Assembly: GCF_002257665.1 (NCBI RefSeq)
Contig: NZ_MQWB01000001.1
Location: 494,502 to 558,501, forward strand
Length of the DNA stretch: 64,000 bases
Direction: 5' to 3'
Source: Rubricoccus marinus
Lineage (GTDB): Bacteria; Bacteroidota; Rhodothermia; Rhodothermales; Rubricoccaceae
The position numbers and the translations under genes are program-made. Numbering within the stretch: position 1 is the stretch's first letter; each line of letters opens with the position of its first letter. Under the pieces are notes generated by a model. The model did no database searches. It was not told the origin of the DNA and saw only the letters and a program-made list of their open reading frames with translations. Positions 1 to 64,000 of this stretch are shown in pieces.

Positions 1-39
1 CGCCAGAGGCCCTGCGTGGTGTGCCGCCTGTGCGTCCGG

Positions 40-1143
40 CTAGGCCGCCACGCCAGAGGGCTGAGCGCGTTGCACGGCGCAGATATCCACTTCGGCGGCT
101 TTGCCCCGCAGCCCAATGGGGCCGAGCGCGAGGCTCGCGAGGCCGTCCGGCAGCGCCATCTGCTCCAGAAGCCAGTGCGAGACGAGCAGCCGGTGGCCGC
201 GCGGGCGGCACTCCGCCTCGATGCGCGCCGCCGTGTTCACCACGTCGCCCGAGTGCACGATGTCGCGTTTCAGGTCGCCTACTTCGGCCGTGACCACGGT
301 CCCGCCGTGGCAGCCCGCCTTGAACGCCGGGACCACGCCGTGCCTCTGGCGGTAGCGCTCCGCGCGGGCGTCGATCTGCTCATCGACGAGCGCGAAAAAG
401 CGCAGCGGCGCGGCGGTCTTGAGCGCGCTCGCCATCGGCCACGAGACCATCACCTCGTCGCCGACGTATTGCACGATGCGGCCGCCGGTGGCGAGGACGG
501 GCTCGGCCACGTCGGCGAAGAAGTCGTTCTTGAAGTCCGTGAACGCCAGAGGCCCGAGGCGTTCGGCGATGGCGGTGGAGTCCGTGAGATCCAGGAAGAG
601 GAAGACGCGGTCCTCCTCCACGGGGCGGCGGTAGCGGCCGACCAGGAGCGCCAGGAGCGTCTCGGGGCCGAGCACGCGCCGGAGTTGGAGCCCGAGGTTG
701 ATCCCGAACGAGGCGACGGTCAGCAGCCCCAGCATGCTCCAGATCTGAGTGCCAGCGAGGAGGGCCTGGAACTCGGGCGTGCGGACGAGCACGCCGGGCG
801 AAACCCCGAACTGCACCCACGAGACGACCCCGATGATGACGAGGATGCCGAGCGTGACCGCGAGCGCGTACGCCACCGTCCGGAGCGCTAGCGCGATCCC
901 GAGCGGGAACAGCCGCCCGATCCGCGCCAGAGGCCCCGTCTCCAGCCACGCCCCGAGCGATCCCACCGTGAGCCCGATGGTGGCCGAGCGAACAACCGCC
1001 ACCGCGAGGCTCTCCGTCCCGTTGGGCGCCGAGATGCCGACGATGCGCGCCGCCACGAACGCCGCCACCGACCACGCCAGAATTAACCCCGGCGCGATGG
1101 CGAGGGCGCGGCGGACGCGGCGGTGGGACAGGCGGGCGCTCAA
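40..1143 (-). CDS. Membrane-anchored class III adenylate/guanylate cyclase
   Basis: Predicted cyclic-nucleotide synthase of 367 aa. The N-terminal half has several hydrophobic segments (about residues 12-34, 45-65, 80-110, 135-152), so it sits in the inner membrane. The C-terminal half is a class III cyclase domain. The metal-binding aspartates are in FLDLTD (D185) and YVGDE (D229), and the DIVHSGDVVNTAARIE segment supplies the Asn and Arg usual for the transition state. I chose a TTG start at 1143 because it overlaps the upstream gene's TGA stop (TTGA) and no better start lies near; the open frame continues much further upstream without meaning. Last gene of a three-gene operon. Substrate (ATP or GTP) is not determined. 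Confidence 0.85.
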   Translation of the reverse strand: MSARLSHRRVRRALAIAPGLILAWSVAAFVAARIVGISAPNGTESLAVAVVRSATIGLTVGSLGAWLETGPLARIGRLFPLGIALALRTVAYALAVTLGILVIIGVVSWVQFGVSPGVLVRTPEFQALLAGTQIWSMLGLLTVASFGINLGLQLRRVLGPETLLALLVGRYRRPVEEDRVFLFLDLTDSTAIAERLGPLAFTDFKNDFFADVAEPVLATGGRIVQYVGDEVMVSWPMASALKTAAPLRFFALVDEQIDARAERYRQRHGVVPAFKAGCHGGTVVTAEVGDLKRDIVHSGDVVNTAARIEAECRPRGHRLLVSHWLLEQMALPDGLASLALGPIGLRGKAAEVDICAVQRAQPSGVAA

Positions 1144-2294
1144 GAAAACAAGCCTCTGGCGGGATCGACCCCGGACGATACGACGGGCGCCTCCTCGGCC
1201 GTCTGCCAGACGAGGTCCGGCCACCACCGCGTGGGCTCGGCACCCGCGGCCTCTGGCGTCACGTCGATGCTCTCGCCCGGGCGCGGCAGCGCCAAAGGCA
1301 GCCCGGCTTTGCGTGCCGCTACGAGCACGCGCTCGGCGGGCTCGGTCCAGCCGTGCAGCGCGAGATCGAACGTGGCCCAGTGGACCGGCAGGAGCAACTC
1401 GGCCTTTGCGTCGAGCGCGGCCTGGACCGCCTGCTCCGGCCCGAGGTGGATGTCGGCCCACGCCTCGTTGTAGGCGCCCATCTCCATCAGCGCCACGTCG
1501 AACGGCCCCAGCCGCTCGCCGACGGCGCGGAAGCCGTCCGAGTAGCCGCCGTCGCCGCCGATGTAGACCGAGTGGCCGCCAGAGGCCTCTGGCGCCTGGA
1601 GCACGAACCCGCACCAAAGCGTGCTGTCGCGGTCGGTCAGGAAGCGGCCGGAGAAGTGCCGCGAGGGCGTTGCGGTCACGCGGAGGCCCGAGGCGTGGGG
1701 CACTTCGATGTCCTCCCACCAGTCGAGTTCGGTCACCACCTCTGGCGGCACGCCCCAGCCTTCCAGCCGCGCGCCGACGCCGAGCGGACAAACCCAGCGC
1801 GGCACGCGGCCGGCGAGCGCCGTCACGGTCTCGGCGTCCAGGTGGTCGTAGTGATCGTGCGTGATGAGCACGGCGTCTAGGGGCGGGAGGTCCTCCAGCG
1901 CCAGCGGCACGGCGTGGAACCGCTTGACGCCGAAGAGCCGTCCCGGCGAGGCGTTGCCGCTCCACAACGGGTCGACAAGCAAGCGCCGCCCGCTGATCTC
2001 GACGAGCGTCGTGCCGTGGCCCATCCACGTGAGGCGGAGGCCTTTGGCGGGCGAGGCGAAGTCCTCGCGTGTGCGGCGCACGACGGGCACGCCAGAGGCG
2101 TCGGGCTTGCGGTGGGGGCTCCCGCCCGTCAGCCACTCCCACGCCGCGCCGGCGCCGCTCGCCATGCGTGCGCCCTCGGGGTTGACGAACCGCGATCCGT
2201 TCCACTGCGGCGAGGCCTCGATGCGCCTCTGGCGCTCGCCAGAGGCTCGCGCGCCGAGCGTTTTGAGCAGCGGGACGGAGGGCAGACCGCTCAT
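1140..2294 (-). CDS. Metallo-beta-lactamase-fold hydrolase (NAPE-PLD/UlaG-like)
   Basis: A 384-aa MBL-fold hydrolase. The metal motif THDHYDHLD gives H146, H148, D150 and H151, and later histidines occur in SRHFSG and PVHWATF. The general plan (MGHGTTLVEI, then LVDPLWSGNASP) matches the family that includes NAPE-type phospholipase D and UlaG lactonases; the substrate is unknown. The ATG at 2294 overlaps the TGA of the upstream SpoIIAA-like gene (ATGA), and the stop overlaps the TTG of the cyclase, so the three are probably translationally coupled. The iterated motif dimer at 1578-1593 is read here as APEASG. Confidence 0.88.
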   Translation of the reverse strand: MSGLPSVPLLKTLGARASGERQRRIEASPQWNGSRFVNPEGARMASGAGAAWEWLTGGSPHRKPDASGVPVVRRTREDFASPAKGLRLTWMGHGTTLVEISGRRLLVDPLWSGNASPGRLFGVKRFHAVPLALEDLPPLDAVLITHDHYDHLDAETVTALAGRVPRWVCPLGVGARLEGWGVPPEVVTELDWWEDIEVPHASGLRVTATPSRHFSGRFLTDRDSTLWCGFVLQAPEASGGHSVYIGGDGGYSDGFRAVGERLGPFDVALMEMGAYNEAWADIHLGPEQAVQAALDAKAELLLPVHWATFDLALHGWTEPAERVLVAARKAGLPLALPRPGESIDVTPEAAGAEPTRWWPDLVWQTAEEAPVVSSGVDPARGLFS

Positions 2295-2671
2295 CGGACC
2301 GGAGGCTCGAAGGCCCACGCGAGGGCGTCCTCGCGCCCGGACGTCGGCCACGTGCGGACGGTCAGGCCAGGGATCACGGCGCCCTGGACGGTCGCCGCCA
2401 CGGTGATCCACCCGCGGTCGCTGACGACGGCGTACCGGTCCACGCGCCCAATACGCGGCAGCAGCGCGAGGCTGCGCCGGACGTTGGCGCTCAGCGCGTC
2501 CAGCGTCAGGCCGCCCACGCCATGAATCTCGCCGTAGAGGTGGACCGGCCTCGTGCCGTCCATCGCCCGTTCAACGGCGCGGTACAGCCCGGCGAGGTCG
2601 GGCGCGGTTACGGTCCCGTCGATCTCGTACGCGACGACGTGGGAGGGAGTGTCAGGGTGGAGGCGGAGCAT
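2291..2671 (-). CDS. SpoIIAA-like / STAS-type domain protein
   Basis: Small 126-aa protein. The start (MLRLHPDTPSHVVAYEIDGTVT) and the alternating strand-helix pattern with a DRYAVVSDRGWI segment resemble the SpoIIAA-like family (lipid-binding Sec14/STAS-like fold). It is the first gene of the operon with the MBL hydrolase and the membrane cyclase, overlapping the former by 4 bp. A regulatory or lipid-sensing role for the operon is possible but is inference; no catalytic residues are evident. Confidence 0.7.
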   Translation of the reverse strand: MLRLHPDTPSHVVAYEIDGTVTAPDLAGLYRAVERAMDGTRPVHLYGEIHGVGGLTLDALSANVRRSLALLPRIGRVDRYAVVSDRGWITVAATVQGAVIPGLTVRTWPTSGREDALAWAFEPPVR

Positions 2672-2837
2672 GAGCGGGGAGGGGGAACGGCGCCAGGAGT
2701 GGCCTCTGGCGCCTCGTGGGACGGCCCAGCGCGCGCGAGGTGCCCGTGTAGATCTCGCGACTGCGCCTCTCTTGAAAGACCCCGCCGGCCTCTGGCGCCA
2801 GGGGCGAACCGCGCCGCGCGCCGCGGGTTGGGGGCCG

Positions 2838-4148
2838 ATGCCGTCACGCCGCCGCCCCGCCGATCCGCCAGAGGCGCAACCCGCCGGGGCGCAACCCGCC
2901 GAGATCGGCTACCTCGCGCTTATCCGGGGCAACCGCAACGTGCGGCGGCTGTGGGGTGGCACGCTTGTCTCGCTTTTCGGCGACTGGTTCAACACGCTCG
3001 CGCTGTACCGCCTGGCGCTGGAACTGACCGGCAGCGAACTCGCGCTGGGGGGCGTGCTCCTGACCAAGCTGTTGCCTCTGGCGCTCGCCGCGCCCGTCGC
3101 TGCGGCGCTCGTGGATCGGCTGGACCGCAAGCATGTCATGATCGGCGCGGACTTGCTGCGGGCGGTCATCGTGCTTGGCTTCCTGTTCGTGCGCGAGCCG
3201 GGCGACCTGTGGCTGCTGTACACGCTCGCGTTCTGCCAGATCGCCGTCAGCGCCGCTTTTGGGCCGGCCAAGAGCGCGGCGCTGCCCAACATCACCGCCA
3301 GAGGCGAACTGCTGACGGCCAACGCGCTGCTATCCGCCTCGTGGTCGGTCATGCTCGCACTCGGCGCCGCCGCGGGCGGCCCGGCAGTGGACCTCTTCGG
3401 CACCGACGCCGTCTTCATCTTCGATGCCGTGACGTACCTCGTGAGCGCGGCGTTTATCGCCGGCATGACGATCCCCCAGGAGCGCGCCGAGGCCTCTGGC
3501 GGGAGCGTCCTCGCCCAAGCGTGGCGGCAGTCCGCCGACGGCATCCGCTACCTCCGCGAGAACGCGCGCGTCCTGCGCCCCGCGCTTGCCAAGGCGACGT
3601 GGACGCTCGGCGGCGGAGGTCTCATGCTCTGCCTCGCGCTGATCGGTGACCGCCTCTTTCCGAGCGCGGGTACGACCGGCATCGGCCTCCTCTTCGCCGC
3701 CAGAGGCCTCGGAACGGGCATCGGGCCCATCCTCGCGCGTGCCCTCTTCCGCGACACCCGCCGCTGGTTCGCCGTTCTCGGCGCCTGCATCGCCATCAGC
3801 GGCGCGGGCTACCTCGCCGTGGGCTCGCTCTCGTGGGAGCCGGGCACGAGCGCGCTACTGCTCCTCGCGACGGTCGTTTTCGCGCACGCGGCCTCTGGCG
3901 CCAACTGGGTGCTCTCCACCACGATCCTGCAGATGCGGACGGAAGACCGCTTCCGCGGGCGCGTGTTCACCGCCGACTGGCTCATCCTCGCGCTCGTCGA
4001 GAGCGCGTCCACGCTCGCGGCCAGCGTCGCGCTGGAGATGGGCGTGCCGTTGCGGACAGCGGTCCTCGCCTTTGCAAGCATCCAGGTAGCGGCGGGCCTC
4101 ACCTGGCTGCTGGTGATGGTGCCCGCGGAGCGCGACGGCTCAGGATAG
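2838..4148 (+). CDS. MFS transporter (DHA3 / EntS-like exporter)
   Basis: A 436-aa major facilitator protein with about 12 hydrophobic helices. The N-terminal region RGNRNVRRLWGGTLVSLFGD is typical of the DHA3 / MFS_3 drug- and siderophore-exporter group, followed by the loop-2/3 motif DRLDRKHVMIG. The ATG at 2838 was chosen because the frame upstream is low-complexity Arg/Ala/Gly with no family similarity. The stop codon shares its last base with a perfect 18-bp motif palindrome (4148-4165), and a strong hairpin lies between this gene and the convergent curlin gene. Substrate unknown. Confidence 0.87.
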   Translation: MPSRRRPADPPEAQPAGAQPAEIGYLALIRGNRNVRRLWGGTLVSLFGDWFNTLALYRLALELTGSELALGGVLLTKLLPLALAAPVAAALVDRLDRKHVMIGADLLRAVIVLGFLFVREPGDLWLLYTLAFCQIAVSAAFGPAKSAALPNITARGELLTANALLSASWSVMLALGAAAGGPAVDLFGTDAVFIFDAVTYLVSAAFIAGMTIPQERAEASGGSVLAQAWRQSADGIRYLRENARVLRPALAKATWTLGGGGLMLCLALIGDRLFPSAGTTGIGLLFAARGLGTGIGPILARALFRDTRRWFAVLGACIAISGAGYLAVGSLSWEPGTSALLLLATVVFAHAASGANWVLSTTILQMRTEDRFRGRVFTADWLILALVESASTLAASVALEMGVPLRTAVLAFASIQVAAGLTWLLVMVPAERDGSG

Positions 4149-4165
4149 CCTCTGGCGCCAGAGGC
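4148..4165. repeat. Iterated-motif palindrome, head-to-head
   Basis: Perfect 18-bp palindrome GCCTCTGGCGCCAGAGGC starting in the stop codon of the MFS gene. It is one of the paired forms of the motif found throughout the window. Confidence 0.9.
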
Positions 4166-4174
4166 CCGATACAG

Positions 4175-4207
4175 AGCGCGCCCGGCTGTGGTGAAGCCGG
4201 GCGCGCT
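4175..4207. terminator. Hairpin between convergent genes
   Basis: Perfect 13-bp stem AGCGCGCCCGGCT / AGCCGGGCGCGCT with a 7-nt loop between the convergent MFS and curlin genes. Neither side has a clear U-tract, so it may be a weak or Rho-assisted bidirectional terminator, or an RNA 3'-end stabiliser. Confidence 0.55.
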
Positions 4208-4229
4208 ACAACGATGTCTCGCCGGAGGT

Positions 4230-5738
4230 TTACTGCTGGATCACCGTCGCGGTGTTGTTCATGCCGGATACCGTAGCGGTGGCCGTGTTGCCTGACGTCG
4301 TCTGGTCGATGTCCACGGTGTTCGTCGCGCCCTGAACGTTGATGAAGGCGTCGTTGCCTGTCATCTCCTGAAGCACGTCGATCATGTTGCCGTCTCCGAT
4401 GACGACGAGCCCGTCGTCGGCAAACTGCGTGGTACCGATGCGGTTGGCGGTACCCGTTTGCATCGTCGTGATGGTGTTGCCGATGCCATCGAGGGCGCCG
4501 GAGAGAACATGGCCGTTCCCGTCCTGCGTCAATGTGACGATGTTGCTGTTCACATCGCCTCCAGGGGCGCTGAGCACCGTGCCCACGCCTCTGGCGTTGA
4601 CGTACAGCTTGTTGTTGTCGCCTGTCTGCACGATGTCGACGGTGTTGTCGCTGCCCCAGGTCTCATAAGCAGCGTTGTTGCCGTTTCCAGTCTGAGCAAA
4701 ATCGATATCGTTGCGGTCGCTTCGTTTGACGTTGCTGCTCGACATCCGCTCTGCAGCCCGGTTGTTGTCACCAGCCTGCAAGATGGTGGTGAGGTTGCTG
4801 TCGCCGTCGTGCTGCAAAATGGCCGTGTTGCTCATGCCATTCTGGTTCACAGTCGCGTCGTTGTTGTCGCCCGTCTGATCGACGTCGCTGCTCCCGCCGT
4901 TGCCGACCTGGATGGTCAGCGCGTCGTTGTCGTCACCGGTCTGAGCGATGTCGCTGCCGTTTGAGTCGCCAAGAAACGCGCCGTTCGCGGCTTGGTCGGC
5001 GTCCGCGTCGTTCCTGCTTCCGATCTGCGTGATGGTAGCAACGTTGGAACTTCCCGTACCGCCGCCTTCTCCTTGCTCGACGACGGCTCTGTTGTCGTCG
5101 CCACCGGATTGTGAAACGGTCGCTTTGTTGAGGTCCCCGCTGCCGGCATCGTCGCCTTGATCGACAAACACCTCGTTGCTCGTCCCTCCGGTCTGTGTCA
5201 CGGCTGCCTCATTCTGGCTTCCCGATCCCCCGTTGTTGGCTTGCTCGACATCGAGGTAGTTCATCACACCCCCATCCTGGGTGGTGGTCAGGACGTTGCT
5301 ACTGCCCGGTCCTCCGTCAGCTTGAGAGGCAACGGCCCGGTTCTGATCTCCGTCGATCTGGGTGACGGTGGCTTCGTTCGTAGAGCCAATTCCTGCCGCT
5401 CCACGGCTTTGCTCGACGGTTATCTGATTGGATAGTCCACCCGTTTGGTGAGTGGTCGCGATATCGCCTGTCGAACTGCCACCGTTTGGCCCTTGCAGGA
5501 TGGTCGCCGCGTTGCCTGTGCCATTGGTCTGATTCACGATGCCACTGCTGCCGGTAGCAAGCCCGAGAGCGCCTCCGCCATCTACACCCTGAAGGACCTT
5601 GCCGTCGTTGCCGGAGCCTCCGTTCTGGTTCACGGTTCCGGTGTTGCCAGAGCCGTTCTGGGTGACGGTGCCAGTGTTCTGCGCGTACGCTGGGGCGGCG
5701 ATCAGCACGAGGGCGCCGGCTAGAAGAAAGAGTCGCAT
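4230..5738 (-). CDS. Curlin-repeat (CsgA/CsgB-like) secreted protein
   Basis: A 502-aa exported protein with a clear signal peptide (residues 1-20, ending PAYAQ). Nearly all the rest is degenerate curlin repeats of the form N-x-A-x-V-x-Q-x-G-x-x-N, about twenty units, rich in Asn, Gln, Gly and Thr and almost devoid of Arg/Lys. Such repeats build the beta-solenoid of amyloid curli fibres. It is much longer than E. coli CsgA (about 150 aa). No csgB/E/F/G-like gene lies beside it. The iterated motif occurs only once in the gene (near 4590). Fibre formation is inferred from the repeat; export route unknown. Confidence 0.85.
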   Translation of the reverse strand: MRLFLLAGALVLIAAPAYAQNTGTVTQNGSGNTGTVNQNGGSGNDGKVLQGVDGGGALGLATGSSGIVNQTNGTGNAATILQGPNGGSSTGDIATTHQTGGLSNQITVEQSRGAAGIGSTNEATVTQIDGDQNRAVASQADGGPGSSNVLTTTQDGGVMNYLDVEQANNGGSGSQNEAAVTQTGGTSNEVFVDQGDDAGSGDLNKATVSQSGGDDNRAVVEQGEGGGTGSSNVATITQIGSRNDADADQAANGAFLGDSNGSDIAQTGDDNDALTIQVGNGGSSDVDQTGDNNDATVNQNGMSNTAILQHDGDSNLTTILQAGDNNRAAERMSSSNVKRSDRNDIDFAQTGNGNNAAYETWGSDNTVDIVQTGDNNKLYVNARGVGTVLSAPGGDVNSNIVTLTQDGNGHVLSGALDGIGNTITTMQTGTANRIGTTQFADDGLVVIGDGNMIDVLQEMTGNDAFINVQGATNTVDIDQTTSGNTATATVSGMNNTATVIQQ

Positions 5739-6086
5739 AGGTAATGGGGGAGAGGTTATCCGCTGGAGGAACTCCTAAGGCGTGCGGGCGCCGTAAACAC
5801 TGGAGAGCGAGGCATTCAATCCTGAAAGCCGACCTGCAGCAAGCGGCCCTCTGGCGCCTCAGGGCGTATTAGAGGCCGATGTTGTAACCCGCGCTAGCGT
5901 TTGTGTTTGCTGAGGATATGCCCAGGGGTCAGAACGGTCGATCAACGCCGCGTGGTGATCGCCTTCGGCGTAGTTCTCTGATGGCGTCTAGGTGCACGCT
6001 TCTGAGCCGCCGCCGGCCTCTGGCGCCAGAGGCCGCTTCACCCGCGGGCCAACCCGCCGATACCTCAGGAAATCCCTGGCTGGTGT
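5739..6086. other. Divergent intergenic region
   Basis: About 350 bp between the divergent curlin and histidine-kinase genes, presumably holding both promoters. I see a short dyad (GGAG..CTCC near 5764-5776) and a perfect motif palindrome at 6016-6033, but no convincing promoter consensus or small gene. Confidence 0.5.
6016..6033. repeat. Iterated-motif palindrome, head-to-head
   Basis: Perfect GCCTCTGGCGCCAGAGGC, here 5' of a gene (54 bp before the kinase start) rather than after a stop codon. Confidence 0.9.
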
Positions 6087-7760
6087 ATGGCTCCCCGCGT
6101 CTCGCCCGATGTCCCCGACCTCCTCGCGGCCCTCGACCTCCAGCTCCGCATGGAGCAGGCCGAGGCGGAACTTCGCGCCGTCGCGCTCGGCCGGCCGGAT
6201 CCTCTGGCGTTGCTCGAAGCCGGCGTGCGCCAACTCAGCGGCGCGCTCGGAGGGCGGCCGACCATCGCATATGTGGCCGGGGACGACGTTCTCGTGCGCT
6301 GCGCGACGTGGCCCGTCGACACGGCTTCGCCTGTCGAGATGCCTCTGGCGGACGCCCTGGACAGCACGCAGCCGACGGCGGTGCCGCCAGAGGCCCACGG
6401 AGACCTCTTGGAGGTGCTCGGGACGGAGGCGGCGCTCCGCGTGCCGTTCGAGGGGGCGGCCGAGGGCGTGTTCGTCATCGCCGGCGCGGACGACGAGGTC
6501 ACGCGCGCGAGCGCGGCCCGCCTCGTGGCGCTGTTCAGCACGCTCTGGGCCTGGACCGAGTCCGAAGCCCGGTTCCAGCGCACCGTCGCGGACCTCGAGG
6601 ACGCGCTCTTCACGTTCAGCTACGACGAGGACGGCGAGCGGCGCTACGCGTTTGTCACGCCGCAGGTGGAGGCGATGGCGGGCGTCGAGCCGCGCCTTCT
6701 GGTCAACGACGAGGTGAGCTGGGAGGCGCTCGTGGCCGACGTTGACGCCGAGACGTTCGCCTCGCACGACGAACGGCTCCGCGCCGGTGAGCCCAGCCGC
6801 TTGGACTACCGACTGCGCCTTGCCGACGGCTCCGTCCGCTGGGTGAGCGAGCGCGCCACGCCCAACATCGATGCCGCCGGGCGCTTCGCCGTCGGCGGCA
6901 TCCTCTCCGACGTGACTGAGCGGAAAGACGCCGAGACGACGCTCGTCCGCGCTCGCCGCGTCGCGGAGCGCGCCGCCCAAACCCGCATGGCGTTTCTCCG
7001 CACGATGAGCCACGAGCTCCGCACGCCGCTCGGCGCCATCCGCGGGTTCGCGGAGATCCTCGAAGACGAGGTCCGCGCCCTGGACGGCGCCCCGCCAGAG
7101 GTCCCGGAGTTCGCCCGCACCATCGCCGAGGCCACCGACCGCGCGCTCCGCCTCGTCTCCAGCCTGCTCGATCTCTCGCGCTTGGAGACCAACGCCATCG
7201 AACTCGCCTCGCAGGCCTTGGACCTCGACGCGCTCGTCGCCGGCGTGGCCCTGCGCCACGCGCCAGAGGCGGAGGCCAACGGGCTCGCGTTCACGCTGGA
7301 GCGGGCCTCTGGGGAAGCCGTGGTCCAGGGCGACCCGTCGCGGCTGGAGCAGGTCGTGGACGGGCTGATCGCCAACTCGGTCAAGTTCACTGAGCGCGGC
7401 GAGATCACCGTCCGGGTGGAGCCCGACATCAACGAGGTGCGCGTGCGGGTGACCGATACCGGCGTGGGCATCAGCGAGGCGTTCGTGGACGGGCTGTTCG
7501 AGCCGTTCGCGCAGGAGGACCACCGCGTCAACCGCAAGTTCGAAGGCTCCGGCCTGGGGCTGGCCATCGCGAGCGGGCTGGTCCGCGCGATGGGCGGCCG
7601 CATCGAGGTCGTGAGCGAGCAGGGCGTTGGCTCCACCTTCTCGGTCGCCATCCCGACGCCAGAGGCCGAGACGCCCCGCCGCCGCGCGGACGACGCTCCG
7701 GGCGCGGGGGCTCGCTCGGGCAGCCCGGCGATGCGCCGTAAATCGGAGCGGCGGGTGTGA
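6087..7760 (+). CDS. Orphan GAF/PAS sensor histidine kinase
   Basis: A 557-aa soluble histidine kinase without membrane segments. Order: GAF-like region (about 35-155), PAS with PAC ending GGILSDVTERKDAE (165-285), HisKA with H-box MSHELRTPLGAIRGF (H309), then HATPase_c with the N-box around IANSVKF, G1 DTGVGI and G2 GSGLGLAI. The C-terminal 30 residues are basic and disordered. No response regulator is adjacent, so the partner is unknown. The start at 6087 gives the complete GAF region; no Shine-Dalgarno sequence is visible, as for most genes here. Confidence 0.92.
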   Translation: MAPRVSPDVPDLLAALDLQLRMEQAEAELRAVALGRPDPLALLEAGVRQLSGALGGRPTIAYVAGDDVLVRCATWPVDTASPVEMPLADALDSTQPTAVPPEAHGDLLEVLGTEAALRVPFEGAAEGVFVIAGADDEVTRASAARLVALFSTLWAWTESEARFQRTVADLEDALFTFSYDEDGERRYAFVTPQVEAMAGVEPRLLVNDEVSWEALVADVDAETFASHDERLRAGEPSRLDYRLRLADGSVRWVSERATPNIDAAGRFAVGGILSDVTERKDAETTLVRARRVAERAAQTRMAFLRTMSHELRTPLGAIRGFAEILEDEVRALDGAPPEVPEFARTIAEATDRALRLVSSLLDLSRLETNAIELASQALDLDALVAGVALRHAPEAEANGLAFTLERASGEAVVQGDPSRLEQVVDGLIANSVKFTERGEITVRVEPDINEVRVRVTDTGVGISEAFVDGLFEPFAQEDHRVNRKFEGSGLGLAIASGLVRAMGGRIEVVSEQGVGSTFSVAIPTPEAETPRRRADDAPGAGARSGSPAMRRKSERRV

Positions 7761-7937
7761 GGGGCGTGGCTCGATGCGTTGCGCGAGAGGCAACTCTCCC
7801 GCCCGCCTCTGGCGCGGAGTCTGCCTGTGTGTTTCGCCCGCTGGTCCTGCTCACGCTCCCATACTCTCTCAGCTGGGTGTGACAAACGGGTGACGCCAGC
7901 GGCTCCGATCTTGGTGTCAGAACCCGCCCGCACTGCC

Positions 7938-8732
7938 ATGAGCATCGACTGGAACCACCTCTCCGCCCCCTTCGCGCCCGAGGACGTGGAGTGGAAGCCC
8001 GGCGCCACCACCCGCGACAAAAAGAAAGGCCTCGCGATGGCCTACATCACCGCCCGCGCCGTGCAGGAACGGCTGGACGAGGTGTTCACGCCCGGTGGCT
8101 GGAAAAACGAGTTCCGCGCGGGGCCTGATGGTGGCGTGATCTGCCGCATCTATTTCAAGACCGGCCACGTGGACGCCTCTGGCGAAGCCGAGTGGGCGTG
8201 GCGTGAGGACGGCGCGGACAACACCGACGTAGAGGCCGTCAAAGGCGGGCTCTCCAACGCGATGAAGCGTACCGGCGCCGCCCTCGGCATTGGCCGCTAC
8301 CTCTACAAGCTGCCGTCCCAGTGGGTGCCGCTGGACGACCGCGGCCGGTTCGCGCAGACGCCGCGCATCCCGCGCGAGTACCTCCCCGCCTCTGGCGGCT
8401 CGCAGCGCTCGAGCGGTTCCCAGACCAGCTCCTCCCCAAACGGCCCGTCAGGCGTCGGGCAGTCCCGGGAGTCCGAGTCCCGCCCGCAGCGGCCCGCGTC
8501 CCAGGCGCAGCCCGAGCGCCCTCGACCGGCGCCAGAGGCCTCGCGGGATGAACCGGCCCGCTCCCCGCGCCCGACTTCTGAGCGCCCGGCCGACCCGCGC
8601 GGGGGCAACCGGCCACAAGCGGGCCAGAAGAAGGTGATCCGCCGCGTCGGGGGGCAGAACCGTTCGGATGCCCGGAGCAACGCCGGCGGCGACGGCGCTA
8701 CGCGTCCCCCCGCGCCACCGCGGCCGTTCTAA
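7938..8732 (+). CDS. Rad52/Rad22-family single-strand annealing protein (DdrA-like)
   Basis: A 264-aa protein. Residues 1-155 match the Rad52/22 fold seen in DdrA-like proteins: AMAYITARAVQERLDEVF, then GGWKNEF, and the helix VEAVKGGLSNAMKRTGAALGIGRYLY. The remaining 110 residues are Pro/Ser/Arg/Gln-rich and probably disordered, ending PPRPF. The family binds single-stranded DNA ends and promotes annealing in double-strand break repair. The ATG at 7938 starts exactly at the conserved MSIDWN; the open frame upstream is not protein-like. It stands alone, with no recombinase partner beside it. Confidence 0.85.
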   Translation: MSIDWNHLSAPFAPEDVEWKPGATTRDKKKGLAMAYITARAVQERLDEVFTPGGWKNEFRAGPDGGVICRIYFKTGHVDASGEAEWAWREDGADNTDVEAVKGGLSNAMKRTGAALGIGRYLYKLPSQWVPLDDRGRFAQTPRIPREYLPASGGSQRSSGSQTSSSPNGPSGVGQSRESESRPQRPASQAQPERPRPAPEASRDEPARSPRPTSERPADPRGGNRPQAGQKKVIRRVGGQNRSDARSNAGGDGATRPPAPPRPF

Positions 8733-8912
8733 TCCCGTTTTCCGCCCCGCCCGGAACGCCCAGTCGCCTCGCGGAGGCGAGCGGCCCCGGGAGCCCGCGC
8801 GCACACGCGCGATGAGGGCGGACGCCCGCGCCGGAGGTCGCCTCTGGCGGGGCGAGACCTTTGCGCTGCCGTGGGAGGCCTCGGCGGCGCGTCTTGTGCT
8901 GGCGGTGGTGGC

Positions 8913-8928
8913 GCCAGAGGCCTCTGGC
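8913..8928. repeat. Iterated-motif palindrome, tail-to-tail
   Basis: Perfect GCCAGAGGCCTCTGGC in the 250-bp gap before the UPF0173 gene; the opposite pairing to the 18-bp form. Confidence 0.88.
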
Positions 8929-8985
8929 GGAGAACCGGGGCAGGGGAGAGGGGCGTAGGAGCGGCCCCCTCTTCCCCCTCCCTCC

Positions 8986-9672
8986 ATGACCGCCACCTAC
9001 TACGGGCACTCCGCCGTCCAGATCGATACCGGCGAGACGACGCTGCTCTTCGACCCGTTCATTACGGGCAACCCCCACACCGAAGGCGTTGTCGCCGCCG
9101 ACGACCTCTCGCCGGACGCGCTGCTGCTCACGCACGCTCACTTCGACCACTACGGCGACACGGAGTCCATCCTGAAACGGACCGGCGCGACGCTCGTGTG
9201 CCAGTTCGAGATCATGGTCTACGTGCAGAAGCAGATCGGCCACAAAGCCGTACAGCCGATGAACACCGGCGGCACGGCCAGCCTGGGCTGGGGCCGCGTC
9301 ACGAACACGTACGCGCGGCACTCCTCTTCTTTTGAGGACGGCACCTACGGAGGCCTCGCGGGCGGCTTCGTCGTCGAAACCGGCGACAAGACGATCTACC
9401 ACGCGGGCGATACCGCCATCTTCTCGGAGATGGCCGAGATCGGCGAGCGCTTCGACATCGACCTTGCGTTCCTGCCCGTGGGCGACGTGCTCACGATGGG
9501 CGTGGACGACGCCGTCAAGGCCGCGCAGATGCTCAAGCCCAAGATGACGGTCCCGCTCCACTGGGGCACGCTCCCGTTCCTCACCGGCGACCCCGATGAC
9601 TTCGTGCGCAAGATGATGAGCGCCGGCCTGGAGGCCCGCAAGTTGTCGCCCGGCGAGACGCTGGAGTTCTAG
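8986..9672 (+). CDS. UPF0173 metal-dependent hydrolase
   Basis: A 228-aa MBL-fold protein of the UPF0173 family, of near-standard length. Ligands: THAHFDHYGD (H50, H52, D54, H55), then IYHAGDTAIF and the C-terminal PLHWGTLPF. Beginning directly with MTATYYGHSAVQI is typical of the family, supporting the start. Substrate is not known for the family. It precedes tsaE-folC by about 70 bp, in which a spaced pair of the iterated motif lies just after the stop. Confidence 0.9.
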   Translation: MTATYYGHSAVQIDTGETTLLFDPFITGNPHTEGVVAADDLSPDALLLTHAHFDHYGDTESILKRTGATLVCQFEIMVYVQKQIGHKAVQPMNTGGTASLGWGRVTNTYARHSSSFEDGTYGGLAGGFVVETGDKTIYHAGDTAIFSEMAEIGERFDIDLAFLPVGDVLTMGVDDAVKAAQMLKPKMTVPLHWGTLPFLTGDPDDFVRKMMSAGLEARKLSPGETLEF

Positions 9673-9680
9673 CTTCCCGC

Positions 9681-9709
9681 GCCAGAGGCTTGGCGCCCGG
9701 CCTCTGGCG
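9681..9709. repeat. Spaced iterated-motif pair after UPF0173 gene
   Basis: GCCAGAGGC and GCCTCTGGC facing each other across an 11-nt spacer, immediately 3' of the UPF0173 stop codon. Confidence 0.8.
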
Positions 9710-9739
9710 CACACCGTGACGCACTCTCACTCGGCCCGC

Positions 9740-10177
9740 ATGGACACGCTCGATTCGCTTTTTCCCACGACGACTGCCTGCGAGGCGGACACGCTCGACC
9801 TGGGCGAGCGTCTCGCAGTGCTTCTCCAGCCGGGGGATGTCGTTGCCCTGACGGGAGACCTCGGCGCGGGGAAGACGCACCTCGCCAAGGGCATCGCCAG
9901 AGGCTTGGGCGTGGCCCCGGACGAGGTCACCTCGCCCACGTTTACGCTCGTGCAGGAGTACGCGACGGATCCGCCGCTGCGCCACCTCGACCTGTACCGC
10001 ATCGAGCGCGACGACGAGCTAGACGGCATCGGCCTGGACGAGATGCTCGCCGACCCCGAGGCCATCACGCTAATCGAGTGGCCCGAGCGCGCGGCCGGTC
10101 GCCTGCCGCCAGAGGCCATCCGCGTACACTTGAGCCACGAGGGGGGAGACCAGCGCCGCATCGGGCGCCTTCCGTGA
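9740..10177 (+). CDS. tsaE: tRNA threonylcarbamoyladenosine biosynthesis ATPase TsaE
   Basis: A protein of about 145 aa with the P-loop GDLGAGKT, followed by TSPTFTLVQEY and HLDLYRIE, all diagnostic of TsaE, the ATPase that works with TsaB and TsaD to make t6A in tRNAs reading ANN codons. An in-frame GTG at 9716 would add eight residues (MTHSHSAR); I prefer the ATG at 9740. Its TGA overlaps the GTG of folC (GTGA), so the two genes are translationally coupled. The C-terminus is slightly frayed compared with the family. Confidence 0.9.
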   Translation: MDTLDSLFPTTTACEADTLDLGERLAVLLQPGDVVALTGDLGAGKTHLAKGIARGLGVAPDEVTSPTFTLVQEYATDPPLRHLDLYRIERDDELDGIGLDEMLADPEAITLIEWPERAAGRLPPEAIRVHLSHEGGDQRRIGRLP

Positions 10178-11448
10178 GCGCGGAGGCCTTCTTGCTCGGT
10201 CTCCCGAGGTTCGCGGCCTCTGGCGCGAGCGCGTATGCGCCCGGACTGGGCCGCATCCGCGCCCTCCTGGCGGCGATGGGCGATCCACACCGCGGGCTCC
10301 GCGTCGTCCACGTCGCGGGGACGAACGGGAAGGGCAGCACGTCGTCCTTTGCGGCGGCGCTCCTGGCATCGGGCGGCCTGCGCGTGGGTCTGCACACCTC
10401 GCCTCACCTGTTGCACCTGCGCGAGCGGATGCGCGTGAATGGCGTGCCCGCCTCTGGCGCCTGGCTGGACGCCGCGGTGGAGAGCTACAAGAGCGAGATG
10501 CGCGAGATCGGCCCGAGCTTTTTCGAGGCGACCGTCGCGCTCAGCCTGCTCTACTTCGCAGAGCAGCGCGTCGATGTCGCCGTCGTCGAAGTCGGCCTCG
10601 GGGGACGGCTGGACGCTACGAACGTCATCGAGCCTCTGGCGGCGCTGGTCACGCACATCGGGCTGGACCACACGGACCTTCTGGGCGACACGCCAGAGGC
10701 CATCGCGCGCGAAAAAGCCGGCATCGCCAAGCCCGGCGCGCCGTTCCTCCACGCGCTCCCGGCGGGACCCACGCGCGACGCCCTCGAAGCCGAGGCTCGC
10801 CGTCGAGGCGCCACGCCAGAGGCGGTCCGGGACGCCTGCCGCGTCAGCGCCTCTGGCGCCGACTACGCGTTTACCACGCCAGAGGCGAGCTACAGCCCCG
10901 TTGGCCTCGGGCTTTCGGGCGCGCATCAGGCGTGGAACGCCGCCCTCGCGCTCCGCGCCGCCGAGATCGCACTGGGTGGCCCCGCGCCTCTCTCGGGCTT
11001 GCGCGACGTGGTGGCTCTAACCGGCCTCCGGGGCCGCGCCGAAGTCTGGAGCGAGGACCCACGCGTCGTGCTCGACGTGGCGCACAACCCGGACGGATGG
11101 CGCGCTGCGCTCGACGCCGTTCCCGGTGCTCCGGGCGCGCACCTGTGGGTGCTTGCTGGCGTCATGGCGGATAAGGACGTAGAAGGCCTGGGCGATCTCC
11201 TCGCCGCCAGAGGCGCACGCGTTCTGGCCCTTGGCCTTGAGGGCGAGCGCGCGCTCGGCGCCGAGCCTCTGGCGGAGCGGCTCCGCGCCTGCGGCGCCGA
11301 GGTCGAAACCGCTGCCTCCGTAGAAGACGCACTGGACCGATTCAGGCGCGAGGGCTCTGGCGCCGATCGGCTCCTCGTAACCGGTTCCCACGTCACCGTT
11401 TCCGACGTGTTGAAAACAGAGCGAACCTCTGCAACCCCGGGAGGTTAG
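10174..11448 (+). CDS. folC: Folylpolyglutamate synthase / dihydrofolate synthase
   Basis: A 424-aa Mur-ligase-type enzyme that adds glutamate to (dihydro)folate. Motifs: P-loop [13 protein letters not shown], folate-side [17 protein letters not shown], central [15 protein letters not shown] and [20 protein letters not shown], and the C-terminal domain [13 protein letters not shown]. The GTG start at 10174 overlaps the tsaE stop. The frame upstream is a shadow of tsaE. The gene carries about nine copies of the iterated motif, read as ASG, PLA, PEA and ARG, one of the densest coding loads in the window. Confidence 0.93.
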
Positions 11449-11582
11449 AATCTGGATCCTTGCACAGGGAGACCTGTATCAGGAAAACCCTTAGCCGTGC
11501 GGATCCCGCCCTTCTGCCGCACGCGCCGCCCCTCTCTCTTCCGTTCTCGTGCCGCAGGCGCCTTGTGCCGCGGTGTCTTCCC

Positions 11583-13064
11583 ATGACTATCGCCGCTCTC
11601 CAGCAGAAGCGCTCCTCCGAGCTCGAGGAAATCGCCCGCCAGATGGACATCCGAGACGCCGGGGGGCTGAGTCGGCAGGATCTGATCTATCGCATCCTGG
11701 AGGCACACGCGGACGCCGACTCCGATGACGACGAGCCGGCCCAGAGTGGAGACAGACCTCCCCGTTCCCGCGAGGCCGTCGACCTCACCTCCTCGCGGCT
11801 TTCCCGCGAGTCGCTTCGGGAGCAGGCCGCCGAGCGGGAGGCCGAGCGCCCGCGCCGCCGCCGCGCCACCCGCCAGAGGCTCCCGATCTCTCCCGACTGG
11901 CCGGCGTACATGCAGGGCTACGACCCGCAGCGGATCACCCTGGAAGGGCTCGCGCGGAAGGTCGGCGTTTTGGAAATCTTGCCCGACGGCTACGGCTTCC
12001 TCCGCTCGGCGGAGTACAGCTACCTGCCGTCGCCGGACGACATCTACGTCAGCCCGAGTCAGATCAAGCGCTTCTCGCTGCGCATCGGCGACACGCTGGA
12101 CGGGCAGATCCGGCCGCCTAAGGAGGGCGAGCGCTTTTTCGCGCTGCTCCGCGTCAACACCATCAACGGCAAGTCGCCAGAGGCGTTTTCCGAGCGCACG
12201 GGCTACGACTACCTCACGCCGGCCTACCCGGACAGCCAGCTCCGCATGGAGACCTCTGGCGACGAGACCACGATGCGGGTCGTGGACCTGTTCGCGCCCA
12301 TCGGGAAAGGTCAGCGGGGGCTGATTGTGGCGCAGCCAAAGTCAGGCAAGACCGTCCTGCTCCAGAAAATGGCGCAGGCCATCGAGGCAAACCATCCGGA
12401 CGCGTACCTCATCGTTCTGCTGATCGACGAGCGGCCGGAGGAGGTGACGGACTTCCAGCGCTCCATCCGCGGCGAAGTCATCGCGAGCACGTTTGACGAG
12501 GACCCGGAGCGGCAGGTCCACATCGCGGACTTGGTACTGGAAAAGGCGAAGCGCTTGGTGGAGGCAGGCCAGGACGTGATCGTGCTGGTGGATTCCATTA
12601 CTCGCCTTGCCCGCGCCCACAACGCCATCGCCTCCGAGGGGGACAACGCCAGCCGCTCGCTGCCGGGCGGGCTGGACCCGAGCGCGCTCCGCGGTCCCAA
12701 GCGGCTGTTCGGCGCCGCGCGCGCCGTCGAAGAGGGCGGGTCGCTGACGGTGATCGGGACGGCGCTCGTGGACACGGGGAGCCGCCTGGACGATCTCATC
12801 TTCGAGGAGTTCAAGGGCACCGGCAACATGGAGCTCACGCTTACGCGTGACCTCGCGGACCGCCGCATCTATCCGGCCATCGACCTTCTCCGCTCCGGCA
12901 CGCGCCGCGAAGAGATGCTGATCGCGCCCGAGCGGCTCCAGCGCATCTGGCGCCTCCGCCAGAAGCTCGCGGACCTGGACCCGACGGAGGCGATGACGGC
13001 CCTCCTCTCCGAGATGCGCGGGACCGACAGCAACGACGCTTTTCTCGCGGACATCCCCGCTTAA
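11583..13064 (+). CDS. rho: Transcription termination factor Rho
   Basis: A 493-aa Rho hexameric helicase. N-terminal SAP-like helix bundle ([27 protein letters not shown]), an acidic-then-basic linker of about 60 residues, the RNA-binding cold-shock domain ([15 protein letters not shown]), then the ATPase with Walker [11 protein letters not shown] and the [10 protein letters not shown] and [11 protein letters not shown] motifs. The linker is longer than in E. coli Rho, as is usual in Bacteroidota. The ATG at 11583 precedes the N-terminal domain directly. The single copy is consistent with essential function. Confidence 0.97.
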
Positions 13065-13086
13065 CCCCGGCGTGAGCCCGGGACAA

Positions 13087-13116
13087 GCCTCTGGCGCCGC
13101 CGAGAACGCCAGAGGC
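13087..13116. repeat. Spaced iterated-motif pair after rho
   Basis: GCCTCTGGCG and CGCCAGAGGC in head-to-head orientation with a 10-nt spacer between the rho stop and the next start codon. Confidence 0.8.
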
Positions 13117-13129
13117 CCTTCCACCTGTT

Positions 13130-13828
13130 ATGGACGCAGTATTACTGGACATGGACGGCGTTCTCGTGGACGTGAGCGGTTCGTACCGCCGCGCCATCGC
13201 GGAGACGTACGAGCACTTTGCCGGGACGCCTCTGGCGGCCGGCGCCACGCAGGCGAAAAAGGATCAGGGCGGCTTCAACAACGACTGGGTGCTCACGCAC
13301 TCGCTCCTCACCGACGCCGGGATCGGCACGCCGTACCCGGAGGTCGTGGACGAGTTCGAGCGGCGCTACCGCGGCGACGACTACAGCGGCTTGATCCGCG
13401 AGGAGACGCCCGCGATCACCACAGAAACGCTGGAGCGGCTGGCCTCTGGCGCCAAGCTCGCGCTCGTGACCGGGCGCGTGGAGGCGGACGCGCACTGGAC
13501 GCTCCAGCACTTTGGGTGGGCGCACCTGATCCCGCTCGTGATCGGGATGGAAACACAGGGCGACCGCGGCAAGCCGGACCCGTTCGCGGTGACGCTCGCC
13601 CTGGAACGGCTGGGCGTCGCGCCAGAGGCCGCCGTCATGGCAGGCGATACGGTGGACGACATCCGCGCCGCCCGAGCCGCTGGCGTGCGCGCGATCGGTG
13701 TGGTTCCGCCGGGGCACGAGACGCGCGCGCACTCCTCGGTCTTGCTCAGCGCGGGGGCTGAGGTCGCGGTCTCGCGCGCGGACGACCTCCCGCTGGTGAT
13801 CTCCGTGATGGACGGAGACCACGAGTAG
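13130..13828 (+). CDS. HAD-superfamily phosphatase (TIGR01548-like)
   Basis: A 232-aa HAD hydrolase: motif I DMDGVLVD (nucleophile D7, acid/base D9), motif II LVTGRV, motif III KPDPF, motif IV GDTVDD. The GGFNNDWVLT segment in the cap is characteristic of the TIGR01548 group, members of which are found fused or linked to histidine-biosynthesis genes; no such genes are adjacent here. Substrate unknown. It ends 4 bp from the convergent MFS gene. Confidence 0.87.
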   Translation: MDAVLLDMDGVLVDVSGSYRRAIAETYEHFAGTPLAAGATQAKKDQGGFNNDWVLTHSLLTDAGIGTPYPEVVDEFERRYRGDDYSGLIREETPAITTETLERLASGAKLALVTGRVEADAHWTLQHFGWAHLIPLVIGMETQGDRGKPDPFAVTLALERLGVAPEAAVMAGDTVDDIRAARAAGVRAIGVVPPGHETRAHSSVLLSAGAEVAVSRADDLPLVISVMDGDHE

Positions 13829-13831
13829 CGC

Positions 13832-15193
13832 TCAGGCCGCCAGAGGCTCGACGCACTCGGCCTGTCCCGTCGGCTCGGGGAGATACCGCCAGACGACCCA
13901 CGCCAGGACGACGACCGTCGCGGCGGAGGCGAACGTGACGGACCGGAAGCCCCACGCGCCGTACAGCGCGCCGGCCATGATGCCGCCCACGCCGGTCCCG
14001 ATCTGCCCGACGGCGATCACGAGCGACATCAGCGTTCCCCTCTGGCGCCCGGGCACTAGCGCCGTGAGGAGCGCCTGGAGCGGGCTGGCGCGGAGCGCGA
14101 AAAACCCCATGATGGCGATGTAGATCGGGTACAGCGCCCACCGCGCCTCGCCGACCACGTAGGTGAGCCCGAGCGTGACGAGGCCCAGGCCGATGCACGA
14201 GACGAGGATCATCGGTTTGCGCCCCGTCCGATCCGAGAGGCCGCCCGCCCACGGGCCGATCAAAACGCTCGCGAGGCCGCCGACCGAAAACAGCGTCGCG
14301 ATAAAGTCGATGGGCAGTCCGAACACCGCCAGAGGCTCGCCGAACAGCGTGACGCCGAGCGGCTGCGTCGCGGAGATCCAGATCGGGAGGTAGGCGATCA
14401 GGAGACCCAGCCCGAGGTACATCAGGAAGTACGTGACCGCTGCCGCCCGGTTGTCGCCGGAGCGCAAGAGGCTGGCATAGCCCGCGAGAAAGGCCGGGAG
14501 GTCCAGGCGGCTCTCGTCCAGCTTCACCTTCGGCTGCGGGACCACAGCGAGGACGAGCACGCACGTGAGCGCCATCAGCGCCGCGAAGATGATGAACGGG
14601 ACACGGAAGCCCAACCCGGCCGCCAAGACCCGTCCGATCGGCACGCCGAAAACGAGCCCGACCGGGACGCCGCTCATGACGACGCCTGTGGCCCAGCCGC
14701 GTCGCGAGTACGGGACCGCGTCGCCCACGTAGCTCACCGCCGCGCCCGAGAGCATCCCGCCGCAGGCGCCTGCAAGCACCCGCGCGCCCATCAACCCCAC
14801 GAACGAGCCGACCAACCCGTGCAGCAGCAGCGCGCCCGCCAGCGCGCCCGATCCGATGAGGAGCACGCGCCGCCGTCCGATCCGGTCCGAGACGGGGCCC
14901 ATCACGAGTGCCGCCGCCGCGAGCGCCCACGAATAGGCGGGGATCAGCCACCCCAGGAGCGCATCCGATACGCGCAGCGCCTCGCCGATCACCGGCAGGA
15001 TGGGCGTGATGATGATGGTCTGGCTGGCCGCCGTGAACACCAGCAGCCACAGCGCGCCCAGCGTAGCAGCCGCCCGCGATGCCGATCCCAGTCCCAGGCC
15101 CGAGAGGCCTCTGGCGGAGTCGCCGCTCGGAGCGGACGCGCCAGAGGCGGAGGGAGAAGAGGGGTCGTCGGAATCGTTTGGTGCAACAGGCAT
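13832..15193 (-). CDS. MFS transporter, 12-helix
   Basis: A 453-aa MFS protein with a 35-residue Ser/Pro/Ala-rich cytosolic N-terminus, then about 12 helices. Family motif A appears as GPVSDRIGRRRVLLIG and again in the second half as GGLSDRTGRKPMILV. The ATG at 15193 is the best start; upstream residues in the open frame are Arg/Pro-rich and not protein-like. Substrate cannot be inferred. It is divergent from the TonB receptor and shares its promoter region, including the direct-repeat array at 15351-15416. Confidence 0.88.
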   Translation of the reverse strand: MPVAPNDSDDPSSPSASGASAPSGDSARGLSGLGLGSASRAAATLGALWLLVFTAASQTIIITPILPVIGEALRVSDALLGWLIPAYSWALAAAALVMGPVSDRIGRRRVLLIGSGALAGALLLHGLVGSFVGLMGARVLAGACGGMLSGAAVSYVGDAVPYSRRGWATGVVMSGVPVGLVFGVPIGRVLAAGLGFRVPFIIFAALMALTCVLVLAVVPQPKVKLDESRLDLPAFLAGYASLLRSGDNRAAAVTYFLMYLGLGLLIAYLPIWISATQPLGVTLFGEPLAVFGLPIDFIATLFSVGGLASVLIGPWAGGLSDRTGRKPMILVSCIGLGLVTLGLTYVVGEARWALYPIYIAIMGFFALRASPLQALLTALVPGRQRGTLMSLVIAVGQIGTGVGGIMAGALYGAWGFRSVTFASAATVVVLAWVVWRYLPEPTGQAECVEPLAA

Positions 15194-15500
15194 CGGCGGT
15201 GGACGCAGAGGCGGTCGGAAAGGTCCGGGGGAATCTCGCGCCCGGGGCGAGACGGGTGGGGCCCGTGGGGCGAGGATATGCCCACGCCAGAGGCCCAAGG
15301 GCGCTCGTGAAGGGGCCGAGAAGTGCGGCCTGCGTTCCGGAGAGGCCGTCGGTAACGCTGGCGTGATAGACCGGTAACGCCCTGGTAATGGGCGGGTAAC
15401 CGGGTCGTAACAGGGCCGGGGTAGTGTGCTCGCGGACGGGCACCGCAGCTGATTCCCACTCCTGCGGCGCCGCTTTTCGCGCTCTCCCACACCCCCTCTC
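15194..15500. other. Divergent regulatory region between MFS and TonB-receptor genes
   Basis: About 307 bp without genes. It holds one motif copy near 15290, the 11-bp-period direct-repeat array (15351-15416), and a GC-rich leader before the receptor. I see no clear sigma-70-type hexamers. Confidence 0.6.
15351..15416 (+). promoter_or_regulatory. Array of six 11-bp direct repeats (GGTAAC core), putative activator site
   Basis: The hexamer GGTAAC or a one-base variant begins at 15351, 15373, 15384 (GGTAAT), 15395 and 15406 (CGTAAC). The missing register at 15362 holds a degenerate CGTGAT, making six contiguous 11-bp units. One-helical-turn tandem repeats are the binding pattern of PhoB/OmpR-type response regulators (the Pho box of several phyla has an 11-bp period). 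The array ends about 85 bp before the TonB-receptor ATG, a position suited to activation. The regulator and signal are inferred, not shown. Confidence 0.7.
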
Positions 15501-18500
15501 ATGCGCCTTTTCGTCACCTCTTGTTTGCTGGCCGTCGCCCTCTTCGGAGCCTCTGGCGCGAGCGCACAGGCCACCGGCATCCTCAATGGAACGGTCGTCG
15601 ACGCCGAGTCCGGCGAGACCCTGATCGGCGCCAACATCTACGTCCCCTCCATTGAGCGCGGCGCGGCGACTGACCTCGACGGCAACTACCGGATCACTGG
15701 GCTCCCCGCTGGCTCCTACGATGTGCAGTACTCCTTCGCCGGTCTGGTGGACCAGACGGTCACGGGCGTCGAGATCGTCGCGGGGCAGACGACGACGATC
15801 AACGTCCAGCTCACGTCCGACGAACTGGAGACGGTGACCGTCACGGCCGCCGCCATTATCGAGACGAACAGCGAAGTCGGCCTCTTGCGGCTGCGCGCCC
15901 GCGCGGCGCAGGTCTCGGACGCGATCTCGGCCGAGGCCATCTCGCAGAGCGGCTCCAGCGACGCCAGCGACGCGATGGAGCGCGTGACCGGCGCGAGCGT
16001 CCAGGGCGGCAAGTACGTCTTCGTGCGCGGGCTCGGCGACCGCTACGCCAACACGCAGCTCAACGGCGCCACGCTCCCGACCGCCGACCCCGACCGCCGG
16101 GCGGTCCAGTTCGACCTCTTCCCGAGCGAGTTCCTGGAAAACATCATCACGCTCAAGACCTTTACCCCGGACAAGCCCGGCAGCTTTTCCGGCGGTCTCG
16201 TGGACATCAACACGCGCTCGTTCCCCGAGCAGATGACGGCCTCGCTCTCGGTCTCGACCGGCGCCTCCACGCTGGTCACGCCCGGCGGGGACATCCTCGT
16301 GGACCCCGCGACAAGCGTCTCGTACGTCGGCACGGCCAGTGACTTCGAGATCCCGTCTGAGCTCCTGGGAGAGGCGGACCTGCCGGTCCTCTCGCGCCAG
16401 ATCCGCTTCAACCCCGAGGCCGACCCCGAGATGCTCGCGGCGGTCCAGTTGAATGAGCGGCTCGTCGACGCCTTCGGCGCGCGCAGCGTGGCGCCAGAGG
16501 CCGGCACGGCGGCGCCGAACGTCAGCGCCTCTGGCGCCTTCGGCAACCGCTTCAGCGTTCTCGGAAACGACCTCGGCTTTATCGTCAGCGGCACGTTCGA
16601 CCGCGGCGTCTCGTCCTACGACGAGGGCATCGTGGGACGCTACGGGACGGCCGGCGAGAACGAGAGCGGCCAGCAGCTCCCGCAGCTCCGCCAGAGGCGC
16701 AACGACCAGCGCACGACGCTGGCGTCCAACCTCGGCGGCATCGCGAACGCGGCGTACCGCATCGGGCAGTTCAACGAGGTGTCGCTGAACACGCTGTTCT
16801 CGCGCAACGCTGAGAGCGAGGCACGCCTCATCTCTGGCCCGGCGCCGTTCCCCATCGGCGGGACCGGCGACCCGATCACGGTCACGGACCGCGTCGTGGG
16901 CCACGCCGAGCGGCAGCTGGCCTCCGCATCGCTCCGCGGGCGCCACGAGCTTCCCCGCGCGGCGGGCGTGGGCGTAGAGTGGCGCGCGAGCTACGCCGAG
17001 ACCCAACTCGACGAGCCCGACCTGCGCTTCTTTGCCAACGCGAACCTGAGCGGGGCCTCTGGCGGCAACGACTTGGTCGTGGGCGGCGCGTCACTGAACA
17101 ACACGCTGCACTTTTTCCGCGAGTCGACCGAGACTCTCGGGGGTCTGGGCCTGGACCTCACGGTCCCCGAGCGCGCGCTTGGCGGGTTGGCGACGATCAA
17201 GGTCGGCGGGCTCTACGAGACCACCGCCCGCGACTTCCGCGAGCGCCGTTTCGAGATCCTCTCTGAGGGCCTTCAACTGAACGGCGAGGACGCCGAGTCC
17301 GTCAACGCCTTCTTCAGTGAAGCCAACTCCGGCGTGTTGGAGGTGCTCCCTGCCAACCCGCGCGATCCGCAGCAGCGCCAGACCTACCTGCTCGGCAACA
17401 TCTTCCGCGACGGCACGCAGGACAACAACCAGTACGACGGCGGTCTGGACGTGGCCGCGGGCTACGCGATGGCGGAGTTCTCGCTCATCGACCGCCTCCG
17501 CGTCATCGCCGGCGCGCGCTACGAGCGGACCGACCTCTCCATCGACGTCGTCAACCGCATCACGGGCGATGCCGTGGCGCCAGAGGACCCGGACTTCAGC
17601 AACCAGATCGCGGAGAACGACATCCTGCCGTCGCTCAACGTCGTTTACGCGCTGACGGACAACATGAACGTCCGCACGGCGGCCACGCGCACGCTCGCGC
17701 GGCCCACGTTCCGCGAGATCGCACCGTTCTGCGCCTTTGACTTCGGCACCGACGGCGAGCTGTGCGGCAACCCGGAGCTCAACCGGACGCTGATCTCCAA
17801 CCTCGACCTCCGCTGGGAGTGGTTCAACACGCCGGGCTCGCTTCTGGCGGCCAGCGTCTACTACAAGGACCTCCAGAGCCCCATCGAGCGCGTCATCATC
17901 GACAACGACAACGGGCTCCAGGAATTCCAGAACGTCAGCGACGCGACGATCCTGGGCGCGGAGTTCGAGGCGCGCCAGAGGCTGGAGACGTTCGGGCTCA
18001 CCGGGCCCGTCCTCCGCAACCTCTCGCTCGGCGGCAACCTGACGGTCACGCGCTCCGAGATCACCATTGGCGAGACCGAGCTGGCCGAGCGCCGCACGGT
18101 CAACCCCGATGCCGCGGACACGCGCCCACTCCAGGGGCAGAGCCCGTTCCTCGTCAACGTGGACCTGTCCTACGACAACCCCACGAGCGACACGCGCGCC
18201 GGCCTCTTCTTCAACGTGTTCGGCCGCCGCCTCTCGCGGGTCGGCATCCCGGACGTGTACGAAAACCCGAGCCCGCAGCTGGACTTCGTGGCGAGCCAGC
18301 GCCTGCTGGATCAGATCTCGGTCAAGCTCTCGGTCAAGAACATCCTCAACGCCAACGCCGAGGAGGTCTACGACTTCCCGGAGTCCACGTACAGCGCCAT
18401 CGGGGGGCTCACGCCCTTCTACCTCCAGCGCGAGCGCGGCACCTCGTTCTCGCTGGGCATCAGCTTCAGCCCCGCCTTCGGCGGCGGATCTCCCGCTGTT

Positions 18501-18539
18501 CCCCCGGCGCCGTCCGCCTCGGGCGTCGGGCGCCTCTAG
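15501..18539 (+). CDS. TonB-dependent outer-membrane receptor
   Basis: A 1012-aa outer-membrane transporter. Signal peptide 1-23 (ending GASAQ), carboxypeptidase-regulatory-like beta-sandwich (about 26-112: GTVVDAESGETLIGANIYV...DLDGNYRITGLPAGSY), a TonB-box-like LETVTVTA, plug domain (SDAMERVTGASVQGGKYVFVRG through GGLVDINTRSF), then the barrel. The C-terminus carries an unusual Pro/Ala/Ser tail instead of ending on the last barrel strand. Paired with the T9SS-exported protein that follows in the same direction; the direct-repeat array upstream suggests nutrient-limitation control. The substrate is unknown. Confidence 0.93.
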   Translation: MRLFVTSCLLAVALFGASGASAQATGILNGTVVDAESGETLIGANIYVPSIERGAATDLDGNYRITGLPAGSYDVQYSFAGLVDQTVTGVEIVAGQTTTINVQLTSDELETVTVTAAAIIETNSEVGLLRLRARAAQVSDAISAEAISQSGSSDASDAMERVTGASVQGGKYVFVRGLGDRYANTQLNGATLPTADPDRRAVQFDLFPSEFLENIITLKTFTPDKPGSFSGGLVDINTRSFPEQMTASLSVSTGASTLVTPGGDILVDPATSVSYVGTASDFEIPSELLGEADLPVLSRQIRFNPEADPEMLAAVQLNERLVDAFGARSVAPEAGTAAPNVSASGAFGNRFSVLGNDLGFIVSGTFDRGVSSYDEGIVGRYGTAGENESGQQLPQLRQRRNDQRTTLASNLGGIANAAYRIGQFNEVSLNTLFSRNAESEARLISGPAPFPIGGTGDPITVTDRVVGHAERQLASASLRGRHELPRAAGVGVEWRASYAETQLDEPDLRFFANANLSGASGGNDLVVGGASLNNTLHFFRESTETLGGLGLDLTVPERALGGLATIKVGGLYETTARDFRERRFEILSEGLQLNGEDAESVNAFFSEANSGVLEVLPANPRDPQQRQTYLLGNIFRDGTQDNNQYDGGLDVAAGYAMAEFSLIDRLRVIAGARYERTDLSIDVVNRITGDAVAPEDPDFSNQIAENDILPSLNVVYALTDNMNVRTAATRTLARPTFREIAPFCAFDFGTDGELCGNPELNRTLISNLDLRWEWFNTPGSLLAASVYYKDLQSPIERVIIDNDNGLQEFQNVSDATILGAEFEARQRLETFGLTGPVLRNLSLGGNLTVTRSEITIGETELAERRTVNPDAADTRPLQGQSPFLVNVDLSYDNPTSDTRAGLFFNVFGRRLSRVGIPDVYENPSPQLDFVASQRLLDQISVKLSVKNILNANAEEVYDFPESTYSAIGGLTPFYLQRERGTSFSLGISFSPAFGGGSPAVPPAPSASGVGRL

Positions 18540-18544
18540 CCCGC

Positions 18545-18565
18545 CTGGCGGGCCTGCCCCGCCAG
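18545..18565 (+). terminator. Hairpin after TonB receptor
   Basis: Stem CTGGCGGG / CCCGCCAG with a 5-nt loop right after the receptor stop, with no U-tract. It may attenuate transcription into the following gene or protect the receptor mRNA end. It merges into a motif copy at 18570. Confidence 0.4.
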
Positions 18566-18618
18566 CGGCCTCTGGCGCCAGCCCCGGGCGCGCTCCGTTC
18601 CCACTCCGCTTTTCCCTC

Positions 18619-18636
18619 GCCTCTGGCGCCAGAGGC
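18619..18636. repeat. Iterated-motif palindrome, head-to-head
   Basis: Perfect GCCTCTGGCGCCAGAGGC located 27 bp before the start of the T9SS protein gene. Confidence 0.9.
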
Positions 18637-18662
18637 TCACGCTTCCCTCTCTTCCTGCTCTC

Positions 18663-20414
18663 ATGCGATCTCTCGCTACTCTCACCGCAGCCGCTCTCGC
18701 ACTGCTCCTCTCCGGCACCGCGTTCGCGCAGTCGACCACCCAGACGCTTTCCGGCGTCCTCACCGGCACCACCACCCTTAGCGCGAACGAGGTCTACCTC
18801 ATCGACGGCGAGGTGTACGTGGACAACGGCGCGACGCTGAACATCCCAGCGGGCACCGTCCTCAAAGGAAAGCAGAACCCGACGACGGGCAACGGGCAGT
18901 CCAGCGTGCTCGTCGTCCAGCGCGGCGGCACCCTCAACGCCAGAGGCACAGCCGCGGCGCCGATCATCTTCACCGCCGAGGGCGACGACGTCACGGACCC
19001 CTTCGACACCAACGAGACGCAGCGCGGCCTCTGGGGCGGCGTGATCATTCTCGGCAACGCGACCAACAACCGCGGCGTGCGTCAGGTGGAGGGCATCCCG
19101 TCCACGGACCGCTCCAAGTACGGCTGCGGCGATGCGGGCTTCGACTGCGACGAGGACGACGACTCGGGCGAGATGACCTACGTCTCCATCCGCCACGCGG
19201 GCTTCACGCTCACGCCGAACGCGGAGATCAACGGCCTCACGCTCGGCTCGGTCGGCCGCGGCACCCTGCTGGAGCACATCGAGGTGTTCGCCAACTCGGA
19301 TGACTCCTTCGAGTTCTTCGGCGGAACGGTCAACGCGAAGTACCTCGTGGCCTCCTTCAGCGGCGACGACGACATCGACTGGGACCAGGGCTACACCGGC
19401 AAGCTGCAATTCGTCTTCTCCCTCAAGGACGAGAGCGGCGACGTGGGCCGCTGCATCGAAGGCGACGGCGCCGCCAGCCCGTTCACCGCGGCGCTCCTCT
19501 CCGATCCCGTCGTGAGCAACCTCACCTGCGTCGGCTCCGGCGTGGGCTCCACACCGGGCGGCTCGGACGCCGGCGGCCCCACGCTCAAGCTGCGCGAGAA
19601 CACCCGCGGCGCGATCTACAACTCCGTCTTTACCGCCGTGCAATCCAGCGCGGGCGGGATCGACCTGGAAGTGCAGCCGGAGGACGACAACGGCAACCCC
19701 GTCGGTGACGCCACGATCTCAACGGCGCAGAACTTCCGCGAGGGCGAGCTGACCATCGCGAACAACATCTTCTTCGACTTCAGCGTCGGCAACGACGCCG
19801 CGAGCATCGTCCGGCGCGACGAGGCAGACATCGAGGCGACCATCGCGGCCGCCAACCAGTTCGTCACACCCGGCCTCGTCAACGTCGCCGATGGCTCTGG
19901 AGCCGCCGACGATGCCCGCGACCAAGACGGCGTGCTGGACCCCCGCCCGGGCTTCGGAAGCGCCGCGGCCTCTGGCGCGGACTTCACCCTCGCGCGCCTC
20001 TCCGGCGACAACTTCTTCACGCCTGTCAGCTTTAAGGGAGCCTTCCCCGCCACCAACCAGGGCCTCTTCTGGGCCGCGGGCTGGACCGCGCTGGACGACA
20101 TGCTCTACTTCAGCGCCAACGTGACCGTGGACGCCGAGGAGGCGCCAGAGGCCGCCGCGTCCGCGCTCCGCGCCTTCCCGAACCCCGCCTCTGGCGTGGC
20201 GACGGTCGCCCTCACGCTCGCAACGGCTCAGGAAGTGCAGTTGACCGTCGTGGACATGCTCGGCCGCGAGGTCGCCGTGCTCGCCTCTGGCGAGACCGCC
20301 GCAGGCGAGACGCGCTTCGCGCTCCCCGTCGCGGACCTCCAGGCGGGCACCTACCTCGTCCGCCTCGCGACGGAGGGTGCGGTGAGCACGCAGATGCTCA
20401 CGGTCGTCCGCTAG
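18663..20414 (+). CDS. T9SS-sorted secreted protein partner of the TonB receptor
   Basis: A 583-aa exported protein: signal peptide 1-22 (ending GTAFAQ), a right-handed beta-helix-like body with GTVLKGKQNP, GVIILGNA and repeated 'I/V-x-N-N-I/V-F' rungs, and Asp-rich loops (DCDEDDDSGE). The C-terminal 85 residues form a T9SS type A sorting domain (FPNPASGVATVALTL...VDMLGREVAVL...GTYLVRL). It lies 124 bp after the TonB receptor and ends in a terminator, so the two probably form one unit in which the secreted protein helps capture the receptor's substrate. Such pairs are common in marine Bacteroidota; the ligand is not determined. Confidence 0.88.
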   Translation: MRSLATLTAAALALLLSGTAFAQSTTQTLSGVLTGTTTLSANEVYLIDGEVYVDNGATLNIPAGTVLKGKQNPTTGNGQSSVLVVQRGGTLNARGTAAAPIIFTAEGDDVTDPFDTNETQRGLWGGVIILGNATNNRGVRQVEGIPSTDRSKYGCGDAGFDCDEDDDSGEMTYVSIRHAGFTLTPNAEINGLTLGSVGRGTLLEHIEVFANSDDSFEFFGGTVNAKYLVASFSGDDDIDWDQGYTGKLQFVFSLKDESGDVGRCIEGDGAASPFTAALLSDPVVSNLTCVGSGVGSTPGGSDAGGPTLKLRENTRGAIYNSVFTAVQSSAGGIDLEVQPEDDNGNPVGDATISTAQNFREGELTIANNIFFDFSVGNDAASIVRRDEADIEATIAAANQFVTPGLVNVADGSGAADDARDQDGVLDPRPGFGSAAASGADFTLARLSGDNFFTPVSFKGAFPATNQGLFWAAGWTALDDMLYFSANVTVDAEEAPEAAASALRAFPNPASGVATVALTLATAQEVQLTVVDMLGREVAVLASGETAAGETRFALPVADLQAGTYLVRLATEGAVSTQMLTVVR

Positions 20415-20420
20415 CCAGTT

Positions 20421-20449
20421 GCCTCTGGCGGCGCACTGCCGCCAGAGGC
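20421..20449 (+). repeat. Motif pair forming a 12-bp hairpin
   Basis: GCCTCTGGCGGC and GCCGCCAGAGGC form a perfect 12-bp stem with a 5-nt loop, six bases after the T9SS gene stop. It shows how paired motif copies make stem-loops at gene ends. Confidence 0.85.
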
Positions 20450-20517
20450 CCCTACCGCTCGGCATTCGGCGGAGCCCGTCCAACCGGCGGCCTCGGCCGC
20501 CCCGCCCGCCGAGCCTA

Positions 20518-20558
20518 CGCGCCGGTCCCTGTGGGAGGGGACCGGCGCGGTTTTGTTT
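20518..20558 (+). terminator. Rho-independent terminator after T9SS gene
   Basis: Perfect 12-bp GC-rich stem (CGCGCCGGTCCC / GGGACCGGCGCG, 8-nt loop) followed by TTTTGTTT. This is a textbook terminator for the receptor/T9SS unit. Confidence 0.92.
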
Positions 20559-20655
20559 GGGCCTCTGGCGCCAGAAGCCGGGGGCAAACGGGCCTTGGGT
20601 CGCTCAAGGGAGTAGTTTTCTCGCGCAGAGATTCATCCTCAAACTCACCCGTTTC

Positions 20656-21261
20656 ATGCGCTTTGTTACTGTTTTGATTACTTTTACGTTCGTTGCCACC
20701 GGCTGTGCGTCGAGCTATTCATCCGTGGCCTATGACTCCGGCGCGTACGTCCAGGCGCCAGCCGATGACGGCCTCGCGTTTTCCTATTTGTACGACGCGC
20801 AGCCCGGCTACTACGGCAAGAAAGCGCGCAAGCGGGGGGTCAACATCGTCGCGGTGCGCGTCGTAAACCAGACCGAGGCTCCGGTCACGCTGGACCGGAA
20901 CTCGCTCCGGGTGAAGTATGGCGCCAACCCGGTGACGCCGGTCCGAGGGCAGATGGTGGCAGACGTCGTAAACCAACCCGTATGGACGCACCTCCTCTGG
21001 GGGCTGCTCAACGTCACCGTGACTGAGAACGATGAGGTGACGCTTTTCCTCCCCGTAGGGCTGGGGATCGCCGGCGCGAGCATCCTTACGGCGTCGCGCG
21101 CCAACGGCAAGGCCGAGCGGGTGCTGGTGGAGGACGAACTCTTCGGCCTCACGATTCCGCCGGGCGGGACCGCCGACGGTCTGATCTACCTCAACGAGCT
21201 CGGCAGCGCGCCGCTCTCGTTCGATTACATCCCCGCTGCGGCCTCTGGCGCTGAAGAGTAA
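20656..21261 (+). CDS. Putative lipoprotein of unknown function
   Basis: A 201-aa protein with a lipoprotein signal (residues 1-17, lipobox VATGC). The body has a beta-rich segment (VNIVAVRVVNQTEAPVTLDRNSLRVKYG) suggesting an immunoglobulin-like sandwich, and a hydrophobic stretch around VTLFLPVGLGIAGASIL. The ATG at 20656 directly precedes the signal; the open frame upstream runs through the terminator and is not coding. I do not recognise a named family. It follows the strong terminator, so it has its own promoter. Confidence 0.78.
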   Translation: MRFVTVLITFTFVATGCASSYSSVAYDSGAYVQAPADDGLAFSYLYDAQPGYYGKKARKRGVNIVAVRVVNQTEAPVTLDRNSLRVKYGANPVTPVRGQMVADVVNQPVWTHLLWGLLNVTVTENDEVTLFLPVGLGIAGASILTASRANGKAERVLVEDELFGLTIPPGGTADGLIYLNELGSAPLSFDYIPAAASGAEE

Positions 21262-21388
21262 GCGCCGCGCGGCGCCAGACCGCCCATCGGCAAGCACGGT
21301 TCTAAGCGGCGGGGCCTCTTCTGGCCTCTCCGCTTCCCGCCTCTGACGCCAGAGGCGGGCGAGTCGTCCTGCCTGGAGTGCGGACCTC

Positions 21389-21404
21389 GCCAGAGGCCTC
21401 TGGC
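21389..21404. repeat. Iterated-motif palindrome, tail-to-tail
   Basis: Perfect GCCAGAGGCCTCTGGC just past the 3' end of the mlaD-like gene. A decayed head-to-head copy (GCCTCTGACGCCAGAGGC, one mismatch) lies at about 21340-21357. Confidence 0.88.
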
Positions 21405-21406
21405 GG

Positions 21407-22426
21407 CTAGAAGACCCGGATCAGGTCCAACTCCTTCGCGTAGCGGCCGGGGTCGCGCTGCACGTCCTGCAAGAGCTGCTGGAGGCTGGCGGCGGCGGAG
21501 TTCGCGTTGTGGTACAACGAGGGGTCGCGCAAGAGGAGGCCCAGCGAGGAGGAGTCGCTTTTCGCGAGGGCGAGCGTCTGCTCCAACTCGGTCGAGAGGA
21601 GGGTGAGCTGCGCGAGCGCGGATTCGGCGTTGCGGAGCGTCCGGTTGAGCTGCGCGACGGTCACGGAGACGGAGTCCGCGTTGCTGTCCACGGTTTGTCG
21701 GAGCGTCTGCGTCGTCGCGCGGATGTCGACGGCGACATCGTTAGAGAGGTCCGTACCGAGCGTGGAGAGGTCGTTGGAGAGCCGTTCGGCGCTGCCGGCG
21801 GCGCGCTGGAACGAGGCCAGCGTTTCCCCGACGCGCTCGCGCTCGGTCAGGAGCGTTTGCGTGGCGGTCTGCGTGAGGAAGCGGAGCTGCGCGAGGACCG
21901 CCGTCACGTCGTCGCCGGAGTTGGCGAGCGTCTCGTCGAGCGTGGTGAACACGCTCACGGCACGGAACAGCGCGCTATCGGCGCGGGCCGTGAGGCCGGT
22001 GGACTCGCCGGCGAGCAAGTCGAACAGGTCGGGCGTCGAGATCGCGCGCAACGTGTCCCCGGCGATGAGGGGCCGCCCGGCGTCCCCGCCATCGGGTGGC
22101 GTAAGCTCGATGTTGACCTCACCGAGCGCGCTCAGGCCGCTCGTGCCGACCTTCACGCCGCGGGGGATCTGCACGTCGCCGTCGATGCCCATGGTGATGT
22201 ACACCTCGCGTGCGTCGTCGCTCAGGCGCACGCTCTTTACAGAGCCCACGTTGACGCCGTTGAGACGGACAAAGGCCCCTGGCGTGAGGCCCTGCGCGTC
22301 GTCGAAGACGACGACGACCTCATATCCGCCGCCGAAGAGCGGCTGGTCCTTGAGAAAGCGGATGCCGAAGAAGATGACCACGACGGCCATCAGGACGGCG
22401 AGGCCGACTTTAATTTCGTTGCTCAT
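21407..22426 (-). CDS. mlaD: MlaD/MCE-domain lipid transport protein
   Basis: A 339-aa protein anchored by one N-terminal helix (KVGLAVLMAVVVIFFGIRFL), then an MCE domain (about 35-115: YEVVVVFDDAQGLTPGAFVRLNGVNVGSVKSVRL...GTSGLSALGEVNIEL). Residues 160-320 are a long Leu/Gln/Ser/Asp-rich helical region, probably coiled coil. It is the periplasmic part of an Mla-type phospholipid transporter. The ATG overlaps the stop of the ATPase gene (ATGA). No motif copies occur within the gene. Confidence 0.88.
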   Translation of the reverse strand: MSNEIKVGLAVLMAVVVIFFGIRFLKDQPLFGGGYEVVVVFDDAQGLTPGAFVRLNGVNVGSVKSVRLSDDAREVYITMGIDGDVQIPRGVKVGTSGLSALGEVNIELTPPDGGDAGRPLIAGDTLRAISTPDLFDLLAGESTGLTARADSALFRAVSVFTTLDETLANSGDDVTAVLAQLRFLTQTATQTLLTERERVGETLASFQRAAGSAERLSNDLSTLGTDLSNDVAVDIRATTQTLRQTVDSNADSVSVTVAQLNRTLRNAESALAQLTLLSTELEQTLALAKSDSSSLGLLLRDPSLYHNANSAAASLQQLLQDVQRDPGRYAKELDLIRVF

Positions 22427-23193
22427 GAGGAGGCGGCGCCCGCCGTGCGGGAGGGGTTGCCGATCTGGTATTCGTTGGCGCGGACGAAGCGGAGAAGCGT
22501 GGGGTCGGTCGCGGCGTGGAGGTCGTCTACGCTCCCGCTCCAGTGCATCTGCCCCTCGTGGAGGAACGCGACGTGGTCGGCGATGCGGAGGACGGAGTGC
22601 ATGTCGTGGGAGATCACAACGCTGGTCGTGCCGAGCTCGCGCCCGAGGCGTTCGATGAGCTCGTCGATGGTGCGGCTCGTCTCCGGGTCCAGGCCCGAGG
22701 TGGGCTCGTCGTACAGGATGTACGCGGGCTCGATGGCGATGGCTCGCGCGAGGGCGACGCGTTTCTGCTGACCGCCCGAGAGTTCGCTGGGCGTCTTTTT
22801 GCCCATGTCGGGAAGCTCCACCAACTCCAGGCATTCCAGCGCCCGGCGCCGGGCCTCTCGCGCGTTGAGGTCGGTAAACGTGTGGAGCGGGAATTCCACG
22901 TTCTCGATGGCCGTCATCGAGTCGAACAGCGCCCCCCCCTGGAAGAGGACGCCGAACTTGCGGCGCACGCGTCGGAGATCGGAGTAGGAGAGGTCATCCA
23001 GCGGCGCGCCGTCCACGATCACGCGCCCCGCGTCCGGCTTGAGCAGCCCGACGAGGTGCTTGAGCAGCACGCTTTTGCCCGAGCCCGAGCGGCCGATGAT
23101 GCACGTCGTGCTGGCCTCGGGGATGGTGAGCGTGACCCCCTTGAGCACGGGCCGGCCGGCAAAGCTCTTTTCCAGATCGCGGACTTCGATCAT
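22423..23193 (-). CDS. mlaF: ABC transporter ATPase, MlaF-like
   Basis: A 256-aa ATPase: Walker A GRSGSGKS, Q-loop LFQGGALFDSMT, signature LSGGQQKR, Walker B YILYDEPTSGLDP, switch His in VISHDMHSV. The phrase FQGGALFDSMTAIENVEFPL is typical of MlaF. It energises lipid movement through the MlaE permease. It overlaps mlaD by 4 bp and lies 124 bp after mlaE; a motif palindrome (23252-23269) sits in that gap. Confidence 0.92.
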   Translation of the reverse strand: MIEVRDLEKSFAGRPVLKGVTLTIPEASTTCIIGRSGSGKSVLLKHLVGLLKPDAGRVIVDGAPLDDLSYSDLRRVRRKFGVLFQGGALFDSMTAIENVEFPLHTFTDLNAREARRRALECLELVELPDMGKKTPSELSGGQQKRVALARAIAIEPAYILYDEPTSGLDPETSRTIDELIERLGRELGTTSVVISHDMHSVLRIADHVAFLHEGQMHWSGSVDDLHAATDPTLLRFVRANEYQIGNPSRTAGAASS

Positions 23194-23251
23194 CGCGAGG
23201 GGCGGGAGGCGGGTGAAGAGGGGAGGGGGCTTCTGGCGCAGATCGTGAGAG

Positions 23252-23269
23252 GCCTCTGGCGCCAGAGGC
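23252..23269. repeat. Iterated-motif palindrome, head-to-head
   Basis: Perfect GCCTCTGGCGCCAGAGGC in the gap between the mlaE and mlaF genes, inside a presumed operon. Confidence 0.9.
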
Positions 23270-23317
23270 TAGGCAAGAGGGCGCGCTCGCTGAGGATTCG
23301 GAACTCGGAACCCACCA

Positions 23318-24130
23318 TCACAGCAAGAGCGCGGCGCAGACGTAGTCGGCCACGAGGACGAACACGCAGGCCATCACCGTCGCGCGGGTGGTCGCCTCGC
23401 CGACGCCTTCCGCACCGCCAGCGGCGTTGTAGCCGGTATAGCACGCCACGCTCGTGATCGCGAAGCCGAAGACGATGGACTTCACCAGGCCGAAGAACAC
23501 GTCGTACGTCTTGAAGTAGAGGCGCGCGCCTTCCCAGAAAAGCCCCGCTGAGACATCGGGCGATGCCTCAGCGACGACCATCCCGGACAGCATGCCGACC
23601 GACGACGCTACGACGTATAGCATCGGGAACATGAGCACACCCGCCACCACGCGCGGGACCACGAGGTAGCTCAGGCTGTTGATGCCCATCGCCTCTAGCG
23701 CGTCGATCTGCTCCTTGACGCGCATCGTGCCCAACTCCGCCGCGATGCGGGCGCCGACGCGGCCGCAGAGCACGAACGCGGTCACGAGCGTGCCCAACTC
23801 CAGCAGGATGGACTGCTGCGCAAACGTGCCGACGAGGGTGGACGGCAGAAGTGGGTTCTCCAACTGGTAGATCGCCTGCACGACCACCACCGCGCCTGTA
23901 AACGCCGTCGCCAGCGCCACGATCGGGATCGACTCGATGCCGATCTGCACCATCTGCGTCGTGATGTTGCGGAGGTACAGCTTGGGGCTGAGGTCGCGTG
24001 GCAGGTTGAACGCCCGGATCAGCAGTAGCGCGTACGCGCCGATCCCTTCAACCCACCGCAACGGCTTCGCGAAGAGCGGGAGCAGCACGCGGCCAAAGAA
24101 GGAGCGCGGTGGGGCAGGGGCGGTCTCCAT
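23318..24130 (-). CDS. mlaE: MlaE-family ABC permease
   Basis: A 270-aa integral membrane permease with five to six helices. The central VLCGRVGARIAAELGTMRVKEQIDALEAMGINSLSYLVVPRV region is the family signature (G-R-x-G-A-x-x-A-A-E-L-G-x-M). It heads the minus-strand mlaE-mlaF-mlaD order and is divergent from radA. Role: inner-membrane part of a phospholipid transporter that maintains outer-membrane asymmetry. Transport direction cannot be told from sequence. Confidence 0.92.
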   Translation of the reverse strand: METAPAPPRSFFGRVLLPLFAKPLRWVEGIGAYALLLIRAFNLPRDLSPKLYLRNITTQMVQIGIESIPIVALATAFTGAVVVVQAIYQLENPLLPSTLVGTFAQQSILLELGTLVTAFVLCGRVGARIAAELGTMRVKEQIDALEAMGINSLSYLVVPRVVAGVLMFPMLYVVASSVGMLSGMVVAEASPDVSAGLFWEGARLYFKTYDVFFGLVKSIVFGFAITSVACYTGYNAAGGAEGVGEATTRATVMACVFVLVADYVCAALLL

Positions 24131-24329
24131 GCGGAGCGTGGGAGCGGACGCCCGGAGGGGGCGTGACGGTCGGGTGTCAGCGGGGCGGCGTATCCTCCGT
24201 TTCGCCAGAGGCGGAAACGGCGGCGGTGGGCCGGGTGGTGAAGGTACTCGGAGCCCCGCACGGCGGGTCTACAGACCGGCGCGCACGCTGTTTCTCCTCA
24301 CGCCCGCCCTGCGGCGCGCTCGGGTTCTC

Positions 24330-24345
24330 GCCAGAGGCCTCTGGC
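24330..24345. repeat. Iterated-motif palindrome, tail-to-tail
   Basis: Perfect GCCAGAGGCCTCTGGC, 52 bp before the radA start codon. Confidence 0.88.
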
Positions 24346-24397
24346 GCCCGCTCCCCATTCGCCAGAAGACCTGGCGCTACCCCCCCGCTCTCCCCCG

Positions 24398-25801
24398 ATG
24401 GCCAAAGCAAAGACCCACTACGTATGCCAGGACTGCGGGCACGAATCGCTCCGGTGGCAGGGGCAGTGCCCCGGTTGCCGCGAGTGGAACACACTTGTAG
24501 AGGAGGCGCAACCGCAGGAGATCAAGGCCAAGGTGATGCGCGCGGCCTCTGGCGGCGGCACGAGCAGCGGCGCGCGGATGCGCGGGGCCTACGGCGAGAC
24601 GCGCCCGCAGCGGATCTCGGACGTCAAGATGAGCGAGCGGCCACGGCTCGTGAGCGGGGTAGGGGAGCTAGACCGCGTGATGGGCGGCGGCGCGATGGTG
24701 GGCGGCCTCACGCTTGTGGCGGGTGAGCCGGGAATCGGTAAGTCCACGCTGATGACCGAACTGGGGCGGCAGTTCGGCGCCAGAGGCGAGGTGGTGCTCT
24801 ACGTGACGGGCGAGGAAAGCCCGCAGCAGGTCAAGCTCCGCGCCGAGCGCATGGGCGTTTCCGCAGATGGCCTCTTGTTGTTCGCGGAGACCAACGTGGA
24901 AGCCATCGTGGCCGCGGCGTACGACCACCAGCCGGCGGTGATGATCATCGACTCCATCCAGACGGTCTGGCGCCCGGACCTGACAAGCGCGCCGGGCTCG
25001 GTCACGCAGGTGCGCGAAAGCACGGCGGCGCTCCTCGCGGTCACGAAGTCGCTGCCGACGACGACGTTTCTCGTCGGCCACGTGACCAAGGGCGGACAGA
25101 TCGCCGGGCCGCGCGTGTTGGAGCATATGGTGGACACCGTCCTCCACTTCGAAGGCGACCGGCACCACGCCTACCGCGTGCTCCGCGCGGTGAAAAACCG
25201 CTTTGGCCCGGCGCACGAGATGGGCGTTTTCGAGATGCGCGAACAGGGGCTCGTCGAGGTCGGCAACCCGAGCGCGCTTTTCCTGGCCGAGCGTCAGTTC
25301 GGCGCCAGCGGCTCGGCGGTCGTCGCCACGACCGAGGGGACGCGCCCGCTGCTGGTGGAGGTGCAGGCGCTCGTGGCGAGCACGTCCTACGCCAACCCGC
25401 AGCGCACAACGACGGGCTTCGACAGCAAAAAGCTGCAGGTGTTGCTCGCGGTCCTGGAAAAGCGCGAGGGCATCCGCATGAACCAGCACGACGTGTTCGT
25501 CAACGTAGCGGGCGGCGTGCGGCTGGACGAACCGGCCGTCGATCTCGGCGTGGCGCTTGCCATCGCGAGCAGCGCGCGGGACGTACCGCTGGACAGCAGC
25601 ACGGTCGTGTTCGGCGAGGTGGGGCTGGGTGGCGAGATCCGCGCGGTCAGCCGCGTCGAAGCGCGCCTAGCAGAGGCTAAGCAGATGGGCTTCGAGGCGG
25701 CGATGCTTCCCAAAGCGAACATGCGGGGCTTGAAAGCCCCCAAGGGGATCAAGCTTGTCCCGGTCTCGCGCCTCAAAGAAGCCATCGACCTCGTCGCCTG
25801 A
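24398..25801 (+). CDS. radA: DNA repair protein RadA (Sms)
   Basis: A 467-aa RecA-like branch-migration factor. Zinc finger CQDCG...CPGC (residues 9-27), RecA domain with Walker A GEPGIGKST, the diagnostic KNRFG motif, and a Lon-protease-like C-terminal domain (VNVAGGVRLDEPAVDLGVALAIASS) without the Lon catalytic serine/lysine pair. Length is near the usual 450-460 aa. Acts in recombination and DNA repair, and in other bacteria in natural transformation, which is of interest given the uptake-sequence-like motif, though radA is nearly universal. Confidence 0.96.
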   Translation: MAKAKTHYVCQDCGHESLRWQGQCPGCREWNTLVEEAQPQEIKAKVMRAASGGGTSSGARMRGAYGETRPQRISDVKMSERPRLVSGVGELDRVMGGGAMVGGLTLVAGEPGIGKSTLMTELGRQFGARGEVVLYVTGEESPQQVKLRAERMGVSADGLLLFAETNVEAIVAAAYDHQPAVMIIDSIQTVWRPDLTSAPGSVTQVRESTAALLAVTKSLPTTTFLVGHVTKGGQIAGPRVLEHMVDTVLHFEGDRHHAYRVLRAVKNRFGPAHEMGVFEMREQGLVEVGNPSALFLAERQFGASGSAVVATTEGTRPLLVEVQALVASTSYANPQRTTTGFDSKKLQVLLAVLEKREGIRMNQHDVFVNVAGGVRLDEPAVDLGVALAIASSARDVPLDSSTVVFGEVGLGGEIRAVSRVEARLAEAKQMGFEAAMLPKANMRGLKAPKGIKLVPVSRLKEAIDLVA

Positions 25802-25875
25802 GCCTCTGGCGCCGGAGGCCCGAGTGGAGCCCTACCTATGGCCCTGAGGGCGGAGGGCTAGCGCGCCAGAAGCCT

Positions 25876-25913
25876 CACGAAAAAGAGCCCGGACACCGAT
25901 CAAGGAGTCCGGG
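25876..25913 (-). terminator. Orphan Rho-independent terminator, minus strand
   Basis: Read on the minus strand: stem AGCCCGGAC / GTCCGGGCT, then CTTTTT. On the plus strand the hairpin is followed by GTGGGG, so it does not fit radA. No minus-strand coding sequence lies to its right before 31 kb. Confidence 0.7.
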
Positions 25914-26260
25914 CTGTGGGGTGGCCAGGTCGGCGTCTACCGCGCGGAGCGTAGGTGCCAGGGAGCGGGTGGAGCGCTTGAAGAGGGGAGGCGCCGTGCG
26001 TCGGGAGGAGGCAGGGGCCCACAAGCGGTCAACGTCGCGGGAGGGGGGCCGGTGGAGGGGCACCGCACGATACGCCCGCACATGCCCGGGGTCCCTTGTG
26101 AGAACCAACTTGGGGGTCTCCCCGGTGTCGTGTGCTAGGGAGGCGGCCTCTTCGCGCACATACCCCTCGCCAGAGGCCTGCAACCGCGCGGATCCTCTGG
26201 CGGAGCAGGGCACACCACACGGCGCCCCGCGTATAGGTAGTCTCCGTACAATAACCCGCC
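25914..26260 (-). ncRNA. Candidate structured non-coding RNA (tentative)
   Basis: The minus-strand stretch upstream of the orphan terminator is GC-rich, lacks protein-like frames, and contains several self-complementary blocks (for example GGGGAGACCCC near 26119). I looked for tmRNA, RNase P RNA, SRP RNA and 6S landmarks and could not match any with confidence. The 5' end is unknown; the coordinates are only a guess from the neighbouring sigma gene. It could equally be a 5' antisense leader. Confidence 0.3.
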
Positions 26261-26297
26261 GCTTGGCCTGGTTGTGCCCAGCGCGCGTCCCGCCCCC

Positions 26298-26960
26298 ATG
26301 CCCGAGCTCACCGACGAGCAACTGGTCACCGCGTACCTCGAACGCGGCGACCAACAAGCTTTCTCCATTCTCATCTCTCGTCACAAGGAGAGGATCTTCG
26401 GATTCCTCGTGGGGATGGTGCGGGATCGCGAGATCGCGAACGATCTGTTCCAGGACACGCTTTTCCGCGCGATCCAGGCCATGCACAAGCGGCGCGGCGC
26501 CTACGAGCGCCAGAACCGCTGGATCGCCTGGGTGATGCGCATCGCGAGAAATGCGGCGCTGGATCACCTCCGCAGCCGCAAGAAGTGGAGCGATGTGGAC
26601 CGCGTTGACAATGAGGACGCGGGAGCGTCGTTCTGGGACCGACTGCCAGATGAGGCGCCGGACGCGGGCGCGCTCCTTGGCCGCGCCGATCTCTGGAAAG
26701 AGGTCGAGGCCGCCATCGACGAGTTGCCGCCCGAGCAGCGCGAGGTCGTGCTCATGCGGCATCAGTCGGAACTGACCTTCCGTGAGATTGCCGAACTGAC
26801 CGACGTGTCGATCAACACCGCGCTCGGGCGCATGCGCTACGCGCTTATCAACCTCCGCAAGATTCTCGATCCCGAGTGGTTCGATGATGTACAGACGGAC
26901 AGCCTTCCCGGTGCGCCCCGCCCCTCCGCGCGGGCCACGCAGACGAAGCCCGTCGCCTGA
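26298..26960 (+). CDS. ECF-type RNA polymerase sigma factor
   Basis: A 220-aa sigma factor: region 2 (AFSILISRHKERIFGFLVGMVRD...NDLFQDTLFRAIQAM, then RNRWIAWVMRIARNAALDHLR) and region 4 (ELPPEQREVVLMRHQSELTFREIAELTDVSINTALGRMRYALINLR). The C-terminal 25 residues are an extra basic/Pro tail. It lies 52 bp before the repeat protein with a single membrane segment that is probably its anti-sigma factor. The ATG at 26298 is at the family's usual distance from region 2. Confidence 0.93.
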   Translation: MPELTDEQLVTAYLERGDQQAFSILISRHKERIFGFLVGMVRDREIANDLFQDTLFRAIQAMHKRRGAYERQNRWIAWVMRIARNAALDHLRSRKKWSDVDRVDNEDAGASFWDRLPDEAPDAGALLGRADLWKEVEAAIDELPPEQREVVLMRHQSELTFREIAELTDVSINTALGRMRYALINLRKILDPEWFDDVQTDSLPGAPRPSARATQTKPVA

Positions 26961-27012
26961 CGCTCACACGACCCCAGCGCCTCCGCACGTTCGGTACTCC
27001 TTCCCTCCTGAT

Positions 27013-28716
27013 ATGCCCGACGGACTCTCCGTCATCCGCCGCATCGCCGGCCTCTCTGTGCCTGCCGGGTCCGCCCCGGCCTCTGGCGCCGACGCCGTAG
27101 AAGCAGCGGTCCTCACCCAGTCTCTCCAGGCGCTCGACGCGCTGCCGCGAGTCCAGCCCGACGACTCGGTCCTCGCGCAGATCGCCGCACGTGCGCTCGA
27201 CGCGTCCGAGGTGGGCGCCCTGAGCGCGATCCGTGGAGCCTGTGGCCTCGGCCCGGCGCAGCCGACCGTTGAAGGCGCCGTTCTGGCGCAGTCTCTTGCA
27301 GCGATGGACGCGCTGCCGCCGTCGCTTCCTACGCCAGAGGCCGAAGCTGCCGTTTCGGCGCACGCGCAAGACGCCACGTTTGCTCCTCTGCATTCCGCGC
27401 TGAGCGCCTCTGGCGATACCGAGGCGGCCTCAGGCGTGGAAGAGGGTGTGCTCTCGCAGTCGCTCCAGGCGCTTGATGCGCTCCCTGCATACGCCCCGTC
27501 GCCAGAGGCGCTCGACGCTGTCTTGGCCCGCGCCGCGCAGCTCCAGCCGCCGGTAGAGTCGCCGGCCTCTGGCAAGATCGAAGAAGAGGTGGCCCGTCAG
27601 TCGGAGTCGGCGCTGGCTTCGCTGCCCACCTATTCGCCCTCGGCGGACGCCGTCGCGGCCGTGTTGGCCCGCGCGCAAGAGGCCACGTTTGCGCCTCTGC
27701 TGGAGGCCTCTGGCGAAGGCGAGGCAACGGGCGTTGAGGCCCAGCTTCTGCGGCAATCGCTTCTGGCTCTGGACGCGCTCCCGGCCTACGCGCCGAGCGC
27801 CGCCGTCCTCTCCGCAATCGAAGGGGCCGCGCTCAACGCGACGTTCGCGCCGCTCCACGCCGCCTATGGCGATGGGGAGTCCTCGACGCCAGAGGCTGGC
27901 CTCCTAGCGCAGTCCAAGCAGATCCTAGACGCTGCGCCGGCCTATGCTCCAAGCGAGGCCGCGCTTGCTGCCGTTTTCGCTGCGGCGGCGTCGGCCTCCA
28001 GCGGAACGCCTCTTGCGGAGGCTTCAGCTGCGACGCCCGCGCTTCGCCAGAGGCGCGCTTCGGACCGCGAGGCGGTGCGCGCGGCGCGTCCCCGCAGGAT
28101 GCGTGGCATCGTCGCGGGCGTTGCTACGCTTGCCGTCGCGATACTCGCGGCGGTGACGTTGCTCGATCCCGGTCTCGGCGTGGTCTCGCCAGAGACGGAG
28201 ATGGTGGCCTCGGAGGATATCGTGGAGACGACTCCCGCACCGGCGGCTGAGGAGAGCCCCGTCGTGGTGCCCGCCCCCGAAGAGCCGCAGCCCGAGTTTT
28301 TGGCGGTGGCCCCGCAGCCGCCACGTCCGGTTGTCCAGCGCTCGGCGCCTCGCGGCCCGTCGGCTGAGGGGTTTCAGCCGGCCGTGGCCCGCCAGGCGGC
28401 GCCCGCACCGACCCAAACACCTCGCGCGGCGCAGGCAGCGCGAGAGGCCGCCGCCTCGGACCTCGCAGACGCGACGTTCGCTTCCTCCGAAGCCACGACG
28501 GAATGGGAGGCTGGCGAAGACGTCCGGTTGCTCTCGCTGCGCTTGAAGCAGCTCCGCGAGCAAAACACCGGCCTGGAGTGGGACGAGCCCGCGGTCGCGT
28601 TTGGCGGGGCCTCTGGCGCCGGCGCGGGCACGACCCCCGGCATCCAGGCCGTTCGGGAGACGGCGCCTCTCGGGCGCGCTCTTGTCCGTTCTCGTACGCC
28701 TTCTACCGACCGCTAA
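27013..28716 (+). CDS. Repeat-containing membrane protein, putative anti-sigma factor
   Basis: A 567-aa protein with no recognised full-length family. Residues 30-350 hold six repeats of about 45-60 aa built on 'Q-S-L-x-A-L-D-A-L-P-x-Y-x-P-S-x-x-x-L-x-A-V', several ending ATFAPLHAA. One hydrophobic segment (about 370-390, GIVAGVATLAVAILAAVTLL) follows a basic stretch RRMRG, so the repeats are cytosolic. A Pro/Ala-rich periplasmic part follows. The position just after an ECF sigma gene and the LPxYxP helix motif, reminiscent of anti-sigma N-termini, suggest sigma binding. It overlaps the next gene by one base (TAATG). Confidence 0.75.
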   Translation: MPDGLSVIRRIAGLSVPAGSAPASGADAVEAAVLTQSLQALDALPRVQPDDSVLAQIAARALDASEVGALSAIRGACGLGPAQPTVEGAVLAQSLAAMDALPPSLPTPEAEAAVSAHAQDATFAPLHSALSASGDTEAASGVEEGVLSQSLQALDALPAYAPSPEALDAVLARAAQLQPPVESPASGKIEEEVARQSESALASLPTYSPSADAVAAVLARAQEATFAPLLEASGEGEATGVEAQLLRQSLLALDALPAYAPSAAVLSAIEGAALNATFAPLHAAYGDGESSTPEAGLLAQSKQILDAAPAYAPSEAALAAVFAAAASASSGTPLAEASAATPALRQRRASDREAVRAARPRRMRGIVAGVATLAVAILAAVTLLDPGLGVVSPETEMVASEDIVETTPAPAAEESPVVVPAPEEPQPEFLAVAPQPPRPVVQRSAPRGPSAEGFQPAVARQAAPAPTQTPRAAQAAREAAASDLADATFASSEATTEWEAGEDVRLLSLRLKQLREQNTGLEWDEPAVAFGGASGAGAGTTPGIQAVRETAPLGRALVRSRTPSTDR

Positions 28717-29474
28717 TGACTCGCGTACTCGCCGCCGCCGCCCTGGCACTCGTCCTCGCCGCCCCCGCGCGCGCGCAGACCCCCGCTGCGACGCCGGTCC
28801 GAAACCTGTCCGTGATCGGTGAGGCCCCGCGCGGAGCGGAGATGGCGCCGGCGTCGCGCATGTTCGAGATCCGCGAGGGCGCTCTGTGGCTGGACGGCCG
28901 CAAGCTCCCGCCAGAGGCCATTCCGCAGGGCATCGACCTTTCGGGCATCATCGTGCAGATGGAACTCGTCGGGCCCGTGATTCCGGTGGTGGAGGTAGAC
29001 GGAGCGCCGTTCGTGTTTGAGAGCGAGAGGTTGGTACCGTTTGCGCAATCCTCCAAAGCCGGCAACGCGGTGTACATCATGGGCGAGGAGATCCTCGTGC
29101 CCTCGACCTCGCCAGAGGAGCGGCTGGACCCGGTCGTAAACGAGATGTACCGGCGCCAGCTCTCGGAGGCGGACCGGGCGCTGTACAACCAGATGGAGCG
29201 CGAGGCGCAATTGGAATACGAGATCGACGAGCTGGCCGCGCGCGCCCGCACGCTCGCTCCCGGCCAGGGCTACGACACGATCACGACGGACCTGCGCCAG
29301 AGGCTCCAGACGTTGTTCGACCTCAAGCAAGAGATCCGCGCCGAAGAGCTCGACCGCGCCGAGTCCGAACTCCGCGCCTTGAGGTCGGTCCTCGCGGAGC
29401 GGCGGTCCATGCGCGACCAGATCATCGACCTCCGCCTCCGCGAGCTCCTCGGGCTCGAAGCCGTCGAGCGGTAG
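28716..29474 (+). CDS. Exported coiled-coil protein of unknown function
   Basis: A 252-aa protein with a signal peptide (1-20, ending APARA). Residues 45-130 are beta-rich, with a segment LWLDGRKLPPEAIPQGIDLSG. Residues 140-250 are strongly charged heptad-like helix (REAQLEYEIDELAARARTL...DLRLRELLG), likely a coiled coil. The start codon overlaps the stop of the putative anti-sigma gene, so the sigma / anti-sigma / periplasmic protein trio is one operon and this protein may be part of the sensing system. I do not recognise the family. Confidence 0.8.
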   Translation: MTRVLAAAALALVLAAPARAQTPAATPVRNLSVIGEAPRGAEMAPASRMFEIREGALWLDGRKLPPEAIPQGIDLSGIIVQMELVGPVIPVVEVDGAPFVFESERLVPFAQSSKAGNAVYIMGEEILVPSTSPEERLDPVVNEMYRRQLSEADRALYNQMEREAQLEYEIDELAARARTLAPGQGYDTITTDLRQRLQTLFDLKQEIRAEELDRAESELRALRSVLAERRSMRDQIIDLRLRELLGLEAVER

Positions 29475-29561
29475 GGGCCTCTGGCGGCGAGCGCAGAGGC
29501 AAAGCGGACCCCGTGCGATTCTTTTTGTACCCGTCTAGCTGATGGGCGGCAACGGATTGCG

Positions 29562-29604
29562 GCGCCTCGCATGAGAAGATGTGCGAGAGGCGCGGCTTTT
29601 CTTT
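29562..29604 (+). terminator. Rho-independent terminator after the sigma operon
   Basis: Stem GCGCCTCGCA / TGCGAGAGGCGC (2-nt bulge) with a short loop, followed by CTTTTCTTT. Confidence 0.85.
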
Positions 29605-29747
29605 ACGTTGTGGATAACGTGCGCTCCCGTCCCAATCGGTGAGCGCCGTTTAAGACTCGCTGACGGTACACCGATGCCCAGGACGATTCTTCCTGGCACG
29701 GCTCTTGGGGGAGCCTCCGTACCTCCCTCGCACTCGGCCCCTGACCG

Positions 29748-31037
29748 ATGACGATTTTCGCTACGCTCCCGCTCCTCTTCCGCGCTACGCTCGCGGGTTT
29801 CTTGACTCTCCTGGCGATCTCGCCAGACGCCCACGCCGCTCCGGCCGCAGGCGCCCCGGCGGTAGAGACAAAGGCCTCTGGCGCGCCGAGCGCTGAGGTC
29901 TCCGGCGTAGCCGCTCGGATTGAGCGGGTGTCGTTCGCGCGGCGATCAGACGGGCGGGGGTACGTCGTCCGCGTCCACGCAACCGACGCCGTCGACGATT
30001 TCAGCGTGAGCCAGCAGGAGGGCGCCGTGGTACTCACGATGCACGGCGCGCGCCTCGCCAGAGGCGTCCGGCGGGGCGACGCGCAGGGACCCGTTCGTTC
30101 CTACCGGATCGACGCCGCTGGCGACGACGTGACGATCCGGTTCGCCGTGAGTGGGACGGTCCAGGTTGCCGCCTACCCCGACCGCGAGTCCGACGACCTC
30201 CTCGTGGCGCTGTCTACGATGTCTCAGCCGGTGGCCCAGGGACCGACGCCGCGCGGCACCACGCCACCCGTGCAGCAGACCAGCACCCCGAGGCCTTCGC
30301 CGGGCGGAACGACGGTCGGGGACACGAACTGGCGCCTGGACACGATCGTACTCGATGCCGGGCACGGCGGTGACGATCACGGCGCCGTTGCCAACGGCAC
30401 GAGCGACAAAGAGGTCGCACTAGGCGTGGTGCGCCGCCTGGGCGAGATGATCGAGAACGAGTTGGGCGTGCGCGTGGTCTACACCCGCACCCGCGACGAC
30501 CAATTCCACGAACTGCGCGAACGCGGGCGGATCGCGAACCGGGAGGGTGGAAAGCTCTTCATCTCGGTCCACGCAAACGCTGCGGGCTCCTCTCGCGCCA
30601 GAGGCACGGAGACGTTCTTCCTCGCGCCGCACCGCTCGGAAAGCGCGCGCCAGGTGATGGAGCGCGAGAACTCCGTGATCCAGTTGGAAAGCGACCCCAG
30701 CCTCTACGCCGACTTCGACGACGAGGGCGGCATCCTCCGCTCGCTCGCGATGAGCGCGTACCAGGAAGAAAGCCAGCTGCTGGCGACGCTCGTGGAGCGT
30801 GAGTTCTCGAACGCCGGCCGCCACAGCCGTGGCGTGAAGCAGGCACCGTTCCTCGTGCTGTGGGCCGCGTCTATGCCCGCCATTTTGGTGGAGACCGGCT
30901 TTATCACGAACCCGGACGAAGCCCGCTTCCTGGCTTCCGCCGACGGGCAGGAAAAGACCGCGCGGTCCATCTTCCGCGCCGTGAGGGCATACAAAACGCG
31001 CTACGAGCGCGGCCTACGCCTCGCGTCGAGCGGCTGA
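29748..31037 (+). CDS. N-acetylmuramoyl-L-alanine amidase (AmiC-like)
   Basis: A 429-aa peptidoglycan hydrolase that cleaves the bond between N-acetylmuramic acid and L-Ala. Signal peptide 1-30, an AMIN-like beta domain (about 50-155), a Thr/Pro-rich linker, then an Amidase_3 domain (about 198-420). The zinc-ligand and catalytic motifs are present: VLDAGHGGDDHGA, the Glu in SDKEVAL, SVHANA, and VETGFITNPDEA. It has its own promoter region after the upstream terminator. Used in daughter-cell separation in related systems. Confidence 0.93.
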   Translation: MTIFATLPLLFRATLAGFLTLLAISPDAHAAPAAGAPAVETKASGAPSAEVSGVAARIERVSFARRSDGRGYVVRVHATDAVDDFSVSQQEGAVVLTMHGARLARGVRRGDAQGPVRSYRIDAAGDDVTIRFAVSGTVQVAAYPDRESDDLLVALSTMSQPVAQGPTPRGTTPPVQQTSTPRPSPGGTTVGDTNWRLDTIVLDAGHGGDDHGAVANGTSDKEVALGVVRRLGEMIENELGVRVVYTRTRDDQFHELRERGRIANREGGKLFISVHANAAGSSRARGTETFFLAPHRSESARQVMERENSVIQLESDPSLYADFDDEGGILRSLAMSAYQEESQLLATLVEREFSNAGRHSRGVKQAPFLVLWAASMPAILVETGFITNPDEARFLASADGQEKTARSIFRAVRAYKTRYERGLRLASSG

Positions 31038-31177
31038 GCCTCTGGCGCCAGAGACCCCTCGACCAAGCCGACGCGGCTTGGGAACGCAGATGAGCGCGAG
31101 CACCGCGATGGCGCCCGCGCTCAACGGGGGAGGGATAGGTAGGGCGCGGGCAAGACCACGCCAGAGGCCTCGCGCCT

Positions 31178-32989
31178 TTACTCGTCAGAGTCGGGCAGCT
31201 TGAAGTCAACCGGGAGTACGAACCGGACCTTGACGGCCTGGCCGCGCTGGCGCCCGGGCGTAAACCGCGCCGCACGGACGGCGGTGAGCGCGGCCTCACA
31301 CAGGCGCTCATCGGGGCAGCGGAGGGCCTGCGCATCCTGCACGCCGCCGGTCTCGTTGATGACGAACTGCACGAACACCTTGCCTTCGACACCGTCCGCC
31401 TTGGCCCCTGGCGGATAGACGAGCGAGCGCTGCAGCGCCTCAAGGCCGCCGACCAACGCTGGCGGCGCCTCCACGACCTCGAAGACGGCCGGAGCTTGCG
31501 GCGAGTTCGGGTCTATGTCGCGCGCCTCGTCCGCGCGGCGCTCTGCTGCCTCGCGCATCTGGCGCATCCGTACGTCCCGGTCCATCGGCACGAGGCCGAT
31601 GCGGAGCTCTTCATCGGCCTGGGGGACGACGGTGAGCGGCACGTAGCCGACGAACGTGACGCGGATCTGCACGTCGCCAGGATCCACGCCGTTGAGCATG
31701 AAGTCGCCGTCGAGGTCCGTCGCGGCGCCGATCTGAGTGTCCACCACCACAACGTTCGCGCCGACCAACGGCGCGCCCGTGGTGGCGTCCGTGACGTTGC
31801 CGCGGATCACGCGCGCCTCTGGCGCCAGAGGCGCGGCATCTGCTGGGGCCTCTTCGAGAGGAGCCGGCGCCACGACTGGCGCAGCGGGCACCACAACGGC
31901 GCGAGAGGCGGGAGCCGTCGCTGCCTCTGGCGAGACGAGCGTCCGCGCCTGCGCGGGGGGACCAACCGCGACCGCGCCCGCGAGGGCAACGGCGCCGAGG
32001 AAAAGCGTGAGCGCGAGGGCCTGTGCCGCTCGGCCGAGGCGGCGCAGGCGGGCGGGAGAGAGGGGGAGCGACTGCATGGTTGTGATACGGGACGTGAGGG
32101 AACGGGAGCCTCTGGCGGCGCCGAGCGCGAGCGACGGCGAGGAGAGGCGAGAAAACGACAGGAGCAGATCGGCGTAATCGCGCCGCTCCTCCGGGCGCGA
32201 GGCGAGCACGGCGGCGTCGGTCGCGCGCTCGCGGTCGAGGTCGATGCGTCCAGCGAGCGCGCCCATAAGCGGGTGCCAGCTAAAGAGCGCCACGGCAGCG
32301 CGCTCGGCCACGCCAGAGGCGAAGTCGCCGCGGGCCACGTGCGCGATCTCGTGCGCGAGGACGAGACGGAGCCGCGCGGGCTCGCTCGTCAACTCGGCCG
32401 GGACCACCACGACAGGCCGTCGCCAGCCGTACGTGTAGGGGACGGTCGGCGTCGCGGTGGTAACGGCCCGGACGGCGCGGTGCACGCCTGAAAGCCGCGC
32501 GAGGTGATCCGCCTGCGCCTGCACGCCCGCGTCGGGCGTGGTCTCGCCTGCCAGGTGCCGCAGCCGCCAGAGGCTTCTGGCGAGCACGCCCAGCCGGACG
32601 ATGGCGACGAGCGCTGCGGCCACGAGCGCGAGCCCCGCGAGCATCGGCGCCAGAGGCACCGGCGAGGTTGCTGCGGGACCGGCGGCCTCTGGCGCGCCGC
32701 CGACGGTGAGCGTCGGGAGCGCGAGCGGCGTCGGCGTGAACGCGGCCACGCGCTCGGCCGCTTCGGCAGGCAACAGGCCTGGAAGCGCGAGCGCGGCCAG
32801 GACGCCGACGGGCAACGCCCATAGCATCGCGCGCCGAACGCCGAGCGCGACCACGGGGTGCGTGCGCGGCCGGAGCCGGAGCGCGGCTTCGGTGGTGAGC
32901 GCTGCGAGCGTCCAGACCGCTACGGGAAGCCAGAGCGCGGGGAGCGCCCAGGCGCCCATTTCCACGAGAGGGAGGAGGATCTCACGCAT
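31178..32989 (-). CDS. M56 (BlaR1-like) membrane metallopeptidase with TonB C-terminal domain
   Basis: A 603-aa protein. Four or so membrane helices surround the zinc-protease motif HEIAH with a downstream Glu in DLDRERATDAAVL. After the last helix (about 335-355) come a Pro/Ala linker, a carboxypeptidase-regulatory-like domain (VIRGNVTDATTGAPLVGANVVVVD) and a TonB C-terminal domain (KADGVEGKVFVQFVINETGGVQDAQ). It lacks the penicillin-binding sensor domain of true BlaR1. It overlaps the BlaI gene by 8 bp. Likely role: transduces a periplasmic signal by cleaving the BlaI-type repressor. Confidence 0.88.
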   Translation of the reverse strand: MREILLPLVEMGAWALPALWLPVAVWTLAALTTEAALRLRPRTHPVVALGVRRAMLWALPVGVLAALALPGLLPAEAAERVAAFTPTPLALPTLTVGGAPEAAGPAATSPVPLAPMLAGLALVAAALVAIVRLGVLARSLWRLRHLAGETTPDAGVQAQADHLARLSGVHRAVRAVTTATPTVPYTYGWRRPVVVVPAELTSEPARLRLVLAHEIAHVARGDFASGVAERAAVALFSWHPLMGALAGRIDLDRERATDAAVLASRPEERRDYADLLLSFSRLSSPSLALGAARGSRSLTSRITTMQSLPLSPARLRRLGRAAQALALTLFLGAVALAGAVAVGPPAQARTLVSPEAATAPASRAVVVPAAPVVAPAPLEEAPADAAPLAPEARVIRGNVTDATTGAPLVGANVVVVDTQIGAATDLDGDFMLNGVDPGDVQIRVTFVGYVPLTVVPQADEELRIGLVPMDRDVRMRQMREAAERRADEARDIDPNSPQAPAVFEVVEAPPALVGGLEALQRSLVYPPGAKADGVEGKVFVQFVINETGGVQDAQALRCPDERLCEAALTAVRAARFTPGRQRGQAVKVRFVLPVDFKLPDSDE

Positions 32990-33395
32990 CGTCAGAGGGG
33001 TCTGGGGCGCCAGAGGCCTCTGGCGCGTCGAAGCCGTCCACAATGGCGCGGAGGCGCTGGCGGTCGGCGTCGGAGAGGTCGGCGTCCACGAGCGTTTGGA
33101 CGAGCGAGGCGGGGTCGCCGCCGAACACCTTGTCGAGGATGCCTGAGAGGACGGACCCACGGACGTCCTCGGGACGCCGCTTGGCGGTGTAGACGTAGGT
33201 CTGCCCGTCGCGCTCGTAGGCGAGGTAGTCCTTCTCGGCGAGGTTTTTCATGACGGTCATCACCGTCGTGTACGCGAGGCGCCGGTCGCTCTGGATCCGG
33301 TCGTGAACCTCGCGGACTGTCGCGCGGCCAAGCGCCCAGACGTGGCGGAGGACTTCCATCTCGGTTCCGCCGAGAGGCGTAAGGGGGTTTCGCAT
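32982..33395 (-). CDS. blaI: BlaI/MecI-family transcriptional repressor
   Basis: A 137-aa winged-helix repressor: LGGTEMEVLRHVWALGRATVREVHDRI, the recognition region LAYTTVMTVMKNLAEKDYLAYERDGQTYVY, and a C-terminal dimerisation helix region ending in an acidic tail. That tail (APEASGAPDPSDD) contains the translated motif palindrome at 33009-33024. First gene of a two-gene unit with the M56 protease, and divergent from the beta-lactamase-like gene, the standard arrangement for a BlaI-controlled cassette. Confidence 0.92.
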   Translation of the reverse strand: MRNPLTPLGGTEMEVLRHVWALGRATVREVHDRIQSDRRLAYTTVMTVMKNLAEKDYLAYERDGQTYVYTAKRRPEDVRGSVLSGILDKVFGGDPASLVQTLVDADLSDADRQRLRAIVDGFDAPEASGAPDPSDDA

Positions 33396-33422
33396 GGGAG
33401 GGCGGAAGGTGTCGTGTTCTAA

Positions 33423-33430
33423 TCGTACGA
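33423..33430. promoter_or_regulatory. Candidate BlaI operator in divergent promoter
   Basis: Perfect palindrome TCGTACGA in the 131-bp gap between blaI and the beta-lactamase-like gene, in an AT-richer stretch than its surroundings. Position fits autoregulation, but it does not closely match published BlaI/MecI boxes. Confidence 0.35.
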
Positions 33431-33526
33431 ACTGGATAGTAGGGTGTCAAGGCAGAGACTCGTTTCGCCTCTGGCGTGTCCTCCTGAGGCGGCGCGACCG
33501 ATCTTGCGGCTCTCACCCGGTTTCCT

Positions 33527-34489
33527 ATGCGCCTCGTCCTCCTGGCTCTCTCCCTGTTTATCGCCGGCTGTGCCTCGTCCCCGCCTCTAGCGCCAGAGGC
33601 GGACGCTCCGTGGCCCCCAGAGCGCTTGGATTCCGAGTTGCAGAGCGCGGTTGAGAAGCTCGCCAGAGGCTTCCGCGGACGCGTGGGCGTCTACGTGCGG
33701 CACCTCCCGTCTGGCCGGAGCGCAGCGCTCCGCGCCGATAGCCTCTTCCCGACGGCGAGCATGATCAAGGTGCCGATCCTCGTCGCAACGATGGAGGCAA
33801 TCCACCGCGGTGACCTCGCGTGGGACGAACCCCTCGTCTTTCGCGACTCGCTCCGCTACGACGATCACGGCCTGATCGGCCTCTTGCGCGACAGCGCGCG
33901 CATCGAACTCCACGTCGCGGTGGAGGCGATGCTCTCCGCTTCCGACAACAACGCCAGCCTGTGGCTCCAATCGCTCTCTGGCGGTGGCGCGCGCATCAAC
34001 GAGATCCTCGCCGCCAGAGGCTACACCGGCACGCGCATGAACAGCGGGACCGATGGCCGCCGCGCGGACTGGGAGCGGTATGGATGGGGCCAGACCACGC
34101 CGCGTGAGATGAGCCACCTGGTGCGGGAGATCGTGGACCGCGACGTGGACATCGTCTCGCCCCAAGCTGATGAGCGGATGCACCGCGCCCTCACGCGCAC
34201 CTTCTGGGACGGCGAGGCCCTGTCTGCGATTCCACCCGGCGTGCAGGTCGCGAGCAAGCAGGGAGCCGTCAGCGCCTCGCGTTCCGAAGTCCTCTACGTC
34301 CACGCGCCCTCCGGCCCCTACGTGTTCACCGTCATCACCGACGCGCAAGAGGACCAGAGCTGGGGCGCGGACAACGAGGGGTTTGTGTTGCTCCGTGAGC
34401 TATCGGCGTTGTTCTGGCGCACCTTCGAGCCCGAGAGCCGCTGGCGTTCCGCCTCCGACGGAACGTTTGAGCTGGAACAGGTGGAGTAG
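33527..34489 (+). CDS. Class A beta-lactamase-like serine hydrolase lipoprotein
   Basis: A 320-aa lipoprotein (lipobox IAGC, C15). It carries the serine beta-lactamase core: S78-x-x-K81 (TASMIK), S139-D140-N141 (SASDNN) and K244-Q-G (SKQGA, replacing the KTG triad). The usual omega-loop E-x-x-L-N with the general-base Glu is not evident; the equivalent stretch reads MNSGTDGRRADWERYG. Divergent from blaI and the M56 sensor protease, so it is probably induced by cell-wall stress. It may be a beta-lactamase, or a relative with another target. Confidence 0.85.
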   Translation: MRLVLLALSLFIAGCASSPPLAPEADAPWPPERLDSELQSAVEKLARGFRGRVGVYVRHLPSGRSAALRADSLFPTASMIKVPILVATMEAIHRGDLAWDEPLVFRDSLRYDDHGLIGLLRDSARIELHVAVEAMLSASDNNASLWLQSLSGGGARINEILAARGYTGTRMNSGTDGRRADWERYGWGQTTPREMSHLVREIVDRDVDIVSPQADERMHRALTRTFWDGEALSAIPPGVQVASKQGAVSASRSEVLYVHAPSGPYVFTVITDAQEDQSWGADNEGFVLLRELSALFWRTFEPESRWRSASDGTFELEQVE

Positions 34490-34503
34490 GCTAGCGGCTG
34501 CCC

Positions 34504-36366
34504 CTAGCGACTTACCGTCACGCGCTGCGCTGCGCTCGCGCCAGAGGCCACGAGCCGGACGACGTAGACCCCGGGCGCGAGGCCTCTGGCGTCGAGTGGT
34601 GCCTCGTGCGCGCCGGCGCGGAGAACGCCTTGGACAAGGACGGCGACCTCGCGGCCGAGCACGTCGAACACGGACAACTTCACCGGGCCTGGCGCTCCCG
34701 TCTCGAACCGCACCACGCCGTCCCCACGCACCGGGTTTGGCGCCAGAGGCTGCATGCGAGCGCCCGAGCGGTCAGCCGGAGCCTCTGGCGTGGCCGTCGT
34801 GCCCAGGCGGTCTTGGAGCTGGCGGCGGTAGAGCGAACTCGGCGAGAGACCGGGCCGGTCGGTCCCCTCGATGTACGAGCCGGTGTTGCCCACGAACGGC
34901 CCGGAGTCCAGCGCGGGCCCCTGCGTGCCGATGGAGTAGTTCTGCGCCGTCGGCGGCTTCTCCACGATGAGTGGGGCGCCGTTCATGTCTGCGTTCCACG
35001 CCACGCAGTTCGCGCACGACCAACCGTGCGACGTGCCGTAGCTGCCGCGGTTGCCCATGTGGAGCCGCCGCGCCGCCCACGTGTTGCCGGTCGAGCCGAG
35101 TTCGGTGTGGCCGTCCCACAGGAAGCCCGTGCCCCACTTGCGGTGCGCCTCGCTGGACGTGCTCGCGTCTTCGGAGACGTTGTCTAGGAAAACGATCCCC
35201 GAGTCCAGCGTCTCGCCGTTGCCCACGTATGCGTGCCGCGCTTCGGTGGCGCGGTTGCCTTCGAACAGCACCAACTGAGAGCGCTGCGCCTCGAAGTTGT
35301 AGCGCCGCTCGCCGGTGACCTGGGAGTGCGGCTCCAGCGCCTCGCAGTCCTGAATGGTCACGTATCGCGAGTTCTGGACGCTGAAGCCCGCGTGCCAGAA
35401 GTGCAACGCCGTCACGCCAGAGGCCCACGCGTTCTCCACGAGCAGAAAGCGGACGGCGTCTTCGGCATGGGTCTCGCTCGTCGGTCCAGCCGTCTCGATG
35501 TCGATCCGAAGGTTTTCCAGTCCCACGTTCTCGATCACGCCGCGCATGTCGCGGTGATACACGAACGATGGCGAGAGGCTGGCGTCGAGCTGGGTAAACG
35601 TCGGGGCGTCCAGCGTCAGGGTCTGGCCGTCCACACCGGTAACGGTCCGCACGAGCGCGATGGGCATATCGCCGACCTCCCAGTCCGGGTCGCCGAAGGT
35701 GCCACCGCCGTCCACCGACGCGATCCACTCCGCCGTTGCGGGGTGGAACACCACGACCTCATCGCCAGAGGCAAATACGCCAGGGGTATCTACCCTGAAC
35801 GACGTCGCGCCGATCGGTACGACGGCGTCGGCGATGGAGGAACTCCCTCGGGAGACGTCCTGCCGAATGATCGCCTCCGTACTGACCGACGTGCTCGCGC
35901 CGAGGACGACGATGGGCGCTTGGCTCGTCCCGCTGCGTTGGAGAATGGTGCTCGTCGCTGGGTCGTCCCCGTCGCCCGCGCCGCGCAGGACCACCCCGCT
36001 TTTGGCGACCCGTAGCGTGCCGCTGATCTGGTACTCGCCGGCTGCGAGGACGACCGCTCCTCGGAAGCCTCTGGCGTCGGGCGTTTGCGCGCCCACGGCG
36101 TCGAGCGCGGCCTGGATGCGCTGCGTGTCGTCGCCCTCCAGCGCCGTCAGCGTGAGGCGCGCGGCCACCTCTGGAAGCGGTACGCCGCCACCCTGGTATC
36201 CCGCGTTCGAGAAATCCGGGACGCGGTTGCCCTCGCTGTCGGTCGCGTAGGTCAGCGCCCCGCTGGCCCCTTCGTACACGATGGCCGATTCCCACGCGCT
36301 CTGCGCGGCGGCGCCAGAGGCGAGAAGGCCCGCGAGGATGGCGGGGGCGAGCAGGCGAGCAAACAT
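34504..36366 (-). CDS. T9SS-sorted beta-helix secreted protein
   Basis: A 620-aa exported protein. Signal peptide 1-22 (LLASGAAAQ), then a pectate-lyase-type parallel beta-helix (DDTQRIQAALDAVG...GAVVLAAGEYQISGTLRVAKSGVVLRGAGD), with right-handed rungs such as ENVGLENLRIDIE and YVTIQDCEALEPHSQV. A Pro/Ala hinge leads to a T9SS type A sorting domain (LAPNPVRGDGVVRFE...FDVLGREVAVLVQG...GVYVVRLV). The start is the ATG at 36366; eleven more residues upstream look non-signal-like. Probably a polysaccharide-active surface enzyme; no catalytic assignment possible. Confidence 0.87.
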   Translation of the reverse strand: MFARLLAPAILAGLLASGAAAQSAWESAIVYEGASGALTYATDSEGNRVPDFSNAGYQGGGVPLPEVAARLTLTALEGDDTQRIQAALDAVGAQTPDARGFRGAVVLAAGEYQISGTLRVAKSGVVLRGAGDGDDPATSTILQRSGTSQAPIVVLGASTSVSTEAIIRQDVSRGSSSIADAVVPIGATSFRVDTPGVFASGDEVVVFHPATAEWIASVDGGGTFGDPDWEVGDMPIALVRTVTGVDGQTLTLDAPTFTQLDASLSPSFVYHRDMRGVIENVGLENLRIDIETAGPTSETHAEDAVRFLLVENAWASGVTALHFWHAGFSVQNSRYVTIQDCEALEPHSQVTGERRYNFEAQRSQLVLFEGNRATEARHAYVGNGETLDSGIVFLDNVSEDASTSSEAHRKWGTGFLWDGHTELGSTGNTWAARRLHMGNRGSYGTSHGWSCANCVAWNADMNGAPLIVEKPPTAQNYSIGTQGPALDSGPFVGNTGSYIEGTDRPGLSPSSLYRRQLQDRLGTTATPEAPADRSGARMQPLAPNPVRGDGVVRFETGAPGPVKLSVFDVLGREVAVLVQGVLRAGAHEAPLDARGLAPGVYVVRLVASGASAAQRVTVSR

Positions 36367-36702
36367 GGCGCGGGTGGTGGCCTCTGGCGAAGGATACACG
36401 GGGAGTATCGGCCGCGTCGCCAGAGGCCTGAACTCGGACCACTCGGCCGGCCGTGGGAGAGGGGCGCTGAGCGATTCGGCGCCAGCGGCCGGTACACTCC
36501 AAGGTGGCGCGCTTCACGCGCACAGGAGGCTGCCCGATGGGTGATGCTCCACGTGTGGTTCCGAACGCGAGCTTCGTCTTAGGCGGTCCCAGCAAAACGT
36601 AGGTGCATCTATCTTCGCCTCGGGCTCCGTTTCGCCCCCTTCGCTTAATGAGCGCCTCGGTTCGCTCGGCACGAGCGTCACCGCTCCCTTATCCCCTTAG
36701 AC
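36367..36702. other. Divergent intergenic region at left edge of motif desert
   Basis: About 336 bp. Two motif copies at its left end (36381 and 36419) are the last before 39.28 kb. The right half is visibly less GC-rich. It should hold promoters for both flanking genes; none is certain. Confidence 0.5.
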
Positions 36703-37728
36703 ATGACGCGTATCCTGGTAACCGGTGCGGCAGGCTTCATCGGCTTCCACACCGCGAAGCGCTTCCTGGCTGAGGGTGTTGATGTGGTGGGGGTGGACAA
36801 CCTGAACGATTACTACGACCCCCAACTAAAAGCCGACCGCCTCACGCTCCTGGCGGCCGAGCAGGGGTTCGATTTCCACGAGTTGGACCTCGCAGATGGC
36901 TCTGCGGTCGCGGCCCTTTTCGACTCCAACCCGTTCGACGCCGTAATCAACTTGGCCGCTCAAGTTGGCGTGCGTTACTCCGTAGAAGCCCCGGACGTTT
37001 ACGTCCAGAGCAACCTCGTGGGGTTTGCAAATATCCTTGAGGGGTGTCGGCATGGAAAAGTAGGGCACCTAGTGTACGCGTCATCGTCGTCCGTCTACGG
37101 CGCGAACACGGCGATGCCCTACTCGACGAAGCATTCAGTGGACCACCCGATGTCGTTCTACGCTGCGACAAAGAAGGCGAACGAGGTCATGGCACACTCC
37201 TACAGCCACCTGTACGGCCTTCCGTCTACGGGCTTGCGCTTCTTCACCGTCTACGGACCGTGGGGGCGGCCAGACATGGCGCTGTTCCTGTTCACGGAGG
37301 CCGTCCTCAACGGGGACCCGATCAACGTGTACAACGAGGGCCGGATGCAGAGAGACTTCACGTACGTGGGCGACGTGGTCGAAGGGATTTACCGGGTTGC
37401 GAGGAGGCCTCCAACAACCGACGCCGACTGGTCCAGCGATGCGCCAGACCCAGGCATGAGTGGCGTCGCACCGTTCAGGGTGTATAACATCGGGAACAGC
37501 GAGCCGGTAGAGCTTCTCCGCTTTATCCGAGCTATTGAGGAAGCGACCGGATGCGAAGCCAAGATGAACATGCTTCCAATCCAACCTGGAGATGTTCCTG
37601 CGACCTACGCTGATGTCAACCAGCTAATGTCGGATACGGGGTACCAGCCGAGCACGTCCGTCGAAGAGGGGGTTGCGCGTTTTGTGCACTGGTACCGCGA
37701 GTATTACAAGGTCAGAACACTCGCGTAG
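36703..37728 (+). CDS. NAD-dependent epimerase, probably UDP-glucuronate 4-epimerase
   Basis: A 341-aa short-chain dehydrogenase/reductase of the extended class. NAD-binding GAAGFIGFH, DNLNDYYDPQLKADRL (a hallmark of UDP-GlcA 4-epimerases), active site S-x-Y-x-x-x-K region (SSSSVYG...FYAATKKANE), and RFFTVYGPWGRPDMALFLF. It would convert UDP-glucuronate to UDP-galacturonate for surface polysaccharide. It has no iterated-motif copies and uses more A/T-ending codons than its neighbours, as does the next gene, suggesting recent acquisition. Confidence 0.92.
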   Translation: MTRILVTGAAGFIGFHTAKRFLAEGVDVVGVDNLNDYYDPQLKADRLTLLAAEQGFDFHELDLADGSAVAALFDSNPFDAVINLAAQVGVRYSVEAPDVYVQSNLVGFANILEGCRHGKVGHLVYASSSSVYGANTAMPYSTKHSVDHPMSFYAATKKANEVMAHSYSHLYGLPSTGLRFFTVYGPWGRPDMALFLFTEAVLNGDPINVYNEGRMQRDFTYVGDVVEGIYRVARRPPTTDADWSSDAPDPGMSGVAPFRVYNIGNSEPVELLRFIRAIEEATGCEAKMNMLPIQPGDVPATYADVNQLMSDTGYQPSTSVEEGVARFVHWYREYYKVRTLA

Positions 37729-37746
37729 AGACCGGCTGGTGCTCTA

Positions 37747-38973
37747 ATGCGTAGTCTGATTCTTTTCTCGTTTCAACGCCCAATACAGTTGTCTCTGTCA
37801 CATCCCCTTAACGTACTGTTCCTGATCAACGGACTGGGTCAGTCCGGTGGGGCAGAAATGTCTTTGCTAGAGTTGCTTCCCGGTTACGTCGAACGGGGCG
37901 TCCGGCCAACGATCGCCGTCCTCAAAAGTCGACCAGAAGGGGAGCGCGAAGCTGAGCGCCGAGGAGCCGAGGTTGTCCGGTTGCATGGAGAGGGATGGCG
38001 CGCGTGGGCGGGGGCGTTTCGCCGCTTGGTCGGGGAGCGCCAACCAGATCTCATCTACACGTCGTTGTTTGAGGCAGACCTCATTGGGCGGTTCGGTAGG
38101 ATCGGGCGGCCGATTCCTGTTCTCGGCTCCTTCGTCAACACCTATGATGACCCGACTGGGCTGGAGCAACGGGCGGAGCCCTCTGCAAAGCGGCGTCTTG
38201 CTGAGAGGGTTGATAGATACTCCGGTCGCATTTGGACGGACCACTACCACGCGGTTGCGGAAGCGGTCCGAGACTCCTACGTGCGGGGATACGGGGTTCG
38301 CCCAGACAAGATCACGGTCGTACATCGGGGCCGAGCACGGGGACGCCTGGGAGAACCTTCGCGTGAACGCCGCGCAGCAACCCGTTACCAATTGGGCGTT
38401 CCAGAGGGGGCTCCGGTGCTTGTTAACGTGGGACGTCACGAGACGCAGAAGGACCAGAAAACCTTCGTGGAAGCCGTAGCGCTCGTGCGCAAGACCCTTC
38501 CTAATGTCAGGGCCTTCGTGCTTGGAAGGGAAGGAACGACCACGCCTTTACTTCTCGGCAAGATTAAAGCTCTCGGCGTGGAGGAGAATGTCTCCCTGCT
38601 CGGCTACCGAGCCGATGTACCAGACATCGTGAGCGCATCAGACGTCTTCGTTTTTCCGTCGCTGCGTGAGGGCGCTGCAGGTTCGGTTTTGGAAGCGATG
38701 GCGCTCGGTCGTCCCATCGTAGCCTCCGACATCCCGGCCCTTCGCGATATCCTTGGAGGGGGGGCAGGCGCGCTTGTTCCTCCTTGCGATGCCTCCGCGT
38801 TTGCTCGCGCGATCGTTGACCTCCTTTCTAATACTGAGCGCGCGTCTCTTCTAAGCCGAACCGCCCTTCGCTGCTTCGAAGACACACACTCGCTGGACCA
38901 CGTGGCAGACCGGATGGTTGCCCTGTTCCGATCCGTCGCATCTGGACAAGGAGGGTTGGTCCCCTCATCGTAG
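37747..38973 (+). CDS. Family 4 glycosyltransferase
   Basis: A 408-aa GT-B glycosyltransferase. The N-terminal domain begins LNVLFLINGLGQSGGAEMSL; the C-terminal nucleotide-sugar domain has VNVGRHETQKDQKTFVEA, LLGYRADVPDIVSASDVFVFPSLREGAAGSVLEAMALGRPIVASD, including the E-x7-E-like pair. It follows the epimerase by 18 bp in the same direction, so the two probably act together in capsule, lipopolysaccharide or exopolysaccharide synthesis. The first 20 residues may be untranslated leader; a later start near LNVLFL is possible. Motif-free and of lower GC. Confidence 0.9.
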   Translation: MRSLILFSFQRPIQLSLSHPLNVLFLINGLGQSGGAEMSLLELLPGYVERGVRPTIAVLKSRPEGEREAERRGAEVVRLHGEGWRAWAGAFRRLVGERQPDLIYTSLFEADLIGRFGRIGRPIPVLGSFVNTYDDPTGLEQRAEPSAKRRLAERVDRYSGRIWTDHYHAVAEAVRDSYVRGYGVRPDKITVVHRGRARGRLGEPSRERRAATRYQLGVPEGAPVLVNVGRHETQKDQKTFVEAVALVRKTLPNVRAFVLGREGTTTPLLLGKIKALGVEENVSLLGYRADVPDIVSASDVFVFPSLREGAAGSVLEAMALGRPIVASDIPALRDILGGGAGALVPPCDASAFARAIVDLLSNTERASLLSRTALRCFEDTHSLDHVADRMVALFRSVASGQGGLVPSS

Positions 38974-39014
38974 CCGCCGCCATCAACGGTAAGGCAGAGC
39001 TTCCTGAGGCGTAT

Positions 39015-39044
39015 ACAAAACGGCCCGCGCAGATGCGCGGGCCG
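39015..39044 (-). terminator. Rho-independent terminator of tRNA-Val
   Basis: On the minus strand: near-perfect 11-bp stem CGGCCCGCGCA / TGCGCGGGCCG followed by TTTTGT, just past the tRNA 3' end. Confidence 0.88.
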
Positions 39045-39051
39045 GTCGGGG

Positions 39052-39125
39052 TGGGCTCTACTGGATTCGAACCAGTGACCTCGTCGATGTCAACGACGCG
39101 CTCTAACCAACTGAGCTAAGAGCCC
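39052..39125 (-). tRNA. tRNA-Val (GAC)
   Basis: A 74-nt cloverleaf: acceptor GGGCTCT/AGAGCCC, D arm GCTC-AGTTGGTTA-GAGC, anticodon stem CGTCG/CGACG with loop TTGACAT (anticodon GAC), T arm ACTGG-TTCGAAT-CCAGT, discriminator A. CCA is not encoded. The 3' end faces the motif-free sugar-gene island. Confidence 0.96.
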
Positions 39126-39446
39126 GCTGAACGGTCGCCCGTTCGAGGGGACGCGAAGATAGGCCGTCGGAGAAACCGTCGGCAACCCACGGAGCGAGAG
39201 AGCGTGTGAATCGGCCGTGCGGAAGGTGACGCCCAGAGCCCGGGCGCGCTTCACATTTACCGAAACCCCGGGTGGGATGCCCGGCTGGGCCTCTGGCGCG
39301 AGTGAGCCTCTGGCGCTGCCAGAGGCCGTTTGTCTGGACTCCGGGCGTGAGGGCGTGACAATACCGATAGGTGTAGAGGCGCCCCCCCCGAGGAAACGGG
39401 GGCCGTGGCACGCGCTTTGGAAGGCGACGGGCGTTCTCCGCCTCCA
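39126..39446. other. Intergenic region with a motif cluster
   Basis: About 320 bp between tRNA-Val and the next gene. Three motif copies cluster at 39289-39326, including a head-to-head pair; motifs resume here after the desert. No gene seen. Confidence 0.5.
39306..39326. repeat. Iterated-motif pair, head-to-head
   Basis: GCCTCTGGC and GCCAGAGGC separated by 3 nt. Confidence 0.85.
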
Positions 39447-39848
39447 ATGTTCCGACTCGACCCCCACCTCCCGCACGCGCCCGCAGCCCCCGCCGCGTTC
39501 CTCGACGCCGCGCTCCAGCAAGCCGCGCGTGACGCAGACGCCGTGCCGGGGGCGTACGCTCGCGCACCGTGGGGCTTCCGACCCGCCACGCCAGCGGCTA
39601 AGCGGATCTTGGACGACTTCGAGGGGCGCAGCCGGTCGTGGATCGTGGTGACCTGCCGGCGGAGCGACGCCCAAGAGCATACGCGCGAGCGGTGCCTGAC
39701 GGCGATTCAGCGCTACCTGCTCTCGTTAGCCGTCGAGGGCGTGGACGCGACGTGGATCGGCTCTGGCCTGCCAGAAGGGCTCGAAGACGTTTCCGAGATG
39801 CTGCCTCGCGAGGAAATCCTGGGCGTGGTGCGTCTGGACAGCGCCTGA
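39447..39848 (+). CDS. Small nitroreductase-like protein (tentative)
   Basis: A 133-aa soluble protein. The second half (SWIVVTCRRSDAQEHTRERCLTAIQRYLLSLAVEGVDATWIGSGLP...MLPREEILGVVRL) resembles the core and C-terminal part of nitroreductase-fold flavoproteins, but the protein is short and lacks the N-terminal FMN-binding Arg region, so it may be a reduced relative. The start at 39447 (MFRLDPHLPHAP) is chosen over an upstream ATG in low-complexity sequence. A motif pair follows its stop. Function unknown. Confidence 0.65.
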   Translation: MFRLDPHLPHAPAAPAAFLDAALQQAARDADAVPGAYARAPWGFRPATPAAKRILDDFEGRSRSWIVVTCRRSDAQEHTRERCLTAIQRYLLSLAVEGVDATWIGSGLPEGLEDVSEMLPREEILGVVRLDSA

Positions 39849-39871
39849 GCCTCTGGCGCGCCGCCAGAGGC
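39849..39871. repeat. Iterated-motif pair after the nitroreductase-like gene
   Basis: GCCTCTGGC and GCCAGAGGC with a 5-nt spacer, starting right after the TGA stop. Confidence 0.85.
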
Positions 39872-39927
39872 CGGACCGGTGCTCGCGCAGGTGCGTTTGA
39901 GAGCGCCACACCCGACGCACCCTGGCG

Positions 39928-40599
39928 ATGACTCTCGACCTCCACCACGCGCACCCCTGGGACGTCACGCCGAAAGAAGCCGTCCAGATCCAGCGAGACC
40001 TCGCGCCGCTCGTGCGCGAAGAGCCTCTTGCGTTCGACGCTGTCCGAACCGTCGCGGGGCTGGACGTGAGCGTGCGTGACGACCGCGTGCGAGCGGCCAT
40101 CGTCGTGCTGGACGTGCGCGAGATGGCCGTCGTGGACCAGGCGATTTGGGAAGGTCCGACGCCGTTTCCATACGTGCCAGGGTTGCTCTCCTTCCGTGAG
40201 GTCCCAGCCATTCTGCCCGCGCTGGAGCAACTGGGGGCGTTGCCGGACGTGCTCATGCTCGATGCCCAGGGCTACGCGCACCCCCGGCGTTTCGGGCTCG
40301 CGTGCCACCTCGGGGTGCTTCTGGAACGACCTGCGTTTGGCGTCGCGAAAAGCATCCTCGTAGGGAAGCACGGACCTCTGGCGGAGAAAAAGGGGAGCGG
40401 CACCGAACTGATCCACAATGATGAAACGGTGGGCATGGCCGTCCGCACGCGCGAAAACGTCAAGCCGGTCTACGTCTCCGTCGGCCATCGCGTCACGCTG
40501 CGGGACGCGTGCCTCCTCACGGTCCGCCTCGCGACGAAGTACAAGCTCCCGATGCCGACGCACCTCGCGCACCGGCTCAGCTACCGCGGGGAGTTGTAG
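39928..40599 (+). CDS. nfi: Endonuclease V (deoxyinosine 3'-endonuclease)
   Basis: A 223-aa endonuclease V that nicks DNA 3' to deoxyinosine. Family landmarks: VAGLDVSV (metal Asp), GLLSFREVPAILPALEQL (wedge region), LMLDAQGYAHPRRFGLACHLGVLLERPAFGVAKSILVG. DAQGY replaces the common D-G-Q-G. Length matches the family. It is a monocistron following the nitroreductase-like gene by 79 bp. Confidence 0.95.
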   Translation: MTLDLHHAHPWDVTPKEAVQIQRDLAPLVREEPLAFDAVRTVAGLDVSVRDDRVRAAIVVLDVREMAVVDQAIWEGPTPFPYVPGLLSFREVPAILPALEQLGALPDVLMLDAQGYAHPRRFGLACHLGVLLERPAFGVAKSILVGKHGPLAEKKGSGTELIHNDETVGMAVRTRENVKPVYVSVGHRVTLRDACLLTVRLATKYKLPMPTHLAHRLSYRGEL

Positions 40600-40707
40600 C
40601 CTCTGGCGCCGCGCCGGAGGCTGGGGTGTTGCGCCGCTGTCAAGAATCGCGCGGCGGCGGGACGCCGTCCGGGTTCGCGCGTTAAACGGGTCAACCGAAT
40701 CCTAAGC

Positions 40708-42246
40708 ATGGAAGCCACTATCAGCTCTGGGACCACCCAGAACCCCGGCGTGCCCGACGCCTTCGCGCACCCGCGCGGCCTGTTCTGCAACCGCACCCTC
40801 AACCTCCGCAGCATCGAGGCCATCGGCTACGACATGGACTACACGCTGGTCCACTACCACGTCGAGCTGTGGGAAGAGCGCGCGTACGCCTACGTCCGCC
40901 AGGGGCTCGCCGCCAGAGGCTGGCCGGTGGAAGATCTCGTGTTCGACCCGTCGCTGGTTATCCAGGGGCTCGTGGTGGACACCGAGACCGGCAACGTCGT
41001 CAAGGCCAACCGCTTCGGCTACATCAAGCGCGCCTTCCACGGCACGCGCGCGCTGAGCTACTCCGAGCTCCGGGATACGTACCGCCGCTCGCTCGTGGAC
41101 CTGCACGACCGGCGCTGGCGGTTCATGAATACACTGTTCTCGATCTCCGAGGCGGGGATCTACCTCCAACTCGTGGACCTGCTGGACGCCGGCAAGCTCC
41201 CCGAACGGCTGGGCTACGACGACCTGTACCGGACGGTCCGCGAGACGCTGGACGCGGCGCACATCGAAGGCCTGCTCAAGGCCGAGATCCTCGCCAACCC
41301 CGAGCGCTTCGTCGAAGCCGATCCCGAGGTGCCTCTGGCGCTGCTGGACCAGAAGATGGCGGGCAAGAAGGTGCTGCTCATCACCAACTCCGACTGGGAC
41401 TACGCCGCGCCCATCATGGAGCACGCGTTCGATCCCTACCTGCCGGGCGAGATGACGTGGCGCGACCTGTTCTCCCTCGCGATTGTGGGCGCGCGCAAGC
41501 CCGCGTTTTTCAACGAGTCGGCGCCCGCGTTTGAGGTTGTGGGCGATGCCGGCGAACTGCGGCGCGTGAGGGGACCGCTCGAAGAAGGGCGGGCCTACGT
41601 CGGCGGGCACGCGGCGCTCGTGGAAGCGAGCCTCGGCGTGCGTGGCGACCAGATCCTCTACGTAGGCGACCACGTGTTCTCGGACGTCCGCGTGAGCAAG
41701 CAACTCAACCGCTGGCGGACCGCGCTCGTGCTCCGCGCTGTTGAGGACGAGATCGAAGCAATGGACGGGTTCGCCCCGCAGCAGGAGCGCCTGACGCGAC
41801 TGATGGAGCGCAAAGAGCGCCTGGAGGCCTACGCCTCGGCGCTCCGTCTGGAGCGGCAGCGCAACGCCGAGGGCTACGGCCCTCGGACCGACCGCGACCC
41901 GGACGAACTCCAGGCTCGGTTCGAAGAGGTGCGAGAAACGCTCGTCCAACTCGACGCCGAGATCTCGCCTCTGGCGAAAGCCTCGGGCCGGCTGGTCAAC
42001 GAGAATTGGGGGCCGCTACTGAGAGCGGGGAACGACAAAAGCCTGCTCGCGAGCCAGATGGAATCCAGCGCGGACATCTACACCGCGCGCGTCTCCAACT
42101 TCCTCCACTACACGCCGTTCGTGTACCTCCGCAGCCGTCGCGGCTCGCTCCCGCACGACGACGCGACGCCTCAGGACGGGGGACTGGAAGCCGCCGCTGA
42201 GGATCTCGGCATCGAGGACTTCGGCGACGGAAGCGCGGCGGAGTAG
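40708..42246 (+). CDS. HAD-IG family 5'-nucleotidase
   Basis: A 512-aa member of the HAD subfamily IG (cytosolic purine 5'-nucleotidase type). Motif I YDMDYTLVHY (nucleophile and acid Asp), motif II LLITNSDWDY, Lys region GARKPAFF, and motif IV YVGDHVFSDV. A 170-residue helical extension (residues 345-510) contains a charged coiled coil (RLTRLMERKERLEAYASALRLERQRN). The family removes phosphate from IMP/GMP in animals; the bacterial substrate is not established. Confidence 0.9.
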   Translation: MEATISSGTTQNPGVPDAFAHPRGLFCNRTLNLRSIEAIGYDMDYTLVHYHVELWEERAYAYVRQGLAARGWPVEDLVFDPSLVIQGLVVDTETGNVVKANRFGYIKRAFHGTRALSYSELRDTYRRSLVDLHDRRWRFMNTLFSISEAGIYLQLVDLLDAGKLPERLGYDDLYRTVRETLDAAHIEGLLKAEILANPERFVEADPEVPLALLDQKMAGKKVLLITNSDWDYAAPIMEHAFDPYLPGEMTWRDLFSLAIVGARKPAFFNESAPAFEVVGDAGELRRVRGPLEEGRAYVGGHAALVEASLGVRGDQILYVGDHVFSDVRVSKQLNRWRTALVLRAVEDEIEAMDGFAPQQERLTRLMERKERLEAYASALRLERQRNAEGYGPRTDRDPDELQARFEEVRETLVQLDAEISPLAKASGRLVNENWGPLLRAGNDKSLLASQMESSADIYTARVSNFLHYTPFVYLRSRRGSLPHDDATPQDGGLEAAAEDLGIEDFGDGSAAE

Positions 42247-42252
42247 CAGCGG

Positions 42253-42270
42253 GCCTCTGGCGCCAGAGGC
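42253..42270. repeat. Iterated-motif palindrome, head-to-head
   Basis: Perfect GCCTCTGGCGCCAGAGGC between the convergent nucleotidase and kinase genes, with a third copy 10 bp further on. Confidence 0.9.
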
Positions 42271-42290
42271 CTCCGGGCCACCGCCAGAGG

Positions 42291-44867
42291 CTACTGCTGG
42301 GCCAAGGCCTCGTGGCGCGCCGCGAGGCGTGGCCGCCCGGTCTCGGCGTAGAGCTGCGCGTACGTGGTGTTTAGCGTAGGCCAGTCTGGATCGGTCGGAT
42401 CCGTAAGCCGCGTGGCAGCAGCGTCGAGCAGCCGCTCGGCTTCCTGGCGGCGGCCGAGTGGAAGAAGGGTTGCGGCGAGGTGGAGCCGCGCCTTGGCGAT
42501 AAGCTTCGGGCGGTGCACCGCCACGCGCTCGCGCAGAGTTACGGCATCGCGGAGAAGGGCGGCGGACTCTGTGTAGCGCCCCTGGCGCCGCCGGATTTTC
42601 CCCATCGCGACGAGTTGATGCGAGGTCCGGATGTGGCCCTCGGGAAAGGAGCGCTCCAGAATGCGCCGTGCCTCATCGTACCGGGCGTACGCCTCGCCCA
42701 AGTCGCCCGCATACGCCCGCGCGTAGCCGATGTGGTTCAAGCTGAACGCGACCGTGTGGTGCTGCGGCCCCAGGAGGCTGCGCCGGAGTGCGAGCCCTTG
42801 CAGGTAATACGCCTCGGCGCTTTCATGCTGGCCGTCTTTCCATGCGGCGTGCCCGAGGTTCATGATCGCAGTTGCGGCTTCGGGGTGCGCGCGGTCCAGG
42901 GCTTCATCGAAGATCCGGTCGGCCTCTACGAGCATGCGCACGGCCTCGCGCCGGTCGCTGCCGGACGTGGAGAGGGCGACGCCGAGCATCGTGAGCGTTT
43001 GCGCCAGGTCTGGATGAGAGGGGCCCAGGCGGGCACGGCGGATGCGGAGCGCCTCTCGAAGCGGTGCGACCGCCTGGGCACGCTGGAAGCTGTGCACGAG
43101 CGTCATGCCATAGACGTGGAGCGTCGCAGCCAGTTCTGGCGCGTCTGCGGGAAGCGTGCGGCGCTGGATCGCCAGAGCCTCCTGAAGAAGCGAGTCCGCT
43201 CTCGCGTGCCCCTCCGTTACCGCGACGTAGTTGGCGCGCATGCGGAGCGCCTCGGCGAGAATGGCGGGGTCGCGCTGGCCTCTGGCGAGAGCGATGGCCT
43301 CCGACGTGAGGCTGTCCGCCCCGCCGTACTGCTCCGTCCAGAGTTGAAGGTCGGAGAGGAGCAGAAGGGACGCGAGGCGTTCGGCGGGCCGCGTTGCCGC
43401 GTCCGCGCGCCGGAGTGCGAGGGCCTCTTGCGCCAGAGGCAGGGCCTCGTCGTAGAGCGCGAGGCCGGCGTAGGCCCGGGCGGCGGCTTCCAGCAACCCC
43501 GGCGTAGCCGGGTCGGTCGTCATCTCGCGCAGCCGCGCGACGCGAGAATCGAGGAGGTCGCGCGCCGAAACGCGGTCGCCGATCTCGGCGTCGGGGTCGT
43601 ACGTGCGGAAAAGGTCGGTTAGGAACGAGGCCGTGGCGGTCGCCTTGGCTGCCTCGCGACGCGCCGCGTCTCGCTCTCGCGTGACCGACGCCGTGTGGTA
43701 GGCGCCTAGCCCGACGAGAGCGGCCAGGACGACGCCAGAGGCCGCGACGGCCAGCCGCCGACGCCGCACAAAGCGGCTCAGCAGGTACCACGCAGTCGAG
43801 GGGCGCGCTTGGACGGGCTCGTGCCGGAGGTGGCGCCGGAGGTCTGCCGCGAAGGCCTCGGCCGTGGGATAGCGCGCTTCGGGGACATCGTGGAGTGCGC
43901 GGTCGAGGATGGCATCGAGGTCGCCCTTGAGCCGCCGCCGGGCCTCTGGCGCCGCGGCACTCGACAAGGACTCGGAAACGGCGCCAGAGGCGCTGCGCTC
44001 GGGCCTGCGGCCTGCGAGGAGTTCGAACAGCATCACGCCCAGCGCGAACACGTCGGCCGAGGTCGTAATCGCGCCAGAGGCGATCTGCTCGGGCGGGGCG
44101 TAGGCGGTGGTGTGCGGGCCAGCCGTGGCACCGTCGCCAAGCGCTGCGGCGACGCCGAAGTCCAGCACGCGTACTTGCGGCCGCCCTGCTCGGCCCGTCT
44201 CGACGAGGACGTGGGGCGGCTTGAGGTCGCAGTGGACGACGAGGTGGCGGTGGGCGTGTGCGAGGGCGTCCAGCACGCCTAGGAACAAACCAACCCGCCC
44301 GGGCACGTCCAGCCTCTGGCGCTCGGCCCAGACCGTGATCGTTTCGCCTTCCACGAGTTCCATCGCGAGCCACGGGCGCCCGTCGGGTAGCGTCCCGCCG
44401 TCCAAGAGGCCCGCGATCCCGGGGTGGTCCAGATTGGCCAGGAGCCTCCGTTCGGCGTCGAAGCGCTGGCGCAACTCGCCAGAGGCCGGGCCTGTAGCGA
44501 GGCCCGCGCGGATGACTTTGAGCGCGACGGTGCGCTCGAACAATCCGTCGTCGCGGTCGGCGCGGTAGACTGTCCCCATGCTTCCCTCGCCGAGGCGTGC
44601 GCGCACGCGCCAGGGGCCGATGGCCTCGCCCAGCAGCGGATCTCGCCGCATGGACTCCGCGAGCGAGCGGATGGCAGCGCCGCTGTTGATCGGCGAGGTG
44701 TCCAGGAAGTCGCCAGAGGTGTCGTGCGCGCCGAGCAAGCCCTCGACGGCCTCTCGAAGCGACGGGCTGAACGTGCCCAATAGGGCGTCCCGCTCCGCGC
44801 CGGAGAGAGAGAGCACGTCTGCGAGGCGGGCTTTTACCTCGCTCCAGCTTGGACCGCCTTCTGTCAT
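42291..44867 (-). CDS. Membrane Ser/Thr protein kinase with TPR repeats (kinase A)
   Basis: An 858-aa PknB-type kinase. Order: N-terminal helical region (1-80) shared with kinase B, kinase domain (about 85-345: GEGSMGTVYRA, VALKVIRAG, DFGVAAALGD, APPEQIASG), one membrane helix (about 375-395), then tetratricopeptide-like repeats to the end (periplasmic). The catalytic loop reads HCDLKPPHVLV, with Cys replacing the Arg of HRD and Pro replacing Ser, so activation may differ. The ATG overlaps kinase B's stop (ATGA). Probably a stress- or growth-signalling kinase; target unknown. Confidence 0.92.
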   Translation of the reverse strand: MTEGGPSWSEVKARLADVLSLSGAERDALLGTFSPSLREAVEGLLGAHDTSGDFLDTSPINSGAAIRSLAESMRRDPLLGEAIGPWRVRARLGEGSMGTVYRADRDDGLFERTVALKVIRAGLATGPASGELRQRFDAERRLLANLDHPGIAGLLDGGTLPDGRPWLAMELVEGETITVWAERQRLDVPGRVGLFLGVLDALAHAHRHLVVHCDLKPPHVLVETGRAGRPQVRVLDFGVAAALGDGATAGPHTTAYAPPEQIASGAITTSADVFALGVMLFELLAGRRPERSASGAVSESLSSAAAPEARRRLKGDLDAILDRALHDVPEARYPTAEAFAADLRRHLRHEPVQARPSTAWYLLSRFVRRRRLAVAASGVVLAALVGLGAYHTASVTRERDAARREAAKATATASFLTDLFRTYDPDAEIGDRVSARDLLDSRVARLREMTTDPATPGLLEAAARAYAGLALYDEALPLAQEALALRRADAATRPAERLASLLLLSDLQLWTEQYGGADSLTSEAIALARGQRDPAILAEALRMRANYVAVTEGHARADSLLQEALAIQRRTLPADAPELAATLHVYGMTLVHSFQRAQAVAPLREALRIRRARLGPSHPDLAQTLTMLGVALSTSGSDRREAVRMLVEADRIFDEALDRAHPEAATAIMNLGHAAWKDGQHESAEAYYLQGLALRRSLLGPQHHTVAFSLNHIGYARAYAGDLGEAYARYDEARRILERSFPEGHIRTSHQLVAMGKIRRRQGRYTESAALLRDAVTLRERVAVHRPKLIAKARLHLAATLLPLGRRQEAERLLDAAATRLTDPTDPDWPTLNTTYAQLYAETGRPRLAARHEALAQQ

Positions 44868-47323
44868 CGCGCCGCGCGAGCCTCGGTGAGGTGCGCCTGC
44901 GTCCGGGTTTGGGCGTCGCCTTCCAACGCTGGAATGGCCTGCTCCAGAAGCGGGATCGCCTCCTCCGAGCGCTTCTGGCGCAAGAGGCAGTACCCCAGCG
45001 CCGCGCGGGCCACGGCGAGGTCCTCCTCGCTTGTGTCCTCACGCGAGAGGCGGATGGCGAGTGCCTCGCGGAGCACCGCTTCGGCTTGCCTGTAGCGGCC
45101 GCCCTCGTTACGGATCTGCCCGACGCTGACCAGCCCGTCGGCGATGTAGGGATGATCGGGGGGAAGGCTGGCGCGGTCGAGGTCGAGCGAGCGTTGGTAG
45201 GCGCGCTCGGCGTCCTCCCACCGCCTGAGGTCGCGGTAGGCGCCGCCCAGGCCGTAGAGTCCTGTCGAGATGGAAGGATGATTGTCCCCCAGCGTCTGGC
45301 TCCAGATCTCAATCGCGCGCTCGAACAGGACAACGGCTTCCTCCGCGTTGCCTTCGCTGTTGAGCAGGTTCGCAAGGTTGCTCAGCGTGTTGGCCACAAG
45401 CGGGTGCGTGCCCAGGTTCGACTCGCGGATCGCGAGCGCCTTCCGGTAGTGCTCCGCCGCCTCTGAGCCTCGGTCCGCAGTGTAGAGGTAGGCCCCCAGG
45501 TTGTTGTGCGTCTGCGCCGCGTCCAAATGGTCGGGTCCCAGGGCCTCTTGCGTGAGCGCGAGCGCCCGCGTGCCGAGTCGGATGGCTTCTTCGAGAGCGC
45601 CCTCGCGGCTCACGTCGGAGAGGAGGTACGCGAGGTTGTTCGTCGCTTCGGCAACCGACGCGTGGCCTGGAGGGAAGGCCTCTTGCGCCAGGGCGAGCGC
45701 TCGGCGGTAGTGCCGCTCGGACTCCTCGTAGTCGCCGGTATAGCTCAGCACGCTCGCGAGCGCAGTATGCGCGTGGCTGACGTCCGCGCCGGAGGCGCCG
45801 AGGGAATCGTAGATGGCGACAGCGCGGCGCGCCAGAGGCTCGGAGGCTCCGTAGTTGCCGAGGTTGGCGTGGAGGTGGCTCAGCATCCGCGCCAAACGGG
45901 CCTGCACGAGAGGCTGGCCCCCAAGCCGCGCGATCACGGAGTCGCCGCGCTGGGTGAGAAAGGTGCCGACGCGCATCGTGTCCAGGCGTTCGGCGTCGGC
46001 AGCAAAGGGGTCGCGGTCGAACATCAGCGCCATGACGCCCGCGACCTGCTCGGCCGTTTCTGCCTCCGTCCGCGCCCGGTCCCGCTCCTGCGCGAGGCTC
46101 GTCGCGTACACGGTGCTCAGCGCAATGGTGGCCAGAAGCGCCGCCGCGATGGCGGCCACGCCCACGCGGTGGCGCCCCACGAACTTGCCCACACGGTACC
46201 CCGCCGATGGCGGACGAGCTTCGATGGGCAGTCCATCTAGGTGCCGCCTGAGATCCGCCGCCAGCGCCTCCGCCGACGCGTACCGCTCGGCTGGCTCCTT
46301 GCGGAGCGCCTTGAGACAAATCGTGTCGAGGTCTCCGCGCAAAGCCTTCGGGTCCGCCCCTTGCGCCTCTGGCGCGCCGCCAGAGGCCGCGCTCGGGAGG
46401 AGGGGCTCGTCGTGGAGGATGGCGTGCTCGAGTGCCGTCTGGTGTCCTGTGTCTGGAAACGGGCGCTCTCCCACGAGGACCTCGTAGAGCAGCAGACCAA
46501 GACCGTACACGTCGGTCGCGGTGGTCGGCACCTCGCCGCGGATTTGCTCGGGCGCGGCGTAGGTGCGCGTCATCGGCCGGTGGCCGTCCACGCTCGTAAG
46601 GTCGGGGTCCGACTCAGGGTCCAGGATCTTCGCGATGCCGAAGTCCAGCAGGATGGGGCGCCAGAGGCCCCTTGCGTCTCGCGAGACGAGCACGTTGGAC
46701 GGCTTGAGGTCGCGGTGGACCACGAGCGACTGGTGCGCGGTGTGGACCGCTTCGGCGACGCCGATCATCAACTCCACGCGCTCGCGAACGGGGAGGCCTC
46801 TGGCGACATCGGTGATGGAGTCGCCAGATACGTAATCCATCGCGAGCCACGGGCGGCCATCTTCGAGGCCGGCGTCCAGTAGGCGCGCGATGCCGGGGTG
46901 GCGCAACCGTCCCAGAATCTGCCGCTCCGCTGCAAACCGGCGCAGCACGGCTTCGGTGTTCGCCCCACGGCGCACCATCTTGAGCGCGACCTCCCGGTCA
47001 AAAAGCCCGTCGGCACGCCTCGCTCGGTACACGTCGCCCATACCGCCCTGTCCCACCCGTTCCTCAATGTGATACGGGCCGATCGTGGTCCCGATCAATC
47101 GGTCGGGAGCCAGATCGAGAAAGCATTCTGTGTCCTCCACAGGCGGACCGCTTGTAGGCGGGTGCTCCAAGACGCCGTGATCCTCGTCTGCCTGAAGCAG
47201 GGCCTCCACCTCGCAGCGCACGTCGTGCGAGAGGGATTCCAGATACGCCGTCCGCTTTACGCCCTCAACCGCGAGCGCTTCAGCCAGCCGATCCTTGATT
47301 TCTGACCAGCGAGCGAGTTCCAT
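44864..47323 (-). CDS. Membrane Ser/Thr protein kinase with TPR repeats (kinase B)
   Basis: An 819-aa paralogue of kinase A: N-terminal helical region, kinase domain with GQGGMGDVYRA, VALKMVRRG, the standard HRDLKPSNVLV loop, DFGIAKIL and the activation segment ending APEQIRGE; a membrane helix (VGVAAIAAALLATIALSTVYA); and TPR-like repeats with ALALxxEALGPDHLDxAxTxNNLG periodicity. The ATG at 47323 (MELARWSEIKDRL) aligns with kinase A's N-terminus. Follows the ECF sigma gene by 46 bp; sigma, kinase B and kinase A form one minus-strand operon. Confidence 0.93.
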   Translation of the reverse strand: MELARWSEIKDRLAEALAVEGVKRTAYLESLSHDVRCEVEALLQADEDHGVLEHPPTSGPPVEDTECFLDLAPDRLIGTTIGPYHIEERVGQGGMGDVYRARRADGLFDREVALKMVRRGANTEAVLRRFAAERQILGRLRHPGIARLLDAGLEDGRPWLAMDYVSGDSITDVARGLPVRERVELMIGVAEAVHTAHQSLVVHRDLKPSNVLVSRDARGLWRPILLDFGIAKILDPESDPDLTSVDGHRPMTRTYAAPEQIRGEVPTTATDVYGLGLLLYEVLVGERPFPDTGHQTALEHAILHDEPLLPSAASGGAPEAQGADPKALRGDLDTICLKALRKEPAERYASAEALAADLRRHLDGLPIEARPPSAGYRVGKFVGRHRVGVAAIAAALLATIALSTVYATSLAQERDRARTEAETAEQVAGVMALMFDRDPFAADAERLDTMRVGTFLTQRGDSVIARLGGQPLVQARLARMLSHLHANLGNYGASEPLARRAVAIYDSLGASGADVSHAHTALASVLSYTGDYEESERHYRRALALAQEAFPPGHASVAEATNNLAYLLSDVSREGALEEAIRLGTRALALTQEALGPDHLDAAQTHNNLGAYLYTADRGSEAAEHYRKALAIRESNLGTHPLVANTLSNLANLLNSEGNAEEAVVLFERAIEIWSQTLGDNHPSISTGLYGLGGAYRDLRRWEDAERAYQRSLDLDRASLPPDHPYIADGLVSVGQIRNEGGRYRQAEAVLREALAIRLSREDTSEEDLAVARAALGYCLLRQKRSEEAIPLLEQAIPALEGDAQTRTQAHLTEARAAR

Positions 47324-47369
47324 GAGGCGGGGTGGGTCTTGTCCATACGTCACCAGAGGCCCCGTCGGG

Positions 47370-47933
47370 TCATGCCTCGGCAAGGGCGCGGTACAGCCAC
47401 GCGCGTGCGGCCACCCACTCGCGCTTGACGGTCGTGGGGGAGATGCCCAGCGCTTCCGCCGTTTCCTCGACCGTCAGGCCCGCGAAGTAGCGGCATTCGA
47501 CGACTCGCGCTGCGCGCGGGTCGATCTCTTCAAAGCGTTTAAGGGCTTCGTCCAGGGCCAGGATCTCGTCTGCCGGTTCGTCCGCGCGGATCTCGCCGAC
47601 GCGGTCGAGTGACGTGGGCCGCTCCCCGCCTCCTCGCTTGACCCGGTTGCGCTTGCGCGCGTCGTCCACGATCACCTGCCGCATGGCGCGTGCCGCCGCG
47701 GCGAAAAAATGAGCGCGGCCGTCGAAGGGCAGCCGGTCTCCATCTACGAGCTTGAGGTAGGCCTCGTGGACGAGCGCAGTCGTGTTGAGCGTGCCATCGC
47801 GTCGGGAGCGGGAGCGGTGGATCTGCGCGAGCCGGTGCAACTCGTCGTACACCGCGCCCAGAAGCCGGTCGGACGCGCTGGAGTCTCCGTTGCGGGAGTC
47901 CGCAAGCAAGGCCGTGACGTCGGCAGAAGGCAT
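47370..47933 (-). CDS. ECF-type sigma factor (TIGR02999-like)
   Basis: A 187-aa sigma factor of the group usually found beside PknB-TPR kinases: VTALLADSRNGDSSASDRLLGAVYDELHRLA, LVHEAYLKLV, ARAMRQVIVDDARKR (region 2), and FAGLTVEETAEALGISPTTVKREWVAARAWLYRAL (region 4). No anti-sigma gene is visible; phosphorylation by the downstream kinases is a plausible control, inferred from conserved neighbourhood in related phyla. Confidence 0.93.
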   Translation of the reverse strand: MPSADVTALLADSRNGDSSASDRLLGAVYDELHRLAQIHRSRSRRDGTLNTTALVHEAYLKLVDGDRLPFDGRAHFFAAAARAMRQVIVDDARKRNRVKRGGGERPTSLDRVGEIRADEPADEILALDEALKRFEEIDPRAARVVECRYFAGLTVEETAEALGISPTTVKREWVAARAWLYRALAEA

Positions 47934-47980
47934 GTGACCAAGAGAGGGTGGGATGACCTAGGGTACGACTCCGGCCGGAA

Positions 47981-48020
47981 ACAACAGAGACGGCCCCGCT
48001 TCCGAGGAAACGAGGCCGTC
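47981..48020 (-). terminator. Terminator after the first OmpA gene
   Basis: On the minus strand: GACGGCCTCG ... CGGGGCCGTC stem (bulged) followed by TCTCTGTTGTTT, 80 bp past the stop of the OmpA gene. Confidence 0.65.
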
Positions 48021-48099
48021 GCGCGGCGTGAGGCGAGCGTCGCCGGTAGGTAACGGCCTCACGTGAACGCCCGCGCAGTTCACGCCAGAGGCTGCCGGT

Positions 48100-49362
48100 C
48101 TACTGCCCGCCGTTTTCCAGCATGAGGCGGAAGCGCTCGCAGTCCATCGGCACGGAGTCCACACGCCGGTTGCGGCTGCAGCCAACGCCGGGGTCTTCCT
48201 TGTCGCACGAGGGCGACGCGACGCCGCGGTTGCGGATCTGGAGGCGGCTGGCAGCGACCCCCTGCGTCAGGTAGTAGTCGTAGACGGCCTGAGCGCGGCG
48301 TCCCGCCAGACCCATTCCGAAGCGGTCGTGCTCTGACGTGTCGGTGTAGGCATCCAGGAATACACAGCAAGCGGAGTTGTCGAGCAGCAGTTCGACGTTC
48401 TCACCAAGGAGATCTTGCGCCCGCATCGACAGGCTAGACGAGCCGTGGTCGAAATAGATCGAGTTGAGCTCGACAAGGTCACAGACCAGTGGTTCTGGCT
48501 CCACGTAAATCGTCTCGCGCTCCACGATGACTTCCCGCGTTGGAACCGGTGGGATGTACTCGACGGGGGCGGGGGAGCGGGCTCCGAAGCCGAGGCGCAG
48601 TCCACCCGTAAGGAGGGCGGAGCCGAACTTGGTGTCGAACAGGCTGTCACCGTCTCCGAGGACACACGCGGGGTCCGTTGGATCGGCCTCACACTTCGCG
48701 ATGCAGTCCGGGTCACCGTCGCAGAGCTCGAAGAAGTCGGCCGCGACTCGTGCTCCCTGACCGACGTTGTTCAGAGGGAAGCGGTAGCTGGCTTCACCAA
48801 ACAGGGAGAGGTTGCGCGAGAGGTTGAGGTCCACCCCAATACCGACCGGCAGAACGTATGCGACACGGTCGCGGTCCAACGCATCTGCGACATCGTCCCT
48901 TCCAAAGGGATCTGCGATGATGGCGCCAATACCCGTGTAGACGTAAGGCACTACGCTGGAGGTACGTGGCGATGCGAGGTTGAAGAGGAGGTCTACCTCG
49001 GCAAGCGCCTGCTCGTTGGTGAGGAACGGGTTGCCGCCCTGCCGCGCGATCTCGTTGTCGCTGTCCGCGCCGATGTTCAACAAGCCCGCCAACAGGCGCC
49101 CGTACAGGCGGTCTCCACCGAGGGGGAGCCCTACGAAGGCCGTAACAGCGGGTTTGACCTCGGTCACATTCTCCTGCACGACGTTGTCGAGCGGGTAGAG
49201 AGTGTTGGGGCCGTTGTACACGGATGCGCCGACACCTATGCCAATGCGGACACCGGAGCTACCGCCGTCGGTGTCATAGCGCGTGCCGATGACTTGTGCA
49301 GACGCCACGCTCGTCATGAGCAAGGCGATCAGAAAGAGGGGAAATGAGAGACGGTGTGTCAT
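48100..49362 (-). CDS. OmpA-family outer-membrane protein
   Basis: A 420-aa protein: signal peptide 1-22 (SVASAQ), an N-terminal eight-stranded-barrel-like domain (about 24-265), a Pro/Val/Glu linker (PPVPTREVIVERE), and an OmpA-type peptidoglycan-binding domain (about 290-415; DLVELNSIYFDHGSSSL...AYTDTSEHDRFGMGLAGRRAQAVYDYYLTQGV). Two Cys pairs (CDGDPDCIAKC, DNSACCVF) may form disulfides in the oxidising periplasm. It is a clear paralogue of the next OmpA protein, which adds PKD domains. It joins the outer membrane to the wall. Confidence 0.9.
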   Translation of the reverse strand: MTHRLSFPLFLIALLMTSVASAQVIGTRYDTDGGSSGVRIGIGVGASVYNGPNTLYPLDNVVQENVTEVKPAVTAFVGLPLGGDRLYGRLLAGLLNIGADSDNEIARQGGNPFLTNEQALAEVDLLFNLASPRTSSVVPYVYTGIGAIIADPFGRDDVADALDRDRVAYVLPVGIGVDLNLSRNLSLFGEASYRFPLNNVGQGARVAADFFELCDGDPDCIAKCEADPTDPACVLGDGDSLFDTKFGSALLTGGLRLGFGARSPAPVEYIPPVPTREVIVERETIYVEPEPLVCDLVELNSIYFDHGSSSLSMRAQDLLGENVELLLDNSACCVFLDAYTDTSEHDRFGMGLAGRRAQAVYDYYLTQGVAASRLQIRNRGVASPSCDKEDPGVGCSRNRRVDSVPMDCERFRLMLENGGQ

Positions 49363-49658
49363 ATCGGAAGGGCCAGGAGTGGCCGGTCTACCAGGGGATG
49401 TGGTCCCGTGTGCGGGCGTTCGGGCTCGTCCCTTACCAAAACCGGACGGAACGGCATGTGAGCGGATTCAACTTCGCTCTTGGACCGATGATCGTTCCCG
49501 AGGCCGATCCGTAAAGGTCAGAACGGAGTGGATCTACTCCTGTCAGGCTTCCTGTCTCCGAGCGCCGCTGTGGCGAAGGCTTCTCGCGAGTAGATCTGGG
49601 CACATGCTGAATGCGGCCGCGCGCAGCCCCAACCTTCCAGTTGGCTGAAAGCCGGAAC

Positions 49659-49674
49659 GCCAGAGGCCTCTGGC
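49659..49674. repeat. Iterated-motif palindrome, tail-to-tail
   Basis: Perfect GCCAGAGGCCTCTGGC between the OmpA paralogues. Confidence 0.88.
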
Positions 49675-49737
49675 GAACTCGTAGGATCAGCCGCTGGCGC
49701 CAGAGGCTTCGGTGGGGAAAGGCCCCGCTCAGGCATA

Positions 49738-49774
49738 GAAAAAGGGCGGCCTGCTACCCAGCAGGCCGCCCTTT
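49738..49774 (-). terminator. Rho-independent terminator of the PKD-OmpA gene
   Basis: On the minus strand: 12-13-bp perfect stem GGGCGGCCTGCT / AGCAGGCCGCCC with a 4-nt loop, then TTTTT. It lies about 40 bp past the stop codon. Confidence 0.93.
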
Positions 49775-49815
49775 GGCGGAGTCAGCAGGCGGCGTGGCCG
49801 CCTACTGAGAACCGA

Positions 49816-51459
49816 TTAGCGACGCGAGGTGCCGCGGGGCGTGAACGTCCCGCATGTGGCCGGGATCGAGTCACCGCGACGTGCGCGGCTATCGCCTGGG
49901 CCTGGATCCTCCTTCGAGTCAGCGTTGGGATCCTCACCGAGGCCCTCTGCGCGGACGCGGTCCATCGCGATGCCGTTGGCGACGTAGTAGTCGCGGATGG
50001 CGTTGGCGCGGGCCTGCGAGAGGCGGATCTGCTCGGTCTCGCGGTCATCCGTGTAAGCACGGACGAGAACGCAGATGTCCGGGCAGCGACGGAGAACGTC
50101 GAGGTTCTCGTCGAGACGCTCGCGGGCATCAGCCGTGAGGGCTGCGCTACCGAAGTCGAAGTAGACCGAGTTGAGCTCGGACACGTCGGCGCAGTAGGTG
50201 TCTGCGATCGTCACAGTCGCCGTGCAGGAGTCGGATCCGTATGCGTTCCGCGCAGTCGCGGTAACGGTGTACGTACCAGGCTCACTGTAGCTGTGCGAGG
50301 ATGGGAAGCGGGTACCGCTGTCGCCGTCGCCGTCACCCCACTGGACCGAGATGGTCACGGGCTGAGAAGCGTCGGAGTTGACGGTGCCGTTAAGCGTGAC
50401 CGTGTCGCCAGGGCCAGCCGTGCTTGGGCTGATACGGCAAGCCGTAAGGACCGGCGCGATCTGCGGCTCGACGACCGTCACGACACAGGTGTCCATGTCC
50501 TCGTTGTAGTCACCCACAGCCGTCGCGGAGACAGTGTACGTGCCAGGAGTCCGGTACGTGTGCGAAGCGCTCATGCCTGCACCCGTTGCACCGTCGCCCC
50601 AATCCCAGCTCAGGCTGACTGGAGGCGTGGCGTCCATGTTGGTCATCGCCATGAACGAACCAGACTCACCTGCGGTCAGCTCTGCAGGGCACTGCAGGCC
50701 TTCGATCATCACCGGCGTGTACGGCGCCTTGAAGGCGTACCGGAGACCGATGTTGTAGAAGCCGAGGTTGTCGTAGTCAGCGTCGTCGCCGCCTTCGCCG
50801 ATACCGCCCGTGACGGAACCGGGGTCAACGCCGTCAACAGCGGCGTCGTCGAAGATGAACGAGACGTTGCCCTCCACGAATGCGGAGAGCTGCTGGCCGA
50901 GCATGAAGTCGATGCCGAGGCCCGCGTACGGACCGAAGCCAACATCACGCTGCGTCGGGTCGTCGTTGCCGAACGTCACCTGACCACCGATGTTGGTGTA
51001 GGGCGAGATGCGCGAGCTCGGGAACGGGCTGTAACGCAGCGCTGCGATCAGGGACGGGAGCGACTCGCTCTCGTTGATCCGACACGCGTCCTCGTTCTCG
51101 GGCAGACGGCAGTCCGCCGCGCTCCGTGTACCGTTGGGGGCAGGGTACGCCTCGTTGAGGTTCTTGTACGCCGCGTACTGGCCCGTCACGCCGAGAGCGA
51201 GGCTCTCAGTGAACTGGTAGCCGACTTCGAGGCCGAAGCCGGGGCCGAAGTCGCGGGTAGCCCAAGCGCGGTTGTCAATGCGGTCTCCCGTGATGACACC
51301 GTTGGTGCGATCAAGCTCGCCGCCGTAGGTGACCACGCCGCCCTTGAGGGCGAGGTAGAGAGTGTTGCTGGGTCGCACGACCTGCGCTTGAGCCGACGAG
51401 GCGAGGAGCAGAAGCGCCGTGCACCCGAGCAGGAGCGAGGAAGAGAGACGCGAGGTCAT
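49816..51459 (-). CDS. OmpA-family protein with two PKD domains
   Basis: A 547-aa outer-membrane protein: signal peptide 1-25 (SSAQAQ), barrel domain (about 28-245), two PKD domains (245-330 with WDWGDGATG...ASHTYRTPGTYTVSATA; 335-415 with VQWGDGDGDSG...SHSYSEPGTYTVTATA), and OmpA domain (about 425-535; LNSVYFDFGSAALT...AYTDDRETEQIRLSQARANAIRDYYVANGI). The ATG at 51459 follows a good Shine-Dalgarno (AGGAGAAG), rare in this window and a sign of high expression. No iterated motif occurs in its 1.6 kb. Predicted wall-anchored surface protein with ligand- or polysaccharide-binding modules. Confidence 0.92.
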   Translation of the reverse strand: MTSRLSSSLLLGCTALLLLASSAQAQVVRPSNTLYLALKGGVVTYGGELDRTNGVITGDRIDNRAWATRDFGPGFGLEVGYQFTESLALGVTGQYAAYKNLNEAYPAPNGTRSAADCRLPENEDACRINESESLPSLIAALRYSPFPSSRISPYTNIGGQVTFGNDDPTQRDVGFGPYAGLGIDFMLGQQLSAFVEGNVSFIFDDAAVDGVDPGSVTGGIGEGGDDADYDNLGFYNIGLRYAFKAPYTPVMIEGLQCPAELTAGESGSFMAMTNMDATPPVSLSWDWGDGATGAGMSASHTYRTPGTYTVSATAVGDYNEDMDTCVVTVVEPQIAPVLTACRISPSTAGPGDTVTLNGTVNSDASQPVTISVQWGDGDGDSGTRFPSSHSYSEPGTYTVTATARNAYGSDSCTATVTIADTYCADVSELNSVYFDFGSAALTADARERLDENLDVLRRCPDICVLVRAYTDDRETEQIRLSQARANAIRDYYVANGIAMDRVRAEGLGEDPNADSKEDPGPGDSRARRGDSIPATCGTFTPRGTSRR

Positions 51460-51807
51460 ATTCTTCTCCTGTCGGTTCAGAAGCATCATAGAAGGGGTGT
51501 GGGTGAAGGGCGGGCCGAAAAGGAAAGGTGGCGAACGCCGGAAACGAGGCGGGTGCCGGGGAGATCGGTGGCAAAAGCCATGGCCGAATCCGCGTCCCAA
51601 GTATGCGAAATCAAGCTCGTCCGCGCAAGAAAGCGGGCGCTGCGAGAGCGGCCGCTAGACCAACGTCAGACGTAAAACTCCTCACAAAGGGGCGTGGAGG
51701 CGGTGAGGCCGATACCGTCCACATAGAAACGGGTTCCATCGAAACGAATCGCTCCCTGCGAAGAGGGAGGGAAGCGAACGACGGGCCTCTGGCGCCAGCG
51801 GCCGGAG
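51460..51807. other. Upstream region of the PKD-OmpA gene
   Basis: About 350 bp between OmpA-PKD and rpsT. It contains the Shine-Dalgarno (51466-51473) and a near-palindromic motif variant (about 51784-51803) behind rpsT. No gene seen. Confidence 0.5.
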
Positions 51808-52062
51808 CTAGTCGATCGACTGAACGTGCTGCTCGAGCGCGCTCTTGATGTTCGCGGCTTTGTTCGGGTGGATGATGCGACGAGTCGCCATCCGGTCGAG
51901 CTGGGCCTTGACGTCGTTGAGCTTGGCTTCGGCGGCCGCGCGATCCGTCAGACCTTCGAGGTCCTTCATCATGGTGCGGACGCGGAGCTTGTGCTGGCGG
52001 TTGCGAAGGCGGCGACGGGCGTCCTGACGGACGCGCTTAGCAGCAGACTTGTGCTGGGGCAT
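51808..52062 (-). CDS. rpsT: 30S ribosomal protein S20
   Basis: An 84-aa basic helical protein beginning MPQHKSAAKRVRQDARRRLRNRQHKLRVRT; the HKSAxKRxR start and the RIIHPNKAANIKSAL C-terminus are the S20 signature. Binds the 5' domain of 16S rRNA. Stands alone, as usual for rpsT, divergent from the M23 peptidase. Confidence 0.95.
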   Translation of the reverse strand: MPQHKSAAKRVRQDARRRLRNRQHKLRVRTMMKDLEGLTDRAAAEAKLNDVKAQLDRMATRRIIHPNKAANIKSALEQHVQSID

Positions 52063-52226
52063 AAGGCGGGCCCGATCCGAATCGGGCAGGGTTTCAGTCA
52101 GAGTTCAACGCATCCAGAGAAGCGCTCGGGATGCAGCCAGCTAAGTTAGACGGCTCTCTGTGCAGATGAAGCGAAACAGCACACCTCGACAACCCTTCTT
52201 GCGCGCCGCGCTCGCGCGTCCCACAC

Positions 52227-52248
52227 GCCTCTGGCGCCCGCCAGAGGC
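52227..52248. repeat. Iterated-motif pair, head-to-head
   Basis: GCCTCTGGCG and GCCAGAGGC with a 3-nt spacer, 9 bp before the M23 peptidase start, overlapping its likely ribosome-binding region. Confidence 0.85.
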
Positions 52249-52256
52249 CCGCTCCC

Positions 52257-53183
52257 ATGCTCAACTTCCTCCGTGACCTCTTTTCCCGCCCGGGAGCGAC
52301 CCGGACGGTGATTCTGTTGGAGCAGGACACGATGAGCACGCCGCGCCAATATGAGGTGCGTCCGAGCTACGCGGCGTATGCAGCGGTGATTGGCACTGTC
52401 CTGCTGTCCTCGCTCCTCATCGTGCTCGTGGTGCTGACGCCGCTCCGCCGGGTGCTCGCCGGGCCGTCCACGGGTGAGCTTCGTGACACAGCCGAGGACA
52501 ACGCGATCCGCGCCGCTGCTCTGGAGGACTCGCTGGAGGTCCAGTACCGCCAGATCTCTCAGCTCCGGGCGCTTATCACGGGTGACTTGACCGACGAGGC
52601 GATGCTGGACCCGGAATCCGTGGTCCTGCCGTCGGAGGACGAGCTTGCGGAGCTGGGGGATACGCCGCGGCCTGTGCCGCCCGAGGCGCCCCGCCAGGCC
52701 TCTGGCGAGCCGTCGGGGCTTTCGCTCCGCGCTCTGCGCGCCAGAGGCGAGGGGCCGGCTCCGGGATCCGCAGCCGAGGCGTACCTCTCCAGTCTCCGCC
52801 TTCCTGTTCCGCCACCGCTGGACGGCGTCGTCTCGCGGGGCTTCGACGCCAGCTCGGGCCACTTCGGCTTGGACATCGCGGCTGACGAGGGCACGCCCGT
52901 TCGAGCCGTGGGCGAGGGGTACGTGGTGGCCGCCGACTGGACGAACGCCGGCGGGTGGACCGTTGCCGTCCAACACGCCGACGGCTACCTTTCTGTCTAT
53001 AAGCACAACGACCGCTTGCTCAAGCGAGTGGGAGACCGCGTCCGCAACCGTGAGACCGTCGCCCTCTCTGGCGACACGGGCGAGGTGACATCCGGGCCGC
53101 ATTTACATCTCGAGATCTGGCGCGACGGCTTGGCGCAAGACCCCGCCTCGTTCCTGATCGTGCCATCGCGTGGAGCCCGCTAG
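52257..53183 (+). CDS. M23-family membrane metallopeptidase
   Basis: A 308-aa peptidoglycan endopeptidase: cytosolic N-terminus, one membrane helix (about 38-62), a helical and Pro-rich stalk, then an M23/LytM domain (about 205-300) with zinc-ligand motifs HFGLDIA and GPHLHLEIW. The N-terminal region YEVRPSYAAYAAVIGT is typical of M23 proteins paired with bactofilins. Followed by the bactofilin gene after 22 bp, and then by the ATP synthase genes. Likely role: local wall remodelling that sets cell shape. Confidence 0.9.
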   Translation: MLNFLRDLFSRPGATRTVILLEQDTMSTPRQYEVRPSYAAYAAVIGTVLLSSLLIVLVVLTPLRRVLAGPSTGELRDTAEDNAIRAAALEDSLEVQYRQISQLRALITGDLTDEAMLDPESVVLPSEDELAELGDTPRPVPPEAPRQASGEPSGLSLRALRARGEGPAPGSAAEAYLSSLRLPVPPPLDGVVSRGFDASSGHFGLDIAADEGTPVRAVGEGYVVAADWTNAGGWTVAVQHADGYLSVYKHNDRLLKRVGDRVRNRETVALSGDTGEVTSGPHLHLEIWRDGLAQDPASFLIVPSRGAR

Positions 53184-53205
53184 GCTCCGTTTCCCTCCCT
53201 GACCG

Positions 53206-53670
53206 ATGGCCCTCTTCCGCTCAGACTCTAACTCCAGCCCGTCCGGATCCATGGCTAAGCAACGCCCCGTCGCCTCCGTAGGCCCCGCCGACCAGCACAA
53301 CATCATCGGCGCGGGTTCCGTCGTCGAGGGCACCCTCCGAGGCGGGGGCAACGTCCACATCGCGGGCACCATCAACGGCAATGTGGAAGTGGAAGGCCGG
53401 ACGGTGGTCATGCCAGGCGGCGTCGTAGACGGAGAGCTCACCTCCACGAGCGCGGAAGTCGGCGGCCATATAAAAGGTCAGGTCACGTGCCGCGAGCGCC
53501 TCGTGCTCAAGCCGACGGCCGTCGTGGATGGGGACATCCAGACGGCCAAGCTGGTCATTGAGGACGGCGCGACGTTTAACGGCGGGTGCCAGATGGGCGC
53601 GCAGGCTGGGGCCTCTGGCGCCGACCGGAAGCGCCGCGTGATCCCCGCCGAGCAAAAGGAGGCCGCGTGA
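53206..53670 (+). CDS. Bactofilin (polymer-forming cytoskeletal protein)
   Basis: A 154-aa bactofilin: disordered Ser-rich N-terminus, then a beta-helix core (NIIGAGSVVEGTLRGGGNVHIAGTINGNVEVEGRTVVMPGGVVDGEL... through VVDGDIQTAKLVIEDGATFNGGCQMG). Assembles non-polar filaments without nucleotide, scaffolding wall enzymes such as the adjacent M23 peptidase. Its TGA overlaps the GTG of atpZ (GTGA), coupling it to the ATP synthase operon. A Shine-Dalgarno for atpZ lies inside its end. Confidence 0.92.
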   Translation: MALFRSDSNSSPSGSMAKQRPVASVGPADQHNIIGAGSVVEGTLRGGGNVHIAGTINGNVEVEGRTVVMPGGVVDGELTSTSAEVGGHIKGQVTCRERLVLKPTAVVDGDIQTAKLVIEDGATFNGGCQMGAQAGASGADRKRRVIPAEQKEAA

Positions 53671-54062
53671 GCGCGCCCCCTGACGAACGCGACGCTTGGG
53701 CCGATCCGCCGGACCGGTGGGCCGAGGACGACCGCGCGTGGAAAGAGAAGTGGACCGACAAAGCGCCAGAGGCCTCTGGCGATGACGAGGTGGAGCCGCC
53801 CTCGGCAGCGTACCGCCCCGAGAAGGCGAGCATCAAGTCCGTCGCGGACTCCTACGAGGAGGGGATGCGAGAGGCTGGGCCTTACCTCACTATCGGTCTG
53901 CAGATCGCCGGCTCGATGTTCCTCTTCGTCGGGGGCGGGTGGGCATTAGATGAGTGGGCGGGCACCTCGCCGTGGGGCATCTTGGTCGGAACGGTGCTCG
54001 GCTTTCTGGGCGTGATGGCACTCGTCCTCCGGCTGGCGAACGACGCCAAAACGAAGCCATAG
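53667..54062 (+). CDS. atpZ: AtpZ/AtpI-family ATP synthase accessory protein
   Basis: A 131-aa protein: charged N-terminal 75 residues, then two helices (YLTIGLQIAGSMFLFVGGGWALDEW and GILVGTVLGFLGVMALVLRLAN), the AtpZ/AtpI plan. AtpI-type proteins help assemble the c-ring. The GTG start at 53667 has an AAGGAGG Shine-Dalgarno and overlaps the bactofilin stop. The motif palindrome at 53765-53780 is translated as APEASG in the variable N-terminal part. Confidence 0.85.
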   Translation: MSAPPDERDAWADPPDRWAEDDRAWKEKWTDKAPEASGDDEVEPPSAAYRPEKASIKSVADSYEEGMREAGPYLTIGLQIAGSMFLFVGGGWALDEWAGTSPWGILVGTVLGFLGVMALVLRLANDAKTKP

Positions 54063-54063
54063 C

Positions 54064-54079
54064 GCCAGAGGCCTCTGGC
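54064..54079. repeat. Iterated-motif palindrome, tail-to-tail
   Basis: Perfect GCCAGAGGCCTCTGGC immediately after the atpZ stop. Confidence 0.88.
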
Positions 54080-54247
54080 GAAGTGAGGGCGGGCAGAGAA
54101 TCAGGTGAGCGGCAAGAGGGGAGAAGCAAGGAGTCCAGACCGCTTCTATCGGATTTCACCCCCCCTTGCGGGGGCCTCCGCGGGGGGGCGGCTAGCTTGC
54201 TGGACTTCCCCGAAAGGGGGCCGATCCCCATCCTGTCCGTCCGCCCC

Positions 54248-54547
54248 ATGACTGCTATCACGAGTCTGCTGCTCGGCGCCGCTCTCGGAGTTGCGCATGG
54301 CCTCGCGGGCCTCGTGATCGCTCGCCTCGCAAGAGGCGCATCGGGCAACGTGCTCGCCACCGTGATTCTCGGCGGCACCGCGTTGCGCATGATGATGGTG
54401 TTGGGTGTCGTCGCGCTGCTCCTGTTGTTCTCGTCGGTTCAGATCGCCTCGTTTATCACAGGGCTCGGCGTGACGTTCGTGATCGGCCTCATCGCAGAGG
54501 TCTTTCTGCTGCTGCGGCACTCGTCCGCTACCCCCACCCGCGCCTGA
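54248..54547 (+). CDS. Small membrane protein, ATP synthase subunit I-like
   Basis: A 99-aa protein with about three hydrophobic helices (SLLLGAALGVAHGLAGLVIARLA; MMMVLGVVALLLLFSS; FITGLGVTFVIGLIAEVFLLL). Its size and place between atpZ and atpB match the AtpI (subunit I) / AtpR group, but sequence landmarks are few. It ends 7 bp before atpB. The 185-bp gap before it contains a G-rich hairpin-prone stretch near 54160-54190. Confidence 0.75.
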   Translation: MTAITSLLLGAALGVAHGLAGLVIARLARGASGNVLATVILGGTALRMMMVLGVVALLLLFSSVQIASFITGLGVTFVIGLIAEVFLLLRHSSATPTRA

Positions 54548-54554
54548 CGCCCCG

Positions 54555-55799
54555 ATGCGCCTCGCTCTCGCGTTCCTCTTTGCCCTCGCACTCGTTCCTG
54601 CGGCCTCGGCCGCTGGCGACGAAGAGGATTTCGACGCCGTTCACCACACCGCCGACGGCAACTACCTCGACTTCCTGCCGATCGGCAAGGTTGAGCTGCC
54701 GCGCCTATTCGTGGTGCGTGACGCCAGCGGCTCGCTCGGCGTCCGGTTCTTCGGCTCGTCCACGGCTGCGGTGGCCTCTGGCGAATTCGAAATCGAGAGC
54801 CACGGCGGGGCCGCTCATGGTGAAGAGGAGCACGTCGGGGATGCCGGCCACGAGGAGTCTCCTGTTGAGGATGTCGCAGACGAGTCGCTTGTAGAGCTGG
54901 GCGTGATCGAGGACAGCGCTGCCCCCTACGATGCGCACTTGGTGGCCACAGGCGGATCGGATGTGGTTGTGGACCTCTCTCCGACGCGGCACCTCGTCTT
55001 CGTCTTCCTGGCGATCGGCGTGCTTTGCCTGCTCTTCCTGCCGATGGCGGGCAAGTACAAAAAGGGCATCGGCCGCGACACCGCCCCGCGCGGTCTGCTC
55101 CAGAACATGCTGGAGACGGTCATTATCTACGTCCGCGACGAGATCGCGCGCCCCAACCTGGGCGAGAAGACGAGCAAGTACCTCCCGTACCTGCTGACGG
55201 TCTTCTTCTTCATCCTGATCTGTAACCTGCTCGGCCTCGTGCCCTTTGGCGCGACCGCGACGGCGAACATCTCGATTACGGTCGTGCTGGCTGTGTTCAC
55301 GTTTATCGTCACGCAGCTTGCCGGCACGAAGGACTACTGGGGTCACATCTTCAATCCCCCTGGCGTGCCTCTGGCGCTGAAGCCGATCCTCATCCCCATT
55401 GAGTTCATCGGCATCTTTACCAAGCCGTTCGCGCTCGCCATCCGTCTCTTCGCCAACCTCACGGCAGGGCACTTGGTCATCCTGAACCTCATCGGGATCA
55501 TCTTCATCATCTCGAAGACGTTCGGTACCGGCGCCGGCATCGGCACGGGCGTCGCGGCGACGTTCATGGTGCTGTTCGTGTACGCCCTCGAAGTCCTGGT
55601 CGCGTTTATCCAGGCCTACGTCTTCACGATCCTCAGCGCGCTGTTCATCGGCATGGCCTCGGCAGAGCACGAGCATGACCACGACCACGCCGAGGACCAC
55701 GGCCTGACGAACCACGACGTCGCCGTCGCGAAAGCGAACGGAACGGCCCCCCACAAACTCCACGAGCGCACCGTCGGCACCGAAGCCACATTCGCGTAG
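54555..55799 (+). CDS. atpB: F0 ATP synthase subunit a
   Basis: A 414-aa subunit a, the proton half-channel. The core (about 145-375) has five or six helices and the essential Arg in AIRLFANLTAGHLVI. It is much longer than E. coli AtpB (271 aa): residues 1-19 look like a signal peptide, residues 20-140 form an acidic and His-rich periplasmic domain, and the C-terminal 40 residues hold a His/Asp run (HEHDHDHAEDHG). The long N-terminal extension is seen in other Bacteroidota. A motif palindrome follows the stop codon. Confidence 0.95.
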   Translation: MRLALAFLFALALVPAASAAGDEEDFDAVHHTADGNYLDFLPIGKVELPRLFVVRDASGSLGVRFFGSSTAAVASGEFEIESHGGAAHGEEEHVGDAGHEESPVEDVADESLVELGVIEDSAAPYDAHLVATGGSDVVVDLSPTRHLVFVFLAIGVLCLLFLPMAGKYKKGIGRDTAPRGLLQNMLETVIIYVRDEIARPNLGEKTSKYLPYLLTVFFFILICNLLGLVPFGATATANISITVVLAVFTFIVTQLAGTKDYWGHIFNPPGVPLALKPILIPIEFIGIFTKPFALAIRLFANLTAGHLVILNLIGIIFIISKTFGTGAGIGTGVAATFMVLFVYALEVLVAFIQAYVFTILSALFIGMASAEHEHDHDHAEDHGLTNHDVAVAKANGTAPHKLHERTVGTEATFA

Positions 55800-55805
55800 C
55801 GCTCG

Positions 55806-55823
55806 GCCTCTGGCGCCAGAGGC
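55806..55823. repeat. Iterated-motif palindrome, head-to-head
   Basis: Perfect GCCTCTGGCGCCAGAGGC seven bases after the atpB stop. Confidence 0.9.
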
Positions 55824-55901
55824 GCCTCTCCGAGGCCACCCAACACCCCGGGCGCGACTGCGCCCTCTCGTAGACAACACCCCCCAAACCTCACCCGCGA
55901 A

Positions 55902-56144
55902 ATGGATCCCCTCGCACTCGGTTACATCGCCGCCGGCCTCGGAGCTGGCATCGTCGCCCTCGGCGCTGGACTCGGCATCGGCCGCCTCGCTGCCGCCGCC
56001 CTCGAAGGCTCTGCCCGTCAGCCCGAAGCCGCTGGCGACATCCGGACCACGATGATCATCGCTGCCGCCCTCATTGAGGGTGTGGCGCTCTTCGGTCTCG
56101 TCGTCTGCATCCTCATGGCGCTCCGCGCGCCGATCGGCGCGTAG
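55902..56144 (+). CDS. atpE: F0 ATP synthase subunit c
   Basis: An 80-aa hairpin of two helices with the polar loop EGSARQPEA and the ion-binding Glu in AALIEGVALFGLVV. The residue after this Glu is Gly, not the Ser/Thr found in sodium-binding c-rings, and helix 1 lacks the sodium-site Gln, so proton coupling is the likelier mode. Helix 1 has the G-x-G-x-G pattern (GAGIVALGAGLGIG) for tight ring packing. Confidence 0.96.
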   Translation: MDPLALGYIAAGLGAGIVALGAGLGIGRLAAAALEGSARQPEAAGDIRTTMIIAAALIEGVALFGLVVCILMALRAPIGA

Positions 56145-56251
56145 CTCACGCTTCGCGTCCGGGAACCGGCCCTCCGCCTCGCCTGCTCCGGCGGCATACC
56201 TGTGCCTCTGGCGCCAGGGGCAGGCGGAGGGCGCTTTGACCCTACCCCGCT

Positions 56252-56761
56252 ATGACGTTCGTCCTCGCCGCCAACCTCCTCGCACCCAACGCCGGGCTCA
56301 TCTTCTGGATGGTTCTGGCGCTGACGATCCTGCTGACGCTGCTCGGCAAGTTCGCGTGGCCGTCCATTGTCGGCGGGATCGAAGAGCGCGAGCGCCGCAT
56401 CGAGACCTCGCTTACCGAGGCCGACCGCGCCCTCGCACAGGCCAAGCAGCTCCAGGCCGACAACGACTCCGCGCGGCGTCAGTCCGAGCAGCAGGCGCAG
56501 GCCATCCTTCGCGAGGCTCGCGAGGAGGCTGAAGCCCTTCGCTCGGCCGACGTGGAGAAGACCCGCGCCGACCTCGCCGAGATGAAGGAGAGCGCCCGCG
56601 CCGACATCGAGCGCGAGAAGCGCCAGGCTCTCGCCGAGCTGCGCGCCGAAGTCGCCAACCTCGCCGTCAACGGCGCGGAGAAGATCCTCCGTCAGGAGAT
56701 CGACGCGCAGACGCAGAGCCGGCTCGTCAACGACTTCATTTCCGAGCTGCCCCAGAATTAG
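56252..56761 (+). CDS. atpF: F0 ATP synthase subunit b
   Basis: A 169-aa subunit b, the peripheral stalk: N-terminal membrane helix (GLIFWMVLALTILLTLLGKFAW), then a long charged coiled coil (IEERERRIETSLTEADRALAQAKQL...). Lies between c and delta in the usual order. The 107-bp gap before it contains one motif copy at about 56203-56220, a slightly imperfect palindrome. Confidence 0.95.
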   Translation: MTFVLAANLLAPNAGLIFWMVLALTILLTLLGKFAWPSIVGGIEERERRIETSLTEADRALAQAKQLQADNDSARRQSEQQAQAILREAREEAEALRSADVEKTRADLAEMKESARADIEREKRQALAELRAEVANLAVNGAEKILRQEIDAQTQSRLVNDFISELPQN

Positions 56762-56827
56762 GGGCGCAGAGACGAGGGCGTGGGGCTCGGCTCCACCCCG
56801 GTCCTTCCGCCCCCAGTCCCCTCACGC

Positions 56828-57379
56828 ATGAACCCCGTCGCTCGCCGTTACGCGCTCGCGCTCTACGAAGAGGCCGAAGCCAAGGGCATGGTCGAGACCA
56901 TCGATTCGGACGTGGAAACGCTCCACTCCGCCCTCGACGGCTCCCGAGACCTCGCCGCCGTCTTCGCCAGCCCTATCATCGCGCGCGAAAAGAAGGACGC
57001 CGTCCTCCAGAGCCTCTTCGGGGGCAAGGTGAACGACCTCACGATGCGGTTCCTGCGCCTGATGGTCGAGAAGCAGCGCGAAGAGCTGCTGCCCGAGACC
57101 GTCCGCACCTACGCCGCCCTCCGCGACGAGCGCCTGAACATCGTGGAGGCCACGGTAAAGAGCGCGCAGCCTCTGGCGCACGATGAGGCGGACCGCCTCC
57201 GCCAGAAGCTCGAAGCGCAGGCCGGCAAAAGCGTCCGCGTCCGCATGGTCGTCGACCCGTCGCTCATGGGCGGCCTCGTCGTCCGCATGGGAGACGTGGT
57301 CTATGACCGGAGCGTCTCGCACCAACTCAAGACGATGCGCGAGCAGCTCCTGGAGCGCGCCGCCGTCAGCCTCAACTAG
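56828..57379 (+). CDS. atpH: F1 ATP synthase subunit delta
   Basis: A 183-aa subunit delta (OSCP-like): N-terminal helical domain starting NPVARRYALALYEEAEAKGM and the C-terminal KSVRVRMVVDPSLMGGLVVRMGDVVYDRSVSHQLKTMREQL, both diagnostic. Joins the b stalk to the top of F1. The ATG at 56828 begins exactly at the conserved region; 16 more in-frame residues upstream are Pro-rich and unlikely. Followed by a motif palindrome. Confidence 0.95.
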   Translation: MNPVARRYALALYEEAEAKGMVETIDSDVETLHSALDGSRDLAAVFASPIIAREKKDAVLQSLFGGKVNDLTMRFLRLMVEKQREELLPETVRTYAALRDERLNIVEATVKSAQPLAHDEADRLRQKLEAQAGKSVRVRMVVDPSLMGGLVVRMGDVVYDRSVSHQLKTMREQLLERAAVSLN

Positions 57380-57393
57380 CATTCGCCTCGCGC

Positions 57394-57411
57394 GCCTCTG
57401 GCGCCAGAGGC
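57394..57411. repeat. Iterated-motif palindrome, head-to-head
   Basis: Perfect GCCTCTGGCGCCAGAGGC 15 bp after the atpH stop, before atpA. Confidence 0.9.
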
Positions 57412-57457
57412 CACCCGATTTGACCCACTGGCCACAGGCCACTGACCCCATCTGAAC

Positions 57458-59062
57458 ATGGCCACCGCGATTCGCCCTGATGAAGTCACCGCCGTGCTCC
57501 GCCAGGAGCTTGGCGGCTTCGATGCCGAGACCGACGTTTACGAGGTCGGCACCGTCCTCCAGGTCGGTGACGGTATCGCCCGCCTCTACGGCCTGAGCAA
57601 GGTCCAGGCCGGTGAGCTCATCGAGTTCCCCGCCTCTGGCGTGACCGGCATGGTCCTCAACCTTGAGGAGGACAACGTCGGCGCCGTGCTCTTCGGCGAC
57701 GCGTCCACGGTCAAGGAGGGCCACGAGGCGCGGCGCACCAAGCGCATCGCGTCTATCCGCGTCAGCGAGTCCATGCTCGGCCGCGTGGTCGACCCGCTCG
57801 GCAACCCAGTGGACGGCAAGGGCGCGCTTGAGGGCCCGTTCTACGAGATGCCCATCGAGCGCAAGGCGCCGGGCGTCGTCTTCCGCGAGCCCGTCACCGA
57901 GCCGCTGCAGACGGGGATCAAGGCCATCGACGCGATGGTGCCGATCGGCCGCGGCCAGCGTGAGCTCGTCATTGGTGACCGCCAGACGGGTAAGACGGCG
58001 GTCCTGCTGGACACGATCCTGAACCAGAAGCGCACGCACGAGGAGGGCGACAAGCCCGTCTACTGCGTCTACGTCGCCATCGGTCAGAAGGCGTCCACGG
58101 TTGCTCAGGTGCAGTCCGCTCTGGAGCGCTACGGCGCGATGGAGTACACGGTTATCGTGAGCGCCCCGGCCTCCGCTCCGGCCCCGCTGCAGTTTATCGC
58201 TCCCTTCGCGGGCGCCTGCATCGGTGAGTTCTTCCGCGACACCGGCCGCCACTCGCTCTGCATCTACGACGACCTCTCCAAGCAGGCCGTCGCGTACCGT
58301 GAGGTATCCCTTCTCCTCCGCCGCCCGCCGGGCCGCGAGGCGTACCCGGGCGACGTGTTCTACCTGCACTCCCGCCTTCTGGAGCGCGCCGCGAAGATCA
58401 TCAACGACGACGGCATCGCGGCCGACATGAACGACCTGCCGGCCGACCTCAAGCCGATCGTCAAAGGCGGCGGGTCTATGACGGCGCTCCCGGTGATCGA
58501 GACGCAGGCGGGTGACGTCTCCGCGTACATCCCGACCAACGTGATCTCGATCACGGACGGTCAGATCTTCCTGGAGTCCAACCTCTTCAACGCCGGTGTG
58601 CGTCCGGCCATCAACGTGGGCATCTCGGTGTCTCGCGTCGGTGGTAATGCGCAGATCAAGGCGATGAAGAAGGTCTCCGGTACGCTCCGCCTGGACCTCG
58701 CGCAGTACCGCGAGCTGGAGGCCTTCGCCAAGTTTGGCTCCGACCTGGACCCGACGACGCAGCGCCAGCTCAACCGTGGTGCCCGTCTCGTGGAGGTGCT
58801 CAAGCAGCCGCAGTACGCGCCGGTTCCCGTCGAGGAACAGGTCGCCGTGGTCTACGCCGCAGGCCAGGGCCTCGCCGATGCCGTGCCGGTGAGCCGCATC
58901 AAGGAGTGGGAGAACGACTTCCGCGAGGCGCTCCGCCTCAAGCACCGCGACACCCTCGACTCGCTCGTCGCCAGCGGTAAGCTCTCGGACGAGGCGATCG
59001 CGGCCTTCGAGCAGGAGGCCAAGGACGTGGCTTCCCGCTACGCCGAGACCGCCGACGCCTAA
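57458..59062 (+). CDS. atpA: F1 ATP synthase subunit alpha
   Basis: A 534-aa subunit alpha: N-terminal beta-barrel, Walker A GDRQTGKT, and the nucleotide-domain stretch [28 protein letters not shown] leading to [43 protein letters not shown]. Only one iterated-motif copy occurs (57632), in the N-terminal domain; the conserved core has none, as expected if copies are tolerated only where the sequence can vary. Confidence 0.98.
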
Positions 59063-59069
59063 CCCCCGG

Positions 59070-59092
59070 GCCTCTGGCGACGCGCCAGAGGC
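59070..59092. repeat. Iterated-motif pair after atpA
   Basis: GCCTCTGGCG and CGCCAGAGGC head-to-head with a 3-nt spacer between atpA and atpG. Confidence 0.85.
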
Positions 59093-59121
59093 TTCCCCTC
59101 AGCCCCCGCGCATCTCTCTAG

Positions 59122-60051
59122 ATGGCTTCTCTTCGCGACATCCGCACCCGCATCGGTGGGGTCAAGAACACGCAGCAGATCACCCGCGCCATGAAGATGG
59201 TCGCGGCGGCGAAGCTGCGGAAGGCGCAGGAGCGGATCTTTACGACCCGTCCGTACGCCTTCAAGATCCGCGAGATGATCGGGCACCTCCGCCAGAGGCT
59301 CGATCCTCTGGCGCACCCGTTTTTCCAGCCTCGGGAGGAGGTGAACAGCGTGCTGCTCATCGTCGTGACGAGCGACCGCGGCCTGGCCGGCGCGTTCAAC
59401 ACCAACCTTCTCAAGGTGGCCGAGACGCGCATCCGCGAGGACTACGCCGGGCTCGGGCAGGAGAACATCCACGTGCTCGCCGTGGGCCGCAAGGGCCACG
59501 AGTACTTCGGCAACCGCGGCTACGACCTCGTCGGCGATTTCCGCGGCGCGTTTAATGACCTCCGCTTCCCCATCGCGGGCGAGGTGCTGGACGTGGCGAT
59601 CGAGGGATGGAAGGACGGCCGCTGGGACCTCGTGGAGGTCGTCTACAACGAGTTCCAGAACACGATCTCGCAGAACCGCATCGCGGAGCAGCTGCTCCCG
59701 ATCCCGCAAGAGGCCTTCTTCACGCCCGTGATGGAGAACGCTGAGGACGTGGCCTCTGGCGGCGACGAAGGCGGCGAGGTGGAGTACATCTTCGAGCCCA
59801 GCGCCGAGGCTCTGCTGGAGCGCCTCGTGCCGGAGTACATGCAGTACCAGCTATGGCGCGCGATGCTGGAGAGCAACGCGGCCGAGCAGGGCGCGCGCAT
59901 GGTCGCGATGGAGAACGCCACGACGAACGCGGGCGAGCTACTCAAGGACCTCCGCCTGACCTACAACCGCGCCCGTCAGGCCGCCATCACGACGGAGATC
60001 ATCGAGATCTCGTCGGGTGCCGAGGCGCTGCGGCAGGCCACCGGCGGCTGA
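59122..60051 (+). CDS. atpG: F1 ATP synthase subunit gamma
   Basis: A 309-aa rotor subunit gamma. N-terminal helix SLRDIRTRIGGVKNTQQITRAMKMVAAAKLRKAQ and the C-terminal ARMVAMENATTNAGELLKDLRLTYNRARQAAITTEIIEISSGAEAL are invariant signatures. About 20 residues longer than E. coli gamma, from internal loops such as DVASGGDEGGEVEYIF. Two motif copies (59291 and 59305) are read as RQRLDPLA in a variable loop. Last gene of the cluster: a terminator follows and no beta or epsilon gene is present here. Confidence 0.97.
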   Translation: MASLRDIRTRIGGVKNTQQITRAMKMVAAAKLRKAQERIFTTRPYAFKIREMIGHLRQRLDPLAHPFFQPREEVNSVLLIVVTSDRGLAGAFNTNLLKVAETRIREDYAGLGQENIHVLAVGRKGHEYFGNRGYDLVGDFRGAFNDLRFPIAGEVLDVAIEGWKDGRWDLVEVVYNEFQNTISQNRIAEQLLPIPQEAFFTPVMENAEDVASGGDEGGEVEYIFEPSAEALLERLVPEYMQYQLWRAMLESNAAEQGARMVAMENATTNAGELLKDLRLTYNRARQAAITTEIIEISSGAEALRQATGG

Positions 60052-60098
60052 GCTGATTCGCCAGAGGCCACCTCTGGCGAGACCGATCCCGATCCCGA

Positions 60099-60130
60099 AG
60101 CCGGGGGCGCGTGTCGCCTCCGGCTTTTTT
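60099..60130 (+). terminator. Rho-independent terminator of the ATP synthase operon
   Basis: An 11-bp stem AGCCGGGGGCG / CGCCTCCGGCT (one G-U pair) with a 5-nt loop, then TTTTTT. Confidence 0.92.
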
Positions 60131-60135
60131 CGTGC

Positions 60136-60153
60136 GCCTCTGGCGCCAGAGGC
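60136..60153. repeat. Iterated-motif palindrome, head-to-head
   Basis: Perfect GCCTCTGGCGCCAGAGGC directly after the ATP synthase terminator. Confidence 0.9.
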
Positions 60154-60176
60154 TTACACGCCCTGACAAACCCTGT

Positions 60177-60262
60177 TGTCATTGCGAGCGCTCGCGACGC
60201 AATCTGGTCCAGATGAGCGGGGAGTAACGGGGGCGCTGGGTCACTATCCCCTCGGGATGACA
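60177..60262. mobile_element. Miniature inverted-repeat element, GTCATTGCGAG type (degenerate)
   Basis: An 86-bp segment bounded by TGTCATTGCGAG and CTCGGGATGACA, which are 12-bp inverted ends with two mismatches. The internal GCGACGCAATCTGG matches the widespread small repeat that begins GTCATTGCGAG and contains GCAATCT, found in many unrelated bacterial genomes. No coding capacity; probably a non-autonomous relic. Confidence 0.5.
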
Positions 60263-60286
60263 CCCATAGGGTTTGGTTCGACGGTC

Positions 60287-61585
60287 TTAATCCCGCGAGC
60301 GGATCAGGATCAGATCCTCTTGCGGCGGCACGAGCCACTCGGCGCCGTCTTCGGTGATAACGACCATCTCTTCGACCGAGATGGTTTTGGTCTCACCGTT
60401 CGCCAGAGGCCAGCTGTGGAAACCGTCGAAGGCGAAGGTCATGCCGGGGCGGAGCGTTTTGAGCTGGGCGCCAGAGGGCGTACGGCCTTCCTGACCGCCG
60501 CCGAGGCTGGGTCCGCTATCGTGCGCCCAGTAGCCGACGGGGTGGCCGGTGCTCCACATGACGGGGAGCGAGCCGCTGGCGCGCATCTCCGCACGCTGCG
60601 CGCGGTCCACGTCTACGCCTCTGGCGCCGGGCCGCATGGCCTCGAAGGCGGCTTGCCGTCCGCGCTTGGCGGCCTCCCACTTCGCGACGGCCTCTGGCGG
60701 CGCCTCCGTCTCTCCAGGCGCGAGGACGTAGGCGAAGCGCTGGATATCCGTTACCCACATGTCCCCGACCCGAATCCCGAAGTCGGTCTGGATAAAGTCG
60801 CCGGGCTGGATCACGCGGTCCGTCGGGTGAGAGTGCCCGCGGTCGCGCCCTGAGTTGACGGCCGGGTTCTGATCCGGCGCCCACCCATCGTCAACACCCG
60901 CCTCGCGCATCTTGGCTTCGAGGAAGTCCGCGATGTTGCGGTCGGTGGTCACGCCCGGGACAGCGGCGGCGTAGGCCAGCTCCTGCCAGAGTGCGGTGAG
61001 GTTCGCGGCGCGGCGCATAAAGTCGACCTCCTCTGGTGTCTTGACCGAGAGCCATTCGGAGATCAGCGTTTCAGCCGATGCAGTTCGGTCCATCCAGTCG
61101 TCCAGGCCGGCCTGCATCCGTTCGTACTGCGTAGACGAGAGGCCATCCGAGATGGGCGAGCCGCCGCGGTTGATCGCGATGGCCTCTGGCGCGAACCGCT
61201 GGAAGAGAGAGACGACGGACGACCAAACGGACTCGCCGCGCGGGATCTCGATCACCTCTTGCTGGCCCAGCTCCGCGAGCGACGCGGCCTCCCCCGCGGG
61301 CGAGACGGCAAACGGCTCCACGCCAGAGGCGGTCCGGAAGAACAGGAAGGCGGCCTCTCCGCCCGCGTTCTCGCAGCCGACGTGCCGCGCCATCGGGTCG
61401 TTGTCGTTCTCGCGGCAGAGCACGAGCCACGCGTCCACGTCTGCGCGGTCCATCGCGTCCGGTAGGAGCGTGGCGACGCGCTCGGCGCGGATGGCCGGCC
61501 ACGGATCGCCCGAAGTCTCCGGTGCGGGAGCCTCTTGCGCGACGACCGCGAGGGGAAAGAGGAGAGCGAGAAAGGTGGCGCGCAT
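60287..61585 (-). CDS. Secreted M24-family aminopeptidase (Xaa-Pro type)
   Basis: A 432-aa exported peptidase: signal peptide 1-16 (LAVVAQ), N-terminal creatinase-like domain (about 30-190), and a pita-bread M24 domain with metal ligands in DFIQTDFGIRVGDMWVTDIQRF (two Asp), the His of STGHPVGYWAHD and the Glu pair region VEEMVVITEDGAEW. Xaa-Pro aminopeptidases release N-terminal residues before proline. Export to the periplasm suggests peptide scavenging. Monocistronic, convergent with atpG across a terminator. Confidence 0.9.
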   Translation of the reverse strand: MRATFLALLFPLAVVAQEAPAPETSGDPWPAIRAERVATLLPDAMDRADVDAWLVLCRENDNDPMARHVGCENAGGEAAFLFFRTASGVEPFAVSPAGEAASLAELGQQEVIEIPRGESVWSSVVSLFQRFAPEAIAINRGGSPISDGLSSTQYERMQAGLDDWMDRTASAETLISEWLSVKTPEEVDFMRRAANLTALWQELAYAAAVPGVTTDRNIADFLEAKMREAGVDDGWAPDQNPAVNSGRDRGHSHPTDRVIQPGDFIQTDFGIRVGDMWVTDIQRFAYVLAPGETEAPPEAVAKWEAAKRGRQAAFEAMRPGARGVDVDRAQRAEMRASGSLPVMWSTGHPVGYWAHDSGPSLGGGQEGRTPSGAQLKTLRPGMTFAFDGFHSWPLANGETKTISVEEMVVITEDGAEWLVPPQEDLILIRSRD

Positions 61586-61722
61586 CGGGATAGGGGAGGG
61601 GCGTGTCCGAACCTACCGCCAGAGGCCTCAGGGGCCGGAGCCGCCGCGCTGTCGAAATCTGTGTGGCGACGAGACGAGCGGTTGATTCCCAGGTGCCCAC
61701 GGCTCTACTTTGCGCGCCCCAC

Positions 61723-61813
<91 letters not shown>

Positions 61814-61822
61814 GGTCTTAGG

Positions 61823-61855
61823 ACGCCCCGCACGAATCCGTGCGGGGCGTTTTTT
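61823..61855 (+). terminator. Rho-independent terminator of tRNA-Ser
   Basis: Perfect 12-bp stem ACGCCCCGCACG / CGTGCGGGGCGT, loop AATC, then TTTTTT. Confidence 0.95.
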
Positions 61856-61981
61856 GTGGCGCCAGCGGCCTCTGGCGAGAGCTCTACGCCGCGCCGCGAG
61901 AGGCTCGAGCAGCGGTTGGCATCAACGGCCGGCCCGCCCGCCAGAGGCGAAGTAGGTTTCGGCCGAGCCCACCGCCCCATC

Positions 61982-64000
61982 ATGCTTCGTTTTTCGGTTC
62001 TCGCCGCTGTTCTCCTCGCCGCCACCGCCGCTGGCGCCCAACCGCAGGTGCCTCTGGCGACCCCCTACGCCGTTGAAGGGACGAGAGGCTACGACGCCTC
62101 CATCCCGACGCCCCAGGCCGTGCTCGGCTACACCATCGGCGAGCGGCACACGCGTCCAGAGGAAGTGATCCGCTACGTCGAGGCCGTTGCCGCCGCGTCA
62201 CCGCGCGTGGAGATAGGCTTCCACGGGACCACGTACGAAGGGCGGCGGCTGGTCCACGCCATTGTCACCTCGCCCGCGAACCACGCCCGGTTGGAGACCA
62301 TCCGCGACGCGAACCTGATGCTCAGCGAGTCGCCAGAGGCCGTGAGCGACAGCGAGATCGCGGCCATGCCGGTCGTGGTGTACCAGGGCTACTCCGTCCA
62401 CGGCAACGAGGCCTCGGGGACCGAGGCAGCGCTCGTCTACCTCTATCACCTCGCCGCGGCGCTAGGACCCGAGATCGACGCACAACTCGCGGAGGCCGTC
62501 GTCCTGCTCGATCCCATGCTCAACCCGGACGGGCGCGACCGCTTCGCGGACTGGGTGAACGGCTACCGCGGAGCCTCTGGCGTCGCAGACCCGCAGAACC
62601 GTGAGCACCGCGAGCCGTGGCCGAACGGACGCACCAACCACTACTTCTTCGACATCAACCGCGACTGGCTGCCGACGGAACTGAAGGAGAGCCAGGGCCG
62701 CATGGCGTGGTGGCACACGTGGCGCCCGCAGGTGAGCACGGACCACCACGAGATGGGCTCGGAGTCCACCTTCTTCTTCCAACCCGGCATCCCCTCGCGC
62801 AACAACCCGAACACGCCAGAGGCGACGTACGAGCTCACGGGCGCGATCGCGCGGTACCACGCCGACGAGCTGGACCGCATCGGGCAGTTCTACTACTCCG
62901 AGGAGAGCTTCGACGACTTCTACTACGGCAAGGGCTCTACCTACCCCGACGTGAACGGCGCGGTCGGCATCCTCTTCGAGCAGGCGTCCTCGCGCGCGCT
63001 CCGCCGCGAGACCGAGGCCAACGGCGAGCTCACCTACGCTGTCACTGTTCGCAACCAGCTCGCGACGTCGGTCTCCACGCTCCGCGCCGCCATCGCGCTC
63101 CGCCAGAGGCTTCTGACGCACGCGCGCGACTTCTACGCCGAAGACGCGGCCTCTGGCGCCTACGTGATCGGGCTCGGCGAGAGCCGGACGCGTGGGCAGG
63201 CGTTGGCGCAGGCGCTCTCGCGGAGCCGCGTCAAGATGTACGCGCTGGAGCAAGACGTGACCGCCGGTGGCCGCACCTACCGCGCCGGTGAGGCCTACGT
63301 GGTGCCTCTGGCGCAAACGCAGGGACGCCTGGTCAAAGCCGCGATGGAGCGCGTGCTGACCTACACCGACAGCCTGTTCTACGATGTCTCCGCCTGGACC
63401 TTCCCGCTCGCCTACGGCGCGGACGTGGCCGAGGTCTCTCGCGTGCCACGGATGGGCGCCGAGATGCAGCCCGTTTACGATGGCGGGCGCGTGGTCGGCG
63501 GGCAAGCGCGCGTGGCGTACGCGATCCCGTGGGGCCGCTACTTCGCGCCCCGCGCGTTGCGTCGGATGCAAGAGGCCGGGCTGCGCGTGCGCTTGGCGAA
63601 AAGCCCGTTCGAGGCGGCCTCTGGCGGCTCGCGCCGCCAATTCGACCGCGGCACGCTGATCGTGCAGGCACGGCAAGGCGAGATCACGCCCGATTCCGTC
63701 CACGCCGTCGTGATGCGGGCCGCCGAGATGGACCACGTCGAGGCGTACGCGCTGGACTCCGGCCTCACGCCGAGCGGCAACGACCTCGGCAGCAACGACT
63801 GGCCGGTCCTGGTCGCGCCGCGCGTCGCGCTTCTCGCGGGCGAGGGCACCAGCTCCTACGGCGTCGGCGAGGTGTGGCACCTGCTCAGCGAGCGGTTCGG
63901 CCAGGAGGTCTCGCTGATCGACCCCGCCGAGCTCCCGTCGCTGGACGGTTACACGACGCTCATTCTCGCGAACGGCTCGTACAACTCGCTCAGCGACGCC
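61982..64000 (+). CDS. M14-family zinc carboxypeptidase, cut by right edge
   Basis: An open frame of 673 codons that runs off the window. Signal peptide 1-19 (AATAAGAQ). M14 zinc motif HGNEASG (H-x-x-E) near residue 140, then LNPDGRDRF, the third zinc His in STDHHEMGSES, and substrate-binding Asn/Arg in DINRDW. Zinc carboxypeptidases of this long type occur widely in Bacteroidota as secreted or surface peptidases, often with extra C-terminal domains that would lie outside the window. Adjacent to the secreted M24 peptidase, suggesting a role in peptide use. Confidence 0.9.
   Translation, partial: MLRFSVLAAVLLAATAAGAQPQVPLATPYAVEGTRGYDASIPTPQAVLGYTIGERHTRPEEVIRYVEAVAAASPRVEIGFHGTTYEGRRLVHAIVTSPANHARLETIRDANLMLSESPEAVSDSEIAAMPVVVYQGYSVHGNEASGTEAALVYLYHLAAALGPEIDAQLAEAVVLLDPMLNPDGRDRFADWVNGYRGASGVADPQNREHREPWPNGRTNHYFFDINRDWLPTELKESQGRMAWWHTWRPQVSTDHHEMGSESTFFFQPGIPSRNNPNTPEATYELTGAIARYHADELDRIGQFYYSEESFDDFYYGKGSTYPDVNGAVGILFEQASSRALRRETEANGELTYAVTVRNQLATSVSTLRAAIALRQRLLTHARDFYAEDAASGAYVIGLGESRTRGQALAQALSRSRVKMYALEQDVTAGGRTYRAGEAYVVPLAQTQGRLVKAAMERVLTYTDSLFYDVSAWTFPLAYGADVAEVSRVPRMGAEMQPVYDGGRVVGGQARVAYAIPWGRYFAPRALRRMQEAGLRVRLAKSPFEAASGGSRRQFDRGTLIVQARQGEITPDSVHAVVMRAAEMDHVEAYALDSGLTPSGNDLGSNDWPVLVAPRVALLAGEGTSSYGVGEVWHLLSERFGQEVSLIDPAELPSLDGYTTLILANGSYNSLSDA

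Follow-up and report, generated by a model that had tools for sequence, protein, structure and literature searches.

What controls the TonB-dependent receptor gene encoded at 15501–18539 of the 64-kb stretch of Rubricoccus marinus DNA analysed here (the window), and which signal is answered, are the questions raised by a series of short direct repeats lying upstream of it. We read these repeats as a Pho box, that is, the operator of the phosphate-starvation regulator PhoB, driving the receptor gene and the gene that follows it, and we put the probability of this reading at about 0.92. The features discussed below are as follows.

13832..15193, minus strand: gene for an MFS transporter, divergent from the receptor gene and conserved in synteny; no Pho box was seen facing it on reading the intergenic region
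15351..15416, plus strand: putative Pho-box operator of six 11-bp direct repeats, read directly and specific to period 11
15351..15372, plus strand: upstream extension made up of a good box at 15351 and a degenerate one at 15362, outside the four-box register of the orthologs
15373..15411, plus strand: four boxes standing in the register that orthologs share, defined by the ortholog profile (G)NTAAY N6 x4
15422..15429, plus strand: -10-like element TAGTGTGC, of the Bacteroidota TAnnTTTG type, 10 nt past the last box
15501..18539, plus strand: TonB-dependent receptor of 1012 aa (CarboxypepD_reg, Plug and beta-barrel by Pfam), with full-length orthologs throughout the order and beyond
18663..20414, plus strand: secreted right-handed beta-helix protein of 583 aa with a T9SS C-terminal sorting domain (Por_Secre_tail; fold from AlphaFold2), an FII/ElpS-like partner
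20518..20549, plus strand: terminator-like hairpin of 13 pairs with a T-rich tail, possibly closing the two-gene unit (consensus only)

The repeat array and the intergenic region

Direct reading bears out the six 11-bp repeats in exact phase, with a degenerate copy at 15362, that a first-pass annotation had reported. The units are GGTAACGCTGG (15351), CGTGATAGACC (15362), GGTAACGCCCT (15373), GGTAATGGGCG (15384), GGTAACCGGGT (15395) and CGTAACAGGGC (15406). GGTAAC occurs exactly at 15351, 15373 and 15395, with GGTAAT at 15384, CGTAAC at 15406 and a poor copy at 15362. Two features were absent from that annotation: the -10-like element TAGTGTGC, and the fact that the register common to orthologs comprises the last four boxes only, with cores at 15374–15378 (GTAAC), 15385–15389 (GTAAT), 15396–15400 (GTAAC) and 15407–15411 (GTAAC). 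TAnnTTTG is the -10 type of Bacteroidota, and from the position of the element transcription would start near 15436.

When three phased boxes had to agree with GTAAC at 12 or more of their 15 positions, the array was the sole place found in the window at period 11, and the same threshold returned no three-box GTAAC-like match in the 64 kb at periods 9, 10, 12 or 13. Tandem Repeats Finder did not report the array, because the 5–6 nt between the boxes vary. The last repeat ends about 10 bp before the -10 and occupies the place of a -35/-33 element; a sigma-70 promoter of the E. coli type was not found, and this candidate was rejected. An RNA element or riboswitch was ruled out, since 15200–15520 had no match in Rfam.

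The divergent MFS gene had been proposed, with some reserve, as a further target of the array. The synteny itself is conserved: an MFS gene neighbours the receptor gene, usually divergently, at L166, L167, L168, L182, L187, L189, L200, L205 and L215, and in rearranged order at L175 and L202. Retention of the neighbour across several families, even where gene order has changed, would suit a bidirectional operator governing both genes, but we consider this unlikely: Pho boxes are directional, and neither a box nor a -10 directed towards the MFS gene was seen in the 307-bp intergenic region, so control through a reverse box was rejected. The conserved neighbourhood nonetheless suggests a functional link of the transporter to the phosphate system.

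A separate feature of the window is the decamer GCCTCTGGCG, which was counted 200 times over the two strands of the 64 kb, where dinucleotide shuffles predict 0.67. Its sites (for instance 15107, 15139, 15285 and 15549) are spread over the whole window, within and between genes, and often form opposed pairs that share 2 bases (1577/1585, 4148/4156). The decamer is a highly iterated sequence of the HIP1-like kind.

Conservation, further sites and the candidate regulator

Upstream regions of receptor orthologs, read in the correct orientation, carry 11-bp-phased (N)TAAY boxes in nearly all cases and a TAnnTTTG-like element 10 nt past the last box in most. In the order-wide set, 25 of 29 orthologs reached p<0.01 against dinucleotide shuffles that were scored by the same best-placement search as the real sequences. 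A grid of period against gap over the orthologs peaked once only, with a mean score of 21.3 where the period is 11 and the gap 10; no other gap scored above 19.3 and no other period above 15.1. Arrays persist upstream of the receptor in Ignavibacteria, Melioribacter, KSB1, Calditrichota and Balneola, and over all named loci the mean score is 14.8 at period 11 versus at most 12.8 at other periods; conservation fades in Saprospiraceae, Verrucomicrobia and Myxococcota.

Sites of this kind are also found before genes of phosphate starvation, namely those of the pst, phoB, pit and lipid-remodelling types. A scan of 60 relatives for three KTAAY boxes gave matches at receptors, at porin-pstS loci (L048 and L059, where PstS was located by a separate family search) and at a DUF47-Pit operon (L060). 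The pattern of array plus -10, with at most one mismatch, matched 68 times in the relatives versus 28 times in a reversed control, whose matches were concentrated mostly in a few genomes. The exact matches number 26, with 16 at receptor promoters, five at phosphate-type genes and five unassigned. The phosphate-type sites precede phoB (G009, where this gene directly follows the receptor and partner genes), plcP-like genes (G019 and G055), a DUF3419/BtaA-like gene (G052) and porin-pstS (G026). One-mismatch sites precede further plcP-like genes (L168, L174); two more, before genes of TetR-like (L165) and amino-acid-permease-like (L180) type, are counted as unassigned. The plcP-like label denotes domain, gene neighbour and size, the best NCBIfam matches being weak ones to LpxH, with no curated model. 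PlcP, Agt and BtaA make up a phosphorus-sparing set of lipid remodelling (PMC4796936). In many relatives no clear array was seen within 1.5 kb upstream of pstS.

Two other observations come from these genomes. In two genera the composite Pho promoter precedes the gene of a 100-aa protein that matches nothing in Pfam (L166:12529–12828 and L167:14967–15254). The gene lies near the receptor cluster, and its product is a possible member of the Pho regulon. Two exact arrays with a -10-like element, conserved at L043 (G054) and L045 (G033), have no long ORF just downstream in the expected orientation.

The 4.43-Mb genome of R. marinus itself was scanned by patterns. The pattern (GGTAAY N5)x3 with up to three mismatches matched eight times, four of these being the window array, and its reversed control not at all. 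The targets found by motif scans in this genome are the receptor, phoB, a plcP-like gene and phoU, and the three-box matches at the last two were not chosen post hoc. The phoU gene has three boxes, starting 54 bp before the gene start, with no -10 in phase. The plcP-like gene, which is followed by one for a glycosyltransferase, is preceded by GTAAC/GTCAC/GCTAT/GTCAT, 10 nt and GAAGTTTG. Upstream of phoB (L130) stands CTAAC-N6-GTAAC-N11-TACTTTGG, that is, two boxes with a gap of 11. We regard the phoU and phoB sites as weak. A pattern of two boxes plus -10 had three matches genome-wide and none in its control: the receptor, phoB (C1:3948219, minus strand) and C11:23916. Both this pattern and the one applied to the plcP-like site were designed after the plcP and phoB sites had been seen, and therefore show rarity and not independent discovery. 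The C11:23916 match lies in an A+T-richer stretch without a clear gene and is probably due to chance; another match (L006), inside a purine nucleoside phosphorylase-like ORF, was also judged chance.

The usual Pho targets could not be checked in R. marinus, because its genome, 97.7% complete, gave no match to PstS or PHO4/Pit; the two families were dropped as control targets. This genome does contain a locus encoding PhoU and a Na/Pi cotransporter (C1:1177637–1179556; L042:11637–13556), at which no array was found.

The conserved geometry, the phosphate genes among the targets and a gene pair like Fjoh_0545/0546 (see below) support the Pho-box reading. The arrays at orthologous receptors and the further arrays before phosphate genes, in this genome and in relatives, are those on which the first-pass annotation had made its proposal of a PhoB-type operator for phosphate uptake depend, and as far as sequence comparison goes they speak for it.

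The genome has genes for a PhoB/PhoR pair. The PhoB candidate (L130:7487–8194, minus strand) is the best scorer for TIGR02154 (E 8.6e-72), below the curated cut-off, and is adjoined by a PhoR/PnpS-like kinase (L130:6290–7435, minus strand); none of the PhoB and PhoR models reached its curated cut-off in this genome. Another two-component pair (L129) was at first read as PhoBR; the L130 pair fits better. The choice bears on whether a different regulator of the OmpR/PhoB family, answering some other envelope or nutrient signal, might bind the array and the phosphate link be incidental. The genome encodes seven Trans_reg_C proteins, 11-bp direct repeats are a general geometry of the family, and it is the L129 response regulator that tops the Bacteroidetes PhoB model. 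Yet the L130 regulator is the closer of the two to the receptor-adjacent PhoB of G009 (51% vs 43% identity) and has boxes in its own promoter, and the composite promoter stands in relatives before phoB, porin-pstS, Pit, plcP-like and btaA-like genes, which are united only by phosphate stress; such a regulator is improbable. Short degenerate repeats are common and Tandem Repeats Finder is silent here, but the chance that the array is a neutral repeat without regulatory role is negligible in view of the shuffles, the period and gap grid, and a conservation that is period-specific, keeps register with the -10 over receptor identities of about 40–55% and extends to other classes and phyla.

With PhoB as the most probable binding protein, the following course may be envisaged. 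On phosphate limitation PhoR would phosphorylate PhoB, which would bind head-to-tail on four (up to six) of the 11-bp repeats with their (N)TAAY core. Bound PhoB would substitute for the -33 element, and RNA polymerase would be recruited to the TAnnTTTG-type -10 (15422), 10 bp downstream of the boxes. This would switch on the two-gene unit of TonB-dependent receptor and T9SS-exported beta-helix protein, which together probably serve to capture phosphate or organophosphate at the outer membrane and to import it.

The gene pair and comparable systems

The gene for the beta-helix protein adjoins that of the receptor almost everywhere among the named loci, which span many phyla, and the two appear to form one unit, perhaps ended by the hairpin at 20518–20549. 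This hairpin is rated as consensus only, because the four terminator-like sites found in the region are near chance (2.9 expected). The AlphaFold2 model of the partner (mean pLDDT 80) is a right-handed beta-helix; in VIA-align it matched tailspikes, PL6 lyases, pectate lyases and polygalacturonases with Z values reaching 22, and Foldseek gave weak matches only. Sharing this modelled fold does not indicate a function.

A phoB-like, pstS-like or plcP-like gene lies within 10 kb at about one third of the named loci. Loci with such phosphate-type neighbours come from KSB1, Zixibacteria, Latescibacteria, Calditrichota, Ignavibacteria, Saprospiraceae and a Flavobacteriales genome; phoB-like genes within this distance of the receptor occur in KSB1, Zixibacteria, Latescibacteria, Calditrichota and the one Flavobacteriales genome, where a partner homolog stands beside phoBR (L238). 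Anchoring of the partner seems to be of two kinds: in the window protein a plain signal peptide is combined with a T9SS tail, whereas the homologs at L187, L238, L242 and L247 have lipoprotein-type N-termini and no tail.

Two known systems resemble the pair. In Flavobacterium johnsoniae, Fjoh_0545/0546 (TBDT and FII, PUSIV) share the PF07715, PF13715 and PF14905 domains, a pectin-lyase-fold neighbour and membership of the phosphate-starvation regulon (PMC8115612); these two genes belong to the phoBR operon and are strongly upregulated when Pi is depleted (8.02 and 9.91 in the FC column), and FII is reported to be homologous to ElpS (PMC8115612). Unlike the window protein with its T9SS sorting domain, FII is called a lipoprotein, and the window pair lies away from phoBR; the likeness is one of domains and architecture. 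In Caulobacter crescentus, CC0171 is likewise a TonB receptor adjoining a surface protein, ElpS, made on phosphate starvation (PMC2996285), but ElpS, a lipoprotein, requires a T2SS for its release, and CC0171 was reported to be constitutive by RT-PCR. The window receptor has the domains of this class (PF13715/PF13620, PF07715 and PF14905) and an adjacent exported, pectin-lyase-like right-handed beta-helix protein; lipoprotein anchoring is what its partner does not share. We surmise that the window pair works like the ElpS/FII-TBDT pairs without being a strict member of them.

Pho boxes in general are built of 11-nt direct repeats, with a consensus that depends on the species (PMC4415409), and the E. 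coli box stands 10 bp ahead of a TAN3T -10 (PMC1906773). The type of array seen here shares with the latter the tandem 11-nt direct repeats, the last of them 10 bp before the -10, and a place before pst and phoB genes (PMC4415409, PMC1906773); it differs in having an (N)TAAY and not a CTGTCAT core, four to six units and not two, and a TAnnTTTG -10. Since the consensus varies by species (PMC4415409), the mismatch to CTGTCAT excludes the E. coli sequence subtype only. In cyanobacteria, SphR boxes (CTTAACCT) consist of no fewer than three 8+3 bp repeats with a TTAAC core (PMC1906773), though they belong to another phylum and promoter class; here the cores are often GTAAC, in high-GC genomes. Within the Bacteroidota, PhoB of Bacteroides fragilis binds the pst promoter (PMC3547664), and the DAP-seq motif of Riemerella anatipestifer PhoP, TTTAACA, is of the TTAAC type and found before a TonB receptor among others (PMC9603813). 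In the parts of the latter study available to us the motif is tied to virulence and likened to ArcA, with no phased array at a fixed -10 spacing described (PMC9603813).

Meaning for phosphate acquisition

The first-pass annotation had called the box sequence undescribed for this phylum. In the literature searched we found no description of a Pho box in Rhodothermia, and to that extent it was right; TTAAC-type boxes as such are known from SphR (PMC1906773) and Riemerella PhoP (PMC9603813). The array is best described as a Pho box with a known type of core, (N)TAAY, for which the comparative support is unusually strong.

We tentatively suggest, at somewhat less than even odds, that one code ((N)TAAY, 11 bp, TAnnTTTG 10 bp downstream) is ancestral to Rhodothermia, Ignavibacteria, KSB1, Calditrichota and Balneolota, and that in lineages which, like this one, lack detectable PstS or Pit the Pho-controlled receptor and beta-helix protein are the main energised outer-membrane step for phosphate or organophosphate, feeding a Na/Pi symporter.

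For a group in which none was found described, a usable definition of Pho box and promoter is now at hand, and the Pho regulon of Rhodothermia and their relatives becomes predictable from sequence. With it, a very widespread and uncharacterised pair of TonB receptor and beta-helix protein is linked to phosphate acquisition and membrane-lipid remodelling.
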